Shown: positions 1-59,032, counted from the first letter of the stretch. The stretch: DNA of 59,032 nucleotides from Microcaldota archaeon (GCA_014727975.1 WJMK01000039.1:93237-152268), one strand, 5' to 3'. Notes: generated from the sequence alone by a model not told the origin. Translations and numbers: made by a program.

Positions 1-1527
1 CGCCTTTGCAAGCTTGGCACAAGGTTCCTTGAAATTGCTGGCAGAGGAGGGGAAGGGGGCAATACAGAGGACAAAATACTCCTGGCAGCAGTTTATGAAG
101 CTTCCAAAACACAGCTGGGCAGGCTAGCCCGCGAAAGAGGAGATGGGCAGAAAAGAAAAACCCTGGTTGATGTTAATGTACTGAAGTTTGTAAGCAAATA
201 TGAGGAGCATTTGGGGAAGACTGATGACCCTGACCAGCAGATAGACCTGTTTGGAGGCACAACTGCTGAAAGGATTAAGAAAAGGCTGGCTGAAGGCGTA
301 ACTGCTGAGAGGATTAAGAAAAGGCTTTCCGGGCCAGACCAGAAGGGAGGGCGCCGTGTACGGTTCTACAGCATCCCTCCAGGTGCACCTGCAGTTTTTG
401 CCCTTAGCGAGGAGGGAGTTTTCAGGAGAATAGGGCCTGGCGAAGCAGGGGAAAGATTCGGGGATAGCGTATTGAATGATAGGTTCAATGATATTATGAG
501 GGCAGTGGAAGGCCCTGATGGAAGCTATGTGCCCCTGGTAAATGTCGAGAACAGGCTTTCAACCCCAATAATCGGTGAAAAGGGAGACAAAAGGAGGAAT
601 GCATGCTTCTATCTGCTTTCAAAAAGCGCAAGAAACGGAATGGACAGGAAAACCTGGCCAGCATACCTGGACGAGGCACTTGAAGCTGAAAAATGGTGGT
701 TCGGCCTGCTGGTAAGCTCAAGGAAGGAAAAGGACGGAACTTTCCTTGAATGCGGAGGAGGAGATGGAAGGTGCCTTGTGCAGGAGCATGAAAGAAGGGG
801 GCTTGGAAGCAGATTCACAGTTTATGATTATTTTGGGCACCTGGTCTCAGTAGATTATTCCTGGCAGATGAATTATGAAGCAAGCAAGGTAATTGCAAGC
901 AAAATAGGCGTAGAAGGAGTAAAAAGGACAAGGATTATACTCGGGGAGCTCGGGGCAATGGATTACCTTGGCTCAGACTCAGTTGACCTTGCCGCATGCA
1001 TGTTCAACACATTCGGCAACATGAACATAAGGGACCAGATGCACATGAGCGAACACCTCAACAGGGTGCTCAGGAAATACGACCCGGCCAGCCCAAACCC
1101 TGCACTTGCATTCTTCACAGTATACAGGGACAGGCCGGAAACAGAAAGGGTGCAGGAAGAATTTTACCACAACATGGGCATGGAGATTGCCGAGAAAAGA
1201 GACAGGGTGGTTGTCACGAACACCCATGAAAACGGGGGAAGCAACCAGAAATTCACTTTCAAGAGCCAGAGGTTTACTGAAGAGGAGCTGAAGATCCCAA
1301 TCGAAAGCGGGGGCAGCGGGCTGATTGTTCTGGATGTCTTCCCCATCTCCACCATCATGATGGGGGCAATAGCAGTTTCATGCGACTGCTGCAAAGGCGA
1401 AGAAAGGCAGGAGGAGATCCGGAGGGCGGTGCTGGAAGAAACTGAAATTGGGAGAAGGATACAGGAAGCAAAAACAAGGGATTCCATGGAAAAGCCGGAT
1501 TGGAACTGGAATGATCCGGTCAGGTAA
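1..1527 (+). CDS. SAM-dependent methyltransferase-like protein, 5' truncated by the window
   Basis: The reading frame is open from base 1, so the true start lies outside the window; the TTG at 211 is only an internal codon. A class I methyltransferase signature lies near codon 250: LECGGGDGR resembles the glycine-rich SAM-binding motif I, followed by an acidic motif (SVDYS) and a MDYLGSDSVDLAACMFNTFG segment typical of the motif III/IV region. The roughly 245 in-window residues before this are unfamiliar and carry a 13-residue tandem repeat (TAERIKKRL twice). No substrate can be named. The fold call is moderately sure from motifs; the function is unknown. It converges on the MFS gene with only 4 bp between stop codons. 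Confidence 0.6.
   Translation, partial: RLCKLGTRFLEIAGRGGEGGNTEDKILLAAVYEASKTQLGRLARERGDGQKRKTLVDVNVLKFVSKYEEHLGKTDDPDQQIDLFGGTTAERIKKRLAEGVTAERIKKRLSGPDQKGGRRVRFYSIPPGAPAVFALSEEGVFRRIGPGEAGERFGDSVLNDRFNDIMRAVEGPDGSYVPLVNVENRLSTPIIGEKGDKRRNACFYLLSKSARNGMDRKTWPAYLDEALEAEKWWFGLLVSSRKEKDGTFLECGGGDGRCLVQEHERRGLGSRFTVYDYFGHLVSVDYSWQMNYEASKVIASKIGVEGVKRTRIILGELGAMDYLGSDSVDLAACMFNTFGNMNIRDQMHMSEHLNRVLRKYDPASPNPALAFFTVYRDRPETERVQEEFYHNMGMEIAEKRDRVVVTNTHENGGSNQKFTFKSQRFTEEELKIPIESGGSGLIVLDVFPISTIMMGAIAVSCDCCKGEERQEEIRRAVLEETEIGRRIQEAKTRDSMEKPDWNWNDPVR
262..326 (+). repeat. In-frame tandem duplication (39-bp period)
   Basis: Bases 262-287 and 301-326 are nearly identical (one mismatch in 26) at a 39-base offset. 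They duplicate 13 codons in frame and give the helical peptide TAERIKKRL twice. Confidence 0.85.
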
Positions 1528-1531
1528 TTGT

Positions 1532-2674
1532 TCAGCTTCCGTCATCCAGGGTTATGAAGATATATGCTACTGCTGCTGAAGAAATCGTCATAAATGCCCG
1601 CATAAGGAACACATACGAAAAACTTATTTCTGCAAGCAGGCCGGCAATGAATACCCCGATTACTGCACCCAGTATATCGAAATATGCGAATATGTTGATG
1701 TCCCTGCCTATATTTTCATGGTGGGCAAGCATTGAAGAGATTTTTATTGTGGAAACCCCATAGAGCGGATAGGTAAGGTTTTCTGTGAGCATCAGGAAAA
1801 AAAATACTTCCCACTGCTGGAAAAATGCTGCTGCAACCCATATTGAGGCATTTACCATAGAACCGTATAAGAGGGTTTTGAGTGAGCCGAGCGTATCGGT
1901 TAGCTTTCCCAGGAAATAGCTTGAAACACCCCAAACAAAAAGAAATATTGAGGTGTAGAGGCCGATTTGCTCAGGGGTAAAAGAATAGGTGCGGGACATG
2001 AACAGGTATATCGCAAATCCATAGATTATGCTTCTCTGGCTCCCATTCATGAAAGAGACGATGGAATTTGCAATCCCGTTTCTTGTCTTGAGTATGCCCA
2101 GGGAAAGGCGCGGCTTTGGGGATCTCTTTCTTGCAGGGGCTTCCTTGAAAGTTAAGATGAAAACTGCCATGAGCAGGGAGAGTGCAGAAACAAGGAGGAA
2201 GAGTGCATCCGGGCCGAGCTGCTGGAAAACCCATCCTGAAGCAAAGTGGGCAAATGCAAAAGAGAGTCCGAAGGCTGCAGTGAAATACCCCAAATATTTG
2301 CCCCTCTCAGCTCTTGTTGTGAGGTCTGTGATGCGGGAAAGGAACAGGGCCCATCTTGTATTTGAGCTGAACTTTCTCCCCGATTCTGCAGCAAGGTAGG
2401 AAAAAACATTCTTGAAGAGTAGAAGGAGCAGGGCTGCGCCAGCCTGGAGGAAGGTAAGTGCGGAGAGCATCTTTTTCCTGCCCGAGATATCTGTGTGGGC
2501 GCCTATATACACCCCGATCAGTCCCCCTGCAAGAGTGGCAGCTGCGAGTATTGATCCGATTCCTGAAAGGGAAAAGCCCTGTGAATCAAGGAACAGGGGC
2601 ATGGATACAGCTAAAGCTCCTGCTATGAACCCGAAAAATAGTGTTGCTGCAAGAGTTTTCTTCAACTCATCCAT
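1532..2674 (-). CDS. Major facilitator superfamily transporter
   Basis: A 380-residue integral membrane protein with about 12 hydrophobic segments. After the second segment it has an MFS motif A-like loop, GAHTDISGRKK, and a related GKLTDTLG loop at the start of the second half, as expected for the two-fold MFS repeat. This predicts a secondary transporter of the cytoplasmic membrane; substrate and direction cannot be inferred. An ATG six codons further upstream (2692) is possible, but a TATA-like box at 2697-2710 places transcription start near 2680, which favours the ATG at 2674. It is transcribed divergently from the small gene at 2779. Confidence 0.8.
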   Translation of the reverse strand: MDELKKTLAATLFFGFIAGALAVSMPLFLDSQGFSLSGIGSILAAATLAGGLIGVYIGAHTDISGRKKMLSALTFLQAGAALLLLLFKNVFSYLAAESGRKFSSNTRWALFLSRITDLTTRAERGKYLGYFTAAFGLSFAFAHFASGWVFQQLGPDALFLLVSALSLLMAVFILTFKEAPARKRSPKPRLSLGILKTRNGIANSIVSFMNGSQRSIIYGFAIYLFMSRTYSFTPEQIGLYTSIFLFVWGVSSYFLGKLTDTLGSLKTLLYGSMVNASIWVAAAFFQQWEVFFFLMLTENLTYPLYGVSTIKISSMLAHHENIGRDINIFAYFDILGAVIGVFIAGLLAEISFSYVFLMRAFMTISSAAVAYIFITLDDGS

Positions 2675-2696
2675 GCGGAGATAGATGAACAAAGGG

Positions 2697-2710
2697 ATTT
2701 TTAATTAAGG
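2697..2710 (-). promoter_or_regulatory. TATA box of the MFS gene
   Basis: On the minus strand the box reads TTAATTAAAAATC, about 25-30 bp before the ATG at 2674. Confidence 0.5.
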
Positions 2711-2740
2711 GGAAGTGCATTGGCAGAAACAACAAACACG

Positions 2741-2750
2741 TTTATAAGTA
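2741..2750 (+). promoter_or_regulatory. TATA box of the small helical gene at 2779
   Basis: TTTATAAGTA lies about 35 bp before the ATG and predicts a very short leader. It forms a divergent promoter region with the MFS gene. Confidence 0.55.
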
Positions 2751-2778
2751 ATTATACGCAAATAACATCTGTGGGAGA

Positions 2779-3219
2779 ATGGCAGAAGAACAGAATGCTA
2801 ATGAAATTCTTAGGGATTCCGCATACAGAATAGTGAATTATGGGTCCCACAATCGCGGAATAAGCCAGTCAGTAAAAAGGCTTAGGGGAGAGGGGGAAAA
2901 ATCCCTTAGGCTAATTATCAAACTTGCAGAAGAGAAGTTCGAAAAAGGCGCCACCGACCTTCCAGAAGAGGCGCAGAAAAAAACGCTCATGGCCTGCAGG
3001 GACATCTGCATCCGCCACAAAATCAGCCCCGGGCTGCTGATGCGCCTTGAGAATGTAGTTGCCAGGATGGGCAGCAGTTTTGAAAGAACCGAAGTGCTTT
3101 ACCTAATTGGTGAAAAGCTGGCTGCAGGAGATAAAAAAAGAATCGGGAGGGGGCCTGCAAGTAAAAGGGGCAGGTGTGCAGGAATTGCCGCAGCCAGGAA
3201 AATAAACAAAAGGGGCTAA
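2779..3219 (+). CDS. Small helical hypothetical protein
   Basis: 146 residues, soluble, highly charged and predicted mostly helical, with a basic C-terminal tail rich in Lys, Arg and Gly. No family is recognised. In composition and helix pattern it resembles the longer HEAT-like proteins that fill the 9.7-29 kb part of the window, and like them it has its own TATA box. Its TAA stop overlaps the stop codon of the convergent permease gene by three bases. A binding or scaffold role is only a guess. Confidence 0.6.
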   Translation: MAEEQNANEILRDSAYRIVNYGSHNRGISQSVKRLRGEGEKSLRLIIKLAEEKFEKGATDLPEEAQKKTLMACRDICIRHKISPGLLMRLENVVARMGSSFERTEVLYLIGEKLAAGDKKRIGRGPASKRGRCAGIAAARKINKRG

Positions 3220-4436
3220 TCATACCTGAGTGCTTCAATTGCAGGTATTTTTGAAGCATTGCGGGCAGGTATTATTCCTGCAACCATTCCTGTTGCCATT
3301 GCAAAAAGGATTACGCCAACCGCGATTTCCGGGGCGAGGTAGGGAATTATCCCGAAATAGGGGACAAGCTGCATAAACAGGAATCCCAGGGCTAAGCCGA
3401 TAAGGCCTCCTATTCCCCCTATAAGCCCCGCCTCAACTACAAATAATGCAAGAATGTGCCAGGAAGTTGCTCCGATAGATTTGAGGATGCCGATTTCCTT
3501 GGTGCGCTCAAGCACGCTCATGAACATTGTGTTTGCAATTCCGATTCCTCCAACTACTGCGGAGATGAGGCCGATAAGGAAGAGAGAGCCAGTGAGGATG
3601 TCGGTAATCTGGTTTACTGTTTCCTGTATTGATTTTGCAGTCAGCACGCTGAAATCCTTGTCATCCACAGAGACGCGGTGGGAAGCGGCAAGCTGCTGCT
3701 CCAGCCTTTTCCCCATTGCCTCTGTGTCCACGCCTTCCTGGGCCCTTATGAAAATAAAGGAAAGTTCATCTTCTGCAATAGTGTCCCCAAAAACCTCTTC
3801 GCTGCTTTCATAGGGGACATATATGGCGGAATCATCCTGCTGGGAAAGAGAAGTGCCTATCTTTTCTGCTATTCCCACTACCCTATACCTTTGTTCATTT
3901 ATGTATATGTAATTGTTCACTTTGATCTTCTCTTTTCCGAAAAGCTCGTTTGCAGCATCGTTCATCAGGAACACAACGTGCTCTTCGCCTTTCTGGATGT
4001 ACCTGCCTTCCTCAATCCCGAACTGGTCTTCATACATGGGAAGCAGGTTGGGGGTTGCTGCAAAAATTACTGCATTAATCTCCTCGTCCTTGAACCTGAG
4101 GCTTGCCTTCCCGAATGTTCCATATCCAACATCCTCAATCCCGGGGACGCGCCCAACATAATTAAGGTCCTTTTCAAAAAGCTTTCCGGATGAGGACATC
4201 CCTGGGCCGAAGGAGCCTGCAGCATCTTCTATGCTGTAGGGCATTATTGTAATCATGTCTGCCCCGAACATCTCCAGCTGGTCGTTTATGTCTTTGCGCA
4301 CCCCTTCCCCTACGGAAACAAGTATTACGATTGTGGCGATTCCAAGGATTATTCCCAGGATTGTGAGGTAGGAGCGCAGCTTTTTCCTGCGCATGTTTTC
4401 TATGCTGTATCCGAGTACATCAGTGAAGTTCATCAT
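3216..4436 (-). CDS. ABC transporter permease, MacB/FtsX type (second copy)
   Basis: 406 residues with the MacB-type layout. There is an N-terminal cytoplasmic/amphipathic stretch and first membrane segment (LTILGIILGIATIVILVSVG), a large extracellular periplasmic-core-like domain at about 45-270, and three C-terminal membrane segments of the FtsX domain (IGLISAVVGGIGIANTMF and two more). The ERTKEIGILKSIGAT loop, which couples to the ATPase, is characteristic. It is the last gene of the padR-ABC operon, and its ATG overlaps the stop of the upstream permease by 4 bp. It is a paralogue of that gene, so the two probably form a heterodimer. It likely exports, or mechanically transmits a signal to, an extracytoplasmic substrate. 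Confidence 0.88.
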   Translation of the reverse strand: MMNFTDVLGYSIENMRRKKLRSYLTILGIILGIATIVILVSVGEGVRKDINDQLEMFGADMITIMPYSIEDAAGSFGPGMSSSGKLFEKDLNYVGRVPGIEDVGYGTFGKASLRFKDEEINAVIFAATPNLLPMYEDQFGIEEGRYIQKGEEHVVFLMNDAANELFGKEKIKVNNYIYINEQRYRVVGIAEKIGTSLSQQDDSAIYVPYESSEEVFGDTIAEDELSFIFIRAQEGVDTEAMGKRLEQQLAASHRVSVDDKDFSVLTAKSIQETVNQITDILTGSLFLIGLISAVVGGIGIANTMFMSVLERTKEIGILKSIGATSWHILALFVVEAGLIGGIGGLIGLALGFLFMQLVPYFGIIPYLAPEIAVGVILFAMATGMVAGIIPARNASKIPAIEALRYD

Positions 4437-5647
4437 TCATACCTCAATGCTTCTATTGCCGGGATCTTTGAAGCGTTTTTTGCAGGAACTGTTCCTGCGA
4501 TTATCCCTACCCCTACGGAAACGATAAAGGCTACTGCTGCCATCTCAAGGGAGACCACTGCATCAAATCCAAAAAATATTACCAGCTCAAGCAGCAGGGC
4601 TCCTGCAACCAGGCCAATAGTCCCCCCGGAAATCCCTATCATGGATGCCTCCATAAGGAAAACATCCTGTATCTGCTTTGAAGTTGCGCCGATGGATTTG
4701 AGGACGCCTATTTCCCTGGTGCGCTCAAGCACGCTCATGAACATGGTATTGGAGATTCCGATTGCGCCCACAAGCAGGGAAATCCCTGAAACAATCATCA
4801 GGAAAACGGTGAGGGCTCCGAGTATGGAATCCACCTGCTCCTGGATAAAGCGGGCGCTTACCATGCTGAAATCCTTGTCGTCCTCGGTTACCCCGCGGTG
4901 CTTCATGAGGGTCCATTCTATATTCTCCTCAACTTCAACCGGCTCGTACCCTTCAGAAATCTTTACCCTGATTGCGCTTACTTCCCTGTCTGCGATTGTG
5001 TTTCCTGCAATGCGCTGGGAATCCTCAAACGGGATTATAATCATTGAATCCACATTGGAGTAGCTGCTCCCTGTTTCGCTCAGTATCCCTACTACCCTGT
5101 ATTTCTCCCCTGCAATCTCCAGGAAGGAATTTGCGTGTATCTCTTCGTCAAAAGTATCATAGGCGATTGTTGCGCCTATCAGTGCAACCTTGCGGTCCCC
5201 TGGCTCCAAAAGCCTTCCCTCGTCCAGTTCCCTGAGCACCATAGTGTCCTGGTAGGTGTCTGTTTCCATCCCGTATACTGTGGAACTTACGCTTTCCCGC
5301 TTGTATTTTAGGTCTGCATTTGTGTATATCGCTTTTGTCACTATGTCTACGCCTTCTGTTTTCCTGACTACGTCAACATCCTTGTCAAAAAGCTTGCCCG
5401 AAGTGGGGCGGAAGGAAGTTGGGCCTGCAAAGGCACCCCCCTCAAGATTTATGGGGAGGACCACAATGAGGTCCGGGCCGAAGAGCTCAAGCTCCTCTGA
5501 AACCCCTGCGCGGAGGCCCTGGGCAAGGCCCACAAGCAGGACAACCGCAGCTATGCCTACTACCACCCCAAGAAGGGTGAGCCAGGTCCGCAGCCCCCTG
5601 TGCTTCAGATGGCCAAATGAGTAATTGGCAACGTCCCAGAACCTCAT
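4433..5647 (-). CDS. ABC transporter permease, MacB/FtsX type (first copy)
   Basis: 404 residues with the same architecture as the downstream paralogue: a first membrane segment near 20-40, an extracellular domain, and three C-terminal membrane segments with the conserved ERTREIGVLKSIGAT coupling loop. Both permeases end in the same KIPAIEALRYE/D sequence, so they arose by duplication. The start overlaps the stop of the upstream surface-protein gene by 4 bp, indicating translational coupling. It probably pairs with the second permease and the ATPase encoded at 7138. Confidence 0.88.
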   Translation of the reverse strand: MRFWDVANYSFGHLKHRGLRTWLTLLGVVVGIAAVVLLVGLAQGLRAGVSEELELFGPDLIVVLPINLEGGAFAGPTSFRPTSGKLFDKDVDVVRKTEGVDIVTKAIYTNADLKYKRESVSSTVYGMETDTYQDTMVLRELDEGRLLEPGDRKVALIGATIAYDTFDEEIHANSFLEIAGEKYRVVGILSETGSSYSNVDSMIIIPFEDSQRIAGNTIADREVSAIRVKISEGYEPVEVEENIEWTLMKHRGVTEDDKDFSMVSARFIQEQVDSILGALTVFLMIVSGISLLVGAIGISNTMFMSVLERTREIGVLKSIGATSKQIQDVFLMEASMIGISGGTIGLVAGALLLELVIFFGFDAVVSLEMAAVAFIVSVGVGIIAGTVPAKNASKIPAIEALRYE

Positions 5648-7119
5648 TTCTCTTTCCTCTTCCTAAACCACCAGTAGGCTATTGCTGCAATTGCCACTAC
5701 CCCTATTGCGAGCGGGAGGGGAGAATCGCCTTCTGAAACAGGCTCAGAAATCGCTATTTCCATTTCCTTCTCCACAGTTATCCATTCCCCTGATGCATCC
5801 CTGAACATTACGGTTACGGAAGCAGGATAGTTTCCGGGCCCGAGCTGCTTAACCCTTACCTTGTACTGCACGCTTGAGAAATCATCACTTTCCAGCCCCC
5901 CAATGTATTGCTGGGGCTGCACAGTAAGAAGCTCAAGGGCCTCGCTGGAAACTTCAACAGTGGTGCCTTCGATGTCATAGGAGCCTAGGTTGGAAACGGT
6001 TACCGAGAGGGTGTGCTCATTCCCTGAAGTGAGAGGGGCAGGGTTTGCCTCAAGGTAAACGCCTACGCTTGAATCGGAAATCACTTTCACGGGGATTGTT
6101 ACTGTGCCCATCCGGTCCTCCCCTGACTCTTCCCATGTAAGGTCAAGGGCAACATTCTTTGTTCCAGGCTCAAGGTCTGCAACAAGAGGGACGCTCAGGC
6201 TGATTGTTTCATCCTTGCCCAGGTCTCCCACTTTGAACTCGTTTAGCCCCTGGAGCCGCACATCGTCTGTCTGGAAGGTGAAGCGCAAATCTGAGATTGC
6301 ATTTCCCTCGTTTGTAAGGGTAAGCTGGAGGTCCTCTTCTTCCCCGGTCACTACAGGCTCTCCCTGCACAAACACGAAATTCCCTTCCCCTTTCTTTACA
6401 GTGACCGGTATCTCCTTTGTTTCTGTTATTTCTGTGCCGAGTTCATTCTGGTAGGCAAGCTGGAGCTGGAGCTTGGCCGCCCCTTCATCAGAGCCTCTTG
6501 CATCCAGCGTGGCATTCAGCATAGCAGAGTCCTCCAGTTCCTTAAGGTAAAGCTGGTCCTGGTTTAGGAAGCCCATTCCTTCGTTCAGGATGGTTACTTT
6601 CATTCTTTTTGCGGTTCCGCCTTCATTTGTAAAGGTGAGGATTTCCTGGGTAATATCCTCAACGCTCTCTTCTGAGAGGAATACAGAAATAACCGGCTGC
6701 TCAACCACCTCTACCGGAATCGTCGCGCGCTTTGTGAAAGTTTCTGTCTTGGACTTGAGCTGGTTGCTGCTGTCAAGGTAATACTCCTTGGTCCTGCCGG
6801 TTGCCTTTGCTTCCACTGTGTAATAGCCGCTCGGGATGTCTTCTGCAGCAGAGAAGGGGAGCGAAACCATTACCGAAGACATTGCTTCCAGGTCCCCAAC
6901 TACAAAGCTGCGGTCTATCCCCAAATCCTCTACCGAAGAAATTTCCACAACTACGTTTTCAACTGTATCTGTCTGGGCACTGTTTGAAACCGTAATCTGC
7001 AGGAAGCCGGAAGTCCCGGGCTCAACCACTTCCGGGGAAAGTGCATAATCGCTTATGCTCAATCCTGCGAAAGCCAATCCAAATACCATAAGCGCAAAGA
7101 GCGCATACTTAATATCCAT
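5644..7119 (-). CDS. Membrane-anchored extracellular protein with tandem beta-sandwich domains (COG1361-like)
   Basis: 491 residues. A signal peptide covers about the first 18 residues. It is followed by repeated NEW3/CARDB-like beta-sandwich modules of about 100-120 residues (recurring patterns such as VEPGTSGFLQITVSN and LTSGNEHTLSVTVSN) and a single C-terminal membrane anchor (LPLAIGVVAIAAIAYWWF) with a basic cytoplasmic tail. It lies between the ATPase and permease genes. Archaeal MacB-type clusters often contain such a protein, so it is probably the extracytoplasmic partner of the transporter; that role is inference. The ATG has a good Shine-Dalgarno sequence (AGGTGG). Confidence 0.8.
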   Translation of the reverse strand: MDIKYALFALMVFGLAFAGLSISDYALSPEVVEPGTSGFLQITVSNSAQTDTVENVVVEISSVEDLGIDRSFVVGDLEAMSSVMVSLPFSAAEDIPSGYYTVEAKATGRTKEYYLDSSNQLKSKTETFTKRATIPVEVVEQPVISVFLSEESVEDITQEILTFTNEGGTAKRMKVTILNEGMGFLNQDQLYLKELEDSAMLNATLDARGSDEGAAKLQLQLAYQNELGTEITETKEIPVTVKKGEGNFVFVQGEPVVTGEEEDLQLTLTNEGNAISDLRFTFQTDDVRLQGLNEFKVGDLGKDETISLSVPLVADLEPGTKNVALDLTWEESGEDRMGTVTIPVKVISDSSVGVYLEANPAPLTSGNEHTLSVTVSNLGSYDIEGTTVEVSSEALELLTVQPQQYIGGLESDDFSSVQYKVRVKQLGPGNYPASVTVMFRDASGEWITVEKEMEIAISEPVSEGDSPLPLAIGVVAIAAIAYWWFRKRKEK

Positions 7120-7137
7120 TCAGTCCACCTGTTTAAC

Positions 7138-7890
7138 CTACTTCATTCCATTTGAAATGCATCTTGTGTACTTTGGGTGGGAGCGTCCTTTCCACTCCTT
7201 CACCATTCCATCTACTATGTAAACTTGCTCATCTGCATGCTTTGCAATCGATTCATCATGCGTAACTACCACTATTGTCCTGCCTTCCTTGTGGAGCTTG
7301 TCAAAAAGCGCCACAACGTCCTGGCCTGTTTTTGAATCCAGGTTGCCTGTGGGCTCATCTGCAAGGATGAGCTCTGGGTCGTTTATCAGGGCGCGGGACA
7401 TTGCAACCCTCTGGCGCTGCCCCCCTGAAAGCTCACTGGGGAGGTGGTGGAGGCGTTCGCCCATTCCAAGGCGGTCCAGGATTTTTGCTGCTTTTTCCTC
7501 CCGCTCTGGTTTTTCAGCTCCCTGTATCATCATGGGGAGAGCAACATTCTCCACCGCGGTGAGGGAAGGGACAAGGTTGAAAACCTGGAAAACAAATCCG
7601 ATTTTTTTCCCGCGGAGAACTGCCCGCTCATCCGTGCTCATCCTGGAAACATCCTTCCCGTCTATATGCACGCTGCCCCTGGTTGGGACATCCAGGAGGC
7701 CGAGCATATGGAGCAGGGTGCTTTTTCCACTGCCGCTTGGGCCAACTATGCTCATGTAATCATTGTCATCAATCATGAGGTCGAACTCCCTTAGCGCGTG
7801 CACCTTTTCCTCGCCCATGGTGTATGTTTTCCATACATCCTGGAGATGCAGCACCGGGCATTTTTCCTCTTTCTTTTCAGCCATGTGCAT
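7138..7890 (-). CDS. ABC transporter ATP-binding protein, MacB/LolD type
   Basis: 250 residues with a complete nucleotide-binding domain: Walker A GPSGSGKST, Q-loop (GFVFQ), signature LSGGQRQRVA, Walker B ILADEPTGNLDS and the switch histidine in VVTHD. The LDS after Walker B and the overall length match the LolD/MacB/FtsE group, which energises the two FtsX-type permeases downstream. I chose the ATG at 7890 because it overlaps the padR stop codon as TAATG; an open frame continues upstream to 7926 inside padR, and an ATG at 7884 is also possible. Confidence 0.92.
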   Translation of the reverse strand: MHMAEKKEEKCPVLHLQDVWKTYTMGEEKVHALREFDLMIDDNDYMSIVGPSGSGKSTLLHMLGLLDVPTRGSVHIDGKDVSRMSTDERAVLRGKKIGFVFQVFNLVPSLTAVENVALPMMIQGAEKPEREEKAAKILDRLGMGERLHHLPSELSGGQRQRVAMSRALINDPELILADEPTGNLDSKTGQDVVALFDKLHKEGRTIVVVTHDESIAKHADEQVYIVDGMVKEWKGRSHPKYTRCISNGMK

Positions 7891-8294
7891 TACCTTTTCG
7901 AGATGTCCTGGAGAAATTCCCCCCATAGCATGCTGGAGAGTATTTTCCTTGTTGTTTTTATTACCAGTTTTCCTTTTTTGGTTATGGAATACTGCTTGCT
8001 TTCCCTCTTTCCTTTTTTAAGTGTTCTTGAGCGGAGGAGCCCTGCATCTTCGAGCCTGGAAAGCAGGGGGTAAATCCTGGATGGGGTTGCCATGGCCCTG
8101 TGGTGGTGCTCCTTCAGGAGCTTCATCAGCTGGTAGCCTGTCATGGGCTCCCGCTCTATCAGCCAGAGCATATATGTCATGGCAACCTTCTTGTGCATCT
8201 GCACAAGAGAGGGGCGTTTGCATCTCTCCGGGTCGGGAAACACATCCCTTATTGATTTGGGTATTTCTGAGAAAGCTTCTTCATATGTAGGCAT
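7890..8294 (-). CDS. PadR-family transcriptional regulator
   Basis: 134 residues with the PadR winged-helix pattern: MTYMLWLIEREPMTGYQL, SRIYPLLSRLEDAGL, and a basic wing (KKGKRESKQYSIT). It leads the ABC operon and its stop overlaps the ATPase start, so it most likely autoregulates the operon in response to a ligand or toxic compound, as PadR proteins commonly do. I prefer the ATG at 8294 to the one at 8318: the latter lies inside the promoter, and the TATA box centred near 8323 predicts initiation near 8298. Confidence 0.88.
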   Translation of the reverse strand: MPTYEEAFSEIPKSIRDVFPDPERCKRPSLVQMHKKVAMTYMLWLIEREPMTGYQLMKLLKEHHHRAMATPSRIYPLLSRLEDAGLLRSRTLKKGKRESKQYSITKKGKLVIKTTRKILSSMLWGEFLQDISKR

Positions 8295-8298
8295 TGTG

Positions 8299-8320
8299 AT
8301 ATATCTAAAAATAGACATAT
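8299..8320 (-). promoter_or_regulatory. Operator-like palindrome between TATA box and start of padR
   Basis: On the minus strand the 22-base element has arms ATATGTCTA and TAGATATAT separated by TTTT (8 of 9 positions complementary). It sits between the TATA box (8318-8329) and the predicted transcription start, an ideal place for autorepression by PadR. The ATGT/ATAT ends resemble known PadR sites. Confidence 0.6.
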
Positions 8321-8329
8321 TTAAAAATA
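8318..8329 (-). promoter_or_regulatory. TATA box of the padR-ABC operon
   Basis: TATTTTTAAATA on the minus strand, centred about 29 bp before the ATG at 8294; predicts a leaderless or near-leaderless mRNA. Confidence 0.6.
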
Positions 8330-8335
8330 GGTGGA

Positions 8336-9637
8336 TTAAAGCAGGGACTTTATCCTATCCAGGATAGGCTCTACTTCCCGGGGCTTGTAGGAATAGTTAA
8401 CCTGGACTATCTGTTTTTCTGTGGTGATTACTTTTGAGATGTCCATGGGGGTCCCGGAGATTATCGTATCTGCTGGCATGGAATTTATTGTTTCCTGGAG
8501 CTCTTCCACCTGCTTTTTGCCATATCCCATCGCAGGAAGCACCTGGGTAGTATGGGGGTAGCTCTTGAAAGTGTTCTTGATTGAGCCGACTGCGTACGGA
8601 ACCGGGGAAAGTGGGATTGCGCCTGCTTTTTTTGCTGCAAGCAGGCCTGCGCCATATTCCATCCCGCCATGGGTGAGCGTTGGCCCATCTTCAACTACGA
8701 TCACCTCTTTTCCCTGGATTCCATCTGGTGCAGACACCTCAATATCCGCATGGAGGAGATGTGCGTTTGGGTTCAGGGTATGCGCAATCTCCTCTGCTTT
8801 TTCTGCGCCCTTTGGGTCCTGGGAAGCCTTGCTTATAAGAACGATGTCTGCCATGCGGAGATTGACCTCGCCTGGGAAATAATGGTAGCCGTGCTCCGGG
8901 CGGAGCGCATCAGAAACCACAACCATGAGGTTTGGGGAATAAAAGGGGTAATCATTGTTTCCGCCGTCCCACATTATGAGGTCTGCTTCTTTTTCTGCTT
9001 CGCGGAGGATTGCTTCGTAATCTACTCCTGCAAACAGGAGGGCGCCGTTTTTTATGTGGCCTTCGTACTCCTCTCGCTCTTCGATTGTGCAGTTGTGCCT
9101 GTCTAAATCCTCCAGGGAAGAAAAGCGCTGGACCTCCTGCTTTTCCAGGTCCCCATAGGGCATGGGATGGCGGATTACTGCAAGCTTTACGCCTTTTTCT
9201 GCAAGCCTCTTGGAGATTAATTTGGAAAGGGGGGACTTGCCTGCGCCTGTACGGGTTGCGCAGATTGCGAATAGGGGCTTGGTGCTTGGGATGCAGGTGT
9301 CGTTCGGGCCCAGGAGGAGATATGAGGCACCTGCTGCTAATGCGCGGGAAGCAAGGTGCATTACGTGCTCATGCGTAACATCTGAGTAGGAGAATGCAAC
9401 ATCATTGATTCCTTTTTCTTTTATGATTGTTTCAAGGTGGTCTTCCCGGAAGATGGGGATGCCATCTGGATAAAGGAACCCGGAGAGGGAAGAGGGGTAC
9501 TTGCGCTCTTCGATTCCCGGAATTTGGGCTGCTGTGAAGCCGATTACTTCATAGTTTTCATTGTTGCGGAAAAAAGTATTGAAATTGTGGAAATCCCTGC
9601 CTGCTGCCCCTAATATGAGGGCCTTGCGCTTTTGCAT
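8336..9637 (-). CDS. cpgS: Cyclic 2,3-diphosphoglycerate synthetase-like P-loop protein (COG2403)
   Basis: 433 residues. An N-terminal nucleotide-binding fold (ALILGAAGRDFHNFN) is followed by a P-loop NTPase core with Walker A ATRTGAGKS (about 127-135) and the conserved blocks VIRHPMPYGDLEKQ, MWDGGNNDYPFY and VVEDGPTLTHGGM. These blocks typify the archaeal and bacterial family annotated as cyclic 2,3-diphosphoglycerate synthetase or COG2403 GTPase. cDPG synthetase makes an intramolecular phosphoanhydride from 2,3-bisphosphoglycerate with ATP; whether this member does so is not shown by the sequence. It is a single gene with TATA-like sequence near 9669-9680 and an SD-like GGTGAG before the ATG. 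Confidence 0.7.
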   Translation of the reverse strand: MQKRKALILGAAGRDFHNFNTFFRNNENYEVIGFTAAQIPGIEERKYPSSLSGFLYPDGIPIFREDHLETIIKEKGINDVAFSYSDVTHEHVMHLASRALAAGASYLLLGPNDTCIPSTKPLFAICATRTGAGKSPLSKLISKRLAEKGVKLAVIRHPMPYGDLEKQEVQRFSSLEDLDRHNCTIEEREEYEGHIKNGALLFAGVDYEAILREAEKEADLIMWDGGNNDYPFYSPNLMVVVSDALRPEHGYHYFPGEVNLRMADIVLISKASQDPKGAEKAEEIAHTLNPNAHLLHADIEVSAPDGIQGKEVIVVEDGPTLTHGGMEYGAGLLAAKKAGAIPLSPVPYAVGSIKNTFKSYPHTTQVLPAMGYGKKQVEELQETINSMPADTIISGTPMDISKVITTEKQIVQVNYSYKPREVEPILDRIKSLL

Positions 9638-9678
9638 TTATGCTCACCGCTGGGATATAGGTAAGCAGGTTAAAAAAA

Positions 9679-10674
9679 CTACTGAAGGACAGAAGTTGAA
9701 GGCTGGACAAACTGCACTCCTGAATCAAAAAGTAGCTTGTCTGCAGCGCAAACAAGCCTCTGCCTTTCCTGCAGCTCAACTGTTGCAGAGAGTATCCTGT
9801 GCTTTTCAAGGGCCCTTTGGGCTTCTGGGAACTTGTCGACTGTGCCCTGGGGAAGATTGGGTTTCGGCTTCCAGCGCACAGGCATCATGTTTACAAGGGA
9901 GGGGACTCTGCTGAAAAGATTGGTTTTGAGCTGATTGTCATCGCCATCTGCAACCCTCTCCATGAAGGCTACCCTTTTGCTTGTTTCTATCCCAACTCCC
10001 CAAGCAACCCCATAGGCAAGAATACCTCTCTGGGTGGATGCAAGCAGGTATTCATTGTGTGCAAAAACAAAGCTGGATGCGCTTTTTGCAAACTCTTCTG
10101 CTGTGGGCCTGGAAAGGTGGCCAGGTTCATTCTCGTACCTATCCAAAATCTGCCCCATCATGTGGAAATAAGAGTTTTCAGGAGTGGAGACCATATATGG
10201 AAATCCTGATTCCGCACATGCAAGGGCAAAGACCCGGATATTTTCATCACTATGGAACAGTGAAACATTGAGGAACTTATTCAGCAGGTAAAATGGCTCA
10301 TGCGGGATAAGTGTGCGCAGGGATTCAAGCATCTCTTTTGAAATGCTGAGGTTGGATGAAGAGCCTGCAAGCTCGCATACCTCATCAACAAACCTTGCAA
10401 CTGCAGGAAAAGCAATTTCTTTTTCGCTTTCCGTTGCCCTTTCGTAAAATGAAGCCCAGGAACCGGAAAGGGAACGCACTCTCTCAACTGCTGAGAAATT
10501 ATTGAAATTTAATCTGGAGGCGAGCTGAGGGGTCCTTAAAAGCTCCACGAGTTCCATCTTTTTGTGGGCCTGCTCATCCTCCCTGAGCCTGTTTCTCCAC
10601 CTTGGCTTTGCCCTGGGGCGGGCTGGGGGAGCTGGCGTTTTCCTGAGTTGCTTTGCAGTGGGTTGGTTGGCCAT
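9679..10674 (-). CDS. Helical-repeat-like hypothetical protein
   Basis: 331 residues. A basic, proline-rich N-terminal segment (KTPAPPARPRAKPRWRNR) is followed by about 280 residues of amphipathic helices without signal peptide or membrane segments. No recognised family; it looks like the other HEAT-like proteins of the window. The ATG at 10674 has a GGTGA Shine-Dalgarno sequence, while the ATG at 10710 falls against the TATA box (10711-10722), so the shorter form is preferred. Confidence 0.6.
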   Translation of the reverse strand: MANQPTAKQLRKTPAPPARPRAKPRWRNRLREDEQAHKKMELVELLRTPQLASRLNFNNFSAVERVRSLSGSWASFYERATESEKEIAFPAVARFVDEVCELAGSSSNLSISKEMLESLRTLIPHEPFYLLNKFLNVSLFHSDENIRVFALACAESGFPYMVSTPENSYFHMMGQILDRYENEPGHLSRPTAEEFAKSASSFVFAHNEYLLASTQRGILAYGVAWGVGIETSKRVAFMERVADGDDNQLKTNLFSRVPSLVNMMPVRWKPKPNLPQGTVDKFPEAQRALEKHRILSATVELQERQRLVCAADKLLFDSGVQFVQPSTSVLQ

Positions 10675-10710
10675 TTTGGGTTCACCGGTGTTACTATTTG
10701 TGGAGAGCAA

Positions 10711-10722
10711 TGTATTTAAACA
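10711..10722 (-). promoter_or_regulatory. TATA box of the gene at 10674
   Basis: Minus-strand TGTTTAAATACA predicts initiation near 10692, leaving an 18-base leader that contains GGTGA. Confidence 0.5.
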
Positions 10723-10797
10723 TTTCCCAGGGAGCTTGAATAGGGTAATGCAAAAAAGAGTTAAATTAGTATTCCTTGCACTGGGAAAAGAAAAAAT

Positions 10798-11142
10798 TTA
10801 TTCCCGGAAGTTCCAGGGGATGGAATCCCTTGCCCACTGGGCAGTCGCCCTGGTATATTTCCCCCTTGCACTCACAATCAGCCTGGAGAAGGATGCAAAA
10901 ACCTGGAGGTCAAGCAGCACATCCCGGTCAGAGGGATGGACTTCAAGGAAAAGCTTCTTCAGCTCCCTCACCTGTGCGGGTGTTACCCTGGAAGGATTTT
11001 CTTTTATTTTTGTCAGGATCTGTAAAATCGGCTTGAATTGCGGGGGGTCGGAAAGCATTCTTTTTATGAATGGGCGCCTCCTTGTATCTGCTGGATTTGC
11101 TTTTGGGCTAATCTCGCCCTTGTGCAGTGCCCTGGCCACCAT
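10798..11142 (-). CDS. Small helical hypothetical protein
   Basis: 114 residues, basic and helical, unrecognised. The frame stays open to 11211, but a TATA box at 11161-11180 predicts transcription from about 11143, so the leaderless ATG at 11142 is preferred. The promoter overlaps the last codons of the upstream radical SAM gene. Similar in character to the HEAT-like proteins nearby. Confidence 0.5.
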   Translation of the reverse strand: MVARALHKGEISPKANPADTRRRPFIKRMLSDPPQFKPILQILTKIKENPSRVTPAQVRELKKLFLEVHPSDRDVLLDLQVFASFSRLIVSARGKYTRATAQWARDSIPWNFRE

Positions 11143-11160
11143 GCGCAGGATTTGGAAGCA

Positions 11161-11180
11161 AGGAAATAAAAAATTAATTG
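11161..11180 (-). promoter_or_regulatory. TATA box of the gene at 11142
   Basis: AT-rich minus-strand stretch with TTTTTTATTT, centred about 26 bp before the ATG and inside the 3' end of the radical SAM gene. Confidence 0.45.
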
Positions 11181-12316
11181 AAGGAAGCAAGAGTTGTCTG
11201 ATGGAGTCCATTTATTCTTATGAAAGGTAGTGCTCTTCCTAAGACAACCCCGTGCTTCCTCAATGCAGCCATGGAGGTTATTTTCTCCCTGGCTTTTGCA
11301 AGTGATTTTGCAGTTTTGGGGCCGATTCCAGGGACCCGCAAAAGGTCCCTTTCCTCGGCACCGTTTATTTCCAGGGGCCGTTCAAAAGTAGTCCTGGCTA
11401 TGGCGACCTTGGGGTCCGTGTTGTGGAGGAACCCATTATCGGAAAAAGCAGGCTGCACCTCATCTCTTGAGTAGCTGTATATTCTGTAGAGCCAATCCAG
11501 CTGGTAGAGGCGGTTCTGCCTCCATATTGGGGCAGCAGAAGTCCTTTCCAGGTGAGTATCCATTACGGGCCTGAACGCCGAGTAGTACATTCGGTTTAAT
11601 TTCATGTGGTCATATTCGGACGCTGCAAGCGTGAATATGTCCAGGTCTGATTCCCCGTTTATCCCGACCATGAGCTGGGAAACATGGGAAACACGTGTGG
11701 GAGCACTCCCGGTTTCCCGGGAGTGTTTAAAGCGCGATTGGGTGCTGCGTATCCAGGCCTGCCTCTTGAGTATGTCGTTCTTGAAATCCTTGTTGGAGGC
11801 AATTTCAGACAGGCGGGAAGGGGAAACTGTTTCCAGGTTTATGGAGACGCGGTCAGCATATTGGATTGCACGCTCCACCTGGTCCCTGGTGGAGCCAGGG
11901 AGGATTTTCAGGTGCATGTATCCTCTGTAGCGCATCTTTGCACGGAGGAGGCGGGCGGATTCCAGTATGGATTCCATTGAGGAGATTGGGTCTTCTATGG
12001 AGGAGGAGAGGAAGAGGCCCTGCACCATTCTTTTCTTATAGAGCGCCATGAAGGTGGAGGCGAGCTCAATTGGAGTATACTTCCATGCTGCCTTGCGCTT
12101 TGAGCAGTTTGCATTTACGCAGTACCTGCAGTCCATCTTGCAGTTGTTGGTCATAAGGGTCTTGAAAAGGGTGCACGAACCCCTGGGGGTTTTGGCTTCG
12201 TATATATGGAGGGTGTCCTTTGCCTCTCCCAGGGGGATGTGCTTGAGCTGCTCCTCCTGTTCCATGTCGTAGGAAGCAAGTTCGGAAAGCGCCCTTACCT
12301 TTTCGGCCGATACCAT
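11174..12316 (-). CDS. Radical SAM protein, putative DNA modification/repair family
   Basis: 380 residues. The CKMDCRYC motif binds the radical SAM [4Fe-4S] cluster. It lies in the context LMTNNCKMDC...CVNANC, with GLFLSSSIEDP after it, as in the family described as putative DNA modification/repair radical SAM protein (often linked to UdgX-type glycosylases). A helix-hairpin-helix segment near the C-terminus (LLRVPGIGPKTAKSLAKA) suggests nucleic-acid binding. No UdgX gene is visible in the window. The ATG at 12316 matches a TATA box at 12335-12347 (leaderless); an upstream ATG at 12349 is less likely. Confidence 0.82.
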   Translation of the reverse strand: MVSAEKVRALSELASYDMEQEEQLKHIPLGEAKDTLHIYEAKTPRGSCTLFKTLMTNNCKMDCRYCVNANCSKRKAAWKYTPIELASTFMALYKKRMVQGLFLSSSIEDPISSMESILESARLLRAKMRYRGYMHLKILPGSTRDQVERAIQYADRVSINLETVSPSRLSEIASNKDFKNDILKRQAWIRSTQSRFKHSRETGSAPTRVSHVSQLMVGINGESDLDIFTLAASEYDHMKLNRMYYSAFRPVMDTHLERTSAAPIWRQNRLYQLDWLYRIYSYSRDEVQPAFSDNGFLHNTDPKVAIARTTFERPLEINGAEERDLLRVPGIGPKTAKSLAKAREKITSMAALRKHGVVLGRALPFIRINGLHQTTLASFN

Positions 12317-12334
12317 GGATTGGGCACTCAGGGG

Positions 12335-12347
12335 AATGTTTTTAAGC
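12335..12347 (-). promoter_or_regulatory. TATA box of the radical SAM gene
   Basis: Minus-strand GCTTAAAAACATT, centred about 26 bp before the ATG at 12316. Confidence 0.5.
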
Positions 12348-12384
12348 AAAGGATGCAGGGGGTTTCCACTGTTTCCGCTAAAGC

Positions 12385-13305
12385 CTACCCTTCTTCAGCC
12401 CTTTCTACTGAAATCCTGCTTATTGAGCCTCCTTCTTGGGAAAAGGAGATTGTGTACTTGCCCATCACAGTGTATGGGCCAGGGAGGTTGCTGAATGGAA
12501 GGGAAGTTGCTTCCCCTCCGCTGTCTTGCAGGGGCTTGTTGTATGGGTCGCAGAAGCAGAAAAAGACCTGGTCCCCGGATATTTCCCAGACCTTTGCAAT
12601 GAAATTTTCGTGGTAGGCGTAATCCCCGGATGCAACATCATATTCGTCAGTTTCATAGCCGGAAACCCTCAGCCTTGCAGAGTACTTCCCTCCCTCTTCG
12701 GTTATTGAGAGGACTTTGTATGTAACATCGCCTACTGAGCCTTCTTCGCCTACTGAAGCGTGGATTTCGTGGTCCTTCCCCCATCTGGTCCCAAGAAGTA
12801 TGCTGCCCCCTTCAACTCCAAGCACTAATGCTCTCTCCTCCAGGCCTGCAGATTCCATCCGTGGCAAGGGAGAACCCCCAAACAGGAACTCAAGCGGAAA
12901 AGTGGGTTTTCCCTGTTCCAGGGGCTGGGAAAAGGACGACTCTTCTGATTCCAGGTATGCCTTTACCGGAATTCCTTCAAATGCCCAGTCGCAGCCGGGG
13001 CCTTGCTCATAAACCCATACGTACTTGGCATAATATGATTGCAGGGAGCCTCCTCCCATTTCAAAACCTTTTTCCACTTCGTGGGTTTCCAGGGACTCTG
13101 TGCAGTCCTGGGATGCATCCGGGCCCGCGTCTTTTTTTCCTGTGCTCTCTGTTCCGCAGCCTGGCAGTGATTTGAGTATTGCGAGGCCACCCAGGGCTGC
13201 CGCTCCCCTCCTTGCTGCTTTAAGGAACTCCCTCCTGTTGAGCTTCTTGTTGGGCTGTTTAGGGTTTTGGGCCCTTGGGGTGGGGGCGAAACGCGGTTTT
13301 TGCAT
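12385..13305 (-). CDS. Tat-exported putative lipoprotein of unknown function
   Basis: 306 residues. The N-terminus has a twin-arginine signal (NRREFLKAARRGAAALGG), a hydrophobic core and a lipobox-like LPGC near residue 50, so the mature protein is probably folded in the cytoplasm, exported by Tat and anchored through a lipidated cysteine. The rest is predicted beta-rich, with repeated Gly/Glu/Ser turns and no recognised catalytic motif. Its family is unknown. Minus-strand TATA-like boxes at 13315-13344 place transcription start almost at the ATG. Confidence 0.7.
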   Translation of the reverse strand: MQKPRFAPTPRAQNPKQPNKKLNRREFLKAARRGAAALGGLAILKSLPGCGTESTGKKDAGPDASQDCTESLETHEVEKGFEMGGGSLQSYYAKYVWVYEQGPGCDWAFEGIPVKAYLESEESSFSQPLEQGKPTFPLEFLFGGSPLPRMESAGLEERALVLGVEGGSILLGTRWGKDHEIHASVGEEGSVGDVTYKVLSITEEGGKYSARLRVSGYETDEYDVASGDYAYHENFIAKVWEISGDQVFFCFCDPYNKPLQDSGGEATSLPFSNLPGPYTVMGKYTISFSQEGGSISRISVERAEEG

Positions 13306-13383
13306 GTTGCAGAATATGTATAAAAAGGTTTAAAAAAGAAAACCAGGGCGGGAAAAATGCAACTTTTCATAGACGGGCTGCTG

Positions 13384-13400
13384 ATATATTTATATATTTT
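13384..13400 (+). promoter_or_regulatory. TATA box of the gene at 13413
   Basis: ATATATTTATATATTTT lies about 20-25 bp before the ATG and predicts a leaderless transcript. Confidence 0.55.
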
Positions 13401-13412
13401 TTTAGAGTTGTT

Positions 13413-14183
13413 ATGTGCGGCGACCAGATGAGAGCACTGCACAACAGGAGAGAGTCACGGCTTTCCACACTTCCCCCGGGCCAGAAGCATGCACCCTCCA
13501 GGGCAAAAGGCAATGAAGGGTTTTTCCCAAGGGTTTCTGTGCTCCTAGAAGATATTGGGGAGCCGGGGCCGGTGCGGAGCGAGGCCATCAGGGACATAAA
13601 ACGGATGCTTGGGAGGCTGGACAAAGAGGAGCTCTGGGGAAGCGCAAGGGCCCTGCTCAATGCAATTAAGGACAAGGATGCAGAGCCATTTGAGCGGATG
13701 GAGGCGATAGACGCAATTGTCCCTGTCCTCAATGCAATCCACAGGAAGATTGCAAAGGAAGAGAATGAAGGCGAAGTGTGGAGTGCGGAATCCCAGGTCC
13801 CTGTGCAGGGGGCGTTGCCGAAAGTGCATCCCGGGGCAGTGCTCCATGCAGACAAAGAAGAGGAAGCTGCTGAGAAAAAGAGGTTTGGGAAAAGAGAGGG
13901 GATACGGGAGCAGGCACTTATTGGCGCACTTAATTCTGTTGCACTTGTTGAGACATTTGACAATAAGGAGATTGCAGATTCTGTGAGGCTTGCAATTGGA
14001 AATCTGGAATCGCCCCATGCAAAAAAGCTCGTGAACAGGAGGGCGCTGAATGGGCTTATGGACCCCATGGAAGCAAAGCCGGGAGTGCGGACAGAAGAGC
14101 CTTCCGGGCACCCTAAAAAGAAGGCAAGCATTGAGGAGCTTTTTGGGCTGGACAGGGAAGATGGTTTTTCAGGTGTTGGGTAA
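13413..14183 (+). CDS. HEAT-like helical protein with an LW-type module
   Basis: 256 residues, soluble and helical. The open frame begins further upstream (13275), but the TATA box supports the ATG at 13413. Around residues 50-105 it has a module with the pattern LDKEELW...ALLNAI...R.EAIDAIVPVLNAIHRKI. The same pattern occurs twice in the next gene (14256), so the two are tandem paralogues. The C-terminal third is charged and probably disordered. Function unknown. Confidence 0.6.
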   Translation: MCGDQMRALHNRRESRLSTLPPGQKHAPSRAKGNEGFFPRVSVLLEDIGEPGPVRSEAIRDIKRMLGRLDKEELWGSARALLNAIKDKDAEPFERMEAIDAIVPVLNAIHRKIAKEENEGEVWSAESQVPVQGALPKVHPGAVLHADKEEEAAEKKRFGKREGIREQALIGALNSVALVETFDNKEIADSVRLAIGNLESPHAKKLVNRRALNGLMDPMEAKPGVRTEEPSGHPKKKASIEELFGLDREDGFSGVG

Positions 14184-14224
14184 TTTTTGCACTTCGATAA
14201 TTGGCGTAAAAACCCTGGGAAAAA

Positions 14225-14233
14225 TTTATAAAG
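14225..14233 (+). promoter_or_regulatory. TATA box of the gene at 14256
   Basis: TTTATAAAG, centred about 28 bp before the ATG at 14256. Confidence 0.6.
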
Positions 14234-14255
14234 CTTACTTGTTTTGTTTCTGTTA

Positions 14256-15545
14256 ATGGCTCCGACCAGGCCATTAGCCCATGCTACGAGGGAAAGCAGG
14301 GGCGTGACGCCAATCCCCGGAACACCCATGCAGCATGCGCCACCGCAAAATGTGGACAGGGGAAAATGCTTTTCTTCTCATAAAAACCTGCTTGAAAGCA
14401 GTGTTGCTGCAAGAAAGAGATCTGAACTCAGCAACCTCACTGTCGTGAATACAAGGAATGGCGGGAGCGAGCTCCCTTCCGGCCCTGATGAGGACTCCAG
14501 GAGGATTGCGCTCCCTACCTTTGATGAGGCAATCGTAAATATAGAAACAGGAAAGGATGGCGAGGCAATCTGGGCAATCCGGGAAGCGATGCCCAGGATA
14601 CTGGAATTCCTGAATAAAAAAGATTTATGGGATGTGGTTGATGCCCTTTCTGTCGGGGCCCTTGATGAGAAGGGCAAGAAAAGTCCGGAGATACGCGCTG
14701 CCTGCCTTGACTTGATGGTTCTTGTGCACAAGGAGATTTTGAAGAAATCCCTTAAACAGGAAAAGGCAACCTGGAAAAAAATTAAGGGCTCTGCAGAAGA
14801 GGATGGGGGTGCGCAGGAAGGGCTTCCTCTCCTGGACCCAAGGGCTGTCCATGAAGCGGTCGAAGACCGGGTAACGGACTATTCAATGGGGGTTGACAAG
14901 GACTTCCTGGAAATTGAGGAAAGGATGGCCATTACAATACTGAGCCTTATGGAAAGCAGCGAACCCTGGATAAGGGACTCCGCTGAGAAGGCAAGCTGCG
15001 AGATTGACTCACCTATACTTATACGGGGGCTTTCCGGGAAGCTGGATAGTGGCGATTCTGCGAAGGACGTATGCAGTGCACTGGACAATGCAGGGGATTC
15101 TGGGGAGGTTTTTGCCGCACTGGAATTGCTGGAGGCAAAAAGGGACAAGCTTAGCCACAGGAAGCTCTGGAAAGCCATGGATGCACTCTGCAACCTGGCA
15201 GAGAGGAGAGATATGGAAGATGAGGGGCGCGCTGCTGCATTCAGGGCGATGGTTCCGCTTTATGGAGTTATCTCAAGGTTTGGGAGCAACGGGAGAAAAG
15301 GGGGAAAAACTGAGGAGAAAATGGCTGCTGTGCTGACCAAGGCAGCATTGGGGAGCGATATGGAGGATTGGATTTCTGAAGCTGCAATGGATGCAGTTGA
15401 AGGGATAGATTGTGAAATTCTGGACAGGTTTTTCCTGAGCGGGCAGATTGAGGAGAAGGGAGAGGGGATTGACGATACGCTGGAGAGGAAAACCCTTGAT
15501 GTGGAGCTTGCAAAAATTATTGAAACGCTTGATGGCTCTGCTTAA
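14256..15545 (+). CDS. HEAT-like helical protein with two LW-type modules
   Basis: 429 residues. Two copies of the module seen in the preceding gene are visible, near residues 105-165 (LNKKDLWDVVDALS...R.ACLDLMVLVHKEI) and 295-345 (LSHRKLWKAMDALCNLA...AAFRAMVPLYGVI). Between them are further paired helices in HEAT style. No membrane segments. The ATG at 14256 is chosen from the TATA spacing. The TAA stop interleaves with that of herA on the other strand (TTAA, 15542-15545). Function unknown; a protein-interaction role is likely from the fold. Confidence 0.6.
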   Translation: MAPTRPLAHATRESRGVTPIPGTPMQHAPPQNVDRGKCFSSHKNLLESSVAARKRSELSNLTVVNTRNGGSELPSGPDEDSRRIALPTFDEAIVNIETGKDGEAIWAIREAMPRILEFLNKKDLWDVVDALSVGALDEKGKKSPEIRAACLDLMVLVHKEILKKSLKQEKATWKKIKGSAEEDGGAQEGLPLLDPRAVHEAVEDRVTDYSMGVDKDFLEIEERMAITILSLMESSEPWIRDSAEKASCEIDSPILIRGLSGKLDSGDSAKDVCSALDNAGDSGEVFAALELLEAKRDKLSHRKLWKAMDALCNLAERRDMEDEGRAAAFRAMVPLYGVISRFGSNGRKGGKTEEKMAAVLTKAALGSDMEDWISEAAMDAVEGIDCEILDRFFLSGQIEEKGEGIDDTLERKTLDVELAKIIETLDGSA

Positions 15546-17077
15546 AGGAATGCCTCTAATTCTTCGTCCTGCTCTTCATCTGATTTCTTTGCTTCTGATT
15601 CGTATGCGATTGCCTGCTCGTGCAATGGCCTTCCTTTTTCGATTTTCCTTGATTTGCGGTCCCTTATTTCCACGAAGATTGGGTACCTTACTGCTTCACC
15701 TACAATTATGCCCTCCCCTACTTTGAGGGAAGTTATGGATCGAGCCATCCTTGAGTCGATTCCCTCTGCGGATTCCTCTATGTGCTTGAGGTCGTTTGGA
15801 TTGGTTACCCTGAGGAGGATGTGGGTGTTGCATTGCGAAAGGGTTGTGGTGGAAAGGTTTACCGGGCGCTGGGAGACCACACCCAGGGCGAGGCCGAATT
15901 TCCTTCCTTCCCTTGCGATTTTCTCTATTATGGATTTTGAGGGGTTGTGTGCTGCCTTTGCCTTTTCCGGGGCAAAGTTGTGTGCCTCTTCAACCAGGAA
16001 AAATGTTGGGGGGATTTCGTTTTTTGCGCGGAGGCGGAAGAGCCTGTCCGCAATGTAGGAAACAATTACTTTCTTTTTGCGCATGTCATCCAGGTCCGAA
16101 AGGTCCAGGACAAGCATTTCCCCTGGGAGCACCTGCTGCCTCAGCTTGGGGTTTTCCTTGGACTGGGTGATTAGGTTTATGGAGCGGAGCTCATAGAGCG
16201 GGCGCATCAGCGCATCCTTTATGTTTTTGCTTATGCTGCTGGTTTCAACCCTCTTTATCAGGTCATTTACTGAGAAGAGCTGGCGCTCGTTTTTTTCCTG
16301 GGTGCGCATTTCCCTCAGGAGCTTGTTGAGTTCGTTCTGCCCTGCGGGAGGGACCGAGAACCAGGAGGAAAGCATCCTTGAGTTGAGCCTGCGGAACGGG
16401 ATTGTGATGTCTTTTCCATTTATTACGCGGATTTTTCTTCCGTATGTGGGGTCTTGCTTGAATCCGGAATACTCTCCGTGTATATCTATTATTACTGTGG
16501 CTACGCGGCCGTGCTCTTTTGGGCGGTCAAGCAATTCCTCGAGCATCACTGAGGCGAGGTGGCTCTTGCCGGCTCCGGACATTGCAAGGATTGCAAGGTG
16601 CTTCTGGAAGAGCCGTGTCATATCGATTTTTGCTTCCACTTCGTGGTTCTGGAGCTTCCCGAGCATCAGCCCATTGGGCACGAAGCCTACGAAATCCTTC
16701 AGGAGGGTTTCGTCCGCTTCTATTACTTTTGTTCCGGGGGAAGGGGGAAGCGAAACCCTTGATTGGAAGTAGTGCTCGCCCCTTTTTTCCATTCTTCCAA
16801 GGACGCGCACTTCCGCGATTGCGTATTCCCAGCTCTTTATTGGGAAATGGGTTGAGATGGGGTTTTCCCTTTCGTATTCCGCTACTGATTCCGCTCTTTC
16901 GAAATAGCGGTTTGCGCGGGTGATTTCAGAAACGTATCCGAAGACTATTCCCTCTTCGGAAGTGGTCTGGATAAACTGGCCTTTTTTCACTGGGGAGCCT
17001 TCATCCAGCACGAACGCGTATTTGAGCGTGGTGGGGGAATCATCGGTTGAGATTACTGTGCCTAGGGGCTTTTGCAT
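15542..17077 (-). CDS. herA: HerA-type hexameric ATPase/helicase
   Basis: 511 residues. An N-terminal HAS-barrel-like beta domain (about 1-120) precedes the FtsK/HerA ATPase core with Walker A AMSGAGKSHL (about 165-175), Walker B VIIDIHGEY, and a second acidic motif FFLVEEAHNFAP followed by the Q/R-rich VSQRP segment. HerA acts with the nuclease NurA (here at 21796) and Mre11-Rad50 in resection of DNA double-strand ends. The ATG at 17077 fits a leaderless TATA promoter, and the same start context is conserved upstream of nurA. Mre11 and Rad50 are not in the window. Confidence 0.92.
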   Translation of the reverse strand: MQKPLGTVISTDDSPTTLKYAFVLDEGSPVKKGQFIQTTSEEGIVFGYVSEITRANRYFERAESVAEYERENPISTHFPIKSWEYAIAEVRVLGRMEKRGEHYFQSRVSLPPSPGTKVIEADETLLKDFVGFVPNGLMLGKLQNHEVEAKIDMTRLFQKHLAILAMSGAGKSHLASVMLEELLDRPKEHGRVATVIIDIHGEYSGFKQDPTYGRKIRVINGKDITIPFRRLNSRMLSSWFSVPPAGQNELNKLLREMRTQEKNERQLFSVNDLIKRVETSSISKNIKDALMRPLYELRSINLITQSKENPKLRQQVLPGEMLVLDLSDLDDMRKKKVIVSYIADRLFRLRAKNEIPPTFFLVEEAHNFAPEKAKAAHNPSKSIIEKIAREGRKFGLALGVVSQRPVNLSTTTLSQCNTHILLRVTNPNDLKHIEESAEGIDSRMARSITSLKVGEGIIVGEAVRYPIFVEIRDRKSRKIEKGRPLHEQAIAYESEAKKSDEEQDEELEAFL

Positions 17078-17097
17078 AAGTATAGAGTTAATTAGAG

Positions 17098-17113
17098 GCA
17101 TTTATAAATAAAT
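17098..17113 (-). promoter_or_regulatory. TATA box of herA
   Basis: Minus-strand AATTTATTTATAAATG, centred about 27 bp before the ATG. It aligns without gaps with the nurA promoter. Confidence 0.6.
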
Positions 17114-17223
17114 TGAGGGTGGCTTTCCGGTGTGCAGGCGACCGGAGGGCGGCCATTTCTGTGCGCCGGGAAGGCATTGGCTTTCCACTGCACCTGCGCT
17201 AGCGATTCCGTGCAGCCACAGTT
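17111..17223 (-). repeat. herA copy of a dispersed upstream element, with a 58-bp insert
   Basis: Bases 17179-17223 match 22862-22907 upstream of nurA at about 39 of 46 positions, and 17111-17128 match 22852-22869 at 16 of 18. Between them this copy has 58 additional bases bounded by a direct repeat GGCTTTCC (17121-17128 and 17179-17186). The conserved core holds an inverted repeat CTGCAC...GTGCAG. The insert can itself fold (GGTGTGCAG with CTGTGCGCC). Confidence 0.75.
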
Positions 17224-17301
17224 TCTCATCATCTGGATATTGGGCAGGGGTGACCCAGAAGGTTTTAATGTTTTTTTTCCGAAGAGGGTTAAGGTGATCA
17301 A

Positions 17302-17622
17302 ATAGCAGTAAAGAAAAGAGGGCCGATATTTGTAATCCTTGCAGGTTTCATTACCTTTGGGATTTATTGGATTTATTGGTTCTATAAGACGACCAGAGAA
17401 TTGGGAGAAATCAACAAGAGCGACACAAACCCGCTCCTGTGGACAATCGGGCTTTTTGTCCCGCTTGTGAACCTTTGGGTACTCTGGAAGTATGCAGGGG
17501 AAAGCGAAAAAGTCCTTAACGGGAAGCACAGCCAGCTTGTTCTCTTCATTGCATGGATTGTGTTCTTCCCGATTGCGCAGTACCTGATCCAGAAAGGAAT
17601 CAACAAGCACGCTACAGTGTAG
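17302..17622 (+). CDS. Small membrane protein, DUF4234-like, with probable AUA start
   Basis: 106 residues with three hydrophobic segments: IFVILAGFITFGIYWIYWF, a central LWTIGLFVPLVNLWVLW and a C-terminal LVLFIAWIVFFPIAQYL. The pattern ITFGIYWIYWFYKTT typifies DUF4234 proteins. The frame is open back to 17293 but holds no ATG, GTG or TTG before 17401, where a TTG would delete the first membrane segment. An ATA at 17302 follows the Shine-Dalgarno-like AAGGTGAT by 3-4 bases and gives IAVKKRGP in place of the usual MAVKKR-like start. Function unknown. Confidence 0.65.
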   Translation: MAVKKRGPIFVILAGFITFGIYWIYWFYKTTRELGEINKSDTNPLLWTIGLFVPLVNLWVLWKYAGESEKVLNGKHSQLVLFIAWIVFFPIAQYLIQKGINKHATV

Positions 17623-17625
17623 CTG

Positions 17626-17650
17626 CTTTTTTCCTTTTCTCTTCTTTTTA
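17626..17650 (+). terminator. Oligo-T transcription terminator
   Basis: Pyrimidine-rich run with several T stretches directly after the stop of the DUF4234-like gene, as used for archaeal intrinsic termination. Confidence 0.55.
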
Positions 17651-17674
17651 CATCCCTAAAAATTCAGAAATAGT

Positions 17675-18178
17675 TCAGGCGACTCTTTGGAGCTTCTGGG
17701 TCTCCCTGGGGTTTCCCTGCTTAGGCTTTTCCGGCCTGATGGGCTGCTTCCTGAACCTTGCTGAAAGATCCCGGAGCTTTACGCGCTCCCTGAAGCTGCA
17801 AAGCGCATAAATTGAACGTATTGCTTTTGCTATTTTCTTTGCATGCTTCGGCTTTGCATCTGCCTCCTCCTTTGCAAGAAGAGGGAATACTTTTTCCGCG
17901 TGGTCCTTCACAAGAACGGTGAGCGCAAGGTCTGCAGTAACCGAAACGTGCTCATCCTTGTCAGAAAGTGCGGAGGCCACTGCCTTCACTGCCTTTGGGG
18001 ATATGTGCGAGGGGTTGGAAATAAGCACATCCATGAGGTCGAAAAGCGCATACTCGCGAACCTTGTAATCTATCCCATTGGAAACCGCATGCGCGTGTTT
18101 TTCAACAAGCGCGCTAAGCTCCGCTGGGGATTTTTGTATGCAAACCTCTGGCGGAAGTGAGTTAGCAGTGCCTCCCAT
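17675..18178 (-). CDS. HEAT-like repeat protein
   Basis: 167 residues. Two to three HEAT-like helix pairs are visible (REYALFDLMDVLISN; KAVKAVASALSDKDEHVSV; ALTVLVKDHAEKVFPLLAKE), followed by a basic tail (KPKQGNPRETQ). The frame extends to 18265, but the TATA box at 18204-18212 favours the leaderless ATG at 18178. Divergent from the cyclase-like gene. Function unknown. Confidence 0.6.
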   Translation of the reverse strand: MGGTANSLPPEVCIQKSPAELSALVEKHAHAVSNGIDYKVREYALFDLMDVLISNPSHISPKAVKAVASALSDKDEHVSVTADLALTVLVKDHAEKVFPLLAKEEADAKPKHAKKIAKAIRSIYALCSFRERVKLRDLSARFRKQPIRPEKPKQGNPRETQKLQRVA

Positions 18179-18181
18179 AAA

Positions 18182-18193
18182 GGTATATATACC
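18182..18193. promoter_or_regulatory. Perfect palindrome at the transcription start
   Basis: GGTATATATACC, a perfect 12-base palindrome between the minus-strand TATA box (18204-18212) and the ATG at 18178. It could be an operator for a dimeric regulator or simply an AT-rich start region. Confidence 0.4.
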
Positions 18194-18203
18194 CATAGAA
18201 AGT

Positions 18204-18212
18204 CTTATAAAT
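18204..18212 (-). promoter_or_regulatory. TATA box of the gene at 18178
   Basis: Minus-strand ATTTATAAG, centred about 30 bp before the ATG. Confidence 0.55.
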
Positions 18213-18283
18213 CCACATTTTTGGGACAACTCTTTCTTGCACCTGTAAAAGCATTGTTCCCACAAAATTCCCCAAAAAGAAAC

Positions 18284-18293
18284 CTTTAAATAG
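18284..18293 (+). promoter_or_regulatory. TATA box of the cyclase-like gene
   Basis: CTTTAAATAG, centred about 28 bp before the ATG at 18317. Confidence 0.6.
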
Positions 18294-18316
18294 ATTTAAC
18301 TACCCAAAAATACCCC

Positions 18317-20647
18317 ATGGCAGGCAGGCAGATTACAAAAAAGATGAAGGGGGGGAAGAAAAACCCGGCAGTGAAACCTCGCCGTGAAGAGGTCCTTGCT
18401 GAAGGCCCATGCGAAAACAGGATCAGCAAAATGTTCGATGGGCATCTTGAAAAAGTGCCGATTTCAAACAGCCCCTACCTTGTAAGGAGGGGGGCAGAGC
18501 AGACTCTTCTTGGCCTTGCAAGAAAATGGGACGTGAACCCAAGGAAGATGGATAAGTGGATAAGGGAATGCATTGCTTCTGAAAGGGAAGGCGTTGAGCT
18601 TGCGGGAATGAAGCCCCTTGAGTCCTGGCAGTATATGCTCACTGCATATTTCGCAGCGGGGCTGAGGAGCACAAAGCCCCATACAAACATCGCGGAATTC
18701 GGGGGTGCTTACGGAGAAGATACCTATGATGCAACTGCATCTTTTATTGACATGGAAGGCTTCAGCAGCGCAACAAAGAGCGCAAGCGGAAGGACAATCG
18801 GAATGCTGATGCACCTGCAGGACATCATGTTCAGGCTTGCAGGAATGCTCACCGGCACAAACATAGACAACTTTACAGGGGACGGAAGGAACACAGTAAC
18901 AATCAAGAGCAGCGTATTCAAAGAAATGGTCGATTCGGTTATGTATGGGCTCATGACGCTTTCCCTTGTTGAGGAATTCAACAAAGTAAATGACAAAACC
19001 CGCGAACTGGGCATGCTGGAGGGCAAAGAGCTAAGGATAAGAATGGGTGCAAACCATGGAGAAGTCTCTATCCGGGAAACAAGCGGAAGGCACACCACTT
19101 TCTCCGGCTCAACCAACCTTGCAGCAAGGCTGATGGGGCACGGAGAATCAAAAAAGCTGGTGATTTCCCAGGAAATGGCAAAGTCAGTATACCGGCATTT
19201 CAGGCTTACAAGGCGTGTGCTTGGGCAGACAGTGATGGAGGAAATTGAAAAGTTCAAGAAAAATGCAGGCATGATGAGGGAAGAATATGATTCCCTTCCG
19301 GAGGACGTTTCGCAGAAAGAGAGGAAAGCGCTGCTGCTCAGCCTGTTCAGCGAAACCTACAAAATCCAGTTGCTTTCAGACAGGCTTGATGAAGTATTCG
19401 GAAGCTGCAAGAGAAAAGAAAATGTAAAATGGATAAGCATGAATGATGAGGTTGAGGATATCCTTAAGGACGGGGAAGTGCTTGGAGAACATGTACTCGG
19501 GCGCAATGACATAGACGTTATGAAAAGGGAGCATAGGGAAGAAACAAACAGGAACCCGAATTATGCGCGTTCGCTTAAGCCGTTCAAGGGATTTGAGGAG
19601 GTTAGCGCATACTACACAGTTGATGGGATGCGTGAGGCAAGGGACAACCCATACATGTTCCCGGAAGGCTCAGGAATAAGGGAAAAATACCTGGGAAAGT
19701 CCGGGGATTCTGCAGAAAGCATGGAATCATATATCTCCAGGGCAGCAAAAGGCCATGGGCTGCGCGTAAGCACAATACCAAACCTGTTTTTCCCTTACTC
19801 AGTGCATGAGATTGACCTGCTGGACGGGGAAGTTGGCTCCTCCATGAACCGCACGGTAATGTCAAGCTGCGCATTCAGGGAGCTTGTGGAAAAGATTGCT
19901 GCTGCGGAGCCTGAAGACATTGAAGGCAGCATACTGGAAGAGCTTGGAACAGAGATGCGGGGCCTCGGGGTAATTGGAGATGCAGGAGGGATAAACCAGG
20001 AAAAGATGGAAGAAGTTGAAAAAGAATACATACTGCTTCCTTCGCTTACCCTGGAAATAGGCAAATGCAGGATTGCTGACAAGATGTTCGGGGAGCCCAG
20101 GAAGCCGGGGGACGAAAGAGCTGCAAAAAGGGTGGCAAGGACACATATGGTCCTTACGAAAAACCCATCGCTTATGGGAAACCTCCTGGATGATTCCCAG
20201 ATGGCATACCTGAACCAGATTCCAAAGATAAGTGCGGAGATGCTGCGCGAGCACAATGAAAGGTATGGCCAGGGAGGAGGGAATTACTTTGAAGAATTCA
20301 GCGATGCCAGCATAAGGGTCGTGGAAGCATGCGGAAGCAAAAACAAATGGAGGGAAAAGCTCGCTGAACTCGAAGGCGAAGGAATGGAAAACCCTGCACT
20401 TGTATTGATGAGCAGCCAGGTAATCGATGGCTCGCACCAGCTGGTGAAAGGGATAATGGGCATGCCCTGGAGCCAGACCTTTGAGCCCGTGGACACTGTG
20501 CTAGACTCCGCGCACAAGAGGTACGAAGTGGACAGGTACGAGACGATGCATAGGGAAGTCTTCGTGGTGTTGAGGGGACTGCTCTCAAGCAAGGTATCTT
20601 ACAGGGTCCATGTGGACACTGAGCTTTTCCCTGAAGAGCATTCATGA
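18317..20647 (+). CDS. Class III nucleotidyl cyclase-like protein, 776 residues
   Basis: Residues about 138-290 match the class III adenylyl/guanylyl cyclase core. FIDMEGFSSAT carries the first metal-binding aspartate (D145). NFTGDGRNTV carries the second (D189). MGANHGEVSI is the strand before the dimer arm, and SGSTNLAARL carries the asparagine and arginine (N267, R271) that stabilise the transition state; the usual Asp before this Asn appears replaced or shifted. The N-terminal 130 residues and C-terminal 480 residues are soluble and not clearly assigned. In the tail, LEIGKCRIADKMF (579-591), H610 and HNERYGQGGGNYF (646-658) faintly resemble an HD-GYP phosphodiesterase with lost metal ligands. 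A role making a cyclic nucleotide is inference. Confidence 0.6.
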   Translation: MAGRQITKKMKGGKKNPAVKPRREEVLAEGPCENRISKMFDGHLEKVPISNSPYLVRRGAEQTLLGLARKWDVNPRKMDKWIRECIASEREGVELAGMKPLESWQYMLTAYFAAGLRSTKPHTNIAEFGGAYGEDTYDATASFIDMEGFSSATKSASGRTIGMLMHLQDIMFRLAGMLTGTNIDNFTGDGRNTVTIKSSVFKEMVDSVMYGLMTLSLVEEFNKVNDKTRELGMLEGKELRIRMGANHGEVSIRETSGRHTTFSGSTNLAARLMGHGESKKLVISQEMAKSVYRHFRLTRRVLGQTVMEEIEKFKKNAGMMREEYDSLPEDVSQKERKALLLSLFSETYKIQLLSDRLDEVFGSCKRKENVKWISMNDEVEDILKDGEVLGEHVLGRNDIDVMKREHREETNRNPNYARSLKPFKGFEEVSAYYTVDGMREARDNPYMFPEGSGIREKYLGKSGDSAESMESYISRAAKGHGLRVSTIPNLFFPYSVHEIDLLDGEVGSSMNRTVMSSCAFRELVEKIAAAEPEDIEGSILEELGTEMRGLGVIGDAGGINQEKMEEVEKEYILLPSLTLEIGKCRIADKMFGEPRKPGDERAAKRVARTHMVLTKNPSLMGNLLDDSQMAYLNQIPKISAEMLREHNERYGQGGGNYFEEFSDASIRVVEACGSKNKWREKLAELEGEGMENPALVLMSSQVIDGSHQLVKGIMGMPWSQTFEPVDTVLDSAHKRYEVDRYETMHREVFVVLRGLLSSKVSYRVHVDTELFPEEHS

Positions 20648-20684
20648 ATAGGGAAGGGTGCAAATATGGGTCACCTTAACCCAC

Positions 20685-20694
20685 CTTTTTAAAC
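20685..20694 (+). promoter_or_regulatory. TATA box of the gene at 20721
   Basis: CTTTTTAAAC, centred about 31 bp before the ATG. Just upstream, TGGGT and ACCCA (20667-20683) form a small inverted repeat. Confidence 0.5.
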
Positions 20695-20720
20695 TATTGT
20701 AGGCCAAATGATATAATTGT

Positions 20721-21794
20721 ATGAGCGGGTCTGGTGTTTCTGGCAGGGAGAGGATGGCGCAGGTCATCCGGAGCGCTATAGCAGACCCGGAAGTACTTGA
20801 TTCTGTTTCTGAGCAGGACGCAATGCAGATAGCAGAAAAGGCTGTGCACCTGCTTCATCCTTCAGAAGTGCGCTCATTTATATTCCAGTGCTTCAGGCTG
20901 GGAAAGGTCGAAAACGGGCTTGCGATGCTTGATGCAACGATAGAGTATTCCTCAAAGATGAGGAGGCATGGAGACTGGAAAATGGGGAGTGGGGCGCTTG
21001 TGGCGGCAGTAAGCGCAATTGCAGCCATTTCAACAAGCAACAGGTCCGCAAGGGAGAAGCTTTTCAGGGTGCTGGAATACGGGGAGCCGGATGTGGTGGC
21101 TACTGTAGTGAAAAGCCTTGGGAGGAGCAATGAGATTAGGAGCTTCAGGAAAGTCTGTGATTTAATCCTAAAGGACGAATTCAAGGTGCAGATGAGCGCC
21201 GTGAGGTATGCAGAAGATTGCGCAATGAAGGCTGCATTCCTCAAGAGGGATGAGGATTATGCAATGGAGCCAACTGCGGAAGAATTCATGAGGAATGCTT
21301 TGGTCTCGCTTGAAAGGATACATGAAAAGCTGTTGGAACGCGGTGGCGGGCATATCCAAAGAAGGCTTGCAATACTCGTGGCAATGAGCTACAATGAGAT
21401 TCTCGATACCATAGACTGGAAGCGCAGGAACGAAGAAGATGTAAACGAAGTCATCTACTACAATCTTGAAGAGCACCTTCATAAGAGGCTTGCCCCGGAA
21501 GCCCTTCCGCTGCTGTTCAAGATGCTGCAGAGGGCAGGCCTGGATGAGAGCGTGAAAAAATGCGCACTCAATACCATTGGCAGGATAGGGAACAACGAGA
21601 AATGCCGGGGCAGGGTGCGCGCATGGGCAAGGGATTACATTGGCTTGGAAAAGTCCCCACGGCTTACCAAAATTGCAATGCAGATAAGAGAATCCTGCAT
21701 GCATGGGAAAAGGTTTTCCTCGATTCCTGCGCCTGTGCGGGCCCGGGGCAGGACCAGCATTATCCCAAAAGGCGTTGGGCCGATAAAAAGGTAA
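20721..21794 (+). CDS. HEAT-like repeat protein
   Basis: 357 residues, soluble and nearly all helical. Helix pairs typical of HEAT-like repeats are seen (AREKLFRVLEYGEPDVVATV, VKSLGRSNEIRSFRKV, ALPLLFKMLQRAGLDES). The C-terminal 30 residues are basic and Pro/Gly-rich. No catalytic motif. Its TATA box makes it an independent unit between the cyclase-like gene and the convergent nurA. Function unknown. Confidence 0.65.
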   Translation: MSGSGVSGRERMAQVIRSAIADPEVLDSVSEQDAMQIAEKAVHLLHPSEVRSFIFQCFRLGKVENGLAMLDATIEYSSKMRRHGDWKMGSGALVAAVSAIAAISTSNRSAREKLFRVLEYGEPDVVATVVKSLGRSNEIRSFRKVCDLILKDEFKVQMSAVRYAEDCAMKAAFLKRDEDYAMEPTAEEFMRNALVSLERIHEKLLERGGGHIQRRLAILVAMSYNEILDTIDWKRRNEEDVNEVIYYNLEEHLHKRLAPEALPLLFKMLQRAGLDESVKKCALNTIGRIGNNEKCRGRVRAWARDYIGLEKSPRLTKIAMQIRESCMHGKRFSSIPAPVRARGRTSIIPKGVGPIKR

Positions 21795-21795
21795 A

Positions 21796-22818
21796 TCACC
21801 TGAATGGCCGGTTGTTTCTCCTTAAGTCCAGAAGAGTTGGGCCTGCGAACAGGCTGAGGGATTTTTTTGCGCGCTCCAGTTCGTTTGGGTCCATCATTGC
21901 CCTTAGGTCTGCATCAATTAGGATTGCTGGGTAGGCGTAGGAGCGGTTTATGCTTGAGATCGTTGAGATGAAGTCTGCGGTTTCCTGGAATGGCTTCTGG
22001 CCGTTTATGAATTCGATTCGCATTGGGCGGTCGGCTTCCACTGGCTTCAGGTAGAAAGCGCAGAGCTTCTCTCCCCACTTCCCCAATTCTCTAAGAACAT
22101 GGTGCTTTTGCGGGGACTCGGAATACCTGAATGCGAAAGTTCTTTCTCCCTCTTTGAGCAGGTGGTGGAGGAATACTGTGTCTGAGGCGCGCTCGGAAAC
22201 ATATGGATGGAGCATCTCTACAAACCTCCTGGACCTTGAGTCCTTTATTACCCCTAATAGTATAATGTTGTTTTCTGTGCAAAAGGTGTAGAGTTCCTTG
22301 TAGGTGTTTAGGAGGGCCATGTATTTGGGGAATAGTTTGGATTCTTCTGCCGGGCGGTCGGACATCAATGGGCAGATTGAGCCATCCAGGAGCAAGTGTC
22401 CTGGTTTTTCTTTTTTTGCGGTTTCCAAAGCATTCTGGGTTTCCAGCTGGAGGCGGAATAATGAATTGTGCCAGTTTACTTCCCTTTCATCCAATCCTGT
22501 TTCCACATCGTAGGAGGGGTGGGGGAAGGCTCTTGGGTGGTATGTGTGCGTGTTCACTGAGCCGTTTTCATAGTTGAAGGTGGAGGAGACTGCTTTCGCG
22601 ATCAGGAGGTCGGCGCCGTGCATTTCGTATGAAAGGATTCCGCCGTCCACTGCAGAGATTTTCCCGTTTACTTCTGTTTTGTTTATGGGAAAGGTAAAGC
22701 TGGGCTCAAGCGCATCCTTGGGAATTGTGGCTTCTGCGCGCACCTTTTGTGCAGACCTGGAGCGGGCGGATTCAATTTCCTGGATGTGCGCTGCGGCTTT
22801 CTTCAGCTGTTCAAGCAT
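21796..22818 (-). CDS. nurA: NurA 5'-3' nuclease
   Basis: 340 residues with the NurA-domain acidic motifs: ISAVDGG (D58), HLLLDGS (D145), the basic GVIKDSRS segment near 190, and YPAILIDAD near 297-304. NurA is a manganese-dependent nuclease that binds the HerA hexamer and resects DNA ends. In many archaea it sits in one operon with herA, mre11 and rad50. Here it is 4.7 kb from herA on the same strand but has a homologous promoter and upstream element. The ATG at 22818 agrees with the TATA box at 22840-22852. Confidence 0.9.
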   Translation of the reverse strand: MLEQLKKAAAHIQEIESARSRSAQKVRAEATIPKDALEPSFTFPINKTEVNGKISAVDGGILSYEMHGADLLIAKAVSSTFNYENGSVNTHTYHPRAFPHPSYDVETGLDEREVNWHNSLFRLQLETQNALETAKKEKPGHLLLDGSICPLMSDRPAEESKLFPKYMALLNTYKELYTFCTENNIILLGVIKDSRSRRFVEMLHPYVSERASDTVFLHHLLKEGERTFAFRYSESPQKHHVLRELGKWGEKLCAFYLKPVEADRPMRIEFINGQKPFQETADFISTISSINRSYAYPAILIDADLRAMMDPNELERAKKSLSLFAGPTLLDLRRNNRPFR

Positions 22819-22839
22819 ATGGATAGATTTGCATTAGGG

Positions 22840-22852
22840 AATTAATAAAGGA
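22840..22852 (-). promoter_or_regulatory. TATA box of nurA
   Basis: Minus-strand CCTTTATTAATTC, centred about 28 bp before the ATG. It aligns without gaps with the herA promoter (about 24 of 37 positions up to the start codon). Confidence 0.6.
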
Positions 22853-22907
22853 ATTGGGGGTGGGTTTCCACTGCACCCTGGATAGTGATTCCGTGCAGCC
22901 ACACTTT
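22852..22907 (-). repeat. nurA copy of the dispersed upstream element
   Basis: Matches the two flanks of the element upstream of herA (17111-17128 and 17179-17223) without the 58-bp insert. It contains the inverted repeat CTGCAC...GTGCAG. The rest of the 282-base gene-free region, up to the promoter of the gene at 23101, shows no recognisable feature. Confidence 0.75.
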
Positions 22908-23060
22908 GTAGCTCCGGTTTTGCAAAATTTTTTATGATACGGAACCAAGAACTGTGTGGGGAAGGCGCCGGAATTCCTGTGAAAATGTGCAGATATGATT
23001 ATTTTAGATGGGGTTTCTGTAAACATGTGGGAAATACAGAAAAACACACAAAACCAAGAA

Positions 23061-23075
23061 GCGTTAATAAACCTT
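23061..23075 (+). promoter_or_regulatory. TATA box of the Yip1-like gene
   Basis: GCGTTAATAAACC region, centred about 32 bp before the ATG at 23101. Confidence 0.45.
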
Positions 23076-23100
23076 TCTACGAAACGCGAAATGTGTTAAT

Positions 23101-23799
23101 ATGGTAGTCGACACATACGCGAAGATGTTTGCGGCTTTGATGCCAAAGAACATCGAAGAGTTTGCCAAGAAGGAGAAGGGCACAATCCAGGAAGGCATAA
23201 AAGTTTATTTCCTGGCCTGGCTTGTGGGGCTCATACTAGGGGCCGCTGGCCTTCTCCTTGCACTAACAACTGCAGGTCCGGACATGCAGGCACTCTCCCA
23301 GATGGTCGGTGTAGATACCGTGGGCATTTTGGGCGTTGGGCTGCTTGTTGTGACTTCAATTGTTGGGCTTGTATGGGGAGTATTTTCCCAATACGTGACC
23401 CTGTACGTGGGAGGCTGGTGCGCATCCAGCTTCTTTGGAGGAAAGGGCAGGTTTGAACAGCTGTTCTACATAGTGATGCTGTTTACCGGTGCAGTGATGA
23501 TCATTACTGCTGTATTCGGCATCCTGGACGTGCTTCTCCCTCCGCTTGCAGTGATCACCGGGATAATCTCCCTCCTGCTGGGGCTCTGGACCCTTTACCT
23601 GCTCTACCTGACTATAAAGAGCGTGTACAAGGTTGAGCTCGGAGGCGGGGTTGTTTCAACCCTTGCAGTGCTGGTTATGGGAATAGTGCTTGCAATTATT
23701 GTAGGCATGGTTCTGCTTGCGGTCCTTGGGGTAGGAGTACTCGGAGGAGCTGCAGCAACTGGTGCACTTGGCGGCAACTTAGGAAACATGGGTCCCTGA
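23101..23799 (+). CDS. Yip1-domain-like polytopic membrane protein
   Basis: 232 residues with five hydrophobic segments (about 38-62, 75-98, 118-145, 148-175, 187-220) after a cytoplasmic N-terminus beginning VVDTYAKMFAALMPKN. The arrangement, with a Gly- and Leu-rich C-terminal bundle, resembles archaeal Yip1/YIF1-domain proteins. No catalytic residues are apparent and the function in archaea is unknown. It is a single gene with its own TATA box, followed by an oligo-T terminator. Confidence 0.6.
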   Translation: MVVDTYAKMFAALMPKNIEEFAKKEKGTIQEGIKVYFLAWLVGLILGAAGLLLALTTAGPDMQALSQMVGVDTVGILGVGLLVVTSIVGLVWGVFSQYVTLYVGGWCASSFFGGKGRFEQLFYIVMLFTGAVMIITAVFGILDVLLPPLAVITGIISLLLGLWTLYLLYLTIKSVYKVELGGGVVSTLAVLVMGIVLAIIVGMVLLAVLGVGVLGGAAATGALGGNLGNMGP

Positions 23800-23803
23800 A
23801 CCC

Positions 23804-23832
23804 CTTCCTTTTTTCTTCTTTTTGTTTTCTTA
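23804..23832 (+). terminator. Oligo-T terminator
   Basis: Run of T-rich sequence immediately after the stop of the Yip1-like gene. Confidence 0.55.
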
Positions 23833-23840
23833 TTCTGGTT

Positions 23841-24188
23841 ATGTTGGATTATAAGCAGGCCATTGTGCTGCGGGCAGACTTGAGGATGGGAAAGGGAAAG
23901 CTTACTGCACAGGGGAGCCATGCATCATTATCTGCATACCTGAAGGCAGGCAGTGTGGAGAAGAAGGCCTGGGAGATTGGAGGGCAGAAAAAAATTGTGC
24001 TTAAAGTTGGCTCTGAAAAGGAATTGCTTGAGTATTTTGAAAGGTGCAGGGATGCGGGGCTGAAGCCTGCGCTTATCCGGGATGCGGGGCATACGCAGCT
24101 TGAGCCCGGGACTGTAACTGCTTTTGGGGTTGGGCCTGCAGACGAAAGCAAGATTGATTCGGTTCTTGGAAAACTGAAGCTTCTCTGA
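23841..24188 (+). CDS. pth2: Peptidyl-tRNA hydrolase, archaeal/eukaryotic type (Pth2)
   Basis: 115 residues, full family length. Conserved blocks: QAIVLRADLRMGKGKLTAQ with the catalytic-region lysines, GSHASL, and the C-terminal LIRDAGHTQLEPGTVTAFGVGP. It releases tRNA from prematurely terminated peptidyl-tRNA in the cytoplasm. It starts 41 bp after the Yip1-like gene, inside the T-rich region, so the exact promoter is unclear. Confidence 0.93.
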   Translation: MLDYKQAIVLRADLRMGKGKLTAQGSHASLSAYLKAGSVEKKAWEIGGQKKIVLKVGSEKELLEYFERCRDAGLKPALIRDAGHTQLEPGTVTAFGVGPADESKIDSVLGKLKLL

Positions 24189-24195
24189 ATCCTTC

Positions 24196-24205
24196 CATTT
24201 ATAAA
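24196..24205 (+). promoter_or_regulatory. TATA box of the gene at 24230
   Basis: CATTTATAAA, centred about 29 bp before the ATG; predicts a leaderless mRNA. Confidence 0.6.
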
Positions 24206-24229
24206 CATTTATTCACATAGAGTAATCCC

Positions 24230-24961
24230 ATGAGTTCTATCTGGAATAATGGAGGCGAAAAAGACGGAAGCCTCACCGGGCAGATACGCGCTGTACTTGG
24301 CTCAGGGGAAAGCGAAGGATGCAGGGAAATGGCTGCCTGCAGGGCTTCAAGGCCTCCCATGACTGAAAAAGAAAGGGAAATATACGATATTTTTTACGGG
24401 CTAAGGGACAAGAGCTGCAACCTTATCCAGAAAAGGAAGATGGCTGAAGAGGTGCTGAGAGGAGAATATGGAATAAAGCACGAATTGTATGCAAAGCTCC
24501 TGCTCGGGCCATCTGACTTCAGGGAACTGCTGGAAGACCCGCGGGACATCGTAGTTCCTTTGACTGAGCTGCCATATGACAGGGACCAGAGAGTAAGGGA
24601 AAAAATTGCAAAGGCATTTGCAGAGCGCGGGGACGAGAGGGCGCTGGCTGCAGTTTACGCCGGAATGGGTGCAAAAAATTATTCTGAAAGGTACGAGTAT
24701 GGCAGGGCCCTTGCAAAAATAGCAGGAAAAATTGAGGGCGCTGAACCGCTCAGGGAAGCGCTTGGAAAGATTAAGGAACTCAGGGAAAACAGCGGTGAAT
24801 TCACGCAAGCGATGCGCTGCGTGAAGAAGAGGCTTGCGGAACTCGGTGAGGTCCTGCCAAAGACCGAGAAAAAGAGGGTCCCCCTCGTCAAGGTTGAAAG
24901 TGCCGGGGCTGGAGCAGGAAGGAAGGACATGACAATTCCGATGGGATTGAAGAAAAGTTAG
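24230..24961 (+). CDS. HEAT-like repeat protein
   Basis: 243 residues, soluble. Helix pairs such as VREKIAKAFAERGDERALAA and YGRALAKIAGKIEGAEPLREAL are HEAT/PBS-lyase-like. A charged, Gly/Lys-rich C-terminal tail follows. It stands alone behind a TATA box and is followed 67 bp later by another member of the same class. Function unknown. Confidence 0.6.
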   Translation: MSSIWNNGGEKDGSLTGQIRAVLGSGESEGCREMAACRASRPPMTEKEREIYDIFYGLRDKSCNLIQKRKMAEEVLRGEYGIKHELYAKLLLGPSDFRELLEDPRDIVVPLTELPYDRDQRVREKIAKAFAERGDERALAAVYAGMGAKNYSERYEYGRALAKIAGKIEGAEPLREALGKIKELRENSGEFTQAMRCVKKRLAELGEVLPKTEKKRVPLVKVESAGAGAGRKDMTIPMGLKKS

Positions 24962-24992
24962 TACAAAAACACACAAAAACCTACTTATAAGA

Positions 24993-25005
24993 ACTATTAA
25001 ATATG
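24993..25005 (+). promoter_or_regulatory. TATA box of the gene at 25029
   Basis: ACTATTAAATATG, centred about 29 bp before the ATG. A second box, ACTTATAAG, lies at 24983-24991. Confidence 0.45.
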
Positions 25006-25028
25006 CTTGCGCACATAATAAATAGATT

Positions 25029-26183
25029 ATGCAGAGCCATGCAGGCAACAAGAGCAGATATCCGGGAATTCCAAACATCCTTGTTGAAAGGGTGCTGGAG
25101 GGGAAGAGCCCGGAGATTGCAAAAACAGCTATTGCCCAGGTCTCTGTACGGGGAGGGATGGGTGCATTCAGGCTGCTCCTCCATGGCGTTGCTGCACGGA
25201 AAGAAGAAACCCTGAAGGAGCTTGCATGCGAGGGAGTCGTAAAGATCCTGAGGGAGTCCCCTGAGCAGGTTGCAAAGGATGCGGTCGTGCTTTTCAGGCC
25301 CCAGATGCGAAACGAGGGAGAAGCAATTAGGGTGCTTCTGAAGCTAATCAGGAAAGAACTCAGGGAAGAAGTAAGGGAAGGAGCTGTGCAGGAACTGGCT
25401 GAAGCGATGAAAAATGTTGCGCCAGGCATTGCGGTGAGCAGGCTGGGCTCTGTCCTGGAATGGGAAGATGCCCCAAAGGAGATAAGAAAACTGGCAAGAA
25501 AAGAGCTTCCCGGGCTGCTCAAGAAGCTCGGGGAAATTGAGCTCCTGATGTTCCTTACCAGCAGAGGCCCTGCAAGGTCCCAAGAAGAAATAAGCATCTA
25601 TGGCTCGGTGGTCATGAACAGCGATGCAGACCAGGAATGCAGGATGGAAGCTGCAAGGCTGCTCGGTACCTCACTCAGGGAAGAGGCATTCATGATACTT
25701 GAGTATGCTATTGATGCCGACAATATTGCACTCAGGAGGAACATTTACGAATATTCTATGCAGGCAGCAAAAGCAGAAGGCATTGAAGATATTGCAGAAA
25801 GGATCCTGCTGCGCGGTGCGTGCAGTGAAACAGAAGACATGCGGCTGAGGGCGCACCTGGTAAAGTGGCTGGGGGAAAACGGAAGCAGGGCCGCGCTCAA
25901 CACGCTCAAGAACATGAAAGTGGATGACGAGGGATGGGAAGGGAGCGCTGCAAGGGGGCCTGTGTCTACGCAGGAAAGGGCTGCACTGATGGTGCACATC
26001 TCAAATGCGGTTGACAATCTTTCAAGGGGCAGGGCCAGCCATGTGCCGGTAATTACACCTGTGACCATTTCTGCTCCTCCTGAAAGGGCGAGCAACAGGC
26101 CAACCCCTCCCCCGTCCGCAAACGTGGAGCAGAGGATCAGGAAGGCAATAGATGTAATGAAGGGGAGAAAGGCAGGCAAATAG
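25029..26183 (+). CDS. HEAT-like repeat protein
   Basis: 384 residues with continuous paired helices over residues about 15-320. Clear units are KELACEGVVKILRESPEQV, REGAVQELAEAMKNVAP and CRMEAARLLGTSLREEAFMI. The C-terminal 60 residues are Pro/Arg-rich and probably flexible. No enzymatic motif. The ATG at 25029 agrees with the TATA box at 24993-25005. Function unknown. Confidence 0.65.
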   Translation: MQSHAGNKSRYPGIPNILVERVLEGKSPEIAKTAIAQVSVRGGMGAFRLLLHGVAARKEETLKELACEGVVKILRESPEQVAKDAVVLFRPQMRNEGEAIRVLLKLIRKELREEVREGAVQELAEAMKNVAPGIAVSRLGSVLEWEDAPKEIRKLARKELPGLLKKLGEIELLMFLTSRGPARSQEEISIYGSVVMNSDADQECRMEAARLLGTSLREEAFMILEYAIDADNIALRRNIYEYSMQAAKAEGIEDIAERILLRGACSETEDMRLRAHLVKWLGENGSRAALNTLKNMKVDDEGWEGSAARGPVSTQERAALMVHISNAVDNLSRGRASHVPVITPVTISAPPERASNRPTPPPSANVEQRIRKAIDVMKGRKAGK

Positions 26184-26214
26184 GTAAATAAAGCTTCTTG
26201 TTTTAGTTCTGAAT

Positions 26215-26730
26215 ATGTTCTTTTCGGATGTTGATATAAAAAAGGCAATAAAGAGGGGGGAAATAAAGATAACGCCGCTTAAAATGGACCAGGTTGGGCA
26301 GGGAAGCGTAGACCTTAGCCTTGGGGGAACATTCTGGTTCTTTAAGCAGAAGTACATTGGGGCGCGTGTGGACCTGGGCAATGTGGATTTCAAAGAAGCC
26401 ACAAAGAAAGTGAATGCAGATACTGTAGTCTTGGCGCCAGGGGAGATGTGCCTTGCGATAAGCAGGGAAAAGATTACGCTTGCCCCGGACATCATAGGCA
26501 GGCTGGAGGGGAGGAGCAGGTATGCGCGCATGGGGCTTGCGGTGCACATCACTTCTGCAGTGGTGCAGCCGGGGAGCGCAAACCACCAGGTTTTCGAGAT
26601 TTTCAATAGTGCGCCATTTACTGTTGTGCTGCACGAAGGGATGCGGATTAGCCAGGTTGTATTTGCGCGTACTGAAACGCCTACTTCGAAACCCTATGCA
26701 AAGCATGGGAAAATCGCAAAGAACCAATAA
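26215..26730 (+). CDS. dcd: dCTP deaminase/dUTPase family protein
   Basis: 171 residues. Family motifs in order: GQGSVDLSLGG near the N-terminus, a central VLAPGEMCLAISREKITL, then LEGRSRYARMGLAVHITSAVV and the region around the catalytic glutamate, HQVFEIFN. It converts dCTP to dUTP, or in bifunctional archaeal members directly to dUMP, supplying the dTMP pathway. The usual GFxG-type loop after the Pro-Gly is replaced by PGSANHQ, so substrate preference cannot be assigned. It starts 31 bp after the preceding gene. Confidence 0.85.
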   Translation: MFFSDVDIKKAIKRGEIKITPLKMDQVGQGSVDLSLGGTFWFFKQKYIGARVDLGNVDFKEATKKVNADTVVLAPGEMCLAISREKITLAPDIIGRLEGRSRYARMGLAVHITSAVVQPGSANHQVFEIFNSAPFTVVLHEGMRISQVVFARTETPTSKPYAKHGKIAKNQ

Positions 26731-26740
26731 CTATAAATAT
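26731..26740 (+). promoter_or_regulatory. TATA box of the gene at 26762
   Basis: CTATAAATAT, centred about 26 bp before the GTG start. Confidence 0.6.
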
Positions 26741-26761
26741 TTTTAATCTTCAAATAACTTA

Positions 26762-28219
26762 GTGAGAAAAAAAACTTCTAAGCAACGGGAAGAAAGGGAT
26801 GCAAAAACAGCAGAGATAGAGATGCTTATAGGCCAGGGGGAAGAAGCTGTCCACCTGATTTCAGAATACCTGGGAGACCAAGATGGGTGGGTAAGGTATA
26901 AGGCGGTTGAAGCACTGGGAGTTATTGGGGGGGACGCTGCAATGGAGCGCGTAAGAAAAGCATACGACGACACGGAATTCAATGTTGCAGTTGAGGCAAT
27001 AGGCCAGATTGGAGAAAACAGGTATTTCCCTGGGCTGTTTGAAGTGATGCTCGCGCTGCAGTACCCTGATGAAGAGATGCAGGACATAGCGGCTGGGGCA
27101 ATACTTGACTTCGGCATTGAGAACCTTGCTGAAATTTATTACGGGATAACCTGTTGTGGAGGGGAATTGCAGGAAAAATCACTGTTTATGCTTGATTCGC
27201 TCCTCCAGAAGGAGGGGCATGAAAAAGAAGGGGCACTGGAGCTGGCAAGCGACAAAACAGTACTCGGGGGCATCCTTAATGCATACCTTATCAAGAGGGA
27301 AATGTTTTGCCTGCCTGACGAGGGACAGGCAAACAGGATATCCCAAAATGCAGAAAACATCCTTTGCAGGCTTGCGGAGAATGGAAGGGCCGGAGCCCTC
27401 ATGTGGGGGATTGAAAAAAAAGGGAAACATGCTGCAGAAATCGTAAAAATCTTTGCAAAAACAAAGGATTTTGAGAGCCTTGTCAGTCTGCTCAAGCACG
27501 ACAATAACCATGTGGCTTCAGAGGCTGCAAAAGTGCTGGGCGAGCACAGGCATGAGGATGCTGTGGATGAGCTTATACTTACAATGCGCCATGATGTTTA
27601 CTGGCCAGTAAGGGATAACGCCATTTTGGCGCTTGGGAAAATCGGGGGAAGAGCTGCGATAAATGCACTTATGGGTGAGATTAGGGAGCAGGGGGGAGGA
27701 GGGATGCACAAAAAGGAGTTATATGAAGCAATAGGGATGTGCGGGGGGAAGCGCGAAATGAGGAGGTTGCTGAAGTTTATTGAAAATAAAGAGCTGGCTG
27801 GATGCGCAATTGATGCGATAAGGGCGATTGCCTCAAGAGTTTATGCAAAAAGGGGGAGGGGGAACGTGAAGGAGGATATCCTGAGGCTTGCTGAACTTTT
27901 TGGAACTGCTGAATATGGCCAGTTGGTGCATACCGCAATCCTGGGAATCGTTGAGGCAGAAAAAAGCAGGCAGGGCAAGGAGGAAGGGCCAGAGGAACCA
28001 AAACCAAGGGAGCCTTCCGGGCTGGACGCAAATGAAGGAAGAGCAGGGGTTAAGCTGGAAAATAAGGGGGAAAGAAAAAACAGCGGAGAGCGGGCAGGCA
28101 TTGCGCGCCCTAAGCGGGCCCATGCTGTCAAGGGGCCTGAGATTAACCTGCTCCCGAGGAGGAAGGGGAGAAGAAGGCTGAGGCTTGCACAGGGGCAAAG
28201 GAATATCATACACGCATAA
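26762..28219 (+). CDS. HEAT-repeat protein (most canonical member)
   Basis: 485 residues, probably starting at GTG 26762, which coincides with the TATA-predicted transcript start. Classical HEAT/PBS-lyase repeats are visible: VRYKAVEALGVIGGDAAMER, NVAVEAIGQIGENRYF, VASEAAKVLGEHRHEDAVDE and VRDNAILALGKIGGRAAINA. The C-terminal 85 residues are Glu/Lys/Pro/Gly-rich and likely disordered, ending in a very basic segment that could bind nucleic acid (inference). Function unknown. Confidence 0.75.
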   Translation: MRKKTSKQREERDAKTAEIEMLIGQGEEAVHLISEYLGDQDGWVRYKAVEALGVIGGDAAMERVRKAYDDTEFNVAVEAIGQIGENRYFPGLFEVMLALQYPDEEMQDIAAGAILDFGIENLAEIYYGITCCGGELQEKSLFMLDSLLQKEGHEKEGALELASDKTVLGGILNAYLIKREMFCLPDEGQANRISQNAENILCRLAENGRAGALMWGIEKKGKHAAEIVKIFAKTKDFESLVSLLKHDNNHVASEAAKVLGEHRHEDAVDELILTMRHDVYWPVRDNAILALGKIGGRAAINALMGEIREQGGGGMHKKELYEAIGMCGGKREMRRLLKFIENKELAGCAIDAIRAIASRVYAKRGRGNVKEDILRLAELFGTAEYGQLVHTAILGIVEAEKSRQGKEEGPEEPKPREPSGLDANEGRAGVKLENKGERKNSGERAGIARPKRAHAVKGPEINLLPRRKGRRRLRLAQGQRNIIHA

Positions 28220-28232
28220 CCACAAATAGAAA

Positions 28233-28242
28233 CATTTAAATA
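28233..28242 (+). promoter_or_regulatory. TATA box of the gene at 28265
   Basis: CATTTAAATA, centred about 27 bp before the ATG at 28265. Confidence 0.6.
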
Positions 28243-28264
28243 CTAGTTGCACTCCAATATACCC

Positions 28265-29230
28265 ATGAACTTCAGGCGCAGGACTCCAAAAAATGGAATC
28301 CGCAACGGAAACAGAACGCCCGGCAGGGGTGTTTTCAGCAATGGCAGCAATGGCCAGGACGAGAAGGTTCCGGGGATCCTCAAAAAAAGGCTGCAGAGCG
28401 GAAACCCGAGTACAGCAATTATGGGGATAAACGGGCTCCTGGTCAGGGACCCGCGCACCCGGGAATTCAGGTATTCTAAAAAAGAAATTTGCAAAAACCT
28501 TGTTTGGCTCATGAAGTCAAGCGAAGAGAAGGATGTGAAAAACGCCGCAGCAAATGCCCTGCTGAAGATGCTTGCAGAATCCGGGGGGCTGAAGGGAAGC
28601 AGTGTAGTGGACATCATTGATGCGAACCTGACTGAAAAAAACGCAAGGCACCTAAGGCTCTGGACCAAGATAATCGGTGAAAAGAATGCTCCTGTGAGCA
28701 TCAGGGAATGTGCCATTGGAAAGCTGGCTGAATATAGCGAAGATGAGCTCATTGGGAAAATTGAGGGGATTGAAATGCTGCTCCTGGAAAGGATGATGGA
28801 TGCTGGTGAGAAGGAAGGCATACAAGACATGATAAGAAACTGCTTTGGCCCGGGGCGGAGCGGGAGGCCAAAAATAGGGCAGCGGGAAGAAAAGCCCGAA
28901 GACATGACTGTGCAGATTGAAACTTTTGGAAACAGGAAACCGGCAAGAGCCGGCAGGGGGGCCCAGGGGGCAACCCAGGACATAGATGCCATCGGGCTGC
29001 AGGTATACCTGCTCAGGCAGAGTAACCCTGCAAAACGCAGGGAAGGGGCAAAAAACCTTTACGAAGCTGCGATGAAGTCAAAAAATCCTAATACTATAAG
29101 GAGGGTCCTGGATGCGCTAGAGGAACGCGGAAAGGAATTTTCTGCAGAATGCAGAGATGTTGCAATGAGGCTGGAGATTGTTTCTGCGGATTCCAGGAAC
29201 AGGGCAACAATCCCTCCCGGGCCCAGATAA
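28265..29230 (+). CDS. HEAT-like repeat protein
   Basis: 321 residues. A basic N-terminal segment with RRRTPKNGIRNG is followed by helical pairs (VKNAAANALLKMLAESGGLK; SIRECAIGKLAEYSEDEL; KRREGAKNLYEAAMKSKNP). The TTG at 28247 is in frame but lies before the TATA-predicted start, so the ATG at 28265 is used. It is the last of the HEAT-like series before the por operon. Function unknown. Confidence 0.6.
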   Translation: MNFRRRTPKNGIRNGNRTPGRGVFSNGSNGQDEKVPGILKKRLQSGNPSTAIMGINGLLVRDPRTREFRYSKKEICKNLVWLMKSSEEKDVKNAAANALLKMLAESGGLKGSSVVDIIDANLTEKNARHLRLWTKIIGEKNAPVSIRECAIGKLAEYSEDELIGKIEGIEMLLLERMMDAGEKEGIQDMIRNCFGPGRSGRPKIGQREEKPEDMTVQIETFGNRKPARAGRGAQGATQDIDAIGLQVYLLRQSNPAKRREGAKNLYEAAMKSKNPNTIRRVLDALEERGKEFSAECRDVAMRLEIVSADSRNRATIPPGPR

Positions 29231-29315
29231 AGAATGCCTGATTCGCTATTTGCCGGACTTATTCTAAGAAGCATTTTAATGCTTGCCCAACAAATCCACC
29301 TGACAAGGTGGCTAA

Positions 29316-29855
29316 ATGCTGGAAATACGTCTTCATGGAAGAGGCGGCCAGGGCGCAGTGACCGGTGGGGAACTGCTTGCAAAGGCTGCAGGACTGGAAG
29401 GAAAATGGTCACAGTGCTTCCCAAAATTCGGAGTTGAAAGGAGGGGGGCGCCTGTGCAGAGCTACTGCAGGATTGCTGATGAGAGAATCAAAATCCACCA
29501 GGAGCTCTATGAGCCAAACGCGGTTATCGTGCTGGATGCAAGCCTTATGGACTCTGTAGATGTCACTGCAGGGCTGAAGGAAGGGGGAACTGTGCTTATT
29601 AATACAAGGCTGCCCCCGGGGGATGTCTGCCTGCTGGATGGGAACTGCAATGTGCATACTGTAGATGCAACAACAATTGCAAAAGAGGCGCTGGGGAGGC
29701 CTATTGTTAATACTGCGATGCTTGGGGCATTCGTGAAAATTACGGGCATTGTGAAGCTCGAAAGCCTTGTTGAAGAGGTAAAAAAGCATTTTGGGGAAAG
29801 GCTCGGGGAAAAGAATGCGGATGCCGTAAAGGCGTGCTACGAAGCGGTGAAATAG
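29316..29855 (+). CDS. porC: Pyruvate:ferredoxin oxidoreductase, gamma subunit
   Basis: 179 residues of the pyruvate/ketoisovalerate oxidoreductase gamma family: LEIRLHGRGGQGAVTGGELL at the start and FGVERRGAPVQSYCRI near 45-60. It is the first gene of a four-gene operon (gamma-delta-alpha-beta) whose enzyme oxidises pyruvate to acetyl-CoA and CO2 while reducing ferredoxin. The ATG has an AGGTGG Shine-Dalgarno sequence. The subunit set and order match archaeal POR, but a related 2-oxoacid could be the substrate. Confidence 0.9.
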   Translation: MLEIRLHGRGGQGAVTGGELLAKAAGLEGKWSQCFPKFGVERRGAPVQSYCRIADERIKIHQELYEPNAVIVLDASLMDSVDVTAGLKEGGTVLINTRLPPGDVCLLDGNCNVHTVDATTIAKEALGRPIVNTAMLGAFVKITGIVKLESLVEEVKKHFGERLGEKNADAVKACYEAVK

Positions 29856-30104
29856 ATGAAGCCTGCAAATGGAAAACCCGGAACAAGCATGGAAAACAAA
29901 ACAGGGAACTGGAGAAGCGAAAGGCCAGAAGTGGACCAGAGCAAATGCATAAAGTGCGGCCAGTGCCAGCTCAACTGCCCGGACGGGTGCATTTTTGTAA
30001 CTGAAAAAGGCGCAGAGCCAAATTATGATTATTGCAAGGGCTGCGGGATTTGCGCAAACGTATGCCCGGTGAAATGCATTAAGATGGTGCCGGAGGAGAA
30101 GTGA
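29856..30104 (+). CDS. porD: Pyruvate:ferredoxin oxidoreductase, delta subunit
   Basis: 82 residues with two complete 4Fe-4S ferredoxin motifs, CIKCGQCQLNCPDGC and CKGCGICANVCPVKC. It relays electrons from the catalytic subunits to ferredoxin. It starts directly after the porC stop, with no gap. Confidence 0.92.
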   Translation: MKPANGKPGTSMENKTGNWRSERPEVDQSKCIKCGQCQLNCPDGCIFVTEKGAEPNYDYCKGCGICANVCPVKCIKMVPEEK

Positions 30105-30109
30105 GTACT

Positions 30110-31306
30110 ATGAAAAAAACAATAGAAGGGAGCATTGCAGTTGCAGAGGTTGCACGGGATTGCGGGCCGGATGTGGTGGCATGCTTCCCGATTACGCCTT
30201 CTACGCATATCGCAGAAACCCTGGACAAAATGTACACAAATGGGGAGATTAAGAGTTATACTGCAGTGGAAAGCGAATTCTCCGCGATTTCCATGCTGGT
30301 TGGGGCGAGCGCTGCAGGAGCACGAGCATTCACCACTACGGATTCACAGGGGCTTGCACTAATGCACGAAGTCCTTTTTGCGGCTGCGGGAATGAGGCTC
30401 CCCATGGTAATTGTGAATGCAAACCGTTCGCTTAGCGCACCCCTCAGCATCTGGAACGACCACCAGGATTCCGTGAGCGAGAGGGACTCGGGATGGATAC
30501 AGCTCTACTGCAAGAACAACCAGGAAGCCGTGGACACTGTCCCCCAGGCATTCAAGATTTCGGAAGACACAAACATCCCAGTGATGGTCTGCTTTGACGG
30601 GTTTTACCTTACCCACCTGGTGGAGCAGATAGATATACCGGAAAAGGAAGTGATTGGAAAGTACCTGCCTAAAAGGAAGGCAGAATACAAGCTGGACCCG
30701 GAAAACCCCATTACTATGGGGATGTATGCGCTCCCTACCCATTACCAGGGATTCAGGATTGACCTGCACCAGGATGTGCTCAAAGCTGCAGAGAACGTGA
30801 AGAAAGAAATGGAAGCATGGGGAGATGTTTCCGGAAGGAAATACGGGAACGGGCTCTGGGAAGAATACCATGCAGAAGATGCTGAATACCTGTTTATAGG
30901 AATGGGAAGCGTTATGGAGAATGCAGAGCTTGCGGTTGAGAAAATGCGCAAGGAGGGCAAAAAAGTGGGGCTGGTGCGCATTAGGTGCTACAGGCCGTTC
31001 CCCTCAGAAGTTGTGGAAGCAATCAAGGGGAAGAAAGGGGCGCTGGTTTTTGAGAAAGCTGTGAGCATGGGCGCGGATGCGCCGCTCTATGCAGAGATTT
31101 CATCTGCAATGAAAGAAAAGGGTGCCGATGTGCCGCTTTCCTCTTATGTCGGGGGGCTTGGAGGAAAAGACATTACGGTTGGGCATATCGAGCAGATGTT
31201 CGGGGAAATAGAAGGCGGGCCGGTAAAAAAAGTCTGGGATGGGGAAACGGGTGCACCAAAAATAAAAAAATCGCTTGGCGCAGGAGAAGAAAATGGAGGT
31301 GCCTGA
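30110..31306 (+). CDS. porA: Pyruvate:ferredoxin oxidoreductase, alpha subunit
   Basis: 398 residues. The N-terminal pyrimidine-binding domain has PITPSTHIAETL, AVESEFSAISMLVGASAAGAR and the TTTDSQGLALMHE segment; domain II lies further on (FEKAVSMGADAPL). Together with the beta subunit it forms the thiamine-diphosphate site. I take the ATG at 30110; a GTG at 30101 overlapping the porD stop is also possible. Confidence 0.92.
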   Translation: MKKTIEGSIAVAEVARDCGPDVVACFPITPSTHIAETLDKMYTNGEIKSYTAVESEFSAISMLVGASAAGARAFTTTDSQGLALMHEVLFAAAGMRLPMVIVNANRSLSAPLSIWNDHQDSVSERDSGWIQLYCKNNQEAVDTVPQAFKISEDTNIPVMVCFDGFYLTHLVEQIDIPEKEVIGKYLPKRKAEYKLDPENPITMGMYALPTHYQGFRIDLHQDVLKAAENVKKEMEAWGDVSGRKYGNGLWEEYHAEDAEYLFIGMGSVMENAELAVEKMRKEGKKVGLVRIRCYRPFPSEVVEAIKGKKGALVFEKAVSMGADAPLYAEISSAMKEKGADVPLSSYVGGLGGKDITVGHIEQMFGEIEGGPVKKVWDGETGAPKIKKSLGAGEENGGA

Positions 31307-31307
31307 T

Positions 31308-32228
31308 ATGGTTAAGCCGGAACTGGAAAACAAGGAACTTTTTAAGAGTGGGCACACTGCATGCGCAGGGTGCGGGGTTGCAGTAGGCCTGAGGCACATA
31401 ATGCGGGCGCTTGGGAAGGATACTATTGTGGTAAATGCAACCGGGTGCACAGAGATATTCACAAGTGCATACCCGAAAAGCGCATGGGCAGTTCCATACA
31501 TCCACTGTGTATTCGAGAACTCTGCCCCTGTGGCCGCGGGGATATCCGAAGCACTGCGCGCAATGGGGAACGACCACACAAAAGTCGTGGTGATTTCAGG
31601 AGATGGTGCAAGCTACGATATCGGGTTCGGCCACATGAGCGGGATGTTTGAGAGGGGGCACGATGTGCTCTATATCTGCTATGACAACGAAGCGTACATG
31701 AATACAGGTGTCCAAAGGAGCGGGGCAACTCCCTGGAAGGCACATACAACCACTTCCCAGGTGGGAAAGCAGATTCGAGGGAAGATGCAGTTCAAAAAGC
31801 CCCTTACAGAGATTGTGGCTGCGCACAATGTGCCCTATGTTGCTACTTCAACAAGTGCGCATTATGCAGACCTGCAGCAGAAAGTGCAGAAGGCAAAGGA
31901 GATAAAGGGCCCGTCTTTCCTTAATGTGTTGATGACCTGCGTGCCTGGTTGGGGGACCACCCCTTCATTGAGCATGCAGTACCTGAAAGATGCTGTGGAT
32001 ACTCATGTCTGGCCGCTGATGGAAATTGAAAACGGCTTTAGCAAGCTGAGCATGAAGCCGGAAAAGAAGCCTGTTGAGGCATACCTAAAGGGGCAAAAGA
32101 GGTTCAGGCACCTTACCGAAGAAGACATTGCGGAAATCCAGGAGATGATTGATGAACGCTGGGACCACTGGGTATGGAAGGAGAAAGTGGACCAGGAAAG
32201 AAAAGCCGGATTGGAAGCCAGCGAATAA
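31308..32228 (+). CDS. porB: Pyruvate:ferredoxin oxidoreductase, beta subunit
   Basis: 306 residues. CAGCG near residue 15, CTEIFT, and the cysteine of TCVPGWGTTP provide ligands for the proximal 4Fe-4S cluster. ISGDGASYDIGFGHM with YDNEAYMNTG is the thiamine-diphosphate/Mg binding motif. The ATG at 31308 lies 6 bases after a GGAGGTG Shine-Dalgarno sequence; upstream in-frame TTG/ATG codons fall inside porA. Confidence 0.93.
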   Translation: MVKPELENKELFKSGHTACAGCGVAVGLRHIMRALGKDTIVVNATGCTEIFTSAYPKSAWAVPYIHCVFENSAPVAAGISEALRAMGNDHTKVVVISGDGASYDIGFGHMSGMFERGHDVLYICYDNEAYMNTGVQRSGATPWKAHTTTSQVGKQIRGKMQFKKPLTEIVAAHNVPYVATSTSAHYADLQQKVQKAKEIKGPSFLNVLMTCVPGWGTTPSLSMQYLKDAVDTHVWPLMEIENGFSKLSMKPEKKPVEAYLKGQKRFRHLTEEDIAEIQEMIDERWDHWVWKEKVDQERKAGLEASE

Positions 32229-32234
32229 GGGCTT

Positions 32235-32666
32235 CTAAACTACTGCAATCTGGACCCTTTTGTTTATGTCCATGGACATTGGGATATCCAGGGTGCCCAC
32301 CACATAATATTCAACCGGGCTTATTGCGCCAAGCATTTTTGCTGCGCCCAGAAGAGCTCCGGCTGCGCCTTCCTGCATCTCTTTCTCCAGCTCGCTCTTT
32401 ACCGGCGCCTGGAGCTCAAAATCATATTCCCCTCCTGTATATTCCTTCTCCCCATCTAGAACCTGCTTGAAACGGTAGACCACCTCCTTCCTGCTTTTCC
32501 CGCGCCTGGTCCGGCGCTGCTCGCCTATCAGTTCAACACGGAGCTCCTTGGCGTGTTTAGGGGAATTCAGCTCAAGCCTGAGCCTTCCGGAAATCTTCCC
32601 GCCTGAAGAAACATCATGGGTATTCAGTTCCATCCCTATTTTTCCTTCACCTATTCCAAACACCAT
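32235..32666 (-). CDS. Arrestin-like beta-sandwich protein (Spo0M-type), tentative
   Basis: 143 residues, predicted mainly beta strand. The N-terminal pattern GKIGMELNTHDVSSGGKISG followed by KHAKELRVELIGEQ resembles the arrestin-like fold of Spo0M and related archaeal proteins (strand, extended-basic-acidic turn, GxVxLxL). No function can be given. A TATA-like box near 32696-32710 and an AGGTGG Shine-Dalgarno sequence precede the ATG. It converges on porB with 6 bp between the ORFs. Confidence 0.55.
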   Translation of the reverse strand: MVFGIGEGKIGMELNTHDVSSGGKISGRLRLELNSPKHAKELRVELIGEQRRTRRGKSRKEVVYRFKQVLDGEKEYTGGEYDFELQAPVKSELEKEMQEGAAGALLGAAKMLGAISPVEYYVVGTLDIPMSMDINKRVQIAVV

Positions 32667-32713
32667 TTATCCACCTGGAAAAAGAGTGGCTGCACAGGTA
32701 TTAAATATTATGC

Positions 32714-34456
32714 TCAGAAAAGGACTATCTGCTTTATCTTTTCCAGCAGCCTTTGCTCTTTTTCAGAAAGAGATTCCTTTTTCTCTTCCCAGGTGAAAAT
32801 CTGCTTTTTGTGCATTGCAACATAAAGTGAATCGTTTTCCTGCACATCCCTGTTCAGGGTGATTTCAGGGGAGGAGATGGCAACCTTTGCGCCTTCTTTT
32901 GCTTCATCTATTGCCTTGCCTTCAGACTGGATGTTCTTTACTTCACCTAGAATCCTCCCTTCCTCATTCATAATCAATGAACCTTTCCGGAGCCTTCCTT
33001 CAAGTATTTCAACCCCAAAGACTGCAGGCTTGCTGAGCCGGAAAAAGAAACCTGGCAGGACCTTGAGCTTTGCAGGCCAGGGGAGCTCGGTTTCCAGCTC
33101 TTTTTTCTCCCGCTGCTTCTCTTCCTCCAACCACTCCTCATAATTCTCGGCCAGCTTATAGATCACATTGCTCCAGAAAAGCGGGACTTTTGAGCTGTGG
33201 GCTTCTTCCCTCGCCTCATCAAAAACCTTTACGCAGAAACCAAAGAGGACGCCTTTGTAGCGGTTTCTCTCGGAAACCGCATGGGCTGTGAGGACGTCTT
33301 TCCTTGTTATCGGGCCTATCCCTGCCTTTTTTACGGGAATATTGCTCTTCTCGAAAAGGTGGAGGATCGCTTCCACACTGCCAAGGGAATCCGCCTTGAC
33401 TACCACTCCGTCCTCTTCTGAGTCAACAAGCACCCTGTTGAGGTGCGTTTCCATCTCCTCGCGCTGCTTTTCGAAATTTGAAACTTCAGTGAAGGGTGAG
33501 CCGGGAATTGTGTCTTCCAGCCCAGGGGCAACAATCTTTACCCCTGCAGCTGCCACAACCTTGTCCAGGTTTATGTATTTTTCCTGGGGGGTTTTTTTGG
33601 CAAGGTTGGGTTGGAGAAGTGCGCGCACCTTTGTTTTCTTTACTCCTTCCTGGGTAAGGTATGCTATCTCCTCGCCGCGCTCAATGGTCCCGTCATAGAG
33701 GACCACGTCAAGGGTGGCACCCATCCCCTTTTCCTCCTTTACCTCAATCACTGAGCCCTTTGCGATTTCCCCGGAAATATGAAGGCGCTTTTCAAGGTAT
33801 TTCTGGCTCATGCCCGAAATGAGGAGGAGGAGCTCTGCCAGCCCCTCTCCGCTCTTTGCACTTATCGGCACGATTGCAATCTGCTTGGTGAAATCCTGCA
33901 TCCTGTCAAAGCGCTCACAATCAAATCCATGCTCTGAAAGCTGGCCCATCATCTTGTAGATCTTTTCGTCCATTAGCCGCTGCACATGCTCTGGCTGCTT
34001 ACTGAATGATTCAATAAAAGAATTTGTGGGCTGTTTTTTCCACCCATGTATAATATCCAGCTTATTTGCGGCAACTATGAAAGGGGTTTTGCACTGCTTA
34101 AGGATTTTTATGCTCTCCAGGGTTTGTGGCTGGAAACCCTGGGTGATGTCCACCACGAGCACTGCAATATCCGCAAGGGCTCCCCCTCGCTCCCGCAGGT
34201 TAGTAAATGCTTCATGGCCAGGAGTATCTATGAAAAGCAGGCCCGGGATTACAAGTTCTGTCTTCATAATCTGCTTTACGGATTCGGATATCCTGTTTAT
34301 TGCAGAAGTGGGCAGGTAGCTGGCCCCAATCATCTGGGTAATCTTGCCCGCCTCCTTTGAAGCAACAGCACTGCCCCTGACGCGGTCCAGAAAAGTGGTT
34401 TTTCCATGGTCAACATGCCCAAGCACACAAACTATGGGCGAGCGTATAAGGGCCAT
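32714..34456 (-). CDS. infB: Translation initiation factor aIF2/IF5B GTPase
   Basis: 580 residues. GTPase motifs: G1 GHVDHGKTT, G3 DTPGHEAF, G4 NKLD and G5 SAKSGEG; then beta-barrel domain II, the alpha/beta/alpha domain III and a C-terminal barrel plus helices. Length and layout fit archaeal IF5B, which promotes subunit joining and initiator-tRNA positioning. No intein is visible. The ATG at 34456 (MALIRSPIV) fits a leaderless TATA promoter at 34478-34490; an ATG at 34474 lies too close to that box. Confidence 0.95.
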   Translation of the reverse strand: MALIRSPIVCVLGHVDHGKTTFLDRVRGSAVASKEAGKITQMIGASYLPTSAINRISESVKQIMKTELVIPGLLFIDTPGHEAFTNLRERGGALADIAVLVVDITQGFQPQTLESIKILKQCKTPFIVAANKLDIIHGWKKQPTNSFIESFSKQPEHVQRLMDEKIYKMMGQLSEHGFDCERFDRMQDFTKQIAIVPISAKSGEGLAELLLLISGMSQKYLEKRLHISGEIAKGSVIEVKEEKGMGATLDVVLYDGTIERGEEIAYLTQEGVKKTKVRALLQPNLAKKTPQEKYINLDKVVAAAGVKIVAPGLEDTIPGSPFTEVSNFEKQREEMETHLNRVLVDSEEDGVVVKADSLGSVEAILHLFEKSNIPVKKAGIGPITRKDVLTAHAVSERNRYKGVLFGFCVKVFDEAREEAHSSKVPLFWSNVIYKLAENYEEWLEEEKQREKKELETELPWPAKLKVLPGFFFRLSKPAVFGVEILEGRLRKGSLIMNEEGRILGEVKNIQSEGKAIDEAKEGAKVAISSPEITLNRDVQENDSLYVAMHKKQIFTWEEKKESLSEKEQRLLEKIKQIVLF

Positions 34457-34477
34457 GGGAAAAAATATGTTCAAATT

Positions 34478-34490
34478 GGTTTAAAAATAT
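34478..34490 (-). promoter_or_regulatory. TATA box of infB
   Basis: Minus-strand ATATTTTTAAACC, centred about 28 bp before the ATG. Confidence 0.6.
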
Positions 34491-34520
34491 GCCCGAAGGG
34501 AGAGAGGATGAAAGGAAGGT

Positions 34521-34546
34521 GAGGGGGGCCTTTCGGCCGCCCCCTC
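34521..34546. terminator. Strong GC-rich hairpin between genes
   Basis: GAGGGGG pairs with CCCCCTC and GCC with GGC around a TTTC loop, with a small bulge. It follows the 44-residue gene and precedes the infB promoter in minus-strand orientation, so it may terminate or process the short transcript. No long T-run follows, so terminator function is uncertain. Confidence 0.4.
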
Positions 34547-34569
34547 AGTTTGGCACTGCTTATTTTGGT

Positions 34570-34704
34570 TCACATGATAGAACGTGGCCTGCGCCACTTC
34601 ATGTACCTATGCTCTGAATTTTCATAGGTTTTTTCCGAAAAATTCCTTTTCTCAAAAGTCCCCAATTTCTCAGAAACTTTTTTCGCAAGTTTTTCGGCAT
34701 CCAT
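34570..34704 (-). CDS. Small basic protein of 44 residues
   Basis: Starts at the ATG at 34704 (MDAEKLAKKVSEKLGTFEKR) and ends in a basic, aromatic HRYMKWRRPRSIM tail. Evidence for a real gene: a minus-strand TATA box CATTTAAATAGG at 34735-34747, a GGTGG Shine-Dalgarno sequence 5-6 bases before the ATG, and typical codon use. No family recognised. The basic tail suggests nucleic-acid or ribosome contact (inference). The frame is open to 34854, but that extension would run through the promoter. Confidence 0.6.
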   Translation of the reverse strand: MDAEKLAKKVSEKLGTFEKRNFSEKTYENSEHRYMKWRRPRSIM

Positions 34705-34773
34705 TTTTACCACCCGAACTGTTCTCTTTTTGTGCCTATTTAAATGCTTGCTGTCCGCTGCAGGAGGACACCC

Positions 34774-34784
34774 CTTTAATAAAA
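34774..34784 (+). promoter_or_regulatory. TATA-like box of the TrmB gene
   Basis: CTTTAATAAAA, about 18-23 bp before the ATG at 34797. It shares a divergent region with the 44-residue gene. Confidence 0.4.
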
Positions 34785-34796
34785 TTACGATATATA

Positions 34797-35570
34797 ATGG
34801 ATAACGTGGAAAGGGAAAAACTAACCCAGTCACTTGGAGTGATAGGGCTTTCAAAAACAGAGGCTGAAGTTTACATCTATGTTTCCTCCAATCCTGAAAC
34901 TACGGCAGGCGAAGTTACCAGGAATTTGAGGATAGCGCGCTCAAAGACATACGAGTCGCTTGATAAGCTGGCATATATGGGCCTGGTGTCCAAGATAAGC
35001 AGGGGGGATGTCAGCAGGTATTACTCATCCGGAGCTTCCGTTTTGAAAGGAATGTACAAGCAGCAGATGGAGAATGCAAACAAGACAATAGAGCACATCA
35101 TGAACATGAATACGTTCCGCCCAATCGAGACAAAGGTGCGCACAGTGGATGGCGTGGAGGGTTACAAGATGATAAAGGAGGCCTTCCTTGCTGATATGGA
35201 AAAGGGGGACGAGGCATTAATCATCGGCTCCCCCGCAACCATAGAAAACAGCCTGCTCACATATTTTGGAAAATTCCACCAGAAAAGAACAGAGCGGGGG
35301 GTAAAGCTCAGGATAATCTATAATGCGGATGTAGGGAAAGAAAGGATGAAGCGTGCAAGGTCATGGGAACACACTGAAGTCAGGTGCCTTCCAAAGAACA
35401 ACTCGCCCGCATGGGTGGAGATATATGGGAACAGGGTGCTTATTCCCCTCATTTCAGACAGGATTATTGCGATTGCAATCACAGACCGGTCAATGGCAAC
35501 AAGCTTCAGGAACTATTTTGAGCTCCTGTGGGAAAGCAGCAAACCTGCCAGAAAGAAAAGGAATCAATAA
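34797..35570 (+). CDS. TrmB-family transcriptional regulator
   Basis: 257 residues. The N-terminal winged helix has LGVIGLSKTEAEVYIYVSS, TAGEVTRNLRIARSKTYESL and the wing GLVSKISRGDVSRYY. The second half is the PLD-like effector domain seen in TrmB (ALIIGSPATIENSLLTYFGK, ERGVKLRIIYN). TrmB proteins control sugar transport and central carbon metabolism in archaea; the ligand here is unknown. The ATG at 34797 is chosen because the longer frame to 34584 crosses the promoters. It overlaps the convergent purP gene by 7 bp. Confidence 0.88.
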   Translation: MDNVEREKLTQSLGVIGLSKTEAEVYIYVSSNPETTAGEVTRNLRIARSKTYESLDKLAYMGLVSKISRGDVSRYYSSGASVLKGMYKQQMENANKTIEHIMNMNTFRPIETKVRTVDGVEGYKMIKEAFLADMEKGDEALIIGSPATIENSLLTYFGKFHQKRTERGVKLRIIYNADVGKERMKRARSWEHTEVRCLPKNNSPAWVEIYGNRVLIPLISDRIIAIAITDRSMATSFRNYFELLWESSKPARKKRNQ

Positions 35571-36601
35571 GTGATTTCTGCAAGCTTCTTCCTATTGAAT
35601 GCATCTTTCAGCTCTTCTGCGATTCGCATCCCGGTTGTGTAATCCTTCCCATGGGTAAAAAGCGAATAGGGCGTCTCGAGTATATTCGTGCCTGCAACTA
35701 TCCTGGCAGATATTTCAAATGCATAGATGTCCAGGTCTTCTGTGATAATTGTTTCTATGCAGAAGGGGCCGTGTATCCCCCCAAAAAGCTCTTTGGATGA
35801 ATCGCAGACGCCTCTGCCCATTTCCATGTACTGCGGCAGGAGGGATTCCCTGACCACGAGGGCCTGGTTGCCCATCACTGTAAAGGAGATTGGTATGTTT
35901 GCCCCTACTGAAAGCTGCCGGGCTATCTCATCCGCATTTGTCTCCATCCTGCGGTCCATTCCCATCAGCTCCACTTTCCCATAAGATGTTTTGTACCCTG
36001 CATTCCCGTCAAAAGAATGGAAATAGTGGGCATAGGCGCGCACCCCTACAATGAACTCCTGTATCATTGTCTTATCGCTTTCCTTAAACTTGGAGTAATA
36101 TTCTTCCGGGCTGTTCACCACCAGGTAGCCTCTCCCGCCTTTTGCGCCCGGGAGCTTCACGATCGCTGGGCCATCTATCTCATCTGGCTTGAGTATCCTC
36201 GGGATCCTCAGGCCGGAATCCTCCATCCATTTGAACATCTTTGTGCGGCTCTTTTCATACACAAGGGAGCCACGGTTTCCGAAAATCGGTATTGCAAGCT
36301 CCTCTATACTGTCTCCTGTGTATTCCACAAGAGAGCCATGGGGGATAAGGATTGACTGCTTTTCAACAAGCTCATCAACCGGAATCCTGGAATAATCATC
36401 CACCATAATGAACTCATCTGGCTTTGCATAGGGGAAAGACTCGTAGAGCTCCCTGAATCTCTCTGTGCAGATTCCAATTGTTTTTATTCCGTGCTGCTTT
36501 GCGCCATTGAAAATTTGCAGGGCAGAATGGGAGCAGATTGCTGCTATTCTAAAATCATCATATGACTCTAAAACCTGGTCTATTTTTTCCTTTGCAAACA
36601 T
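35564..36601 (-). CDS. purP: PurP-like ATP-grasp ligase
   Basis: 345 residues in the PurP layout. An N-terminal preATP-grasp domain (IAAICSHSALQIFNGAKQHG, IPHGSLVEYTG, PIFGNRGSL) precedes the ATP-grasp domain (PAIVKLPGAKGGRGYLVV, MIQEFIVGVRAYAHYF) and a C-terminal SPILISARIVAGTN-like block (FEISARIVAGTNI). PurP forms FAICAR from AICAR, formate and ATP in archaeal purine synthesis. PurP paralogues of unknown specificity are common in archaea, and no other purine gene is nearby, so the activity is probable rather than certain. The ATG at 36601 sits 25 bp from a TATA box. Confidence 0.82.
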   Translation of the reverse strand: MFAKEKIDQVLESYDDFRIAAICSHSALQIFNGAKQHGIKTIGICTERFRELYESFPYAKPDEFIMVDDYSRIPVDELVEKQSILIPHGSLVEYTGDSIEELAIPIFGNRGSLVYEKSRTKMFKWMEDSGLRIPRILKPDEIDGPAIVKLPGAKGGRGYLVVNSPEEYYSKFKESDKTMIQEFIVGVRAYAHYFHSFDGNAGYKTSYGKVELMGMDRRMETNADEIARQLSVGANIPISFTVMGNQALVVRESLLPQYMEMGRGVCDSSKELFGGIHGPFCIETIITEDLDIYAFEISARIVAGTNILETPYSLFTHGKDYTTGMRIAEELKDAFNRKKLAEITY

Positions 36602-36619
36602 AGGAGTATTACTATGGGA

Positions 36620-36632
36620 AAATAATAAAAGG
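36620..36632 (-). promoter_or_regulatory. TATA box of purP
   Basis: Minus-strand CCTTTTATTATT, centred about 25 bp before the ATG. Confidence 0.55.
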
Positions 36633-36644
36633 AAATGGGATAGC

Positions 36645-38366
36645 TTAGTGCTTTTCCCTCTTGTATCTCCCACCTTCATGCTTCCCTGCAGGGGGATTCT
36701 TTGGGAAGAAAAGGATTGCTCCCGCAACTATTGCAACCACGATTATGAACCCTGCGCCTGCAAGCAGCATCAGGTTGTAGTCAGGCTCGGGCTCCGGATC
36801 CTCAGGAGGGACATATGGCTCCGGCTCGGCTTCTTCCTCTTCAGGCTCGGGCTCCGGCTCCGGCTCCGGCTCGGGCTCCGGGATTTCTGTGAGGATTTCT
36901 GGTTCGGGCTCGGGCTCCGGTTCAGGTTCGGGTCCGCTTATGGCAATTGCACGCTGTGAAGTGATGTTCTTGAATTTTGCCTGTATTACGAACGCGCCTT
37001 CACTCGGGATATAAAATGAGAGCTTTCCGTTCCCTGTTGTGGTTGTGCCTGCAAACATTGGGAACTCAGGGTCTTCAAAATAATAGATTGCAACGCTTCC
37101 AAGGGGCTCTCCCTCCTGGTCCTTGGTAATTACAGTTATCTCCTCCCCTGTTTCTGCTGAAGAGGGGGCTTCGATTACTAGGACCACCACATACCTGTCA
37201 TAATCAGAAGGCGGTGGCCTTTCCCCCAGCGCATAGGAGCCATTGAATTCAGGGATTGTGAATGTGAGGGCTCCGGGGGAGGACTCCTGCGGAATGGGCT
37301 CAGCAAGGGCTTTCCCCCCTGAAATTATTTCGCTGCGGGAAGCTGCATCAGAGCCTGCCTGGAAAACTGCTGTGTCATTTGCGCCAGGGTCATCCATCCA
37401 GGCAGTTACGTCCTCGAGAACAAGTGTGATGTATTCGGGGTGCTCAACTGAAATCATCTCAGGGGTGATTTGTACATTTGAGCTGTTGAAATAATAGAAC
37501 TTTGTTGTGGTAAAGGGCTTCGGGCAGGCAAATTCCCGGAAATTGGCAGAAGGGGGAACCCCCTCCTCCCCGATTGTGAGGTTAATCATTGTGAATGCTG
37601 TGCTCTGGCTTGCGATATAGTTGCCCTGGCCGTAAATAGTGTTGTCTTCAAAAGAATTCATGGACTCCCTGATGCTAAACGCATATCCCGCATTATCGTA
37701 GAAAGTATTTCCACTGATTACAGAGGATGCGCCAAAAAGGTCAATCGGGGTTACAGTTGAGTGGAAGATGCTGTTTGAGAGTGCAGTGTCTGTGCAAAAG
37801 CCTTCTGTATAAATCCCTGTTACCGAATTGGTGAATTCGCTTGAGTCCAGTGTGAACTCAGTTGTGGAAATTATGTACATTCCGTAATCCCGGTTGGAGA
37901 AATAGCCGTTTGTGAGCTCTCCCCTTGTCCAGTCATCAAGCTTTACCCCTATATCATTGTTGGTGAGTTGGGGGTTTGCAATATGTGCATCCCTCCCGTG
38001 CTCAAGATGGATCCCCTCCTTGCAGGAATCCGCTTCAATATCCTGGAGGTGTATGTTGCCTACTCCCTCCTCAGCAAAAATGCCATATTCAAAAAAGCCC
38101 ATCTTGCATTCGTTTATGTGGATATTTTTTTCCCCTTCCTTTACAAGGACTGCGGTGGCAGGATAGCTGCCCATCATGCGGTGCCCACCGCAATTGAGCG
38201 TAACGCTGCTTGCCATTATTTTTATGCAGGAGGTGTCCCCTGTATACTCAATATCAGAAACAAGAGTGTATGTGCCGGCCTCATCAATTGTCATGCAGTG
38301 GTCAAAATATTCCACTGCCCCGAAAATGCTTCCAAGCAGAACTAGCAGCAATAGTAGTTTTTTCAT
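36645..38366 (-). CDS. Secreted, membrane-anchored right-handed beta-helix protein with a Pro-Glu stalk
   Basis: 573 residues. A signal peptide covers about 1-17. Residues about 40-270 carry parallel beta-helix (NosD/pectate-lyase-like) repeats with recurrent N.I...GI and SG.TFYDNAGY patterns. A beta-sandwich region at about 385-475 follows (VVLVIEAPSSAETGEEITVI). Next is a strikingly regular Pro-Glu tract at about 476-526, then one membrane segment (LLAGAGFIIVVAIVAGAILFF) and a basic tail. It is probably displayed on the cell surface, the Pro-Glu tract acting as a rigid stalk. A carbohydrate-related role is possible but no catalytic residues are evident. Confidence 0.75.
   Translation of the reverse strand: MKKLLLLLVLLGSIFGAVEYFDHCMTIDEAGTYTLVSDIEYTGDTSCIKIMASSVTLNCGGHRMMGSYPATAVLVKEGEKNIHINECKMGFFEYGIFAEEGVGNIHLQDIEADSCKEGIHLEHGRDAHIANPQLTNNDIGVKLDDWTRGELTNGYFSNRDYGMYIISTTEFTLDSSEFTNSVTGIYTEGFCTDTALSNSIFHSTVTPIDLFGASSVISGNTFYDNAGYAFSIRESMNSFEDNTIYGQGNYIASQSTAFTMINLTIGEEGVPPSANFREFACPKPFTTTKFYYFNSSNVQITPEMISVEHPEYITLVLEDVTAWMDDPGANDTAVFQAGSDAASRSEIISGGKALAEPIPQESSPGALTFTIPEFNGSYALGERPPPSDYDRYVVVLVIEAPSSAETGEEITVITKDQEGEPLGSVAIYYFEDPEFPMFAGTTTTGNGKLSFYIPSEGAFVIQAKFKNITSQRAIAISGPEPEPEPEPEPEILTEIPEPEPEPEPEPEPEEEEAEPEPYVPPEDPEPEPDYNLMLLAGAGFIIVVAIVAGAILFFPKNPPAGKHEGGRYKREKH
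36840..36935 (-). repeat. Hexanucleotide-type repeats encoding the Pro-Glu stalk
   Basis: Reiterated GGCTCG/GGCTCC-type units (plus strand) encode alternating Glu-Pro in the surface protein. Such tracts are prone to length change by slippage. Confidence 0.7.
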
Positions 38367-38396
38367 ATTCCCACACCAGGTGGAAATCGGAGAAAA

Positions 38397-38410
38397 GGAT
38401 TAAATATCTA
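38397..38410 (-). promoter_or_regulatory. TATA box of the beta-helix protein gene
   Basis: Minus-strand AGATATTTAATCC, about 35-40 bp before the ATG. The leader contains GGTGTGGGAAT, also found before the gene at 40588. Confidence 0.5.
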
Positions 38411-38455
38411 ACATTATGGAAAAAAGAAAAAAGAAGAGGGGGATTTGCCCCCTGC

Positions 38456-40588
38456 TCATTCTTCAGCCATTTCCCCGCTGATTTCCGGACCTGCGCCAAG
38501 TTCAGGGCAGTCGGTTTCCCAGGGCTTTATGCATTCCTTCAGAGACTCGCACCACACATAGCCTGCAGAGCCCTTGCAGCCGTGCTCATCCGTGTCTCCG
38601 CCTGTTTCTGTACCCGGAACCTTTACGGTTGCAGTATTGGATGCCGGGCCTTCGTTGCCTGCACTGTCAACTGCCTTTACCTGGTATGCATACTCATAGC
38701 CCTTGGACACTCCTGTGTCGCGCCAGGTTGTGGTCCTTGTGCTCCCCACTTTGGTAAACATGCCAAGGTCTGTGTTGCTGCGGTAGATATCGTATTCGTG
38801 GATATCCCCTGAAGGCCTGTCCCAGCTGAGGTGCACTACATCATTCCTGTCCACCGTTGCGCTAAGGTGCTTTGGGGGCCCGGGCGGTTCAGCATCAAGG
38901 TAGATGGATGCATGTGCACTCTCCTTCCCGTAGTCGTTCTTGCACTGGTAGTATACAGTCTTTTTGCCGCCCCCGTCGGAAAGGGTCCAGTCCATGCTGG
39001 TCCTGTAGCCGCGGTAAGAAGACCAGCTCTCACCATAGTTCTTCAGCCTGCACGCATCTGCATTTGTTGCATGGAGCTTCAGGGTCACGTCCCTGCTGGA
39101 TGTGTGCGAAGCACCATTGTTGATTTTGATGCTCATGCTGGACGGAGGGTTGGGTTCCCTCTTGGAGTAGGTTATGTCCGCTTCTGCAGAGCCAAGGTCG
39201 TTTCCATTGGAATCCTTGCAGTTGTAGTGGACAGTCTTGTCTCCTTCACCTGAAGAGAGGGTCCAGTACTTCCGGGTTGCGTAGCTGCTCCAGCCGCTCC
39301 AGTCGCCTCCTTCATTCCTGTACCTGCACTGGTCTGCTGCAAAGCAGTAAAGGCCGAGCTTAACGTCCCTGGAGTTGGTCCAGTCATCCCCATTGTCGAT
39401 TTCTATTGAGATCTTGTCTCCCTTGTGGGTGTCAAGCACAACAGAGTCGGAAGCAACCTGGGAAAGCTGCCCCTCTGAGCTCTTGCACTCAACATAAACA
39501 GTCTTTGTGCCGTCCCCTGAACTGAGGGTCCACTGTTTTTCCTCCACATAAGGAACCCAGTTGTTCCATACCTTGTTCTCGTTTGAGAACCTGCACTCTG
39601 CTGCGTTGTCTGCTATTACGTCCAGAGTAACGTACCTTGTGTCTACATACCCTGAGCCGCTTTCAATGTGGAGCTCTACACCTGTTGGGGTGGTATCCAC
39701 AGAGAAGCTTACGGACTCTTCTGCGCTATTCACGCCATCGTTGCAGCTTATTGTAAGGGTGTGCTCCCCCGGGTTTGCATTCACGGTCATTGTGTCCTGT
39801 TCCCCAACATCCACGTGGCCAATTGCAATAGCCCCGCCATCCACATCACCTGTGCAGGAGATTGTGGAGGACCTCGGGTCGGTAACCGTGAACTTAAGCT
39901 CAAACTGGGTTGCGTAAGTGGCTCCGCTCTCGGGTGAAGAAATGGAGATGCTTGGCCCACTGCTGTCCAGCTCAATTGATGCGCTTACAGGGATTGCTTC
40001 GTTTCCGTGCGCATCCCTGCATGTGTAGTAGACATCCTTCATTCCATCACCGGAAGAAAGCTGCCAGCTCATTGAAGTTGTGTATGCTGCCCAGTCGCTC
40101 CAGGTAGACTTGTCATTGGAAACCCTGCACTCGGATGCGCCCGTTGCTGAAAGCGTAAGCGTAACATCCGGGTTGTTTGTATGCGTGGCACCATTGTTAA
40201 TCTGGACTGAAAGGCCGCTTGGCGGGTTCACATCGGTTGATGCGCTCGCCTGCTCAGTGTTGGTGTCTTCAGTACCGCCCGAGGTAACTGAGCGGACTGT
40301 GTAGTAATATACTACACTGCTCTCCACATTTGTGTCTGTGTAAGAGGTTCCGGTTACCAGCACCGGGTTTATTTTCACCCCCAGGTCCCCTGCGGCCGTG
40401 CTCCGGTACACATTGTACCCGGTAACATCTGCTTTCTGGGATGGGTTCCAGTTAACTTCAATTCCTCCTGCGACAGCTTTTGCGGTTACTCCGGTTGATT
40501 CTGGCCCGCCTCCGGGACAGCCGGCAAGTAGCGCAAAGGAAAGCAGTACAATTCCTAGAAATACGAGTAGTATGCTCTTGTTTTGCAT
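38456..40588 (-). CDS. Surface lipoprotein with four tandem modules flanked by fibronectin type III-like domains
   Basis: 710 residues. The N-terminal signal ends in a lipobox (FALLAGC), so the protein is probably lipid-anchored outside the cell. A fibronectin type III-like domain (about 35-115) is followed by four copies of a roughly 65-residue module. Each has V.L.L.A..A..CR, a Trp-rich strand (W.....Y....W.LSSGDG) and a paired cysteine in KTVYY.C, so each module probably holds one disulfide. An Ig-like segment lies after copy one, and a second FN3 domain (about 570-655) near the C-terminus. The cysteine-containing C-terminal end is short. Binding or adhesion is inferred. Confidence 0.75.
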   Translation of the reverse strand: MQNKSILLVFLGIVLLSFALLAGCPGGGPESTGVTAKAVAGGIEVNWNPSQKADVTGYNVYRSTAAGDLGVKINPVLVTGTSYTDTNVESSVVYYYTVRSVTSGGTEDTNTEQASASTDVNPPSGLSVQINNGATHTNNPDVTLTLSATGASECRVSNDKSTWSDWAAYTTSMSWQLSSGDGMKDVYYTCRDAHGNEAIPVSASIELDSSGPSISISSPESGATYATQFELKFTVTDPRSSTISCTGDVDGGAIAIGHVDVGEQDTMTVNANPGEHTLTISCNDGVNSAEESVSFSVDTTPTGVELHIESGSGYVDTRYVTLDVIADNAAECRFSNENKVWNNWVPYVEEKQWTLSSGDGTKTVYVECKSSEGQLSQVASDSVVLDTHKGDKISIEIDNGDDWTNSRDVKLGLYCFAADQCRYRNEGGDWSGWSSYATRKYWTLSSGEGDKTVHYNCKDSNGNDLGSAEADITYSKREPNPPSSMSIKINNGASHTSSRDVTLKLHATNADACRLKNYGESWSSYRGYRTSMDWTLSDGGGKKTVYYQCKNDYGKESAHASIYLDAEPPGPPKHLSATVDRNDVVHLSWDRPSGDIHEYDIYRSNTDLGMFTKVGSTRTTTWRDTGVSKGYEYAYQVKAVDSAGNEGPASNTATVKVPGTETGGDTDEHGCKGSAGYVWCESLKECIKPWETDCPELGAGPEISGEMAEE

Positions 40589-40617
40589 TCCCACACCTCA
40601 CCCTACATCTGGAATAA

Positions 40618-40629
40618 GGTATAAATATG
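40618..40629 (-). promoter_or_regulatory. TATA box of the surface lipoprotein gene
   Basis: Minus-strand CATATTTATACC, centred about 36 bp before the ATG at 40588; predicts a short leader with GGTGAGGTG. Confidence 0.5.
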
Positions 40630-40685
40630 TTTCTGGGATGCTGGAAAAAATGCATAAAGATTAACTTCTGCCTGCCGGCAGTAAC

Positions 40686-40710
40686 CTATTTAAAGACTTC
40701 TATAAATAAA
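40686..40710 (+). promoter_or_regulatory. Promoter of the ribosomal-protein superoperon (two TATA-like boxes)
   Basis: CTATTTAAAG (40686-40695) and TCTATAAATAAA (40699-40710). The second would start transcription near 40729 and give a leader of about 47 bases. Confidence 0.6.
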
Positions 40711-40733
40711 CAGTGTTACTCTTTACATTGACG

Positions 40734-40760
40734 GCGTCCCTCCAACGGGGAGGGCTACGC
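40734..40760 (+). promoter_or_regulatory. Stable hairpin in the uL3 leader
   Basis: CCCTCC pairs with GGAGGG (6 bp), and GCGT with ACGC (4 bp) below a two-base bulge. It occupies the 5' part of the predicted leader, just before the Shine-Dalgarno sequence and the ATG at 40776, where a ribosomal-protein binding site would be expected. Confidence 0.5.
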
Positions 40761-40775
40761 ACAAGAGGGAGATTT

Positions 40776-41726
40776 ATGACGGATATTTGGAAACCCAGAA
40801 AGGGTTCGTTAGCGTTCAGGCCGAGAGGAAGGGCAAGAAGACAGGTGCCCCGGGTCAGCCATTGGGCTGAAACAAGCGATGCAAGGCTTCTTGGCTTTGC
40901 AGGGTATAAGGCAGGGATGACACACCTCACCTTTGTGGACGATTCTGAAGGCCCGACAAACGGCCAGGAAATTTCCTCCGCAGTAACCGTGATTGAGGTC
41001 CCCCCGCTCTATGCGTATGGAGTACGGGGATACAAAGGCGGAAAGGCTGTAGGCGACATGCTTGTGGAAGATGCTGCAGTGCTCAAGAAGCTCGGCATCA
41101 AGAAAAAGAAAACAAAGGTTGTGCTGGGCGAGGAAAACACCGAAGAAGTTTCTGTTCTTGTTTATACTCAGCCCGGAAAAACAGGAGTTGGGAAAAAGCA
41201 CCCCGAGCGGATGGAGATTCCGGTCGGGGGCTCGGAGCTGAAGGAGAAGCTTGATTATGCAAAATCCCTCCTGGGAAAAGAACTCAGGCCTGAAGACCTT
41301 TTCAAGAGCGGGGAATACATGGACGTAATTTCCGTTTCAACAGGGAAAGGCTGGGAAGGCACAAGGAAGAGGTTCGGAACCGCGCTTCACAGGCCCAAGG
41401 CAACAGGGCAGAGGAGGGCTTCGGGAACCCTGGGGCAGTGGCACCCTGCATATATCCTCTACACAGCAAGGAGGGCAGGGCAGCTCGGCTACCATTCCCG
41501 CACAGAAGTGAACAAGCGCATTATGAGAATCGGGGGGGAAGTTGATGAGATAAACCCGAAAGGGGGATTCCCGCATTATGGATTTGTGAAGAACAGCTAC
41601 ATACTATTGAAAGGTTCGGTGCCAGGGCCTGTAAAGAGGCTCGTCCGGATGAGGCTGGGAACCCGTGCGCCTTCCAAGGTGCAGGAGCCCAAGCTTACTT
41701 ACGTATCAGTGGAATCAAAGGTGTGA
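40776..41726 (+). CDS. rpl3: Ribosomal protein uL3
   Basis: 316 residues. Archaeal uL3 features: MTDIWKPRKGSLAFRPR at the start, GFAGYKAGMTHL, and the loop with VISVSTGKGWEGTRKRFG reaching the peptidyl-transferase centre. First gene of the superoperon. The ATG at 40776 follows GAGGGAG; the longer frame to 40713 would run through the leader hairpin. Confidence 0.96.
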   Translation: MTDIWKPRKGSLAFRPRGRARRQVPRVSHWAETSDARLLGFAGYKAGMTHLTFVDDSEGPTNGQEISSAVTVIEVPPLYAYGVRGYKGGKAVGDMLVEDAAVLKKLGIKKKKTKVVLGEENTEEVSVLVYTQPGKTGVGKKHPERMEIPVGGSELKEKLDYAKSLLGKELRPEDLFKSGEYMDVISVSTGKGWEGTRKRFGTALHRPKATGQRRASGTLGQWHPAYILYTARRAGQLGYHSRTEVNKRIMRIGGEVDEINPKGGFPHYGFVKNSYILLKGSVPGPVKRLVRMRLGTRAPSKVQEPKLTYVSVESKV

Positions 41727-41729
41727 TGA

Positions 41730-42509
41730 ATGAAGGCTGATGTTTATACACTCAAGGGTGCTGCGGGAAAGCAGGTGGAGCTGCCGAAGCAGTTTGAAGA
41801 GGAAGTGAGGGCAGAAATAATCAGGAGGGCAGTGCTCTCTGATGAGAGCAAGGAATACCAGCCCCAGGGCCCATACAGGTGGGCAGGAACCGAGACTTCC
41901 GGAAAATACCGCGGGAGGAAAGGCGATTATGGGTCACTCAAGAACCGTGGGCAGGCTATGCTTCCTAGGGAAGTAAGGCCTGAAGGGCTTGCAGGAAAAG
42001 TTGTGAGAATTCCTTCCGCAGTAAAGGGAAGGAGGGCGCACCCCCCGAAAACTGAGAAAAAAATAGTTGAGAAAATCAACAAGAAAGAATACAGGAAGGC
42101 GCTGGTGAGCGCAATAGCGGCAACCGCGCACCCTGAGCTTGTAAAGGCGAGGGGGCACCTGTTTGATGGTGCTGCACCGCTTGTGTTTGAAGATGCTCTT
42201 GAGAAGGTGGCAAAAACCAAGGAAGTGATTGCTGCGCTTGACGGAGTAATTGGAAAAGACCTTAGCCGCGCAAAGGAAGGCAGGAAAGCGAGGAGCGGCA
42301 CAAGGAGCAGGAAGGCAGGGACAAGGACCCCAAGGAGCGCGCTTGTTGTGGTAAGCGGAGGAGACATCCTCAAGTCCGCAAGGAACCTTGCGGGAGTGGA
42401 CGTTGTTGCTGTGGAGAACCTGAAGGTGAAGGACCTTGCGCCCGGAACGCACCCGGGGAGGCTTACTGTTTACACGGAAGCTGCACTCAAGAAGATTGGG
42501 GAGCTGTGA
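41730..42509 (+). CDS. rpl4: Ribosomal protein uL4
   Basis: 259 residues. uL4 pattern with GKVVRIPSAVKGRRAHPPKT and the conserved loop SRKAGTRTPRSALVV, ending in TEAALKKIGEL. It lines the peptide exit tunnel. It starts 4 bp after the uL3 stop. Confidence 0.95.
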   Translation: MKADVYTLKGAAGKQVELPKQFEEEVRAEIIRRAVLSDESKEYQPQGPYRWAGTETSGKYRGRKGDYGSLKNRGQAMLPREVRPEGLAGKVVRIPSAVKGRRAHPPKTEKKIVEKINKKEYRKALVSAIAATAHPELVKARGHLFDGAAPLVFEDALEKVAKTKEVIAALDGVIGKDLSRAKEGRKARSGTRSRKAGTRTPRSALVVVSGGDILKSARNLAGVDVVAVENLKVKDLAPGTHPGRLTVYTEAALKKIGEL

Positions 42510-42514
42510 TTAAT

Positions 42515-42763
42515 ATGATATTAAAGGAACCTGTGAAGACCGAAAAAGCGATTGGGAAAATCGAATTCGACAACACGATTACCTTCAAGGTTGAGGAGAA
42601 GGCCACCAAAAAAGAAGTCAAGGACGAGGTGGAAAAACTCTTCAGCGTTAAAGTGAAATCAGTGAGGACATATACTGCCCCATTGGGTGGAAAAAGGGCA
42701 GTGGTGAGGCTTGCGGAAGGCCACAAGGCCGAAGACATTTCGTCCAAGCTGAAAATGGCGTAG
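42515..42763 (+). CDS. rpl23: Ribosomal protein uL23
   Basis: 82 residues from the ATG at 42515 (MILKEPVKTEKAIGK); a GTG at 42506 overlapping the uL4 stop is the alternative. Typical NTITFKVEEKATKKEVKDEV and the KKAYVRL-like KRAVVRL end. It binds at the tunnel exit, where SRP and the translocon dock. Confidence 0.95.
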   Translation: MILKEPVKTEKAIGKIEFDNTITFKVEEKATKKEVKDEVEKLFSVKVKSVRTYTAPLGGKRAVVRLAEGHKAEDISSKLKMA

Positions 42764-42772
42764 GTGAGTAAG

Positions 42773-43504
42773 ATGGGAAAAAGGCTTAAGTCGCAAAGAA
42801 GAGGAAGCGGAACAGGCAGGTATCGCTCAGCAAAGAACAGGTACAAGGTCAAGCTCAGCTTCAGGACTTATGATGATGTGGAAAAGACAGGGGTAATCCG
42901 GGGCCAGGTTGTGGACTTCCTTGATGACCCTGGAAGGAACGCGCTCCTGATGAAAGTGAAGTATGATAACCATGAGGAGGGCCACCTTATTGCGCCCGAG
43001 GGCATCTGCGTAGGAGATTATGTAGAGCTCGGGGTGCAGGCAAAGGTTGCGTTCGGAAACGTGCTCCCGCTTTACAGGATTCCTGAAGGAACTGCGATTT
43101 ACAATATAGAAAAAGTGCCTGGGGATGGCGGAAAATTTGTGCGCGCCCCGGGTGCAGCAGGGATAGTGGTTGCAAGGGAAGGCAAAACAGTTGCAATAAA
43201 GCTCCCGAGCAGGAGGACAATCAATGTTTCTTCTGAATCAAGGGCCCAGGTTGGAGTAATCAATGGAGGCGGGCTCAAGGAGAGGCCGCTCATGAAGGCA
43301 GGGAAAGCCCACCACAAGCACAAGGCAAAGAGCTCAAGGCTCTGGCCAAAGACAAGGGGTGTTGCGCAGAGTTCGTACACGCACCCCCATGGAGGAAAGC
43401 AGCACCATGCTGGAAAACCGACCACTGTGGCGCGCGGAACGCCGCCCGGAGGAAAGGTTGGGCACCTCGCAGCCAAGAGGACAGGGAGGAAAGCCAAAGG
43501 GTGA
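42773..43504 (+). CDS. rpl2: Ribosomal protein uL2
   Basis: 243 residues. Start MGKRLKSQRRGSGTGRYRS is the usual archaeal form, with GGTGA upstream at 42763-42767. The C-terminus carries the conserved His-rich HPHGGKQHH near the peptidyl-transferase centre. Confidence 0.96.
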   Translation: MGKRLKSQRRGSGTGRYRSAKNRYKVKLSFRTYDDVEKTGVIRGQVVDFLDDPGRNALLMKVKYDNHEEGHLIAPEGICVGDYVELGVQAKVAFGNVLPLYRIPEGTAIYNIEKVPGDGGKFVRAPGAAGIVVAREGKTVAIKLPSRRTINVSSESRAQVGVINGGGLKERPLMKAGKAHHKHKAKSSRLWPKTRGVAQSSYTHPHGGKQHHAGKPTTVARGTPPGGKVGHLAAKRTGRKAKG

Positions 43505-43508
43505 ATAA

Positions 43509-43907
43509 ATGGTTAAGAAAGAACTTTTCAGGGGCATGGATGAAAGCCAGGCCAAGGAACTTAGCATGGAGGATTTCCTCCCCCTTATCAATGCAAGGGA
43601 AAGGAGGACCATGAAGAGGGTAAACCAGAACCCCAGGCTGAAGCAGCTCATAGAGATTGCAAGAAAGGTGAAGAAGGACAACCCAAAAAAAGTAATCAAG
43701 ACGCATGTCAGGGAAGCAGTTGTGCTCCCTGAATGGATTGGCCTTACTTTCGGGGTTTACAACGGGAAAGAGTTCAAAAATGTGGAGATTACGGTGAAAC
43801 ACCTCGGGAAGAGGCTTGGTGAATTCGCGCACAGCACCGGGAGGGTTATGCACTCCGGTCCTGGTGTGGGTGCAACAAGAGGGTCTAAGTTCGTGCCCCT
43901 CAAGTAG
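43509..43907 (+). CDS. rps19: Ribosomal protein uS19
   Basis: 132 residues. Conserved KTHVREAVVLPEWIGLTFGV and the C-terminal LGEFAHSTGRVMHSGPG, GATRGSKFVPLK. Small-subunit head protein near the A-site tRNA. GGGTGA precedes the ATG. Confidence 0.96.
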   Translation: MVKKELFRGMDESQAKELSMEDFLPLINARERRTMKRVNQNPRLKQLIEIARKVKKDNPKKVIKTHVREAVVLPEWIGLTFGVYNGKEFKNVEITVKHLGKRLGEFAHSTGRVMHSGPGVGATRGSKFVPLK

Positions 43908-43915
43908 GTGATAAT

Positions 43916-44782
43916 ATGGCTTATACATATAATATAGGTGATGAAGCGGACTTTGCAAAAGCAAGGGTTGAGGACATTAACGCTTCATACAAAGACCTTA
44001 CTGAAGTGTGCCATAATATCAGGATGAGGCCCGCGGATGCAGCAGTGGAAATCCTCGAGGAAGCAAAGGCAAAGAAGAGGCCGATTAAATACAGGTCTCA
44101 CAACACCAGGATGGCGCACAGGAAGGAGCTCCAGGGCCAGAAAGGCCGCTGGCCGGTAAAGTCTGTGGGCATTGTGCTCAAGTGCCTGCAGTCTGCAATT
44201 GCAAATGCGCGCGAGAAAGGGCTTAGTGAGGAGCTCGTGGTTGTGCACGCATCCGCGAACAAGAAGCGCTCATATATGCGCTACGCTTCAAAGGGAAGGC
44301 GGAACATCTCCAAGCTGGAAACCGCACGCGTTGAGATTGTGCTCAAAGAAAAGGTTGAGGGCAAGAAAAAGAGGCTCGAGCAGGAAAAGAAGGCTGCTGA
44401 AGAGAAAAAGAAGGCTGACGCTGCAAAGAAAGCTGAAGAAGCGAAGAAAGCTGCTGAAGCTAAGGCAGCTCCTAAGGCGGAAGCAAAGGAGAAGGAAATA
44501 AAGCCTGCACCTGAAAAGCCGGAGGTTGCACCTGCTCCAAAGCCTGAAGAGAAGGAGGCTCCAAAAAAAGAGGAAAAGCCTCCTGAAAAAGGGGCTGGTG
44601 CTCCAAAATCCGAAGCAAAACCAGAGCCTAAGGAGAAAGAAGCCAAGACCGAAAGGAAAGGGGCTGAACCCAAAAAAGAGGAACCGGGAAAGGATACTCC
44701 AAAAGCTGAGTCAAAACCTGAACCGAAAACCGAGGGCCCGAAACCGGAAAAAAAGGACACGGGAAAAGATGAGGTGGCATGA
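43916..44782 (+). CDS. rpl22: Ribosomal protein uL22 with long Lys/Ala/Glu/Pro tail
   Basis: 288 residues, about twice the expected length. Residues 1-150 are normal uL22 (DINASYKDLTEVCHNIRMRP, PIKYRSHNTRMAHRKELQGQ, SYMRYASKGRR). The remaining roughly 140 residues are a low-complexity tail of KKAEEAK, PEKPEVAPAPKPEEK and similar units without hydrophobic residues, likely disordered and solvent-exposed at the tunnel exit. The tail is in frame and ends in a 1-4 base overlap with rps3, so it is not an assembly artefact of the stop. Confidence 0.93.
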   Translation: MAYTYNIGDEADFAKARVEDINASYKDLTEVCHNIRMRPADAAVEILEEAKAKKRPIKYRSHNTRMAHRKELQGQKGRWPVKSVGIVLKCLQSAIANAREKGLSEELVVVHASANKKRSYMRYASKGRRNISKLETARVEIVLKEKVEGKKKRLEQEKKAAEEKKKADAAKKAEEAKKAAEAKAAPKAEAKEKEIKPAPEKPEVAPAPKPEEKEAPKKEEKPPEKGAGAPKSEAKPEPKEKEAKTERKGAEPKKEEPGKDTPKAESKPEPKTEGPKPEKKDTGKDEVA

Positions 44783-45627
44783 TGGCAATTGAAGGAAAAT
44801 TCATAGACAACCCAATCGAAAGGTACAAAGTGATGAAGTTCCTTGAGAACGAGCTTGACCGCGCAGGGGTTGCCAACATTGAAATCCAGAGGACTCCTGT
44901 GGTGACAAGGATTGCAATCGAAGTCCTTAACCCCGGAAGAGTAATCGGCAAGAAGGGAAAAACAATTAATGCGCTTACCGAAACCCTCAGGAAAAAGTTC
45001 AAGCTGGACAACCCGCAAATCAGCGTTGTTGAGGTGAAAAATCCCACACTTGAGCCCAGGCTTGTGGCAAAGAAAGCTTCAAAATACATAGAAATGGGCA
45101 AAAAGGTAAGGGCAGTGCTGCACTTCCTGCTCAAGGACATCATGAGGAACGGGGCGCTTGGAGCAGAAATAGTTGCCTCAGGGAAAATCGGGGCGAAGGG
45201 AGCAAGGAGCAAAAGCCTCAGGGTTGCAGATGGGTATATCCCGAAAGCAGGGGAGCCTGCAAGGCTTGTTGATGAAGCCCATGTTTCTGCAAATACAAAG
45301 TCAGGGATTATTGGGGTGCTTGTGAGGATTGCACCTCCTGGAACAGTATTCCCGGACAAGCCTGAGAATTCCACAGTTGAGTCAAGGCTCAGGCAGGATG
45401 AGAGATACGTGAAAAGGGAGCGTGACTATGGGGGGAGGAGAGAAGGCGGGTACAACCGTGACAGGGGGCGCCCACCGCGCAGAGAGGAAAAGAAGCCAGG
45501 GCAGCCAGTGGAAAGAGTGCAGGGCCCCCCAAAGGATGCAAAGGCTGGGGCGCCTAAGCCTGAAGCCAAGAAAGAGGCAACTCCGGCTAAAGAGGAAAAT
45601 CCTGCAGAAAACAAGGAGGCGAAATAG
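44782..45627 (+). CDS. rps3: Ribosomal protein uS3 with charged C-terminal tail
   Basis: 281 residues. The KH domain has VIGKKGKTINALTETLRKKF, and the second half has GAEIVASGKIGAKGARSKSL. After about residue 205 the tail becomes Arg/Gly- and Lys/Pro/Glu-rich (YGGRREGGYNRDRGRPPRR). Two ATG codons are adjacent (44779, 44782); the first overlaps the uL22 stop as ATGATG. Confidence 0.94.
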   Translation: MAIEGKFIDNPIERYKVMKFLENELDRAGVANIEIQRTPVVTRIAIEVLNPGRVIGKKGKTINALTETLRKKFKLDNPQISVVEVKNPTLEPRLVAKKASKYIEMGKKVRAVLHFLLKDIMRNGALGAEIVASGKIGAKGARSKSLRVADGYIPKAGEPARLVDEAHVSANTKSGIIGVLVRIAPPGTVFPDKPENSTVESRLRQDERYVKRERDYGGRREGGYNRDRGRPPRREEKKPGQPVERVQGPPKDAKAGAPKPEAKKEATPAKEENPAENKEAK

Positions 45628-45807
45628 ATGGCAGTATACAGGATTTCAGAGCTCAGGGGATTAAGCGAAGCAGAACTCGAGAAAAAACTCGAAGAGCTGA
45701 ACCTTGCACTTCTGGAAGGCGGACCGGAAAACCCGAAAAAGAACCGCGAGATAAGGAAGGCAATTGCAAGGATACTCACGCTCAAGAATGAAAAGAAAAA
45801 AACATAA
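45628..45807 (+). CDS. rpl29: Ribosomal protein uL29
   Basis: 59 residues: MAVYRISELRGLSEAELEKK and then a second helix ending ARILTLKNEKKKT. The length is normal for uL29, a two-helix hairpin at the tunnel exit. It starts immediately after the rps3 stop and lies in its usual place between uS3 and aIF1. Confidence 0.94.
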   Translation: MAVYRISELRGLSEAELEKKLEELNLALLEGGPENPKKNREIRKAIARILTLKNEKKKT

Positions 45808-45821
45808 AAGAGGTAAAAAAA

Positions 45822-46127
45822 TTGGCAGAAATATGTCCGAAATGCGGCATGATAACGGATCTCTGCGCTTGCGAGATCCTGGATAAGGAAGAAGTAACCA
45901 AAATCCGAGTGTACGTCACCAAGGCCAAGTTCAGGAAGCTGGTGACAGTGGTTGAAGGCATCGACAAGAACAGGTTAGCCGAAGCGGCAAAATCCCTCAA
46001 GAATGCACTTGCATGCGGCGGGAGCGCAAAGGAAGGCGCAATCGTGCTGCAGGGAAACCACAAGAAGAAAGTAAAGGAAATTCTTGTGAAGATGGGATAC
46101 CCCGGGGAGAACATCGAAGTTGAGTAG
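45822..46127 (+). CDS. Translation initiation factor aIF1 (SUI1)
   Basis: 101 residues, TTG start at 45822 behind an AGAGGT Shine-Dalgarno sequence. A short cysteine motif at the N-terminus (CPKCGMITDLCAC) is followed by the SUI1 fold with KLVTVVEGIDKN, LACGGSAKEGAIVLQGNHKK and a final MGYPGENIEVE. It controls start-codon selection on the 30S subunit. Confidence 0.94.
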   Translation: MAEICPKCGMITDLCACEILDKEEVTKIRVYVTKAKFRKLVTVVEGIDKNRLAEAAKSLKNALACGGSAKEGAIVLQGNHKKKVKEILVKMGYPGENIEVE

Positions 46128-46379
46128 ATGCACCGGATTGAAGAATTCATCGGGAAGCCCCTGGTGGTTCTTGAAAGCGCTGCAGAAAGCTTTCGGGGTG
46201 CCGAAGGAAAGATAGTGGATGAAACCAAGAACAGCTTCGTAATCGAGGCGCAGGGAAGGGAAAAAAGAATCCCAAAAAAAGGCTGCGTTTTCAGGATTGC
46301 GGGGAAGCTGGTTCGCGGTGATGAAATAATGTTCAGGGCCGAAGACCGGCCGAGAAAACTCAAGAAAAAAATAAGGTGA
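46128..46379 (+). CDS. rnp1: RNase P protein component 1 (Rpp29/Pop4)
   Basis: 83 residues. EEFIGKPLVVLES, GAEGKIVDETKNSFVIE and KKGCVFRI define the Sm-like barrel of archaeal Rpp29, which with Rpp21 supports 5' tRNA maturation by RNase P RNA. It starts directly after the aIF1 stop. Confidence 0.92.
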   Translation: MHRIEEFIGKPLVVLESAAESFRGAEGKIVDETKNSFVIEAQGREKRIPKKGCVFRIAGKLVRGDEIMFRAEDRPRKLKKKIR

Positions 46380-46383
46380 TGAT

Positions 46384-46686
46384 ATGGCTGAAGCAAAAGG
46401 CAACAAGCAGAAACGCCCCATCTCCTCAAGGGGAGCAAGGATTGTAGGCAGGGTTGTCAGTGACAAGAATAAGAAGACTGTAGTGGTAGAAAGGGACCTC
46501 ATGAAGAAAATAAGCAAATACAAGAGGATGGCAAGGGAAAGATCCAGGGTGCAGGCCCACAATCCGGATGAGATTGAGGCGAAGGTGGGGGACATTGTCA
46601 GGATTGGCGAGACCCGCAAAATCAGCAAAACAAAATCATGGATTGTCCTTGAAGTCATTTCAAAAGCAGAAGAGGTGGGCGCATGA
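46384..46686 (+). CDS. rps17: Ribosomal protein uS17
   Basis: 100 residues. OB-fold protein with ARIVGRVVSDKNKKTVVVER and GDIVRIGETRKISKTKSWIV. GGTGATG precedes the ATG. Confidence 0.95.
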   Translation: MAEAKGNKQKRPISSRGARIVGRVVSDKNKKTVVVERDLMKKISKYKRMARERSRVQAHNPDEIEAKVGDIVRIGETRKISKTKSWIVLEVISKAEEVGA

Positions 46687-47081
46687 AGGGCCTTGGCTCG
46701 CATATCCCAAAAACCCTTACCCTGGGGAGCAGGCTGCTCTGCCACGACAATTCAGGAGCAAAGCTGGTGGAAATCATAGGGGTTTCCGGTTACAGGGGTG
46801 TGCGCGGAAGGAACCCCCACGCCGGAGTTGGCGACACAATAATTGCCGCGGTAAAAAAGGGGAAGCCTGACATGGTAAAGAAAAAGGTCAAGGCAGTAAT
46901 CGTAAGGCAGAAAAAAGAGATACGGCGCCCGAGCGGCCTGAGGGTCAGCTTTGAGGACAACGCATGTGTCCTGGTGAATGATGAGAAGCTCCCTATAGGG
47001 ACAGAAATCAAGGGGGTTGTTGCAAAGGAAATTGCAGAAAGGTTCCCCAAGGTCGCTGCAATAGCGCCAGGGGTAGTCTGA
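46683..47081 (+). CDS. rpl14: Ribosomal protein uL14
   Basis: 132 residues. LLCHDNSGAKLVEIIGVSGY, GDTIIAAVKKGKP and SFEDNACVLVNDE are diagnostic. The ATG overlaps the uS17 stop (ATGA). Confidence 0.96.
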   Translation: MKGLGSHIPKTLTLGSRLLCHDNSGAKLVEIIGVSGYRGVRGRNPHAGVGDTIIAAVKKGKPDMVKKKVKAVIVRQKKEIRRPSGLRVSFEDNACVLVNDEKLPIGTEIKGVVAKEIAERFPKVAAIAPGVV

Positions 47082-47091
47082 GGCGATATTC

Positions 47092-47433
47092 ATGAAGAGA
47101 AGAAAGGAACGGAAAAAGAAATACTCCGGAAAAATGCATGAAAAAAAGGCATTGCTTAATGTGCATGTTGCAAAAGAGCTCAAGGAGAAAGTTGCAAAGA
47201 GGGCTGTGCTGGTTAACAAGGGGGACACTGTAACTGTGATGCGCGGCGCGCATAAGGGAAAGAGCGCAAAAGTGAAGAAGGTGAGCCATGCAAAAGGCCT
47301 CGTATACCTCGAAGGCATGACAATGAGGAACGCAAGGGGGGTTGAAAACATGGCACCGTTCCAGCCTTCAAACCTCAAGCTCACTGCTCTTAAGGAGAGC
47401 GAATACAGGAAGAAGTTTATGAAGGGTGAATAA
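47092..47433 (+). CDS. rpl24: Ribosomal protein uL24
   Basis: 113 residues. KOW motif NKGDTVTVMRGAHKGKSAKV and the archaeal C-terminal extension (FQPSNLKLTAL). An assembly-initiating protein of the large subunit. Confidence 0.95.
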   Translation: MKRRKERKKKYSGKMHEKKALLNVHVAKELKEKVAKRAVLVNKGDTVTVMRGAHKGKSAKVKKVSHAKGLVYLEGMTMRNARGVENMAPFQPSNLKLTALKESEYRKKFMKGE

Positions 47434-47434
47434 T

Positions 47435-48172
47435 ATGGCTAAAAGAGGAAGGAAATCTCACACTAAAAGAATCGCAGCGCCGGATGCAATCCCGGTACAA
47501 AACAAAAAAGAGCAGACCTGGATTGCAAACACAAGCCCGGGGCCGCATCCAAAAAAGAAGAGCATGCCCCTTGTTGTGCTCCTCAGGGAAGTGCTCGGGG
47601 CAGCAGAAAGCTCCCAGGAAGCGAAAGCAATACTGAATGACAGAAAAGTCCTGGTTGACGGAGTTGCAAGGACAGACCATAAATTCCCAATTGGGTTCAT
47701 GGACATTATCTCTATGCCTGCAGCTGATGCATACTACAGGATTGGGGTGAAAAGGGGCAAGCTTTCCCCTGAAAAAATAGGGAAAAAGGACGCAGAGGTT
47801 AAACTGCTGAAAGTAACCGGCAAGAACACAGTAAAGGGAAACAAAATCAGCATTGCCTTCCATGATGGCAAGAACCTGGTTGCAGACAACAATGTGAAGG
47901 TAGGGGACACTATCGAGTTTGACCTGAAGGAAGGAAAGCTGGCAAAGCTCCACAAATTCGGAAAAGGGGCAAAATGCATAATCACTGATGGAAAGCACTC
48001 TGGGACTGAGGTAGTTGTGGAAGACATCTACCCGAATGAAGAGGGCAGGCCGGCAGAAGCGCTCGTTGGCTCCGGGGAAGGGGAAACCTTCAGGACGCTC
48101 GCAGGATACCTCTTTGTATTGGGCGGACAAGCTGAACTAGAAAACAAGAAAGAAGAGCCTGGAGGTGGCTGA
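47435..48172 (+). CDS. rps4e: Ribosomal protein eS4
   Basis: 245 residues. N-terminal RIAAPDAIPVQ, an S4-like RNA-binding segment (LNDRKVLVDGVARTD) and a KOW region (GKGAKCIITDGKHSGTEVVV). Present only in archaea and eukaryotes. The ATG at 47435 is taken; a GTG at 47426 overlapping uL24 is less typical. Confidence 0.94.
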   Translation: MAKRGRKSHTKRIAAPDAIPVQNKKEQTWIANTSPGPHPKKKSMPLVVLLREVLGAAESSQEAKAILNDRKVLVDGVARTDHKFPIGFMDIISMPAADAYYRIGVKRGKLSPEKIGKKDAEVKLLKVTGKNTVKGNKISIAFHDGKNLVADNNVKVGDTIEFDLKEGKLAKLHKFGKGAKCIITDGKHSGTEVVVEDIYPNEEGRPAEALVGSGEGETFRTLAGYLFVLGGQAELENKKEEPGGG

Positions 48173-48174
48173 GG

Positions 48175-48696
48175 ATGGCGGAGAAAAAAGAAAACCCGAT
48201 GAGGGAGATTATCATCGATAAGGTCACTGTGAACATGGGCGTAGGGGAACCGGGAGAGCCGCTTGAAAAGGCAAAAAAGCTCCTTGAGACCCTGAGCGAG
48301 AGCACAGCAGTGGAAACAAAGGCAAGGGACAGGAACCCTACATTCAAGCTGAGGAAGGGGCTTCCCATAGGGGTAAAAACAACCCTTAGGGGAGAAGGGG
48401 CAGCGGATTTCCTTGCAAAGGCGCTTGCAGCAAAAAAGAAAATCCTGAAGGAAAGCAACTTTGACAGCAGGGGCAACTTTTCCTTTGGGGTAAGGGAATA
48501 CATTGATTTCCCGGGGGCAAAATACGACCCAACAATCGGGATGCTTGGGTTCGATGTATGCGTAACCCTCATACGGAGGGGGGAAAGAGTGAAGAGGAGG
48601 ATACTGAAAACATCAAAAGTAGGCAATGCCCACCTGCTCAAAAAGGAAGACGGGATTGAATTTGCAAAAAGCAGGTTTGATGTGACTGTGGAGTGA
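48175..48696 (+). CDS. rpl5: Ribosomal protein uL5
   Basis: 173 residues. IIDKVTVNMGVGEPGEPLEK, RKGLPIGVKTTLRG and DFPGAKYDPTIGMLGFDVCV are typical. It binds 5S rRNA together with uL18. Confidence 0.95.
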   Translation: MAEKKENPMREIIIDKVTVNMGVGEPGEPLEKAKKLLETLSESTAVETKARDRNPTFKLRKGLPIGVKTTLRGEGAADFLAKALAAKKKILKESNFDSRGNFSFGVREYIDFPGAKYDPTIGMLGFDVCVTLIRRGERVKRRILKTSKVGNAHLLKKEDGIEFAKSRFDVTVE

Positions 48697-48700
48697 TATT

Positions 48701-48859
48701 ATGTCTAAGATTCCAGCTAACGAAAAATACAAGGGAAAAGGAAAGCGGAAGTGCAAAATATGCGGAACCGCAAAAGCGGTAATCAGGAAGTACGACCTAT
48801 ATATATGCAGGCGGTGCTTCAGGGAAGTCGGTGAATCAATCGGCTTCAGGAAATACTAG
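48701..48859 (+). CDS. rps14: Ribosomal protein uS14, zinc-binding type
   Basis: 52 residues, too short for many ORF lists. Zinc ligands form two CxxC pairs (C18, C21, C36, C39) around AVIRKYDLYICRRCFRE, and the end is IGFRKY. It lies in its usual position between uL5 and uS8. Confidence 0.95.
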   Translation: MSKIPANEKYKGKGKRKCKICGTAKAVIRKYDLYICRRCFREVGESIGFRKY

Positions 48860-48868
48860 GTGAGCCAG

Positions 48869-49255
48869 ATGTCATTAGACCTTTTGGGAGACGCGATGAA
48901 CACAATCAAGACCCATGAGAACGCGGGTGTGGAAGAATGCAGCGTTCGCGCATCCAAGCTAGTGGGGGAGATACTCAAGCTCTTCAAAGAGCATGGATAC
49001 GTTAAGGAATACTCTTTCAAGGATGACGGAAAAGGAGGCAGATATGTCATTAAGCTCGGGGGGCACATAAATGACTGCGGCGTAATAAAGCCCAGGGTGC
49101 CTGTGAAAAAAGGCGAATGGGCAAAGGTTGAGCAGATGCACATTCCAGGAGTAGGCGTAGGGATAATTGTGGTTTCAACCCCGCTTGGAGTGGTTACAAA
49201 CCGTGAAGCCCAGGAAAAGCAGATTGGTGGAAGGCTGCTTGCATTTGTATATTAG
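48869..49255 (+). CDS. rps8: Ribosomal protein uS8
   Basis: 128 residues from the ATG at 48869, which follows GGTGA; a GTG at 48860 is possible. The LLGDAMNTIKTHENAG start and the C-terminal block GVGIIVVSTPLGVVTN are typical. A central 16S-binding protein. Confidence 0.95.
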   Translation: MSLDLLGDAMNTIKTHENAGVEECSVRASKLVGEILKLFKEHGYVKEYSFKDDGKGGRYVIKLGGHINDCGVIKPRVPVKKGEWAKVEQMHIPGVGVGIIVVSTPLGVVTNREAQEKQIGGRLLAFVY

Positions 49256-49276
49256 GATATTAATGGAGTGATTTGG

Positions 49277-49774
49277 ATGATAGAGGTAAAAATACCTGCA
49301 GGTGTGACCGTTGCCGTGGAAGGAAACAAGGTAACGGCCAATGGGCCCAATGGGTCTATTGAGAGGGAGTTCAAAGGAACCCGCCTTGACCTCAGGCTCG
49401 AAGGAGAAACCCTTTTCGTAAACGGAAAGGGGAAAGCAATCGAGCACACCGTAAGGGCCCACCTCACCAATATGTTCAAAGGTGTTACAGAGGGCTTTAC
49501 GAGCAAGATGAGGATAAGGTACGCACACTTCCCAATTAGCGTGGAAGTGAAAGGGAAGGACATCATAATCAAGAACTTCCTGGGAGAAAGAAAACCGAGA
49601 AAGACCAAGGTGCACAGAAACGCAAAGGTCGAAGTGAAGGGGCAGGACGTTACAATCTCCAGCCCGGACAAGGAGGCAGTGGGGCAGACTGTTGCGAACA
49701 TAAGGAAGATAACAGAGATAAAAAGCCACGACTGCAGGATATTCCAGGATGGGATTTACCCTGTAAAGGAGTGA
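49277..49774 (+). CDS. rpl6: Ribosomal protein uL6
   Basis: 165 residues. IEVKIPAGVTVAVEGNKVTA starts the first of two related domains; FLGERKPRKTKVHRNAKVEV is the conserved C-terminal region. The ATG at 49277 follows GGAGTGA. Confidence 0.95.
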   Translation: MIEVKIPAGVTVAVEGNKVTANGPNGSIEREFKGTRLDLRLEGETLFVNGKGKAIEHTVRAHLTNMFKGVTEGFTSKMRIRYAHFPISVEVKGKDIIIKNFLGERKPRKTKVHRNAKVEVKGQDVTISSPDKEAVGQTVANIRKITEIKSHDCRIFQDGIYPVKE

Positions 49775-49784
49775 GGTGAGATTC

Positions 49785-50225
49785 ATGGCTGAAAAGAAAC
49801 CGGAAAGCAAAAAGGAAGCACCAAAGAAACCCGCTGCCCAGGAAAAGGGCCAGAAGAGGAAGAAGGTGCCGCTCAAAAAGAAACCCAAGAAAAAGTTCAC
49901 TGTGCCCAATTCCACAGGAAAAAGAAGGATGAAAAGCGTCAAGCCCAGATGGAGAAGGCAGACCGGGATTGACAACAAAAAAAGGATACGGAAGGCATTC
50001 ATGGGAAAGAGCCCTCGCATAGGGAACAAAAATGCGGCAGAAGTGCGGGGCATGCACCCGCTCGGGCTCCCTGAGCTTCTCGTGAACAATGCAAAAGAGC
50101 TTGAGGGCGCTGAGAACGTGCTTGTGAGGATTGCCTCAAAAGTAGGAAAACGGAAAAGGGCAGAGATAGTTTCAAAGGCAAAAGAGATGAATCTCAGGGT
50201 CCTGAATGAAGGGGTGAAAAAATGA
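49785..50225 (+). CDS. rpl32e: Ribosomal protein eL32
   Basis: 146 residues. The N-terminal 40 are a Lys/Pro/Ala tail; the core has SVKPRWRRQTGIDNKKRIRK, KSPRIGNKNAAEVRGMHPLG and IASKVGKRKRAEIV. Archaeal/eukaryotic type only. The ATG follows GGTGAG. Confidence 0.94.
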   Translation: MAEKKPESKKEAPKKPAAQEKGQKRKKVPLKKKPKKKFTVPNSTGKRRMKSVKPRWRRQTGIDNKKRIRKAFMGKSPRIGNKNAAEVRGMHPLGLPELLVNNAKELEGAENVLVRIASKVGKRKRAEIVSKAKEMNLRVLNEGVKK

Positions 50226-50761
50226 CCGCTACTACCGTAAAAAGGCTGGCCGCAGATATCCTGAAAGTAGGAAGGAACCGAATCAGGATAAAAGAAGGCG
50301 AGTATGCACGCGCAATGGAAGCACTTACCCGCGAAGATGTTAAGGGCCTTATTGAAGATGGGGCAGTCTACAGCATCAGGTACGTGGGGCCAAGGACAAA
50401 GCCTGAGAGGAAAAGGAAGGGCCCTGGCAAAAGAAAAGGCAAAAAATACTCGAGAAAGGGAAAGAAGGAAACATGGATGGAGAGAATCCGCTCCCAAAGG
50501 AAATACCTTGCAGAGCTCCTGAAGAGCGGGGAAGTCCCTGCAGAATACAAGAGAAAGGTCTACCTCAAAATAAAAGGCGGGTCTTTCAGGGGAAAGCAGG
50601 CACTGGTCAATTACCTCAAGGAAAACGACATGTATGTAGAGAAAATGAAGGCAGAGGCAAAAAAGGCAGAAGAAGTTCCCTCCCCCAAAAAAGCGGTCCC
50701 GAAAAGGGAATCTGCTGCTAAAAAACCGGTGAAGAAGGAAAAGAAGCCGGAGAAGAAGTGA
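50222..50761 (+). CDS. rpl19e: Ribosomal protein eL19
   Basis: 179 residues. LAADILKVGRNRIRIKEG and the basic helix RKGPGKRKGKKYSRKGKKET, then IRSQRKYLAELL. The last 35 residues are a Lys/Pro/Ala tail. The ATG overlaps the eL32 stop (ATGA). Confidence 0.95.
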   Translation: MTATTVKRLAADILKVGRNRIRIKEGEYARAMEALTREDVKGLIEDGAVYSIRYVGPRTKPERKRKGPGKRKGKKYSRKGKKETWMERIRSQRKYLAELLKSGEVPAEYKRKVYLKIKGGSFRGKQALVNYLKENDMYVEKMKAEAKKAEEVPSPKKAVPKRESAAKKPVKKEKKPEKK

Positions 50762-50765
50762 TAAT

Positions 50766-51341
50766 ATGGCTAAAGCAAAAGGACCAACATATGTTGTCCC
50801 GTTCAGGAGAAGAAAAGAGAAATCCACAAACTACGAGAAAAGGCTCGGCCTCGTTAAATCCGGGAAGCCCCGGATGGTTGTGAGGAGGAGCAACAGGCAT
50901 GTGCTTGTGCAGCTTGTGGAATTCAACCCTTCAGGGGACAAAGTGCTCATATCAGTGAACTCAAAGAAGCTCAAGAAATTCAAGTGGGCTTCCAGGAGAA
51001 ATCTGCCTACCGCATACCTTGCTGGGTTCTATGCAGGAGTGCTCGGGAAAAAGGCAGGGATAAAGGAATTCGTTCTGGATATCGGGCTGGTGCCCCCCGT
51101 TGTTGGTGGGCTCCCCTTTGCTGCGCAGAAAGGCGCGGTGGATGCAGGGCTCAAGAGCCCGCATGGGGAGAATATTGTGGATGATGGCAGGGTGAAAGGC
51201 GCGCATATTGAAGCGCTCGCGAACTCTCTTTCAGAAGCAGAGTACAAGAAAAGATTTGCATCTTACTTGAAGGAAGGGTTTGACCCAAAAAAATTCACTT
51301 CGCTGTTTGAGAGTGCGAAGGAGGCAATAAGCAAGGAGTGA
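50766..51341 (+). CDS. rpl18: Ribosomal protein uL18
   Basis: 191 residues. YVVPFRRRKEKSTNYEKRLG, the RLVVRRSN-like RMVVRRSNRHVLVQ and AYLAGFYAGVLGKKAG are typical of archaeal uL18, the 5S rRNA partner. Confidence 0.95.
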   Translation: MAKAKGPTYVVPFRRRKEKSTNYEKRLGLVKSGKPRMVVRRSNRHVLVQLVEFNPSGDKVLISVNSKKLKKFKWASRRNLPTAYLAGFYAGVLGKKAGIKEFVLDIGLVPPVVGGLPFAAQKGAVDAGLKSPHGENIVDDGRVKGAHIEALANSLSEAEYKKRFASYLKEGFDPKKFTSLFESAKEAISKE

Positions 51342-51345
51342 TACT

Positions 51346-52002
51346 ATGGCAAGAAGGAGAAGGAGAGACGAAAGGGTAAGGATGCTGGACATTGATGCAT
51401 GGGCGCCCAAAACAGAAATAGGAAAACTCGTAAAAAACAAAGAAATCGCTACCATTGAAGAGATATTCAACAGGGGAAAGCCCATACTTGAACCGGAAGT
51501 TGTGGATGCCCTGCTGCCTGAGCTTGAAGCAGAGACGCTTAGTGTAAGCCCCACACAGAGGACCACAGATTCGGGAAGGAAGATGAGTTTCAGGGTTATT
51601 GTGGTGCTCGGGGACAAGAAAGGCCATGTGGGGATAGGAGTTGGCAAAAATGACGAAGTGAAACCGGCAATCGATTATGCGATGCTGGATGCGCGCAAGA
51701 ACCTGATTTCAGTAAAAACAGGGTGCGGCTCCTGGGAGTGCAAATGTGGGACCCCGCACTCAATCCCGCGGGAAGTGAGGGGGAAATATGGAAGCACTGA
51801 AGTTGTGCTGAAGCCTGCGCCGAAAGGCCTTGGGCTTGCAGCCAATTCAGTAGTGAAAAAAGTCCTTACGATCGCAGGAGTAAAAGATATCTGGAGCTTC
51901 TCCAGGGGCTCAACCGCAAACGTTTACAACATGGCAATGGCAACAATGGATGCACTGAACTCGCTTAATAGCATGAAGCCTCAGCCGGGTGATAAAGTAT
52001 GA
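51346..52002 (+). CDS. rps5: Ribosomal protein uS5
   Basis: 218 residues. The double-stranded RNA-binding-like domain has MSFRVIVVLGDKKGHVGIGV, and the C-terminal half has KPAPKGLGLAANSVVKKVL and GVKDIWSFSRGST. Two extra cysteine pairs occur in GCGSWECKCGTPHS, as in other archaeal members. Confidence 0.95.
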   Translation: MARRRRRDERVRMLDIDAWAPKTEIGKLVKNKEIATIEEIFNRGKPILEPEVVDALLPELEAETLSVSPTQRTTDSGRKMSFRVIVVLGDKKGHVGIGVGKNDEVKPAIDYAMLDARKNLISVKTGCGSWECKCGTPHSIPREVRGKYGSTEVVLKPAPKGLGLAANSVVKKVLTIAGVKDIWSFSRGSTANVYNMAMATMDALNSLNSMKPQPGDKV

Positions 52003-52430
52003 AGATTGCAGTGGTCAGGATAAGGGGAATAAGGAATATCTCCCCGAAAATAAAGAAAACCCTTGAGCTGCTCAACATAGAGAGGGTGAATAATTGCATT
52101 GTGCTGGATGATACGCCCCAGAACATGGGCATGGTAAAAGTTTGCAAGGATTACGTTGCTTATGGGCCGGTCTCTGAAAATGTGCTCTTTGAGCTCCTAA
52201 GGAAAAGAGGGGAAAAGGGAGGAAGGATGCTCAGGGAAGTGATGGAAAATGAAGAGATAAAGCAGGCTGCCCAGAAAATCATGCATAAAGAGAAAGTAAA
52301 GGATTTTGTGGACCCTGTGTTCAGGCTCCACCCTCCCAGGAAAGGCTACAAAACGATTAAAAAGCCGGCACCCGAAGGGGACCTGGGAAAAAGGGAGGAC
52401 ATGGACTCACTCCTCAAGAGGATGATGTAG
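51999..52430 (+). CDS. rpl30: Ribosomal protein uL30
   Basis: 143 residues, the long archaeal form. IAVVRIRGIRNISPKIKKTL and LLNIERVNNCIVLDDTPQ are typical; the C-terminus has VFRLHPPRKGYKTIK. The ATG overlaps the uS5 stop (ATGA). Confidence 0.95.
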   Translation: MKIAVVRIRGIRNISPKIKKTLELLNIERVNNCIVLDDTPQNMGMVKVCKDYVAYGPVSENVLFELLRKRGEKGGRMLREVMENEEIKQAAQKIMHKEKVKDFVDPVFRLHPPRKGYKTIKKPAPEGDLGKREDMDSLLKRMM

Positions 52431-52441
52431 AGGTGATTCTC

Positions 52442-52834
52442 ATGCCAGAAAGGAAAAAGAGAAAGATTGGGAAACACCGGGGCTCGCGGAGCTGCGGGAC
52501 CGGCAATACAAAAAACAAAAGAGGCTCTGGAAACAGGGGAGGAGTTGGGAATGCCGGCCTCCATAAGCATAAATGGAGCTGGGTTACTGCAAATGACCCT
52601 GACAGGTATGGCAGAGAAGGGCTCAAGAGGAGAAGGCCCAAGGGCAAAGCGATAAACCTTTACGAGATTGATTCCCTTGCTGAAAAGCAGGGCAAAAAAG
52701 AGCTTGAATTCGAAGGGAAGGTGCTTGCAACCGGAAAAATAAACCACCCTGTTGCGGTAAAGGCACTTTCCTGGAGCGCCAGGGCCGAAGAAAAGATAAA
52801 GGCTGCAGGCGGAAGCATTTCAAAGATAGAGTGA
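52442..52834 (+). CDS. rpl15: Ribosomal protein uL15
   Basis: 130 residues. Gly-rich N-terminal extension KIGKHRGSRSCGTGNTKNKR, then NLYEIDSLAEKQ and VLATGKINHPVAVKALSWSA. The ATG at 52442 follows GGTGA; a GTG at 52433 is in frame. Confidence 0.94.
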   Translation: MPERKKRKIGKHRGSRSCGTGNTKNKRGSGNRGGVGNAGLHKHKWSWVTANDPDRYGREGLKRRRPKGKAINLYEIDSLAEKQGKKELEFEGKVLATGKINHPVAVKALSWSARAEEKIKAAGGSISKIE

Positions 52835-52838
52835 ACTT

Positions 52839-54263
52839 ATGGGAGCAATCCTAGAGTTTGGCCACAGGATAGCAAAGATGCTTCCTGAAATTAAGCCCCC
52901 GGTAAGGCCACCGGATACAAAAGAGAGGTTTATGTGGACAGGCGTAGCCTTGTTCCTCTTCTTCTTGATGTATAATGTCGTGGCATTTGGGGCCAAAGAT
53001 GTTGGGGGGCAGTTTGATTTCCTGCAGATGATTACCGCATCAAACTTCGGGAGCCTCCTTACCACAAGTATCGGGCCAATCGTGTTGGCCAGCATTTTTC
53101 TACAGCTGTTTTCAGGGGCAGGGATTATTGACCTGGACCCGAAAAACCCAAAAGAAAAGGCAAAATTCCAGGAACTCCAGAAAGTCCTTGCAATAGTCAT
53201 TGCGCTTGTTGAGGCAACAATATTTGTGATGACAGGCAGGGTACTGCTTGCAGATGGGCTTGACCCGTCTCTTGCGATGCCCCTTGTAATCTTCCAGATT
53301 GCCCTTGGTTCAGTCATTGTCCTCTATCTGGACGAAGTGGTGACCAAATACGGGATTGGAAGCGGAATCAGCCTTTTCATTGCGGCGGGTGTTTCGTTCT
53401 CGATCATTGGTGGCACAATAGGCCTCATCTTTGGGGAAACAGGAGTGCTGGGAGTGATTGCAGGTGGGGGCGCAGAAGCAATCCCGGGTGCGCTGATTGT
53501 GCTTGCCCCCATACTGGTTACTGCTGTAGTGTGGTATGCAGTATCTTATGGGGAGGGGATGAAAGTGGAGATTCCTCTTGCCTACCAGCGTGCGAGAGGG
53601 CTTAGCCCAAAGCTTCCGCTGAACCTTTTCTACCTTTCAAACATCCCTGTTATTTTTGCGAGTGCCCTGCTCATGAACGTGCAGCTTTTCGCGGTCGGGC
53701 TTGCAGGGGTCAACGTGGATATTGGCGGCTTCAATATAATTGAGGCGCTGGGATATGTGGATGCGAACAACCAGCTTACGGACGGGCTGCTTTACCTTAT
53801 TACCCCAATATATGGCGGAGGGCAAAACACCCTTGCGCATATCAATTTCATATTGAATGGTGTGACCCCAGTGTTTGGGATACCTGAATGGGTGCATGCA
53901 ATAGTGTATGTGCTGTTCCTTGCATTTGTATCTGTAGTGTTTGGTAGGTTCTGGGCAGAGACTTCAAACATGGACACCAAGGGGATGACTGACCAGCTTA
54001 TCCAGTCCGGGATGCAGATTCCGGGGTGGAGAACAGACAGGAGGATGCTGGAAAAAATACTGGACAAATACATCCCTCCTCTTATATTCCTGGGCTCATT
54101 CCTGGTTGGGCTGCTTGCAGGGCTTGCAGACCTTACCGGGGCGCTTGGTACAGGGACTGGTATTCTGCTTACTGTGAGCATCCTTTACAGGACATACCAG
54201 CAGATGGAGAGGCAGAAGATGCTGGAAAACACCCCGTTCCTTAGCGGGATTCTAGGAAGGTGA
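52839..54263 (+). CDS. secY: Preprotein translocase subunit SecY/Sec61alpha
   Basis: 474 residues with about ten membrane segments. Typical blocks: the plug region after TM1, GASIFLQLFSGAGII-like ASIFLQLFSGAGIIDLD, DEVVTKYGIGSGISLFIAAG and the cytoplasmic loop VEIPLAYQRARG. It forms the protein-conducting channel with SecE and Sec61beta, which are not in the window. It starts 4 bp after the uL15 stop, in the usual place. Confidence 0.95.
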   Translation: MGAILEFGHRIAKMLPEIKPPVRPPDTKERFMWTGVALFLFFLMYNVVAFGAKDVGGQFDFLQMITASNFGSLLTTSIGPIVLASIFLQLFSGAGIIDLDPKNPKEKAKFQELQKVLAIVIALVEATIFVMTGRVLLADGLDPSLAMPLVIFQIALGSVIVLYLDEVVTKYGIGSGISLFIAAGVSFSIIGGTIGLIFGETGVLGVIAGGGAEAIPGALIVLAPILVTAVVWYAVSYGEGMKVEIPLAYQRARGLSPKLPLNLFYLSNIPVIFASALLMNVQLFAVGLAGVNVDIGGFNIIEALGYVDANNQLTDGLLYLITPIYGGGQNTLAHINFILNGVTPVFGIPEWVHAIVYVLFLAFVSVVFGRFWAETSNMDTKGMTDQLIQSGMQIPGWRTDRRMLEKILDKYIPPLIFLGSFLVGLLAGLADLTGALGTGTGILLTVSILYRTYQQMERQKMLENTPFLSGILGR

Positions 54264-54271
54264 ATAAGGAT

Positions 54272-54814
54272 ATGATAATAGTGATGGGGCTTCCCGGGGC
54301 AGGAAAAAGCACCGTAATGAAAGGCGTTTCCGCAGATGTGAAGATGCTTAACTACGGGACCCTGATGTTTGAAATTGCAAAGGAGAAATTCGGGATTTCA
54401 AACAGGGACAAGATAAGAAAGCTCCCGGTTGGGCAGCAGAAAGAAGTCCAGGCTGCAGTTGCAGAGAAGCTTTCTTCTGAGAGCGGGAAGGTGGTGCTGG
54501 ACACGCACTGCTCAATCAAAACTTCGAAGGGATACTTCCCGGGCCTTCCGTTTGAGCTGCTTTCAAAGCTGGATGTAGAGGCACTTGTGCTCATTACTGC
54601 AAAGCCCGAGGAAGTTTTTGCAAGAAGGCAGAATGACCCTACACGTGACCGGAAGGACGATGTTAAGCTTGAAGATGTGCAGGAGCATGACGACATGAAC
54701 AGGGCCCTCCTTGCTGCTTATGCAGCCCATAGGGGATGCCCTGCAAAAATAATATACAATGCACAGGGGAAGATGGAAGAGGCATCTGCGCAGCTTCAGG
54801 CTATTTTGGAGTGA
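54272..54814 (+). CDS. adkA: Adenylate kinase, archaeal type
   Basis: 180 residues. P-loop GLPGAGKST, LNYGTLMFEIAKE, KVVLDTHCSIKT and a RRQNDPTRDRK lid-like loop are typical of the archaeal AdkA group. It balances AMP, ADP and ATP. The ATG at 54272 is preferred; a GTG at 54260 overlaps the secY stop. Confidence 0.92.
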   Translation: MIIVMGLPGAGKSTVMKGVSADVKMLNYGTLMFEIAKEKFGISNRDKIRKLPVGQQKEVQAAVAEKLSSESGKVVLDTHCSIKTSKGYFPGLPFELLSKLDVEALVLITAKPEEVFARRQNDPTRDRKDDVKLEDVQEHDDMNRALLAAYAAHRGCPAKIIYNAQGKMEEASAQLQAILE

Positions 54815-54819
54815 TTATT

Positions 54820-55590
54820 GTGATTCCTACAGAGCTTTACTTTTGGTTTGTTACCCTTTGCGGGCTCATCTACTCGGGCATAACCCAATTTGTGAGGGGA
54901 AAGCTGGTGGACATGAAGCGCATGAAAGAAATCCAGAAAGAGCTCAACAAGCTGAACAAGGAATACATTGAGGCAATGAAGAAGCAGAATACGAAAAGGA
55001 TGGATGAGATAAAGGCAAAGCAGGACAAAATCATGCCTGAATTCAATGGAATGATGGGGGGGCAGTTGAAGGTAATGCTCGTAATCATTGTAATATTCAT
55101 GAGTTTCATGTGGTTCCTTGGGGCAATTGACCCGTATGTGGGGGACGATGTGGTTGTTGAGCTTTCTGCAGAGGGAGATGAATGGTGCGGGGATATCCCG
55201 CTTTCCGGGGAAGCTGGCCCATGGTATGTGGGCGTGAAAGCATTTGAGGGGGACTCCCAGACTGCAGAAAACGGAACGATAATATATTATGGGGTTGAGG
55301 GCTCTAGCTATCTGCCTTCGGGTACGATTAGCGGCGCGCAGATGAATGTTTTTTCAGACAAAGGCTCATATGAGCAGAACGATGATGCTGTTGTGTGCGC
55401 GGTGCCTCCTGCATATAGCACCCGCGTTGTTGCAACTGCAAACAGTGGAACCTGGTTCCACATAAAGCTCCCATTTGAAATACCGGTCTTCAACACAAGA
55501 ACGCTAAACGGTGCGAACATCTGGTTCATACTTGTTGCGATTGTGGGTGGGCTGGGCCTGACAAGAGTAAAGAATGCAATTATGAAGTAG
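54820..55590 (+). CDS. EMC3/TMCO1-related membrane protein (DUF106, Oxa1 superfamily) with an inserted domain
   Basis: 256 residues. TM1 (LYFWFVTLCGLIYSGITQFV), a charged coiled coil (MKRMKEIQKELNKLNKEYIE), TM2 (LKVMLVIIVIFMSFMWFLG) and a C-terminal TM3 (IWFILVAIVGGLGLT) form the DUF106/Ylp1 layout, related to Oxa1/YidC insertases. Its neighbourhood next to secY is conserved in archaea. Between TM2 and TM3 lie about 120 residues of extracytoplasmic, beta-rich sequence with two or more cysteines (EWCGDIPLSG, AVVCAVPP), longer than usual. The GTG at 54820 follows GGAGTGA; a GTG at 54811 overlapping the adkA stop is possible. Confidence 0.82.
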   Translation: MIPTELYFWFVTLCGLIYSGITQFVRGKLVDMKRMKEIQKELNKLNKEYIEAMKKQNTKRMDEIKAKQDKIMPEFNGMMGGQLKVMLVIIVIFMSFMWFLGAIDPYVGDDVVVELSAEGDEWCGDIPLSGEAGPWYVGVKAFEGDSQTAENGTIIYYGVEGSSYLPSGTISGAQMNVFSDKGSYEQNDDAVVCAVPPAYSTRVVATANSGTWFHIKLPFEIPVFNTRTLNGANIWFILVAIVGGLGLTRVKNAIMK

Positions 55591-55598
55591 GTGAGATT

Positions 55599-55919
55599 AT
55601 GCCAAACACAAGAAACAGGTCAACTTCAATGAAGAAGATTAAAAGAAGGGCCCCCTCCGGGGAAAGCAGGGAATACTACGAAAGAAGGAAAAAGGGCGCG
55701 AAAAAAGCGCACTGTGCAATCTGCAAAGCAAAACTGCTTGGGGTGAAAAAGACCGGGGCAAAGAGCACAAAGAAGCCGGAGCGCAAATTTGGCGGGAACC
55801 TCTGCCACAAGTGCCAGGCAAAAGTAGTTGTTGAAGCCGCACGTGTAAAAGAAGGGGCAAAAAGCATTGAAGATGTAGACATTATCTACAGGAAGCATGT
55901 AGAGGGGATACTTGAATGA
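55599..55919 (+). CDS. rpl34e: Ribosomal protein eL34
   Basis: 106 residues. NTRNRSTSMKKIKRRAPSGE at the start, zinc-binding CAICKAKL and LCHKCQAKVV, and a C-terminal helix. Archaeal/eukaryotic type. Confidence 0.93.
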   Translation: MPNTRNRSTSMKKIKRRAPSGESREYYERRKKGAKKAHCAICKAKLLGVKKTGAKSTKKPERKFGGNLCHKCQAKVVVEAARVKEGAKSIEDVDIIYRKHVEGILE

Positions 55920-56455
55920 TAATAGCTGTTTCCGGGCTTTCCGGAAGCGGGAAGAATACCTTTGGGAAAGCATTGGCTGAAGAGCTGGGGTACCATGTGG
56001 TGTGCCCTACATTCAAGGACCTTGCGGAAAAAGAGGGGGTTTCCCTACTGGAATTCCAGAAAAAGGCAGGAAAAATGCCTGAAATAGACAGGAAATTTGA
56101 TGAGATGCTGAAGGAAAAGGCATCCGAAGGGGAATGCGTGGTTACTACCTGGCTTGGCCCGTGGATGGTGGATGCGGACTTCAGGGTCTGGGTGGATGCG
56201 CCCCAGGAAGTGCGTGCAAAAAGGCTTGCGGAACGGGACGGGTTTTCATTTGAGGATGCCTTGGAGCACATAAAGCAGAGGGACGCGGACAACCGGGCGA
56301 GGTACCTGAAGCTTTACAATATAGACATAATGGAGCATGGAAAGTTTGATTTGGAAATAAGCTCCGAGGAGAATAGGCCTGAGGAGATGGTGAAGATTGC
56401 CATCCGGGCGCTTAAAGAGAAAGGACTATTAGGTGAGATTTATGGCAGCAATTGA
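55916..56455 (+). CDS. cmk: Cytidylate kinase, archaeal type
   Basis: 179 residues. P-loop AVSGLSGSGKNTFGKALAEE, CVVTTWLGPWMVDADFRVWV and AERDGFSFEDALEHIKQRDA match archaeal CMP/dCMP kinase. Its place between eL34 and eL14 is the usual archaeal order. The ATG overlaps the eL34 stop; the end overlaps eL14 by 14 bp. Confidence 0.92.
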   Translation: MIIAVSGLSGSGKNTFGKALAEELGYHVVCPTFKDLAEKEGVSLLEFQKKAGKMPEIDRKFDEMLKEKASEGECVVTTWLGPWMVDADFRVWVDAPQEVRAKRLAERDGFSFEDALEHIKQRDADNRARYLKLYNIDIMEHGKFDLEISSEENRPEEMVKIAIRALKEKGLLGEIYGSN

Positions 56456-56615
56456 AGAAGGAAGGATTTGCGTTAAAAAAATGGGAAAAGATTCCGGAGA
56501 AGAAGTGACAATCAGCAAAATTGTTGATGATAATTTTGTGATGGTCAAGGATGCAAAAGGGAAGGAGAGCAAAGTAAGCATAAGGCACCTTGAGCCAACC
56601 TCCCGCAAGGCGTAA
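56442..56615 (+). CDS. rpl14e: Ribosomal protein eL14 (short form)
   Basis: 57 residues from the ATG at 56442. KOW/SH3-like start with EEGRICVKKMGKDSGEEVTI, then NFVMVKDAKGKESKVSIRHL. It is shorter than most eL14 proteins because it lacks the C-terminal helical part. It overlaps the cmk 3' end. Confidence 0.85.
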   Translation: MAAIEEGRICVKKMGKDSGEEVTISKIVDDNFVMVKDAKGKESKVSIRHLEPTSRKA

Positions 56616-56619
56616 GCTT

Positions 56620-57486
56620 ATGGACGTGCCGGAACTCCTGGATTCAGGGGTTGTGGTGCTGGACAAGCCCTGCGGCCCGGTGAGCCATGAGGTTACATCC
56701 TGGGTAAAGAAACTTCTTGGGGTTAAAACCGGGCATGCAGGAACCCTTGATCCGGATGTATCAGGAGTACTTCCTGTAGCTCTTGGGAGGTCCACCAAAC
56801 TTTTGAAATATATTGCAGGGAAACGGAAGACCTATGTGGGCATCTGCAAATTCAGGAAGGAGCTTAAGCAGGAGCAGATCGAGGATGCATTCTCCAAGTT
56901 TAGGGGGGAGATTGAGCAGACTCCTCCCCTTATCTCTGCAGTTAAACAGGTGAAGAGGAAGCGGTTTGTGCACGCTCTTGAGATTCTGGAAATAGAGAGG
57001 AAGCGGGTGCTTTTCCGTGCTACTGTGGAGGCAGGAACGTATATCCGCACTTTATGCGAGGATATTGGGGCGGCTGCAGGGACTGAGGCATTTATGGAGG
57101 AATTGAGGCGGACTGCTGTAGGGAGAATTCGTGAGGGTGCTGCGCACACCATGCAAGTGCTTGCGGATGCGCACTGGCTCTGGAAAGAGAAGAAGGACGA
57201 TTCATTGCTTATGAAGTGCATTGTGCCTGTGGATAGCCTGCTGCATTTCAGGAGAGTATATGTGCATGAGAATGCTGCAGAGAGCCTGGGAAAGGGGGCA
57301 CAATTAATGGCCCCGGGGCTTGCGGCTGCTGAGCCGCTTATACGGAAAGGCGAGAAGGTTTCTATTTATACTGCAGACAGGCACGTGTTTGTGGGGGTGG
57401 GCGTTGCGCTTTTTGACGGGGGAGAGATGAATGATAAAACACGTGGAAAAGTTGTGAAATCCGAGAGAATCCATTTCAGGGCCTGA
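56620..57486 (+). CDS. cbf5: tRNA/rRNA pseudouridine synthase Cbf5 (TruB family)
   Basis: 288 residues. The catalytic-aspartate motif is HAGTLDPDVSGVLPV; other TruB blocks are VVVLDKPCGPVSHEV, VEAGTYIRTLCEDIG and LRRTAVGRI. A C-terminal PUA domain (about 210-288) includes IRKGEKVSIYTADRHVFVGV. It is the catalytic subunit of H/ACA RNPs and also makes Psi55 in archaeal tRNA. The ATG at 56620 lies 4 bp after the eL14 stop. It is the last gene of the superoperon and overlaps the convergent lipoprotein gene by 11 bp. Confidence 0.94.
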   Translation: MDVPELLDSGVVVLDKPCGPVSHEVTSWVKKLLGVKTGHAGTLDPDVSGVLPVALGRSTKLLKYIAGKRKTYVGICKFRKELKQEQIEDAFSKFRGEIEQTPPLISAVKQVKRKRFVHALEILEIERKRVLFRATVEAGTYIRTLCEDIGAAAGTEAFMEELRRTAVGRIREGAAHTMQVLADAHWLWKEKKDDSLLMKCIVPVDSLLHFRRVYVHENAAESLGKGAQLMAPGLAAAEPLIRKGEKVSIYTADRHVFVGVGVALFDGGEMNDKTRGKVVKSERIHFRA

Positions 57487-58504
57487 TTTCCTTTTCTGCA
57501 AGCTCCTGCCATTTTGAGTATATCTCTTTTTTTGTGCCGTTCCGTTCCTTGAGCGAGACTGTGGCGGTTTCATCCTGGATTACTTTGGCGAGAGTTCCTT
57601 CAATTGGAATCTCGTGCAGAAACAGCCAGTTGACCATTTCCAGGTCCATCCCTCCTGTGCGGTTCTGGAAAACATCCAGGAACTCAGCCTGTTCGTGCTC
57701 TGAACCAGTGGATGGCCACCCGATTTCAGTAAACGCTATTGGTTTGGTGGTGTAGTTGCCTGCCCTGCGGTAATATCCGGATGGGATTTCCTGTGGGGAG
57801 CTGTAATGCTTCCAGGGATAGGTAGTAAGACCTATAAGGTCCGAGCGGTTGTCAAACTTCTCCAGCATTCCCCATTGGCTGTTGTCTATGAGGTGGGTGT
57901 AGGAGAAAACCACGAATACTTTTGTTTCAGGGGAAACTTTCTTGATTTCTGCATATGCTTCATCATAAAGCGTAATATAATGGGGGAGGTCTTCAGGGTG
58001 CAGGTAAAAATAATCATTTACTTCATTCCCAAGTGAGAAATATTTGGGCCTGAACTCTGCTGCAAGGCTTTTTGCTTCATTTATCCAGGCTTTGCGGAAC
58101 TCGGGGTCTGTAATGTTTGCTGCAGTGTGATTGGGCCAGCATATTCCATATTGGAGGCCTTTTCCGGAAGATTTGTGTATTGTGGCGAAATTAAGGGTCA
58201 ACACTGGCTCCATGCCGTTGCTCCGGGCCGCTTCCACCACCCTGGTCTGCCTGAGCCTGCTGCACTGGCCAATGCAGTTCGGGTCGCTCCATACCATCAT
58301 CACTTCCCCCAGCCGGCCTGCTTCTTCATATGCAGCAACAATGTCTTCAAACGAAGTTTCAGGCTGGTTTTTTGGAGAAGGCACTAATCCAACATAATAA
58401 GGCCGGGTAGCATTCTCCTTAGTTTGGGGCAACTCTTCAGCTGGCCCCGGGCATCCGGAAACAAAAAGCAGCATAAGTATGATCAATAAGGGCATGAGCC
58501 GCAT
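57476..58504 (-). CDS. Lipoprotein with glycoside-hydrolase-like TIM barrel
   Basis: 342 residues. Signal peptide with lipobox (LLFVSGC). The mature part reads as a (beta/alpha)8 barrel with FSLGNEVNDYF (a candidate acid/base glutamate after Asn, as in clan GH-A) and IAFTEIGWPS (a candidate nucleophile glutamate). GH53- or GH17-like families share these motifs; the exact family and substrate are uncertain. It is probably anchored outside the cell. The ATG at 58504 fits a TATA box at 58525-58538 (leaderless). Confidence 0.7.
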   Translation of the reverse strand: MRLMPLLIILMLLFVSGCPGPAEELPQTKENATRPYYVGLVPSPKNQPETSFEDIVAAYEEAGRLGEVMMVWSDPNCIGQCSRLRQTRVVEAARSNGMEPVLTLNFATIHKSSGKGLQYGICWPNHTAANITDPEFRKAWINEAKSLAAEFRPKYFSLGNEVNDYFYLHPEDLPHYITLYDEAYAEIKKVSPETKVFVVFSYTHLIDNSQWGMLEKFDNRSDLIGLTTYPWKHYSSPQEIPSGYYRRAGNYTTKPIAFTEIGWPSTGSEHEQAEFLDVFQNRTGGMDLEMVNWLFLHEIPIEGTLAKVIQDETATVSLKERNGTKKEIYSKWQELAEKEIRP

Positions 58505-58524
58505 GGGAAGGGGTTGAAGGGTAA

Positions 58525-58538
58525 GGAATAAAAAGAAA
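58525..58538 (-). promoter_or_regulatory. TATA box of the lipoprotein gene
   Basis: Minus-strand TTTCTTTTTATTCC, centred about 27 bp before the ATG. On the plus strand the same AT-rich stretch could serve the tRNA gene. Confidence 0.5.
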
Positions 58539-58565
58539 TTGGACATGAATAGCTATACACTTTTT

Positions 58566-58649
58566 GCGGAGATGGCAGAATCTGGTTATCGCGCACGCCT
58601 GGAAAGCGTGTGCCTTCACGGGCTTGGGAGTTCAAATCTCCCTCTCCGC
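58566..58649 (+). tRNA. tRNA-Ser (anticodon GGA)
   Basis: 84 bases. Acceptor GCGGAGA pairs with TCTCCGC over 7 bp. The anticodon stem is CACGC/GCGTG with loop CTGGAAA, giving anticodon GGA (serine, UCC/UCU). There is a long class II variable arm, as expected for serine, and a T-arm GGGAG-TTCAAAT-CTCCC. No intron in the anticodon loop. CCA is not encoded; G follows as discriminator. Confidence 0.93.
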
Positions 58650-58714
58650 GTAGCGCAGAGAAGCGGGAGGGGAACTAATCGTAGCGAAGCGAAGATTAGT
58701 CAGACCCTCTCCGC
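58640..58714 (+). repeat. Duplicated tRNA 3' end with nested hairpin
   Basis: CCCTCTCCGC at 58640-58649 (tRNA 3' end) recurs at 58705-58714. Between them GCGGGAGGGG (58663-58672) can pair with the second copy (9 of 10 positions including two G-U pairs), enclosing a perfect 7-bp stem ACTAATC/GATTAGT (58674-58680 and 58694-58700). A GTAGCG motif occurs at 58650 and 58681. Confidence 0.7.
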
Positions 58715-58772
58715 ATCAACTTTTATGCTGTTTTACTTCGTGTATAAAATTTGACAAAAACGCCGTTTTGCG

Positions 58773-59032
58773 CTACTCTTTTACTTGAACAGGGTTGGAA
58801 TCTGTTGAGGGTTCCCAGGTTTCGGAAAGGGTTTCCAAAATAAATGGGTGGGGGTTCAGGACCATGGACTCAAGTTGTTGAGGGCTTGAGGATTCAAGCT
58901 GGACTCTGCGTTCTTTGAGGCGCGCTGCGATGTTTCCAATGGGGGAATCGGTTGCAAGAACATAGGTTTCAAGCACCATGAAGCTGGGGACAAAAGTTGC
59001 ATAAGAGGCAACATTGCTGAAAACTTGGGAGA
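58773..59032 (-). CDS. Hypothetical protein, 5' end outside the window
   Basis: The minus-strand frame is open from the window edge to a stop at 58773, at least 85 codons; the ATG at 58979 is internal. The visible part is soluble, with AARLKERRVQLESSSPQQLE and an acidic, Pro/Thr-rich end (SETWEPSTDSNPVQVKE). No family recognised. Confidence 0.5.
   Translation of the reverse strand, partial: SQVFSNVASYATFVPSFMVLETYVLATDSPIGNIAARLKERRVQLESSSPQQLESMVLNPHPFILETLSETWEPSTDSNPVQVKE

Follow-up and report, generated by a model that had tools for sequence, protein, structure and literature searches.

A short promoter-adjacent motif, CACYGGAAASCYACCCYC in the genus consensus, precedes the TATA box of herA, nurA and other repair genes by 6 nt in a genus of Micrarchaeota. 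Judged from sequence comparison, we consider it very probable (about 85%) that this motif is bound by a sequence-specific transcription regulator and defines a repair-centred regulon. The source genome is that of Microcaldota archaeon GCA_014727975.1 (1.07 Mb in 55 contigs, 88% complete), and the window, by which we mean the whole stretch of DNA analysed, is WJMK01000039.1:93237-152268 with a length of 59,032 nt. Pfam confirms the identities of HerA (DUF87/HAS-barrel) and NurA, and the two genes and their upstream regions comprise the following features:

15542..17077, minus strand: herA (HerA helicase), Pfam DUF87 E=4e-34, start codon by genus alignment
17101..17108, minus strand: predicted TATA box TTTATAAA of herA, leaderless-type, with the start codon ~25 nt downstream
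17115..17132, minus strand: proximal regulatory site CACCGGAAAGCCACCCTC of herA, kept in 6/6 genus herA promoters, R1 E=5.8e-11 (training sequence)
17179..17190, minus strand: putative degenerate second copy of the motif, CAGTGGAAAGCC, on the distal side of the herA site within the 46-base core
17179..17224, minus strand: 46-base core upstream of herA, confined to the source genome
21796..22818, minus strand: nurA (NurA nuclease), Pfam NurA E=6e-12, orthologues found
22842..22849, minus strand: predicted TATA box TTTATTAA of nurA
22856..22873, minus strand: regulatory site CAGTGGAAACCCACCCCC of nurA, kept in 5/5 recovered genus nurA promoters, R1 E=8.6e-10 (training sequence)
22862..22907, minus strand: 46-base core before nurA, which shares its downstream part with the nurA regulatory site

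The run AATTG(A/G)GGGTGG(C/G)TTTCC, which a preliminary description of this DNA had placed next to the TATA boxes of herA and nurA, is found there at 17111-17128 and 22852-22869, adjoining TTTATAAA and TTTATTAA on the upstream side. The herA start needed to be corrected: in the genus alignment relatives begin at 17077, whereas the longer ORF would begin at 17101. Every herA (6) and nurA (5) gene recovered from the genus is preceded by the site (11/11), while the neighbouring intergenic DNA diverges. Genus promoters consist, practically without gaps, of a GGAA(A/T)NCC-type block, a 6-nt spacer of BRE size and an 8-nt TATA box. Positions -2 and -1 (C and A), which were not used in selection, are 95-98% conserved among 44 genus sites, and 14 of these have a second GGAA exactly 9 nt further upstream, while 3 have one at 8 nt. 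On the opposite strand the site reads GSTTTCC, preceded by G or R, and an Rfam search at the sites returned no known RNA.

The preliminary description had centred on a 46-base core shared by the two upstream regions, and had proposed a duplicated control region that might bind an unnamed regulator. The near-identity of the core is real, with 39 of 46 positions identical and no gaps between 17179-17224 and 22862-22907; P(>=39/46) is 2.5e-17 per alignment, ~9e-8 matches (in round terms ~1e-7) are expected by chance over the whole window, and the exact core pattern has exactly two copies in the whole genome. As a common regulator site the promoter-proximal CACYGGAAASCYACCCYC is supported, whereas the core with its CTGCAC...GTGCAG is confined to the source genome: it is absent upstream of nurA in 29 relatives and upstream of herA within the genus, none was found in viral contigs, and the palindrome occurs just in these two core copies, relatives being without it. 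Nor is the control region as such duplicated; herA and nurA have the site in common because each orthologue retains its own copy across the genus, and only the distal core is duplication-like. Core and proximal motif overlap at nurA, and at herA the core lies ~46 bases further upstream, because herA has a degenerate distal motif copy together with an intact proximal one. In one relative (G001) herA has two tandem GGAAA boxes at the position matching the distal core of the source genome, and the core therefore looks like a diverged, lineage-specific duplication or expansion of tandem boxes.

A sequence-only model (R1), trained solely on the 11 herA and nurA promoters of the genus, was used to scan six genus genomes and yielded 29 matches at E<=1e-4, 44 at E<=1e-3 and 68 at E<=0.02, against 0, 0 and 2 for a control model that kept the TATA but had its motif block reversed. 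E-values of the model are rough, and it is therefore the reversed-motif control on which the result rests. Sites outside the training set mostly lie ~50-65 nt before start codons, and the regulon amounts to ~10-20 promoters per genome in the genus. Two R1 matches within coding sequence (G000:C34 and G003:C46:12219) look like chance. Among 84,980 genomes (257 Gb) the exact pattern CACCGGAAANCCACCCN{4,12}TTTWWWA was found in 11 contigs, all of them Micrarchaeota/Diapherotrites by name, with ~2 chance matches estimated from base composition, and the exact site-plus-TATA pattern gave no match in viral contigs. The fixed spacing between site and TATA could be taken to mean a clade-specific strong BRE/UP-like core promoter element that works without a dedicated regulator, but we regard this as very unlikely given so few promoters per genome, their concentration in repair, toxin-antitoxin and mobile genes, and the near absence of matches to the core-promoter control model.

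Target genes were defined as ORFs downstream of the sites, which were clustered and their representatives identified with Pfam and NCBIfam. The replication and repair targets are MCM, Mre11, Rad50, UvrA, UvrB, two UvrD-type helicases, XPD/rad3, a Hef-type helicase, the PolD small subunit, NreA and a radical-SAM/HhH gene, where Mre11, Rad50, Hef and NreA are named by best NCBIfam matches below the curated equivalog cut-offs. In total 12 replication/repair families are found among ~40 target gene families (P=4e-7 at an assumed 5% background). Other targets are toxin-antitoxin-type genes (HicB, RHH, MazE, HEPN, ParE-type), TnpB, two conserved small proteins without family and a micropeptide, and the archaeal GluRS gene (gltX) and an amino-acid permease also bear sites. 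Occurrence before mre11, rad50 or other repair genes had been put forward beforehand as the mark of a regulon, and many copies at unrelated sites or lack of conservation in relatives as marks against it; the proximal motif shows the former and neither of the latter. Both mre11 and uvrB have a site in G001, with uvrA closely behind uvrB, and in G002 uvrB and uvrA each have their own. Certain repair targets carry the site in only one or two of the six genomes, whose assemblies are incomplete; site turnover at repair targets is real. A 517-aa gene after herA in locus L102, taken as PolB at first, obtained no support from Pfam and was dropped.

The radical-SAM/HhH gene lies within the window and is, by sequence, likely a third regulon member there, with R1 sites present at its orthologues in G002, G004 and G005:

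11174..12316, minus strand: radical-SAM/HhH gene, putative DNA modification/repair, nearest NCBIfam TIGR03916 E=1.7e-75, below curated cut-off
12355..12378, minus strand: putative tandem site GCGGAAACAGTGGAAACCCCCTGC before the radical-SAM gene, weaker, not reached by R1, supported by orthologues

Seven TnpB-type genes carry sites in the genus, and TnpB genes with sites are found in family f5 too, as might be expected of a dispersed repeat or an insertion-sequence-borne promoter spread by TnpB elements. Such an origin is hardly credible: similarity is restricted to site and TATA, with no extended identity at many unrelated places, the 46-base core has just 2 copies, and orthologous promoters of herA, nurA, mcm, gltX and the 88-aa protein have retained the site through long divergence. 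As a separate observation, sites at two loci (L177 and L185; G004:C40:15333 and G004:C38:1232) are followed by non-coding sequence with a common TACCGGTRGGCRCYGRGAAGTAACGCCTG stretch and without Rfam match, which is perhaps an IS200/IS605-related RNA. A near-identical RHH gene with its site-bearing promoter is present at G000:C41:87-117 and G001:C53:3429-3459, in species whose NurA proteins are 73% identical, and reflects either recent transfer or contamination.

Beyond the genus, the strict 15-mer ACYGGAAANCYACCY was found over the order mainly in the source genus (0-10 per genome) and in genus g24 of another family (13 in G064, 5 in G062), with reversed controls of 0-1 across the order. In G064, of family f5, the 13 exact 15-mers stand against 0 control matches and precede herA, nurA, both small proteins of the source genus, TnpB and toxin-antitoxin-type genes. 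Most f1 genera outside the source genus gave little or no site match with strict models, and the motif has therefore been lost there or has drifted.

The most widely conserved regulon member is an 88-aa protein (MPVEDEVTHWWKDDKGE..., HWWKDDKGE...; loci L290-L319, in the source genome at G000:C9:30323-30586), which is single-copy in 34 of 83 genomes and 51-83% identical across families. In most of 30 loci across several families its promoter has, as judged by eye, either the site or a related box, the latter consisting of a YGG(A/C)A core and, between this and the TATA, a CCCT-like stretch. The second regulon protein without assigned family (~86-108 aa, weak DUF736 match) is common to families f1 and f5 (L154:694-1017, L158, L170, L176, L194, L269, L271), and PDB profile searches with both small-protein families gave nothing convincing. 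A micropeptide ORF of 9-10 codons, MEW(A/S)WEK(E/D)L(E/D), is present in exactly one copy in 5 of 6 genus genomes, with no control matches and none in the other genomes of the order searched, and all 5 copies (L320-L324: G000:C45:30507, G001:C50:16632, G003:C46:11399, G004:C44:3306, G005:C15:41160) have a site and TATA box upstream. Changes among the copies are synonymous and conservative, which argues for translation of this ORF.

Regarding function, the site CACYGGAAASCYACCCYC, often with the second GGAA 9 nt upstream and adjoining the 6-nt BRE and the TATA, would bind one putative regulator that jointly switches the target genes and that would contact or block TFB/TBP. The position of the site matches known archaeal upstream activator motifs, for example the Sulfolobus UV hexamer (PMC5817253), and repression is equally possible. 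The response would be SOS-like, with DNA damage and not the cell cycle as its signal, because repair, toxin-antitoxin and mobile genes occur together as targets. Sites at mcm, the PolD small subunit and gltX are what a cell-cycle or replication regulon of co-expressed S-phase genes would also show, but NER genes, Mre11/Rad50, Hef, NreA, toxin-antitoxin genes and TnpB do not belong to the typical S-phase set and the Orc genes lack the regulon site, so that we hold a cell-cycle regulon to be rather unlikely.

An Orc1/Cdc6 paralog with a transcription-factor role is a possible, though doubtful, candidate for the regulator, the site then having evolved from half of an origin recognition box (ORB). 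As in Sulfolobales there is more than one Orc1/Cdc6 paralog, namely two in all six genus genomes, above the family cut-off, and the site shares the CAGTGGAAAC core with the archaeal ORB consensus CTTCCAGTGGAAACGAAAGGGGT (PMC4153887). In Saccharolobus a damage network under Orc1-2 control brings about induction of herA-mre11-rad50-nurA (PMC10470591), and the UV-inducible promoters there have a motif just upstream of the BRE (PMC5817253). In most genus Orc1/Cdc6-A promoters (L201-L206) we observed the arrangement ACCGGAAGCATAG-TATA-ATTTCCRCTAAT, in which GGAA boxes face each other across the TATA; this suggests autoregulation of Orc1/Cdc6-A. All inspected Orc1/Cdc6 promoters, however, lack the regulon site and have only these related GGAA boxes, the full ORB differs from the site by its G-tract and TTCC arm, the promoter position and the direct 9-nt phasing of tandem GGAA boxes are not ORB-like, and the Sulfolobus hexamer ANTTTC is not matched.

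The 88-aa protein, if autoregulated through the site or related box in its own promoter, is another candidate, and it is missing from several lineages without sites. It has no recognisable DNA-binding domain and no Pfam, NCBIfam or convincing PDB match, it was not found in G003 (81% complete) although this genome has sites, and it could equally be a damage-response effector; we therefore think it improbable as the regulator.

Archaea are reported to be without LexA homologues, and a coordinated SOS response is apparently restricted to bacteria (PMC2246294). If the repair-centred regulon is damage-inducible, it would be a LexA-independent, SOS-like response of Micrarchaeota in which one regulator of a new kind controls NER, double-strand-break repair, helicase, replicative and toxin-antitoxin genes as well as TnpB and an SOS-type micropeptide of 9-10 residues, with mobile elements plugged into the same switch, and we give this wider reading even odds. 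It resembles the bacterial LexA/RecA system in having a common operator before uvrA, uvrB, uvrD, XPD/DinG-like, other repair, toxin-antitoxin and small-peptide genes. Unlike there, the operator lies upstream of the BRE/TATA and is not LexA-box-like, the consensus CACYGGAAASCYACCCYC lacking a palindrome of the CTG-N10-CAG type. With the Orc1-2 network of Sulfolobales, which is the sole archaeal damage network found in the open-access literature searched, it shares a non-palindromic motif directly upstream of the BRE (6 nt from the TATA in the training promoters, versus -44..-39 in Sulfolobales; PMC5817253) and the inclusion of herA, mre11, rad50 and nurA. The motifs themselves differ. The Sulfolobus one has been described for pili/DNA-exchange and tfb3 promoters; in Micrarchaeota, by contrast, the NER, Hef, MCM, Mre11-Rad50 and HerA/NurA genes bear the site themselves. 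No such regulon came up in the open-access literature searched for Micrarchaeota regulons and DNA repair, and the papers found there on Micrarchaeota promoters, transcription factors and motifs are by title on other subjects. With an operator defined and its regulon listed for DPANN archaea, the question of an archaeal SOS response can be put to the test: the site may serve to fish for the regulator, metatranscriptomes allow the targets to be examined, and the small proteins without family and the micropeptide are candidate new damage-response factors.

Three further genes near herA and nurA were noted in the window. Divergent from herA, a DUF4234 gene (17302-17622) has no ATG, GTG or TTG near its apparent ribosome-binding site GGTGATC, and reading starts at ATA. 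Between herA and nurA lies a gene for a protein with a match to the adenylate/guanylate cyclase catalytic domain (18317-20647), which is followed by a HEAT-repeat gene at 20721-21794.
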